From positions 1 through 14,522 of the forward strand of contig JALZVZ010000037.1 of assembly GCA_023299945.1 (NCBI GenBank): a DNA stretch of 14,522 nucleotides, read 5' to 3'. The translations under genes were made by a program, and so were the position numbers. The stretch is from Altererythrobacter sp. Lineage in GTDB: Bacteria > Pseudomonadota > Alphaproteobacteria > Sphingomonadales > Sphingomonadaceae. Of this stretch, positions 1-14,522 are shown one piece after another (positions within the stretch are counted from its first letter, which is position 1; each line of letters begins with the position of its first letter). Under the pieces are notes generated by a model. The model ran no database searches. It saw only the letters and a list, made by a program, of their open reading frames with translations, and was not told where the DNA came from.

Positions 1-638
1 AATTCCAGCACTTGCGATGTGATCGCATCGGGTTTGAAACGCGGGCGGGGCGGCACCAATAATGCGCCCTCCAATGCCTCGCGGTTTTCTGCATCATAAT
101 TCCATTTGCCGCCTTCTGGCTTGTCGTCCCCATCCATCAAAAGCCCGGTTTTCCGGCGCATTTCGCGGTAGAAATGCTCCATGGTCAGCGCCTTGCGCCC
201 ATCTGCCCAATCGGCAAATTCGCTCTTGGTGGCAATGAAGCGATCATCGGGCAGGATAGTCACTTTGCAGGCAAATTTGTCTGGCCATTCTTCCAAAGAT
301 TGCTGAACGCGCCATTCGCTGGCCTCGGTCACACAGATTTCGGTGGGAGAGTGGCGTTCAATCGCGCGGGCGATTTCGCCGGTGAAGCTGCCCGCATTGT
401 CCGTATCGTCCAGCTTTGTGTAATCGACGCTCCAACCATCTGTGCGCAGCTGATCAGCAAAGTGGCGCATGGCGGCAAAGATCAGCGCGATTTTCTGCTT
501 GTGATGTTTGACGTAGGTCGCTTCGTCCCAGACCTCCATCATAACAATGCGCGCTGTGGTTTTATCGGCTCCGCGCAAAGCAGAAAGGCCATGGGTGAGC
601 TGATCGCCAAGGATCGGGATGAGAATTGTGTTAGACAT
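1..638 (-). CDS. PhrB-like (6-4) photolyase / cryptochrome-family protein, N-terminal part (truncated by window edge)
   Basis: This is the first 212 codons of a minus-strand gene that runs off the left edge. The protein begins MSNTILIPILGDQL and shows the N-terminal alpha/beta antenna-binding domain of the FeS bacterial cryptochrome/photolyase group (COG3046, Agrobacterium PhrB type). Recognisable stretches are HHKQKIALIFAAMRHFA (45-61), DDTDNAGSFTGE (77-88), EWRVQ (108-112), and ADGRKALTMEHFYREM followed by RRKTGLLMDG (145-170). Known members bind FAD and a 4Fe-4S cluster and repair (6-4) photoproducts using light; the FAD-binding and cluster-binding parts would lie beyond the window. The gene follows priA on the same strand. 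An in-frame ATG at 665-663 directly abuts the priA stop (TAAATG) and would add nine residues. I chose the ATG at 638 because the family usually starts one to three residues before the first beta strand. Neither start has a clear Shine-Dalgarno. The family call is firm; the exact lesion specificity is inferred. Confidence 0.88.
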   Translation of the reverse strand, partial: MSNTILIPILGDQLTHGLSALRGADKTTARIVMMEVWDEATYVKHHKQKIALIFAAMRHFADQLRTDGWSVDYTKLDDTDNAGSFTGEIARAIERHSPTEICVTEASEWRVQQSLEEWPDKFACKVTILPDDRFIATKSEFADWADGRKALTMEHFYREMRRKTGLLMDGDDKPEGGKWNYDAENREALEGALLVPPRPRFKPDAITSQVLE

Positions 639-665
639 GCCAACAGCTACGAAAGCGCGCGGCAT

Positions 666-2840
666 TTAGACGAAACTATAGGGATCAATATCAATCCCGA
701 CCCGCACACCCGGGGCAAAGTTCTGGCTGCTCGTCCAGCGGCGCAGCACGGCTTGCAAATTGGCGGAGCGCCTTGCGTTAATGAGGAACCGGTAGCGATA
801 CCGTCCGCGCAATAAGGCCAAGGGCGCAGGGGCCGGGCCGAGCACCATGACGTCATCCAGATTGGGCCGCGTGTCACCCAAACGATTGGCGGCTTGGCGC
901 GCCTCTTTCTCATCCTCAGCCGAGATAATGATCGCGGCCCAGCGCCCAAAAGGCGGCGCGCCGACCGATTTGCGCGCCTCTGTTTCGGCGGCATAAAAGG
1001 CATCGCGGTCACCATTGGCCAAGGCGGCGATTACAGCGGCATCGGGGTGGCGCGTTTGGATCAGAACTTCGCCCGGTTTCGCACCCCGGCCTGCGCGGCC
1101 TGCGACCTGTGCAACCTGTTGATAGGTGCGCTCTGCTGCGCGCAAATCACCGCCCTCTAGGCCCAAATCTGCATCCACTACGCCCACCAATGTGAGCTCG
1201 GGAAAGTGGAACCCCTTGGTTACCAATTGCGTGCCGACAATCACATCAACCGCGCCTGCTTCGGCGGCGGCAATAAAGGCGGCCGCGCGTTCGGGGGAGC
1301 CGAGCGTGTCCGATGTGGCGACCATGATGCGAGCATCGGGCAATATCTCGGCCACCTCATCCGCAATGCGCTCCACCCCCGGTCCGCAAGCGACGAGGCA
1401 ATCCGGCTCGCCGCAATCAGGGCAGGTTTCTGGCGGCGGCTTTTCATGCCCGCAATGGTGGCAGGCAAGGCGCCGCGATAAGCGGTGCTCGACCAGCCAT
1501 GCGCTGCAATTGGGGCATTGGAACCGGTATCCGCAATTGCGGCAAAGCGTTAGCGGGGCATAGCCGCGCCGGTTGAGGAACAGCAGAGATTGCTCGCCCT
1601 TGGCCAGTCGGTCTTCCAAGGCCGCCACGAGCGGTTTCGCTAACCAGCGCCCCCGTTCCGGCTCTTCCTGTGTCAGATCAATCGTATGGATCGTCGGCAA
1701 TTGTGCCCCGCCATAACGGCTGGCGAGGTCTAGTTTTTCGTAAACGCCGCTCTCGGCCATGGCGAGGCTTTCCAGCGCGGGTGTCGCGCTGGCCAATACC
1801 ACGGGAATTTTCTCATACCTTGCGCGCATGACGGAGACATCGCGGGCATTGTAACGCACGCCGTCATCCTGCTTGAAAGATACCTCATGCGCCTCATCGA
1901 CAACGATCAAGCCAAGCCGTGCATAGGGTAGGAATAATGCAGAGCGCGCGCCGACAACGACTTGCGCGTCACCGGAGGCGATGGCGCGCCAAGCCCTGCG
2001 GCGTTCGGTTGATTTCAATGACGAATGCCACAGAACAGGCGGCGTTCCGAACCGCTGCTCAAAGCGCACGAGGAAATTTTCCGTCAGCGCAATTTCTGGC
2101 AGCAACACCAGCACTTGGCGGCCTGCCCTAATCGCAGCGGCCATAGGCTCAAAATAGGTTTCGGTTTTGCCGGAGCCTGTGACCCCGTCGATGAGGAAAG
2201 GCGCGAAGTCTGCGGCTTCCACCGCTTCCACCAACCGGCCTGCAACCTCAGCCTGATCGCCGGAAAGTTCAGGCACATCAAAGTTCGGATCAGGCGCGGG
2301 GAAGGGGCGATCAATCGCGACCTCAATCGGCTCGATTAATCCAGCGCCCACCATGCCGCGCAATACGCCGTCAGATACGCCTGCGATTTCGGCCAGCTCG
2401 CGGATGGTGGCTTGTTCGCCCGGCAGCGCATCCAAGGCCTGCTGGCGTTGAGGCGTCATGCGCATCACGGGCAAATCGCCTTCTTCGACCAGCCGGTATT
2501 CGGTCATGGTGGTCGGCCCGTTCAGTGCCCCGCCGCTAGCGGTCACCATGCGTGCAACCGCCGACATTGGCGCGCAGTAATAATCGGCAGTCCATTCGAT
2601 CAGACGCCGCAAAGCGGATGAAAGTGGCGGTACCGGCATCACTTCTAAGATAGGGCGTAATTTATTGTCAGGAACCGTATTGGTTACAAGCTTGTCTGGC
2701 TCCCATACAATTCCGGTTATTTTTCTCGGCCCGAGAGGCGCAAGCACCACGCTGCCAATCGGCGCGCGCATCCCATCGGGCAGGCGGTAATCCAGCACGC
2801 CCAATGCAGCGTTGAAAACTAAAAGGCGTATACGTTGCAT
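666..2840 (-). CDS. priA: Primosomal protein N', replication-restart helicase PriA
   Basis: This 724-residue protein is a full-length PriA, the 3'-to-5' superfamily 2 DNA helicase that recognises abandoned forks and reloads the replisome. The N-terminal 3'-end DNA-binding domain (about 1-105) and a winged-helix segment (about 125-175) precede the helicase core. Visible motifs are Walker A GVTGSGKT (219-226), DEAH (315-318), the SATP motif (351-354), and motif VI QVAGRAGRG (578-586). Between the helicase lobes sit eight Cys in four CxxC-type pairs (433/436, 442/445, 460/463, 473/476) that bind two zinc ions. The ATG at 2840 is preceded on the minus strand by a G-rich stretch (complement of 2845-2849) that may act as ribosome binding site. 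The gene is divergent from the DUF4197 lipoprotein gene, and its stop abuts the photolyase gene, so the two are probably co-transcribed. No truncation or missing motif is seen. Confidence 0.98.
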   Translation of the reverse strand: MQRIRLLVFNAALGVLDYRLPDGMRAPIGSVVLAPLGPRKITGIVWEPDKLVTNTVPDNKLRPILEVMPVPPLSSALRRLIEWTADYYCAPMSAVARMVTASGGALNGPTTMTEYRLVEEGDLPVMRMTPQRQQALDALPGEQATIRELAEIAGVSDGVLRGMVGAGLIEPIEVAIDRPFPAPDPNFDVPELSGDQAEVAGRLVEAVEAADFAPFLIDGVTGSGKTETYFEPMAAAIRAGRQVLVLLPEIALTENFLVRFEQRFGTPPVLWHSSLKSTERRRAWRAIASGDAQVVVGARSALFLPYARLGLIVVDEAHEVSFKQDDGVRYNARDVSVMRARYEKIPVVLASATPALESLAMAESGVYEKLDLASRYGGAQLPTIHTIDLTQEEPERGRWLAKPLVAALEDRLAKGEQSLLFLNRRGYAPLTLCRNCGYRFQCPNCSAWLVEHRLSRRLACHHCGHEKPPPETCPDCGEPDCLVACGPGVERIADEVAEILPDARIMVATSDTLGSPERAAAFIAAAEAGAVDVIVGTQLVTKGFHFPELTLVGVVDADLGLEGGDLRAAERTYQQVAQVAGRAGRGAKPGEVLIQTRHPDAAVIAALANGDRDAFYAAETEARKSVGAPPFGRWAAIIISAEDEKEARQAANRLGDTRPNLDDVMVLGPAPAPLALLRGRYRYRFLINARRSANLQAVLRRWTSSQNFAPGVRVGIDIDPYSFV

Positions 2841-2911
2841 TATGCCCCCGCATTATGGGATGAAGGCGCAAATGACTACAGGCCAATGATAATATGGATG
2901 AGGGTACGCAC

Positions 2912-3607
2912 ATGAAAATTTCTAAGCAGTCGCAGATTGATCGCCGCATGATGTTGCGCGGAGGCGCGGCCAGTGCCCTGCTGCTGACGCTTCCCGCCTG
3001 TGCCAGCATTCCCGGCTTTGGCCTGACCGATGCAATCCAGCGCATTCTCTCGCTTTCCAGCCAGCGCGCCTTTGCTCGCTTGACCGAGCCTGATGGCTAT
3101 TGGGATAGCCAGATCGCGCAGGTTGGGCTGAGCAGTTTTCTTGGAGGATCGGGGAATTCGCTGGGTTCTTTGCTGACTTCTGGCCTGTTCAAAGGGCGGT
3201 TGCAAAGCGCCTTTGCCGGGATTGCGGAAAAAGGGGCGAATGCGGCGGCGCCAATTGTGACAGATGCGGTGCGCAATATCAGCATTGCGGACGCAGCGGC
3301 ACTGGTTGGCGGCGGGCCGACGGCGGCCACCAGTTTCTTGCAAGGACAGCTGGGCGACGGTCTGATTGGCGCGTTGGTGCCAGAGCTCGGGGGCGCGCTA
3401 AGTATCGCCTCTGACCCGCTTGTCGGCCAAGCGATCACGGCGCTGACCGGCAAGGATGTGAGCGCCATGGCAAACCGCGTCAGCAGCAGTGTTGACACTG
3501 CAATCTGGCGCGAGATCGGCGTGGAGGAGGCTGCAATCCGCGCCAATCCGCGCGCCACCAATGATCCGCTGCTGATTGGTGTGTTTGGCGCCGGTTCGGT
3601 TCTTTAA
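2912..3607 (+). CDS. DUF4197 family protein, probable Tat-exported lipoprotein
   Basis: The product is 231 residues and matches the DUF4197 family, whose biochemical role is unknown. Its N-terminus carries a twin-arginine pattern (RRMMLRG at 11-17), a hydrophobic stretch and a lipobox LPAC (27-30), so Cys30 is the likely lipidated residue. The residues after it (Ala, Ser) do not include the Asp that retains lipoproteins in the inner membrane, which suggests outer-membrane sorting. The mature part has the family layout: a helical region with QRAFARL, then a central IVTDAVRNISIADAAALVGGG segment followed by TAATSFL, and a C-terminal helix DTAIWREIGVEEAAIRANP. An in-frame ATG at 2894 would add six residues, but GAGGG at 2900-2904 sits at good distance from the ATG at 2912, so I chose the latter. 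The gene converges tail-to-tail with the DUF2490 gene with five bases between them. The family call is good; the Tat route is inferred. Confidence 0.88.
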   Translation: MKISKQSQIDRRMMLRGGAASALLLTLPACASIPGFGLTDAIQRILSLSSQRAFARLTEPDGYWDSQIAQVGLSSFLGGSGNSLGSLLTSGLFKGRLQSAFAGIAEKGANAAAPIVTDAVRNISIADAAALVGGGPTAATSFLQGQLGDGLIGALVPELGGALSIASDPLVGQAITALTGKDVSAMANRVSSSVDTAIWREIGVEEAAIRANPRATNDPLLIGVFGAGSVL

Positions 3608-3612
3608 AACCG

Positions 3613-4299
3613 TTAGAAGCGGGCGCCTAAGGTCACATTGGCAATATGCTGTGTGCGGTCTTCGCCGGGCCGAAAAGTGTGCTGGTTGAGATAGCCCGGC
3701 GTCAGCGAGAATTGCTTGCTGATCGGTACTGATACGCCCACGAAATTGCGCCAGACCACCACTTCATCGCTTTGAAAGCCAGCGGAATTGAGCGGGATGA
3801 ACGGCTCTGTGTAAACAATTAGATTGTTCGTCTCGCTAACCTTGGCGCGTACAGCAATTTGATTGCGGTAGCGCAGGGCAGTTCCGCCGGTTTCCTCCCA
3901 TGTTCGCTGTTCGAACCGATTGCGCGATGAAATCGTGACTGTGTCGTTGATCTCATGTTTGAGGTTCAATTCCTGGAAAAACCTGTGCTCATTGCTTTTT
4001 GCAGGTCCTTCTGGATCAGTCAGCACATAGGCATATCCGGCATAGACGCTTACGTCTTTGTCCACTTGATAGCCAATCGCGGGTCGAAGCAGCAATTGGC
4101 CAAGGCGTGATGCGTCATCGGTAAAGCGTTCCTGCGCTTCTAAGCGGATACGAAAATCCTTATCTGCTTCAATCGTCACCACTTGCGCTGTCCAGACGTT
4201 AAAATCTTCGTCTGTTGCTTTTGCTGCTGTCGCTGAAAATCCGGCCATTAGGCCAGCGGCTGCAGCGATGGCGGTAAGAAGATTTGGGGTGCGGCGCAT
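3613..4299 (-). CDS. DUF2490 family outer-membrane beta-barrel protein
   Basis: The product is 228 residues. The N-terminus is a classical Sec signal peptide (MRRTPNLLTAIAAAAGLMAG, cleavage probably in the ATAAKA region near residue 28). The rest alternates polar and hydrophobic residues in about ten predicted strands, with DUF2490 features: an early FNVWTAQVVTIEADKDFRIRLE-type strand pair, RPAIGYQ followed by VYAGYAYV, HRFFQELNLKHE, SRNRFEQRTWE, and an R-N-Q strand near residue 147. The chain ends in Phe (NVTLGARF), the usual recognition signal for the BAM outer-membrane insertion machinery. GGAG lies about eight bases before the ATG at 4299 (minus strand). The gene is divergent from the transaldolase gene across 155 bases. 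The function of DUF2490 proteins is not established; a small outer-membrane pore or structural barrel is the usual guess. Confidence 0.87.
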   Translation of the reverse strand: MRRTPNLLTAIAAAAGLMAGFSATAAKATDEDFNVWTAQVVTIEADKDFRIRLEAQERFTDDASRLGQLLLRPAIGYQVDKDVSVYAGYAYVLTDPEGPAKSNEHRFFQELNLKHEINDTVTISSRNRFEQRTWEETGGTALRYRNQIAVRAKVSETNNLIVYTEPFIPLNSAGFQSDEVVVWRNFVGVSVPISKQFSLTPGYLNQHTFRPGEDRTQHIANVTLGARF

Positions 4300-4425
4300 A
4301 TCTGGGGCTCCAATGAGACAATTTGTAGTCCGCGATGTATTGCCTCATTCTTCAGTTTCAACCATCAAATTGGGCATCTCGCGCCTACGCTGCTGGCAAC
4401 CCCCGCCAAGCTGTGCCAATCAGAA

Positions 4426-4440
4426 CTATCGATTCGATAG
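4426..4440. promoter_or_regulatory. Inverted repeat CTATCG-ATT-CGATAG before the transaldolase gene
   Basis: Two perfect 6-base arms are separated by 3 bases. The right arm ends inside the G-rich stretch 4439-4443 that is the only ribosome-binding candidate for the ATG at 4455. It could be a repressor operator or a small mRNA hairpin touching the ribosome site; a 3-base loop is tight for RNA. A chance palindrome of this size is possible. Confidence 0.3.
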
Positions 4441-4454
4441 GGGCGACCAGACCA

Positions 4455-5108
4455 ATGAAATTCTTTGCCGACACTGCTGAAATTGACGACATTAAAGAGC
4501 TTGCCGAAACAGGCTTGCTCGACGGCGTCACGACCAATCCCTCGCTGATCCACAAATCGGGCCGCGACTTTATGGAAGTGACCAGAGAGATTTGCGGGAT
4601 TACCGATGGGCCGGTCTCTGCAGAAGTCGTCGCTATGGATCACGCGACCATGATGAAAGAAGCAGAAGTGCTGCGCAAAATCGCGGATAATGTCTGCATC
4701 AAGGTTCCGCTTACGATCGATGGCCTCAAAACCTGCAAAGCGTTGAGCAGTGAGGGCACGATGGTCAATGTCACTCTGTGCTTCTCCGCCAACCAAGCCT
4801 TGCTTGCGGCAAAAGCGGGCGCAAGCTTTATCTCGCCATTCGTTGGGCGCCATGATGACAATGGTGTGGACGGTATGGAGTTGATCGAAGATATCCGCCT
4901 GATTTATGACAATTACGGATATGAAACCGAAATTCTCGTCGCCTCCGTGCGCCATGTCACCCATGTTTTGGAAAGTGCAAAGATCGGTGCCGACGTGATG
5001 ACCGCGCCGCCCAAAGTGATCAAAGCCTTGTTCAATCATGTGCTTACCGACAAGGGCTTGGCCGCGTTTGAGGCGGATTGGGCGAAGACTGGGCAGTCTA
5101 TTCTCTAG
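4455..5108 (+). CDS. tal: Transaldolase, short TalB/FSA-like class (pentose phosphate pathway)
   Basis: This 217-residue enzyme transfers the dihydroxyacetone unit of sedoheptulose 7-phosphate to glyceraldehyde 3-phosphate in the cytosol. The N-terminus [16 protein letters not shown] and the motif DGVTTNPSL (23-31) are diagnostic. The Schiff-base lysine is K83 in CIKVPLT (81-87). At the two positions that separate transaldolase from fructose-6-phosphate aldolase (Gln59 and Tyr131 in E. coli FsaA), this protein has Glu57 in SAEVV and Phe129 in ISPFVGR, as transaldolases do. I therefore call it transaldolase rather than FSA; this relies on aligning the motifs by eye. The open frame extends upstream to 4335, but the protein family begins at MKFFADT, so 4455 is the start. 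AGGGG at 4439-4443 is a distant ribosome-binding candidate (11 bases). The gene is divergent from the DUF2490 gene. No terminator is visible between its stop and cobT. Confidence 0.95.
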
Positions 5109-5166
5109 GCGCTCACCGTGCCTGTGCTTTGATTTGATAGGTGGTTTTTCTCGCTTCAAAGACCAA

Positions 5167-5201
5167 GAGGCTACTTGAGGCCAGATGAGGCCAAACGAGA
5201 G
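5167..5201 (+). repeat. GAGGC motif repeated at exact 10-base spacing upstream of cobT
   Basis: GAGGC occurs at 5167, 5177 and 5187, and a degenerate GAGAG follows at 5197. The second and third units are nearly the same 8-mer (TGAGGCCA at 5176 and 5186). The spacing equals about one turn of the helix, so all copies face the same side of the DNA. The array lies 51 bases before the TTG start of cobT. It contains nothing resembling the B12 box of cobalamin riboswitches. Its role is unknown. Confidence 0.4.
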
Positions 5202-5251
5202 ATGACGCGAGATCAACCCCAAACGACGCTTTAGAAAGACGTGTAAACGCA

Positions 5252-7078
5252 TTGGCTGAAGAGACCCCTCTCGATAAATTCAAGGCTGCTCTAACTGGCG
5301 CGTCGCGTGCCATTGGGCGCGAGCCAGAGGTTGAGGTTGCGTGGAGCGCAGATGCGCCGAGCGAGGCGGGCAAGAATTTTCGCGTGCCTTTGCCCGGGCG
5401 CGGCCTACCGCCTGAACAAGTGGCCGAAGCGCGCGGCTTTGCTGACAGTTTTGCACTGAAATTGCGGCATCATAATGCTGGTTTGCATGCCATGGGCGCG
5501 CCGCCAGAACCGGTTGCCCGCGCATGTTATGACGCGATTGAAATGGTGCGCTATGAGGCGCTGGGTTCCAATAATTTCAGCGGTATACGGGAAAACCTTG
5601 ATAGCGCGTTAGAGGTTCGTACAGCTTCTGATCCGATCACCCGGGCCCAGAATGAAAGCGAAGTGCCCGTGCAAGGCGCTTTGGCTTTGCTGCTGCGGGA
5701 AAAACTCACTGGACAGGCTGTGCCTGATGCCGCTGCGCCTGCGGTCAATATGCTGCGCGATTGGATCGAGGAAGAGGCCGGTGACAGCTTCGATGATTTG
5801 GGTGAATTGCTGAACGATCAGAAGGCTTTTCAGAAGCTTAGCCTTAACATCCTCGAAAATCTCGACCTAACCCATCCTTCCGATAAGCCTGACGATGCCG
5901 ATGGCTCTGAGGACGAGGATGAGGAGGGCCAAGAGGAAGATCAGCAGGACGAGGACGAAGCCGAGGGCGAAGGCGATCCCAACACCGCTGAAATGGCGGG
6001 CGAAATGTCGGAAGGCGATGAGGAGGGCGACGGCGAGTCTGAAATGTCCTCCGACGATGAAATGGCGGAAGGCGAGCCGGGGGATGAGGGCGAGGAAGGC
6101 ATGATGCCTGTGCGCCCCGACCGGCCCAATACTGACTTTCCGATGGACCTTGATTACAAGGCCTTCACCGACAAATTTGACGAAGAAATCGCCGCCAATG
6201 ATCTGTGCGATGCGGAGGAATTGGACCGGCTGCGCGCTTATCTCGACAGCCAGCTAACTGGTCTTCAGGGGATTGTGACACGGCTGGCCAACCGCCTCCA
6301 GCGCCGCTTGATGGCGCAACAAAACCGCAGCTGGGATTTCGATCAGGATGACGGGATTATTGATGCCGCCCGCCTCTCCCGCGTCGTGGTCGCGCCGGGC
6401 ACTGCGCTGGCCTATAAGGTTGAGCGGGACATTGATTTTAAAGACACTGTCGTCACTCTGCTGATCGACAATTCAGGCTCGATGCGCGGGCGCCCGATCA
6501 GCATTGCGGCAATCAGCGCGGATATTATGGCGCGCACTTTGGAGCGTTGCGGGGTGAAAACCGAAATTCTCGGCTTTACCACGCGGGCTTGGAAAGGTGG
6601 CCAATCCCGCGAGGCATGGCTGGCCGATGGCAAGCCGCAAACGCCGGGCCGGCTGAATGATCTGCGTCATATCATCTACAAAAAGGCCGATGAACCATGG
6701 CGCCGCGCGCGGCGTAATCTCGGCCTGATGATGCGCGAGGGTCTGCTCAAAGAAAACATTGATGGTGAGGCTCTGCTATGGGCGCATAACCGCATGATGG
6801 GCCGCCAAGAAGATCGCCGCATCCTTATGGTGATTTCTGATGGTGCGCCGGTGGATGACAGCACTTTGTCTGTAAACACTGCTGGTTACCTCGAGGGCCA
6901 CCTTCGCAAAGTCATCGACTGGATCGAAAAAGTCTCGCCTGTTCAATTGGTTGCAATCGGCATTGGCCATGATGTGACACGCTATTACCGCCGCGCCGTG
7001 ACGATTATGGATGTCGAGCAATTGGGCGGTACGATTATCGAACAGCTCGCCGAATTGTTTGAGGATGAGAAGAAGTGA
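5252..7078 (+). CDS. cobT: Cobaltochelatase subunit CobT
   Basis: This 608-residue protein is the CobT subunit of the ATP-dependent aerobic cobaltochelatase. With CobS (AAA+) and CobN it inserts cobalt into hydrogenobyrinic acid a,c-diamide in the cytosol. The N-terminal CobT domain (about 1-205) includes [21 protein letters not shown] (50-70), [10 protein letters not shown] (71-80) and the [11 protein letters not shown] segment (125-135). Residues about 210-285 form a linker made almost only of Asp, Glu, Gly, Ser and Met. The C-terminal von Willebrand A domain carries the MIDAS motif DNSGS (406-410) and a later ISDGAPVDD. The start is TTG at 5252: the frame is closed by TGA at 5186-5188 and has no ATG between, and [14 protein letters not shown] agrees with the family start as I remember it. 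The ribosome site is weak. It is unusual that neither cobS nor cobN is present in the window. The gene meets the 149-residue gene tail-to-tail, with eight bases between. Confidence 0.96.
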
Positions 7079-7086
7079 GTGCGAAG

Positions 7087-7536
7087 CTAGCTATCAGCGT
7101 GGACTTTCGTTGCTTGCCCGTCTTTGAAACACACGGTGTACAACATGAATTCTGACTCGAGTTCAAACGACATGTCCCAGTCTACCTGTTCTTTTCCCTC
7201 GGTATAAAAACCGAAACCGGCGAACTTTAATTGGTTGAATTTTTCTTCGTGCCCAAATTCAGTGAGTGTTTCTTGAAGTTTTGGTTGAGCCTTTGCTTTC
7301 CAAGCATCAAATTCCAAAATAACGCGTTCCCACGCTAACACTAGCTCTTTTGAGGGGCCTTCGTCTGTTCCGTCAATTGTTATACCGATATGCCCGACCG
7401 AAGTTTCAAAGTCATTTTCGGATTGCCAAACAGTGGTTCCGTCATGGCTGGAAAATGAAGACATGATTCCGAAAATCGGATGCACGAGCTCAGGCGCTTG
7501 GGGATCTGACTTGAACAGATTGAATAACCACCTCAT
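7087..7536 (-). CDS. Hypothetical 149-residue protein, A+T-rich, possibly acquired
   Basis: I do not recognise this protein with confidence. It is 149 residues, soluble and acidic, with no signal peptide or membrane helix. It starts MRWLFNLFKSDPQAPELVHP and has a short N-terminal beta-rich part (HPIFGIMSSFSSHDGTTVWQ, 19-38), a central amphipathic helix (about 84-110, LVLAWERVILEFDAWKAKAQ) and a C-terminal strand pair (FELESEFMLYTVCFKDGQ). The layout recalls small DUF6985- or DUF2262-like proteins often found near toxin or immunity loci, but this is only an impression. G+C counted by hand is 103 of 240 bases (43%) for 7141-7380, against about 62% in samples of cobT and the nitroreductase gene. 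It lies opposite to both neighbours, eight bases from the cobT stop and 37 bases from the nitroreductase start. It may be a single-gene insertion. The codon structure is consistent with a real gene. Confidence 0.72.
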   Translation of the reverse strand: MRWLFNLFKSDPQAPELVHPIFGIMSSFSSHDGTTVWQSENDFETSVGHIGITIDGTDEGPSKELVLAWERVILEFDAWKAKAQPKLQETLTEFGHEEKFNQLKFAGFGFYTEGKEQVDWDMSFELESEFMLYTVCFKDGQATKVHADS

Positions 7537-7573
7537 AGCACGAACCTAATATTTTTGAATTGAGAAATTACTA

Positions 7574-8233
7574 ATGAACGTAACCGAAGCCGTAAAATCC
7601 CGCCGTAGCGTCCGCGCTTTCACCGACACACCGGTTGAGCTGGAGACCATGCGCCGCGTTATGGACAGCGCGCGTTGGACAGCGTCTGGTTGCAATTATC
7701 AGCCGTGGGAAGCCACCATCCTCACCGGCCAGCCGCTGGCTAATTTCCAAGCGAAAATCGCTAAGGATGGCCCGACGGAAGGCGAATATGATTGGGCGGC
7801 GCCAGGCCAAGAAGAGCTGTATAAAAAACGCCTCAATGGCGTTTCAGCGGGTATGTTTGGCGCTCTGGGTATTGCCCGTGATGATACCGCTGGCCGCATG
7901 GCCGCAATGGGGCGCAACGCCACCAGTTTTGATGCGCCTGCGCTGCTGCTATGCTATTTTCCGCGTCTGATGAAAGAGGCGCAATGGTCGGACACGGGCA
8001 TGTGGCTGCAAACCATCGCGCTGCTGCTACGCGAAGAGGGGCTCGATAGCTGTTTCCAAGAATTTATGGGGCTCTATCACAAGTCGATCCGCGAATTCCT
8101 TAGCCTTGATGATGATCGTTATATGGTCTTTTGTGGCATGGCGATTGGCACCCGCGATGACGCAGCGCCAATCAATAATTTCGACCGTGAACGGGCCGAT
8201 TTGGACGATCAGGTGAAGTTTTTAGGGTTTTAG
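7574..8233 (+). CDS. Nitroreductase family FMN-dependent oxidoreductase
   Basis: The 219-residue product belongs to the nitroreductase fold family. These are FMN enzymes, usually homodimers, that use NAD(P)H to reduce nitroaromatics, quinones or related compounds in the cytosol. The phosphate-binding start SRRSVRAFTDTPVE (9-22), the SGCNYQPWE segment (38-46, substrate/FMN face), a Gly-rich GMFGALGIARDD helix, and the C-terminal MVFCGMAIGTRDDAAPINNF stretch are characteristic. The ATG at 7574 fits the family start; upstream there is only a weak purine stretch (TGAGAAA at 7561-7567). The gene is divergent from the A+T-rich hypothetical gene, and its promoter must lie in the 37 bases between them or overlap that gene. 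The physiological substrate cannot be told from sequence. After its stop there is no clear terminator before the CHAT operon leader. Confidence 0.93.
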   Translation: MNVTEAVKSRRSVRAFTDTPVELETMRRVMDSARWTASGCNYQPWEATILTGQPLANFQAKIAKDGPTEGEYDWAAPGQEELYKKRLNGVSAGMFGALGIARDDTAGRMAAMGRNATSFDAPALLLCYFPRLMKEAQWSDTGMWLQTIALLLREEGLDSCFQEFMGLYHKSIREFLSLDDDRYMVFCGMAIGTRDDAAPINNFDRERADLDDQVKFLGF

Positions 8234-8297
8234 AGCTCGCAAGTGCCTGAACCGCAATTGTAAATTCGGGACAGAATTGCGTCATATCGGCACAAAA

Positions 8298-8326
8298 GAC
8301 AGTTTCTGTCGCAACCATACTATAAT
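8298..8326 (+). promoter_or_regulatory. Candidate promoter with overlapping inverted repeat, CHAT-TPS operon leader
   Basis: A perfect TATAAT lies at 8321-8326. The corresponding -35 region has no good TTGACA; AAGACA at 8296-8301 is the nearest but its spacing (19) is long. In the same place is a perfect inverted repeat GACAG-TTT-CTGTC (8298-8310), which could be an activator or repressor site covering a weak -35. The site is 134 bases before the chosen GTG start and leaves a leader that contains the 8415-8438 hairpin. Evidence is motif-level only. Confidence 0.35.
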
Positions 8327-8414
8327 TCGTAGGCAGACTCGGCCAAACAGGTCTCAAGCCGCATAGACGGCCAATAGGGTAAAACAAAAAAACATACGGT
8401 CGCAACATCCTGAC

Positions 8415-8438
8415 GCCTCAAAGCACCCGCTTTGAGGC
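8415..8438 (+). promoter_or_regulatory. Perfect 10-bp hairpin in the leader of the CHAT-TPS operon
   Basis: GCCTCAAAGC and GCTTTGAGGC form a perfect 10-bp stem around the loop ACCC. The stem ends 11 bases before the Shine-Dalgarno (GGAGA, 8450-8454). No T run follows (the next bases are TTAGAAGTCTT), so it is not a standard intrinsic terminator. It could be an RNA element shaping translation or stability of the operon mRNA, or a DNA operator for a dimeric regulator. A terminator of the nitroreductase gene is less likely because of the missing T run. Confidence 0.6.
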
Positions 8439-8449
8439 TTAGAAGTCTT

Positions 8450-8462
8450 GGAGAGATGTGTG
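8450..8462 (+). promoter_or_regulatory. Ribosome binding site that decides the GTG start of the CHAT gene
   Basis: GGAGA (8450-8454) is followed after five bases by GTG at 8460. The frame also has an upstream TTG at 8448, but that codon overlaps the Shine-Dalgarno. An ATG at 8456 is in another frame. The GTG start gives a cleaner signal peptide. Confidence 0.65.
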
Positions 8463-11400
8463 CGCCACCTTTTGTTGCGATCTTTAGCTGTATCCACTGC
8501 CATTGCGGCGATCTGTCCGCCCGTATTGGCGCAAGAACGCCCCGTTTTGGTGCGCGACAGTTTCCCCATTGGTGATGCCAGCGGTGTATTGTGCCAAGTG
8601 CAAGATCGCTCAATCGCAAACCCTGCGCGCCGCACGATGTTTGATCGCAGCTGGGCGGTTATCTGCCGCGACAGCGCCGTGCCCGTTGCCACGATCTATG
8701 CCTTTCAAGATTTGACCGAAGACGCACAAGGCCTGATCGCGCCTTATCGGCGAGAGGCTGTGGATTGCTCAAATGCAGCCGCGGCGACTAAGGGCGAGTT
8801 TGGCCTGACTCAGCGCTGCAAAGTCAGCGGCAGCGAGCTTGGTTGGAATGTTACCCAAACCCGGCAAATGAATGTCAGCTATATTGCTGAGGGGTTTGAA
8901 GCTTACGAAGGGGCAACCCTCTTGGCGCTGCGTTCACTCATTGCGAATAAGCCTGCGCCTGGCACGATTGATATCGCCACAACATCTGTTGCTGATCCCT
9001 TCGCCTTTGCCCGCGTGCAAGCGGGCACGCTTGAGCCGCAGCAGGCATTGGAAGAAGGCTATCGCCGCAATTTGGGCGGAGATTATGCCGAGGCTGGGGC
9101 CTATTTTGAAGCGCTGCAAAAACGGCTTGAGGATGAGAACAAAGGCGATGAGACGCGCGGCGAATTTCTAATCAACCGCGCTTTGCAGAAATCGAATTTG
9201 CAAGAATTTGCGGTGGCGGATCGTTTGTTTATCGAGGCGGACCCGCTCAATACGGGCAAGCCCGTGTCAGAGCGTTTGCAGCGCAATTTCGAAGCCATCC
9301 ACCTTATCAACCAAGGCTATTTTGACGATGCCTTGCTGCGTGCGCGCCAGCCTTTGTCGCAAGGTGTTCAAACGGCCATTGTGACAGAAGAAGGCTTGAA
9401 GATTTCGCAGCCAATTGCAGCGCGGCTCAACGCCGATACCGAAAGTGCGCGGTTGCTAGGCTTTGTCGATGATCTGTCGCTTTCGCCGATTGAGCGGGCG
9501 GAGATTATCGACGCACAAGCGCTGCAATTGCAGGGCACTTCGCTGAGAGTTTTGGGCCAGCGGGCCGAGGCGCGCCGCGCATTGCTCGACAGTTACACGC
9601 GCGCGATTGCCGTGCGCGATGGCCGCGTTGTGACGATTGTGCGTCTGCGGGCGCAAATCCTTGGTGAGCTGGCGGCTCTGTCTGAGGCAGATGGCAATAC
9701 GGGCCAAGCAGAGAGCTATCTGCGCTATGCGATCGACATTCTTCAGGCGCAATATCCAGAGCGGCGCGCGGTTAGCGGGGCAAAAGCGCGGCTGGCGTCA
9801 TTCCTGCTGCGCAAAGGTAAAGAAGCGCAGTCGCTGGCGCTGTATAATGAAGTAATTGATGAAAGCCTTGGCAAGCGTGATGCGGCCAGCGGCTTTGCCA
9901 ATCAGCTCGTGCCTTATTTTCGCTATCTTGCGCCTAGGGTCGAAAATGATCCCGCGATTGCAGCGGATTATTTTAAAGCACTGCAAGTTTTGGTTCGCCC
10001 CGGCGTTGCAGAAACGCAGGCGATTTTGGCGCGTGAGCTTTCGGCCAGTTCGGATGAGGCCGCGCGCCTATTCCGCCAATCGACCGATTTGGCGCGCGAG
10101 ATTGAACAGGTCCGCATTGGCGTGCGGGCGCTTAGCAATTCAGATAAGCCCGGCCTGGTCGTTGCGCAATTAGCCGAGCTGCAGGCGCGCCTCACCTCTC
10201 TGGAAAACCAGCAATTGCGCACTCAGGCTAAGCTGGGCGAGTTTCCCGAATATCGCGTGATTGCGCCCAAGGCTCTGACGCTCAGCGATTTCCGCAGCAC
10301 ATTGGGCGAGGGCGAGGCCTATTTGCGGCTTGCCAATGTGGGCGCTGATAGCTTTATGTTTGCTGTCAGTAAGACCGGCGTAAAAGCATTTCGCATTGAT
10401 CTGCCAGAGGATGAAATCGATTTTCTAGTCGATGTGATCCGCTCTTCGATTTATTCGCAAGAAGGCGGCCGCTTGGTCACCTATCCGTTTGATATGGATG
10501 CAGCCCATGCGCTCTATAATGCGCTGCTCGCCCCGATGGCGGGCCAATTGGCGGATATGAAACATCTGATCTTTGAACCTGATGGCGCGATGCTGCGGCT
10601 GCCGCTGGATTTGCTGGTGGCGGATAAAGCCTCGGTGGATCGTTACGCTGCGCGCACGGTCGATCCAGAAGCGGATGCATTTGATTTTCGCGGGGTCAAT
10701 TGGTTTGGCCGTGGCCGCTCAATCAGCACGGCGGTTTCAGCCAGCGCCTTTGTCGATGCGCGCGAGGCGCCTACCAGCAAGGCAGGACGCGAATATTTGG
10801 GCGTTGGCCGCAACGTGCCCGTTGGCGATGGCAGCGGCATCCGTGCCCTTGCGGTAAGCGGCAATGACACATGCGGGTGGAGCGCGCGTGAATGGAACCG
10901 GCCAATTGCTGACACGGAATTGTTCGCTGCTAGCCAAGTGGTCGGGGTGGACAAATCGCAGGTCCTCACCGGCGCGCAGTTCACCGATGATGGCCTCAAA
11001 GCAAAAGAGGATTTGTCTGATTTCAGGATCGTCCATTTTGCTACGCACGGCCTTGTAACACCGCCGCGCCCATCATGCCCCGCGCGCCCAGCCTTGCTGA
11101 CATCTTTTGGCGGTGAAGGCTCTGACGGATTGCTGAGTTTCCAAGAAATTTTCGACCTCGATCTGGATGCTGATCTGATTATTCTATCGGCTTGCGATAC
11201 AGCTGGCGGGGCGAGCATTGAGGCGACCAGAGCAGCCGGTGTCGGCAGCGGCGGCGGCACGGCTTTGGATGGGCTGGTGCGCAGCTTTATCGGTGCAGGC
11301 GGCCGCGCTGTTTTGGCCAGCCATTGGCCGGCGCCCGATGATTTTGATGCAACCGAACGCTTGATGAGCACGATGTTTAGCGAGGGAAAGACCCGTGACT

Positions 11401-11582
11401 TGGGTTCTGCTTTGCGCGCGTCGCAATATCGACTGATGGATGAGGCTAAGACCTCGCACCCATATTATTGGGCTGGCTTTGCGATCATCGGAGATGCCGC
11501 GCGGCCTTTGCTTAAGGGCAATACGAGGACCGCTGAGGCTCCGGCTGCAGCGCAAAACAACACAGATATGGCGGCAGAATAA
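8460..11582 (+). CDS. Exported TPR-CHAT protein (caspase-like peptidase), first gene of a two-partner secretion operon
   Basis: With the GTG start the product is 1040 residues. It begins with a Sec signal peptide (MRHLLLRSLAVSTAIAAICP, probable cleavage after VLA near residue 24). An N-terminal domain (about 25-130) has four Cys (45, 69, 103, 120), fitting disulfides outside the cytoplasm. Residues about 195-500 are helical repeats of TPR character (GYRRNLGGDYAEAGAYFEAL, GNTGQAESYLRYAIDILQAQ), followed by a coiled region to about 590. The C-terminal CHAT domain (about 690-1020) belongs to peptidase clan CD, like caspases and separase. Its catalytic His is in HFATHG (His863, codon 11046-11048) and the catalytic Cys in LSACDTAGG (Cys912, codon 11193-11195); the later ASHWPAPDD segment is also typical. 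The dyad is intact, so activity is plausible. Its stop is two bases from the start of the TpsB gene, so it is in one operon with it. A role in processing the TpsA partner is inference. Periplasmic versus surface location is unknown. Confidence 0.92.
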   Translation: MRHLLLRSLAVSTAIAAICPPVLAQERPVLVRDSFPIGDASGVLCQVQDRSIANPARRTMFDRSWAVICRDSAVPVATIYAFQDLTEDAQGLIAPYRREAVDCSNAAAATKGEFGLTQRCKVSGSELGWNVTQTRQMNVSYIAEGFEAYEGATLLALRSLIANKPAPGTIDIATTSVADPFAFARVQAGTLEPQQALEEGYRRNLGGDYAEAGAYFEALQKRLEDENKGDETRGEFLINRALQKSNLQEFAVADRLFIEADPLNTGKPVSERLQRNFEAIHLINQGYFDDALLRARQPLSQGVQTAIVTEEGLKISQPIAARLNADTESARLLGFVDDLSLSPIERAEIIDAQALQLQGTSLRVLGQRAEARRALLDSYTRAIAVRDGRVVTIVRLRAQILGELAALSEADGNTGQAESYLRYAIDILQAQYPERRAVSGAKARLASFLLRKGKEAQSLALYNEVIDESLGKRDAASGFANQLVPYFRYLAPRVENDPAIAADYFKALQVLVRPGVAETQAILARELSASSDEAARLFRQSTDLAREIEQVRIGVRALSNSDKPGLVVAQLAELQARLTSLENQQLRTQAKLGEFPEYRVIAPKALTLSDFRSTLGEGEAYLRLANVGADSFMFAVSKTGVKAFRIDLPEDEIDFLVDVIRSSIYSQEGGRLVTYPFDMDAAHALYNALLAPMAGQLADMKHLIFEPDGAMLRLPLDLLVADKASVDRYAARTVDPEADAFDFRGVNWFGRGRSISTAVSASAFVDAREAPTSKAGREYLGVGRNVPVGDGSGIRALAVSGNDTCGWSAREWNRPIADTELFAASQVVGVDKSQVLTGAQFTDDGLKAKEDLSDFRIVHFATHGLVTPPRPSCPARPALLTSFGGEGSDGLLSFQEIFDLDLDADLIILSACDTAGGASIEATRAAGVGSGGGTALDGLVRSFIGAGGRAVLASHWPAPDDFDATERLMSTMFSEGKTRDLGSALRASQYRLMDEAKTSHPYYWAGFAIIGDAARPLLKGNTRTAEAPAAAQNNTDMAAE

Positions 11583-11584
11583 TA

Positions 11585-13408
11585 ATGGAGAAAGCCATCA
11601 CACCTCTACGCAGTTTTGCCCGTCATAAACGCACTGGCTACACAAGCATGGGCGGGATGATCGCCGCCTTAGGCCTCGCGATGCCGAGCATGGTGTCCGC
11701 CCAAGCCATTGGCGCGCCGACACGCGAGGAAGTGCAGCGACAGGAGGTTGAAACCGAACTGCGCTCCGATGCCAATTCGCTGTCTGTCGCCAGTCAGATT
11801 GAGCGTGCTCCGTGTCCGCTGGCAGCAACCCAATTTGCCGATTTGAAATTCACCTTTAGCCGCGCTGATTTCACCGGATTGGGCGGCGTCGATGCGGCGC
11901 TGCTGGACCCGGTGTGGAGCGAATATATTGGGCAAGAAATTCCTGTGGCCACCATTTGCGAAATCCGCGACCGGGCCGCTACATTGCTGCGAGCAAAAGG
12001 CTACCTCGCCGCTGTCCAAGTGCCAGAGCAGCAAATTGGTGAAGGCGCGGTAAAGTTTGATGCGATCCTTGCGCGGATCAAAGCGGTGCAAGTGCGCGGC
12101 GATGCTGGAAACAACGCTGGCATGCTGGGTCGTTACCTTGATAAATTGCAGGGCCAGCCAGTCTTTAATGCCAATGATGCAGAGCGTTATTTGCTGCTGG
12201 CGCGCGATATTCCGGGCCTTGATGTGCGCCTGACCTTGCAGCCTTTGCCTGCCGATAAAGGCGGCGCGCCCGGCGATGTTGTGGGCGTGTTCGATGTGGC
12301 CAGCCAGCCTGTCATCATCGACACCAATATCCAGAACTTTGGATCACCAGCCGCTGGCCGGTTCGGCGGCTTGGTGCGTTTGCGCGCCAATGGTCTGACA
12401 GGGCTTGGTGATGAAACCATGCTCAGCGCCTATTCTGCGCAAGATTGGGATGAGCAATTGGTTGTGTCTGGTCATCACGAGTTTCGTGTTGGTTCTGAGG
12501 GACTGACTTTTGGCGTGGCGGGAACCATGGCCTATTCTGAGCCCGATATTCCTGGCCCTGACTTGTTCCGCTCTGAAACTTTCGTTGGGTCCGTATATGG
12601 TCGCTATCCGATTTTGCGCGGACAATCGCAAAATCTCGTGGTGTCAGCTGGCGCAGACTTGATCAATCAGAACGTTGATTTCAGCGGAATCGATTTTAGC
12701 AATGACAAATTGCGGGTTGGCTATGCACGGGTTGATTATGCGGGAATGGACCGCAATTCGATCAATGGCGTCGGCGGCTTTTCCTCAATCGAACCCGCGC
12801 ATTCTTACAGCGTGGCTTTGGAAGTGCGCAAAGGAATCGATATTTTGGGCGCAAGCCCCGGGTGCGGGGTTGGCTTCGCCAATTGCCTTGTGCCGGGTGC
12901 ACAAGTGCCCAGCCGCCTTGATGGTGATCCCACCGGCCTGCTGATCCGCGGCGAGACCAATGCAACCTTCCGCGCAACGCCTCTGTTTGGTGTCAGCGCC
13001 AAGGCTCGGTTCCAATATTCACCCGACGCCTTGCTAAGTTACGAGCAATTTTCTGGCGGCAATTACACCGTTGGACGCGGGTATGATCCAGGCGCGATTA
13101 TCGGCGACAATGGCATCGGCGTTCAGTTTGAGGCGTTTTATGGATCGCTGGTTCCGGCCACTCCTGATCAGGCAGCGGTTCAGCCGTTTATCTTCCTCGA
13201 TCTGGCGCGGGTATCGCTCAACAATGTGGCGAATGATTTTGACCGGCTGACGTCGGGCGGCGCCGGCATGCGCATGTCAATCGGCCGCCAAGCGGTGCTC
13301 GACGTGCTCGCTGCCGTGCCGTTCGAGCAGACGAATTTGGCCACGAATAAGGGCAGCGCGCGGGTCTTGATGTCGCTGACTGTACAATTGGCGCCTTGGT
13401 TCAAATGA
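11585..13408 (+). CDS. TpsB outer-membrane transporter, ShlB/FhaC/HecB family
   Basis: This 607-residue protein is the translocator of a two-partner secretion (type Vb) system, which moves one large beta-helical exoprotein across the outer membrane. A long signal peptide (1 to about 39, ending SMVSA) is followed by a helical stretch rich in Glu/Arg/Gln (47-60) that may match the plug helix H1 of FhaC. Then come POTRA1 (about 85-163, containing ICEIRDRAATLLRAKGYLAAVQVP) and POTRA2 (about 164-240, from IKAVQVRGD). The rest is a 16-strand-type barrel. The L6-loop signature is VGRGYDPGAIIGDNG (496-510), close to the family VRGY/F motif. Cys77 and Cys125 flank POTRA1, and Cys427 and Cys434 lie in one loop, so two disulfides are possible. 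The chain ends APWFK, so the usual terminal Phe is penultimate. It is translationally close to the CHAT gene (TAA, two bases, ATG) and to the TpsA gene. Confidence 0.95.
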   Translation: MEKAITPLRSFARHKRTGYTSMGGMIAALGLAMPSMVSAQAIGAPTREEVQRQEVETELRSDANSLSVASQIERAPCPLAATQFADLKFTFSRADFTGLGGVDAALLDPVWSEYIGQEIPVATICEIRDRAATLLRAKGYLAAVQVPEQQIGEGAVKFDAILARIKAVQVRGDAGNNAGMLGRYLDKLQGQPVFNANDAERYLLLARDIPGLDVRLTLQPLPADKGGAPGDVVGVFDVASQPVIIDTNIQNFGSPAAGRFGGLVRLRANGLTGLGDETMLSAYSAQDWDEQLVVSGHHEFRVGSEGLTFGVAGTMAYSEPDIPGPDLFRSETFVGSVYGRYPILRGQSQNLVVSAGADLINQNVDFSGIDFSNDKLRVGYARVDYAGMDRNSINGVGGFSSIEPAHSYSVALEVRKGIDILGASPGCGVGFANCLVPGAQVPSRLDGDPTGLLIRGETNATFRATPLFGVSAKARFQYSPDALLSYEQFSGGNYTVGRGYDPGAIIGDNGIGVQFEAFYGSLVPATPDQAAVQPFIFLDLARVSLNNVANDFDRLTSGGAGMRMSIGRQAVLDVLAAVPFEQTNLATNKGSARVLMSLTVQLAPWFK

Positions 13409-13414
13409 GCCGGC

Positions 13415-13428
13415 GGGAGAGCATGATG
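13415..13428 (+). promoter_or_regulatory. Ribosome binding site choosing among clustered ATG codons of the TpsA gene
   Basis: GGGAGAG (13415-13421) is followed by in-frame ATG codons at 13423 and 13426, with others at 13405 (overlapping the tpsB stop as ATGA) and 13441. The spacing from GGAG to 13426 is six bases and best fits a working start; 13423 is too close. Confidence 0.55.
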
Positions 13429-14522
13429 ACGAGCAAAACAATGAACTCGAACCAACGCACAGCGCGCAAACGCTGGCTTGGCAGTGGATCCGTTTTGGCA
13501 GGCGCGACAGCTCTTGTTGCGCTTTCCAGCGCTAGCGAAGCGCAGGCCCAATCAACTATGGTTGCGCCGCGAATGCAGAATGCAGCTCCCAATGTTTTGG
13601 CCGCGCGCCAAATGGTACAGCGCGCTGCGCCCAGAGAGACCGCTGGTGAGACAGTTTCTATCCCGCGTGTGCAGCAAAACCTCCCGAACAATCAGGCGAT
13701 CCTGCCCAATGCGCGCGTCAATATGGTTGCGCCGACCCAGCAGCAGCAAATCAACATTGCGCCGGCTCCAGCAGCCCCGTCTACGCCCGCCGCCAATGGC
13801 CTCTCCGTGCCTATTCCCCAAGCCCAGGGTACGCAGCAAACCGGCTTTTCCGTGCAGCCGTTAGCAGCTTCGGTATCGGGCGTTGCGGGGATCAATGTGT
13901 CTGCTGAGGCGGCCTTTGATGATGCGCGGATCGATTTTATTGCCGGTATTGCCGTTGATACCGTCGACGTGCTGGCATCGTCTGCCATCATTGATTGGAC
14001 AACAGATACCGCGGGCGCAGCCGGTACAGAGGTCAGTTTTCTGAATGCGGGTAGAAACCTCGCATTCGTCTCATCAAATCAATCCGACTATACGGTTCTC
14101 AACCGTGTTTTCACCCCAGGATTTGACAGCGCAATCCGCATTGACGGCAATGTCACATCGACCGTTCAGGGCGGAATAACCGGCGGCAATATCTGGTTCT
14201 ACAGCCCTGGCGGCATTGTCATTGGTTCCAATGCGGCGTTCAATATTGGCAGCTTGCTTCTCACCACCAGCGCGCCTGATCCGCTTGATGTGGGGGGCAA
14301 TTTCGATGTCAGTTTTCTCGGCACGCCTGATACGAACTCTTTCATTCGGATTGAGGATGGCGCCTCGATCACGGCCAATAATAACAATTCCTATATCGCT
14401 ATGGTTGCGCCGCGTATTGAGCAAAACGGCGAGGTTCGCGCCAATGGGTCGATTGCTTATGTGGCCGCTGAACAAGCCACATTGACGATCGATAACGGGC
14501 TTTTCGACATTAGTGTCGATGT
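13426..14522 (+). CDS. TpsA exoprotein with N-terminal haemagglutination-activity (TPS) domain, 3' end outside window
   Basis: The frame is open from the start to the window end (365 complete codons). The N-terminus is basic (RTARKRWLG) then hydrophobic, with a signal peptide cleavage likely at EAQA (38-41). Residues about 42-145 are rich in Pro, Gln, Ala and Asn without predicted fold. The TPS domain follows: SFLNAGRNLAFVSSNQSDYT (204-223), then VLNRVFTPGFDSAIRIDGNV, GGNIWFYSPGGIVIG (253-267) and SNAAFNIGSLLLTTS (268-282). These match the family pattern NRI...I.G.V, N.FLINPNGI.FG, A..NVG.L.AST, with SPGG in place of NPNG. Further rungs (EDGASITANNNNSYIAMVAP and GEVRANGSIAYVAAEQ) begin the beta-helix. 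It is the substrate of the TpsB upstream. What it does after secretion (adhesin, haemolysin, matrix component) cannot be said because the C-terminal part is missing. The long segment before the TPS domain is unusual for the family. Confidence 0.88.
   Translation, partial: MTSKTMNSNQRTARKRWLGSGSVLAGATALVALSSASEAQAQSTMVAPRMQNAAPNVLAARQMVQRAAPRETAGETVSIPRVQQNLPNNQAILPNARVNMVAPTQQQQINIAPAPAAPSTPAANGLSVPIPQAQGTQQTGFSVQPLAASVSGVAGINVSAEAAFDDARIDFIAGIAVDTVDVLASSAIIDWTTDTAGAAGTEVSFLNAGRNLAFVSSNQSDYTVLNRVFTPGFDSAIRIDGNVTSTVQGGITGGNIWFYSPGGIVIGSNAAFNIGSLLLTTSAPDPLDVGGNFDVSFLGTPDTNSFIRIEDGASITANNNNSYIAMVAPRIEQNGEVRANGSIAYVAAEQATLTIDNGLFDISVD
13558..14414 (+). repeat. Three in-frame copies of ATGGTTGCGCCG (Met-Val-Ala-Pro) in the TpsA gene
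   Basis: The exact 12-mer ATGGTTGCGCCG occurs at 13558, 13723 and 14401, always in the reading frame and encoding MVAP at residues 45, 100 and 326. The first and third copies share 14 bases and encode MVAPR. The first two copies lie in the Pro/Gln-rich segment, the third in the TPS domain, where a similar LIAP-type motif is usual. The first two may therefore be local duplications, recurring processing sites, or coincidence. Confidence 0.4.

Follow-up and report, generated by a model that had tools for sequence, protein, structure and literature searches.

A candidate CHAT protease encoded with two-partner secretion genes in Altererythrobacter and other Alphaproteobacteria

The 14,522-nucleotide stretch of Altererythrobacter sp. 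DNA analysed here (the window) ends in three genes that we read as a type Vb (two-partner, TPS) secretion operon carrying a processing protease of its own. Based on the conserved features of its genes and their relatives, we give close to even chances that the protease, a CHAT protein, cuts the C-terminal tail of the exoprotein TpsA. The candidate protease is encoded inside a TPS operon repeatedly across Alphaproteobacteria, and CHAT-TPS neighbours extend to other Pseudomonadota classes and to Cyanobacteria. If the reading is right, bacterial CHAT proteins would have a periplasmic role, a short TpsA tail would be the likely substrate, and surface display would be linked to CHASE2 cyclases.

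The operon and its candidate protease

Plus-strand open frames at 8448 to 11582, 11585 to 13408, and 13396 to the window end, together with their start sites and Pfam matches, agree with the original prediction of three same-strand genes separated by gaps of 2 bases (CHAT to TpsB) and 17 bases (TpsB to TpsA) (Table 1). For the CHAT gene, GTG 8460 is a better start than the opening of the frame because it is preceded by GGAGAG. The two-partner pair was recognized by a TpsB with a ShlB barrel (48.6 bits; cut-off, 22.7) and a weak POTRA_2 match just over its cut-off (25.2 bits; cut-off, 24), adjacent to a TpsA gene with an N-terminal TPS domain (PF05860, 41.7 bits; cut-off, 33.5). Because the window is an entire contig, TpsA breaks off after 375 aa and its C-terminal part lies beyond the sequence; a search with the TpsA end of a relative did not recover it elsewhere in the same genome (90% complete). 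TpsA ends of the GAGNEDFW type occur in G008, G018, and G023, and the missing window end is predicted to resemble them.

Table 1. Features of the operon (positions in the window)
Feature	Position	Strand	Remarks
CHAT protease gene, TPR-like solenoid + CHAT domain	8460..11582	+	GTG 8460; frame opens TTG 8448
Predicted Sec signal peptide	8460..8531	+	End placed by eye, ..CPPVLA/QERP; rough own rule
CHAT domain PF12770	10500..11495	+	Pfam
Catalytic His H867 (numbered from 8448)	11046..11048	+	Invariant in 38-row alignment
Catalytic Cys C916 (numbered from 8448)	11193..11195	+	Invariant in 38-row alignment
TpsB outer-membrane transporter	11585..13408	+	ATG 11585; POTRA_2 ~11852-12055; barrel match ~12800-13276
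TpsA exoprotein, N-terminal part only	13426..14522	+	ATG 13426; TPS domain 14086-14478; cut by contig end

The window protein was assigned to the CHAT peptidases by a PF12770 match of 171.8 bits (cut-off, 24) and a His-Cys dyad. The dyad is intact, as predicted: in addition to the invariance of both residues in the 38-row alignment, the His motif and the Cys motif each occur in 97/99 TPS-linked CHATs. The predicted TPR part fared differently by method, with no TPR above the Pfam cut-off in the window protein itself and, for the 38-row profile, matches to kinesin light chain and other TPR structures (best E value, 7e-13; profile positions 290 to 511 in one chain). No PDB sequence relative of the CHAT half was found up to an E value of 10, ruling out a solved relative by sequence. 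The proposed export of the protein stood at the sequence level as a predicted signal peptide: a rough home-made rule was positive for 103 of 137 CHAT family members versus 156 of 688 other genes of the loci. Five further cysteines (C49, C73, C124, C809, and C877) are invariant in the 38 rows, which would suit an oxidizing compartment; C809 and C877 are a candidate disulfide pair.

Recurrence of the neighbourhood and the larger module

Across 241 alphaproteobacterial genomes, 20 of 83 CHAT places lay within 20 kb of ShlB, compared with 0.63 expected and a maximum of 5 in 2000 simulations. The survey was not seeded with TPS-linked CHATs; it counted places on draft contigs, missing links broken by contig ends, with split pieces of one frame counted as one and two weak places below the CHAT cut-off retained. 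Co-occurrence in excess of chance and recurrence in relatives were thus both confirmed, and chance neighbours were ruled out by the same figures. CHAT is not, as had been proposed, a constant third partner: only 20 of the 105 ShlB places in these genomes had a CHAT within 20 kb, and 85 had none. Gene order was TpsB-TpsA-CHAT at 14 of the 20 linked places (one a remnant) and CHAT-led at 2, so that the description of the operon as led by CHAT fits few places in the class, although this order is common among the sphingomonad loci mapped.

Nearer the window, a CHAT family search gave matches in 14/41 near-relative genomes, and several of these CHATs had no nearby TPS gene (L041, L042, L044, and L045). 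Farther away, we found 7 TpsB-CHAT loci in other Pseudomonadota classes, with no TpsA between both genes. The original prediction also mentioned CHAT genes near TPS genes in cyanobacteria, and 2 of the 6 cyanobacterial plasmid regions examined had them. A literature search found no paper on a CHAT-TPS module.

We also built a profile from TPS-linked CHATs and mapped the best 80 of its relatives, which numbered at least 548; because of this seeding, the linkage rate among these loci is biased. Three blocks recur in permuted order, namely, [TpsB-TpsA], [CHAT], and [CHASE2-cyclase plus an export-type protein X]. The three-gene set first described is therefore incomplete as a unit, since the cyclase and X belong to the module and are invisible in the window. 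The window clade nests inside loci of the order CHAT-cyclase-X-TpsB-TpsA, and the window's genome carries a cyclase-X pair elsewhere, outside the operon. The window operon is a reduced form of this larger five-gene module. Among cultured environmental strains, Sphingobium herbicidovorans MH has the order CHAT-CHASE2-X-ShlB-TpsA, and Qipengyuania flava DSM 16421 (L150) has TpsB-TpsA-CHAT.

Median gaps, taken from longest frames with some loci fetched twice, were -7 bases for TpsA-CHAT (n=53), 3.5 for CHAT-cyclase (n=58), and -1 for CHAT-TpsB (n=9). CHAT distances correlated with those of TpsB (r, 0.88; n=93) and of the cyclase (r, 0.96; n=55), and none of 2000 shuffles was as high in either case; these correlations partly reflect species history. 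Among the 80 best loci, 27 were TpsB-TpsA-CHAT and gave no strong match to a cyclase within the flank retrieved. Conversely, CHAT adjoins a CHASE2-cyclase without TPS genes at five loci with checked domains (L091, L092, L094, L104, and L105), so TpsA need not be the CHAT substrate. On a Calothrix plasmid, a CHAT gene is followed by a Chase2 sensor gene. Five X proteins had no Pfam match above cut-off, ruling out X as a known family. A Crp regulator adjoins CHAT in one Sphingobium plasmid and was rejected as a module part, having no relative at an E value of 1e-5 in the other mapped loci.

A conserved TpsA tail and competing readings

CHAT-adjacent TpsAs often end in an island of the form (D/E)(D/E)PV(T/A)xxG(N/D)xxL(W/Y), with the information in the tail concentrated in ~14 residues. 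From 78 TpsA rows, 70 with different ends were used (a further 13 frames near CHAT did not encode TpsA and were excluded), and the core pattern occurred in 42 of these 70 versus 0 of 30 unlinked TpsAs. Controls came from 39 hand-picked TPS-domain frames with no CHAT within 20 kb on the same contig, 9 of which were cut by contig ends; at least 3 of the 30 used have doubtful ends (L195, L200, and L209; frameshift or masked bases). As background, the core pattern was counted 144 times in 2103 internal 70-residue TpsA stretches and in 1.4% of shuffled tails. For a tail profile test, three rows with broken frames were dropped (L054, L082, and L164; the genome of L054 gave no CHAT), leaving 49 sphingomonad TpsAs and 18 linked TpsAs from outside Sphingomonadales. 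When similar tails were left out of the profile, 48 of the 49 scored over the best control; of the 18, 7 passed the profile and 14 fit the core pattern. The island is absent from both cyanobacterial TpsAs read.

Shared descent of the linked TpsAs explains part of this conservation. Overlap of tpsA with the chat start was ruled out as its source by loci that retain the island although tpsA comes last in the gene set (L028, L132, L179, L224, L225, L231, and L240). Use of the tail by CHATs without TPS genes was likewise rejected: a stricter pattern was found in 2 of 304 genes at 25 loci, neither convincing. By eye, the tails after the island are hydrophilic and often acidic. A sortase or exosortase signal consists of a tail motif, then a hydrophobic helix, then a basic end; inspection of the TpsA tails by eye found no such helix and basic end. 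Exactly two cysteines follow the island in 8 of 48 island-bearing tails, none in 40, and a single one in no case. Together, the island and cysteine pairs suggest an adhesin end that is kept in the periplasm and cleaved there. The presence of the island beside CHAT and not in controls gives indirect support to the original working model, in which CHAT would mature or shed TpsA.

A rather unlikely alternative is that CHAT and the CHASE2-cyclase are an older envelope signalling pair, with TpsA-TpsB only a sensor input (a surface filament) and X, the cyclase, or another periplasmic protein as the substrate. The CHAT-cyclase neighbours without TPS genes and the CHAT-Chase2 sensor pair on the Calothrix plasmid are consistent with this, as are the CHAT-cyclase distances, which track best, and the published description of Sinorhizobium meliloti CHASE2 cyclases that receive their input via an outer-membrane barrel. 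So is the branch with the order CHAT-X-cyclase-TpsB-TpsA (G002, G015, and G502), which has all five genes and in which 0 of 3 TpsA ends fit the pattern (L040, L251, and L252; the last two are not counted among the 70). Against it, the 27 of the 80 best loci (from at least 548) with TpsB-TpsA-CHAT have no strong cyclase in the flank, although one may lie elsewhere in those genomes, and TpsAs at such loci (L129, L141, L144, and others) carry the island or a variant of it.

We consider it improbable that CHAT serves quality control, in which it would degrade, at no particular site, TpsA that has stalled in the periplasm or inside TpsB, with the island serving TpsB or folding. TpsA can be very large (4495 aa in L225), so stalling would be a real cost, and DegP is described as acting on FhaB; however, a narrow island in CHAT-linked TpsAs and not in controls is unexpected for general degradation. 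Still less credible is a conflict system in which an invader or neighbour triggers CHAT and TpsA displays or delivers: TPR-CHAT is reported to act in Craspase and TPS systems to deliver toxins, but the CHAT has an export-type N terminus and the TpsA ends are, by eye, short and hydrophilic. That the neighbour relation has no function is scarcely believable, given 20 linked places and blocks that are permuted yet retained, even with 63 of 83 CHAT places and the 85 ShlB places unlinked within 20 kb (contig ends may break some links).

Proposed mechanism and known systems

In the preferred reading, with CHAT processing the TpsA tail, Sec would export CHAT to the periplasm, and TpsB would move the giant TpsA outward with the N terminus leading and the C-terminal tail left behind in the periplasm. 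The tail, with its island and in some TpsAs the cysteine pair that follows, would be recognized by CHAT and cut at or near the island, so that TpsA is released or matured. In many relatives, the CHASE2 cyclase, a predicted periplasmic sensor with a cytosolic adenylate/guanylate cyclase, may with X convert the state of the tail, CHAT, or TpsB into a cyclic nucleotide signal; the cyclase-X pair appears to have left the operon in the window lineage. The co-occurrence of CHAT, cyclase, and tail tag suggests a dedicated switch holding or releasing surface proteins. More tentatively, we propose as a possibility a type Vb sorting-and-release system, in which a C-terminal tag is read by periplasmic CHAT and the CHASE2 cyclase and X report the event inward, which would make it a Lap counterpart built of unrelated parts.

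LapG is a cysteine protease of a peptidase family other than CHAT. The window protease, for which CHAT was the sole Pfam match, is not a LapG homologue, although its mode of action may resemble that of LapG. In the CdrA-CdrB/LapG/LapD system of Pseudomonas aeruginosa, a cysteine hook at the C terminus is proposed to retain the TPS exoprotein, a likeness to the cysteine pairs in 8/48 tails here. In published descriptions, a cyclic nucleotide controls the periplasmic protease LapG, which frees CdrA, much as proposed for CHAT. According to a review, LapG is one of the maturation proteases whose genes lie outside TPS operons, unlike the CHAT here; LapD is described as binding c-di-GMP, whereas the product of the CHASE2 cyclase would be a cyclic nucleotide, and the CdrA tail motif differs from the island. 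The C-terminal part of Bordetella FhaB is also described as processed in the periplasm, starting with DegP, and the C-terminal tails of both CdrA and FhaB as staying there during export; the FhaB proteases DegP, CtpA, and SphB1 belong to other families than CHAT.

No Cas-like Pfam match was found in the 7 window frames run through Pfam. The Craspase TPR-CHAT is cytosolic and Craspase is RNA-guided, whereas the protein here has an export-type N terminus, TPS partners, and a CHAT half with no PDB sequence match. In the published account, TPR-CHAT (Csx29) of type III-E CRISPR Craspase is a caspase-like protease of the same TPR plus CHAT architecture. The S. meliloti cyclases CyaD1, CyaD2, and CyaK with NsrA are described as CHASE2 adenylate/guanylate cyclases whose response runs through a barrel protein of the outer membrane, and the FecR-domain protein SMc02177 as a Clr target; these descriptions mention no CHAT or TPS gene. 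HMW1ABC and HxuCBA are three-gene operons that, like the window operon, add a dedicated partner to the TPS pair: a glycosyltransferase or TonB-dependent transporter in those systems and a candidate protease here.

The window operon and linkage of CHAT to two-partner secretion

The original prediction of an operon of three plus-strand genes in the order CHAT, TpsB, TpsA was borne out by the open frames and domain matches, with TpsA truncated by the contig end downstream of its TPS domain (table). In the CHAT protein, an export-type N terminus is followed by a TPR-like middle region, recognized by profile, and by a CHAT domain with a His-Cys dyad. Besides the catalytic Cys, C49, C73, C124, C809, and C877 are invariant in a 38-row alignment, which fits disulfides in an exported protein. 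An Erythrobacter sp. CHAT protein (P0002) is 81% identical, and the closest named locus among the matches listed comes from an uncultured Altererythrobacter MAG (L106; 92% identity in the best segment). The window is an entire contig (G000:C37), and its source is an Erythrobacter-like sphingomonad. Elsewhere in the window, neighboring genes encode two uncharacterized proteins, one DUF2490 and one DUF4197.

Coordinates of genes discussed in the text
Feature	Location	Positions	Strand
CHAT	window	8460-11582	+
TpsB	window	11585-13408	+
TpsA (truncated)	window	13426-contig end	+
DUF4197	window	2894-3607	+
DUF2490	window	3613-4299	-
Cyclase	window genome, contig C98 (L226)	651-2744	
X	window genome, contig C98 (L226)	2716-3462	
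Crp/Fnr-type regulator	plasmid pMSHV (L231)	11362-12000	
tpsB-tpsA-chat remnant	G266, contig C25 (L078)	8445-10432	
Second CHAT	G020, contig C1 (L043)	8754-11546	

Among 241 genomes spread over the Alphaproteobacteria, 50 carried CHAT, 73 ShlB, and 56 TPS. Co-occurrence exceeded chance, with 20 of 83 CHAT places lying ≤20 kb from a ShlB place versus 0.63 expected by random placement and at most 5 in 2,000 simulations; the link was found in 18 of 25 genomes having both. Conversely, CHAT accompanies just 20 of the 105 ShlB places, which makes it a common associate of one TPS branch, not the constant third partner originally proposed. The linked places have the order TpsB-TpsA-CHAT (14, one a remnant), CHAT-TpsB-TpsA (2), or another order or opposite strands. 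In G266, what appears to be a decayed remnant of all three genes (tpsB, tpsA, and chat) spans no more than 2 kb, and a full-length set lies on contig C22 (L077) of that genome. In G020, ∼5 kb separates a complete TPS-CHAT operon from a second CHAT gene.

A search for ShlB in 53 chosen genomes outside the class found TpsB-CHAT neighbors in at least six other Pseudomonadota genomes, a lower bound. The cyanobacterial neighbors mentioned originally were recovered in two of six plasmid regions examined: in Gloeothece citriformis PCC 7424, genes for CHASE2, CHAT, a filamentous hemagglutinin N-terminal protein, and BamA/TamA lie near one another on mixed strands, with a sulfotransferase gene among them, and in Trichormus variabilis a hemagglutinin-type gene precedes CHAT. 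The Calothrix region has CHAT followed by a Chase2 gene, and the other three have neither a hemagglutinin-type nor a Chase2 gene annotated nearby.

A five-gene module and the history of gene order

Near relatives carry CHAT, TpsB, and TpsA in different orders, and a fourth gene adjoining CHAT encodes a CHASE2 plus adenylate/guanylate cyclase protein. The fifth gene, X, encodes ∼250 residues; by our own rough rule, 58 of 71 X proteins have an export-type N terminus, and none of five tested had a Pfam match above cutoff. A TPS gene lies beside CHAT in 69 of 80 named loci (the best 80 of at least 548 relatives), a rate biased by a query profile built from linked CHATs. Among the other 11, a TpsA-like frame ends directly upstream of CHAT in L135, L157, L159, and L168, L175 has a TpsA-like frame with an island-like end, and the last six reach contig ends. 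Within these same best 80, the orders were CHAT-cyclase-TpsB-TpsA (30), TpsB-TpsA-CHAT (27), TpsB-TpsA-CHAT-cyclase (5), and CHAT-TpsB-TpsA (3), with rarer orders besides. Neighboring genes overlap or stand a few bases apart, except ahead of TpsB in X-TpsB pairs (median gap, 102 bases). The Sphingobium herbicidovorans plasmid pMSHV has an annotated run of CHAT, CHASE2, hypothetical, ShlB, and large hypothetical protein genes; directly upstream of CHAT lies a Crp/Fnr-type regulator gene, whose product might receive the signal made by the cyclase.

In a tree of 132 CHATs, whose deep forks are unsure because FastTree was used, the window CHAT sits in a starred clade of seven CHAT-TpsB-TpsA loci. 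That clade is nested in a larger starred one of 38 loci; apart from the seven, these have the order CHAT-cyclase-X-TpsB-TpsA, two being cut short. From this nesting, the cyclase-X pair was most likely lost from the operon in the window's lineage. The window genome retains such a pair on contig C98; the CHASE2 and cyclase domains were checked, and the closest of the operon cyclases shares 58% identity with this cyclase. In G008 (L063) and G018 (L062), a cyclase-X pair lies near another TpsB gene. Across the tree, TPS linkage requires 9 changes of state and CHAT position (before or after TPS) 3.

A second TpsB branch, of ∼550 aa and without CHAT, was seen at L056 to L065 (G006, G016:C60, G013, G021, G003, G000:C168, G018, G008, G010:C27, and G024:C45), with a CHASE2 protein close to TpsB in 8 of the 10. 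At L057, the one locus examined, this protein combines CHASE2 with EAL, a c-di-GMP domain, which hints at a possible Lap-like connection to TpsB.

A conserved island in the TpsA tail

Complete CHAT-linked TpsAs often share a conserved island close to the C terminus, followed by a median of ∼15 residues. In sphingomonads it reads (D/E)(D/E)PV(T/A)(S/G)(G/A)G(N/D)xxL(W/Y); variants elsewhere include GSEEIW, GNEALW, and GKDALW. Within the last 70 residues, G[NDSK]xx[LIVFR][WYF], taken as the core pattern, occurred in 42 of 70 linked versus 0 of 30 unlinked TpsAs. When a tail profile was scored with similar tails held out, 48 of 49 TpsAs from sphingomonads outscored the best control, as did just 7 of the 18 from elsewhere; the core pattern is present in 14 of these 18. 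Information is 1.0 to 4.5 bits across the 14 island columns and <1 in most others; six columns of 1.1 to 1.6 bits lie upstream. Window relatives with complete TpsAs (L028; L224 and L225) carry DDPVTGAGNEDFW or DEPVTGAGNEDFW close to the end. The window's own TpsA end was not found in its genome (90% complete) with a relative's end as the query. Unlinked TpsAs at L190 to L194 (G050, G071, G166, G247, and G272) share an extreme C terminus resembling PxKQxRN or PxKQxRY, a putative different tail tag.

Possible roles of CHAT and comparison with known systems

Given the LapG and DegP precedents, the pairing within one operon of an export-type Cys protease and a neighbor with a conserved tail island suggests that CHAT, if exported, would cut the tail of the adjacent TpsA. 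Several observations indicate that CHAT may have a different or broader function, the tail tag perhaps being a later specialization. CHAT adjoins a CHASE2-cyclase without a TPS gene at L091, L092, L094, L104, and L105 (domains checked) and likewise in Calothrix, and no TPS gene is annotated near two alphaproteobacterial plasmid CHATs examined. The island is absent from both cyanobacterial TpsAs read and from all three TpsAs of the CHAT-X-cyclase-TpsB-TpsA branch (L040, L251, and L252), and weak or absent in several further alphaproteobacteria. At seven loci of Pseudomonadota outside the class (L232 to L238), TpsB adjoins CHAT with no TpsA between. The CHATs there are shorter (∼720 to 810 aa).

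We found no literature joining the CHAT domain with two-partner secretion or HecB, subscription papers being mostly outside reach; as far as our searches go, the component families are known and the combination and tail are apparently undescribed. In published work, LapG releases CdrA (by deletion and western blots), FhaB tail processing begins with DegP, and CHASE2 cyclases of S. meliloti raise cAMP via an outer-membrane barrel protein. By analogy with the last, candidate inputs of the module's CHASE2-cyclase are TpsB, X, CHAT, and the tail. Tail cutting by CHAT would parallel the first two. After the island, 8 of 48 tails have exactly two cysteines, 40 have none, and none has a single one; these pairs recall the cysteine hook proposed for CdrA.
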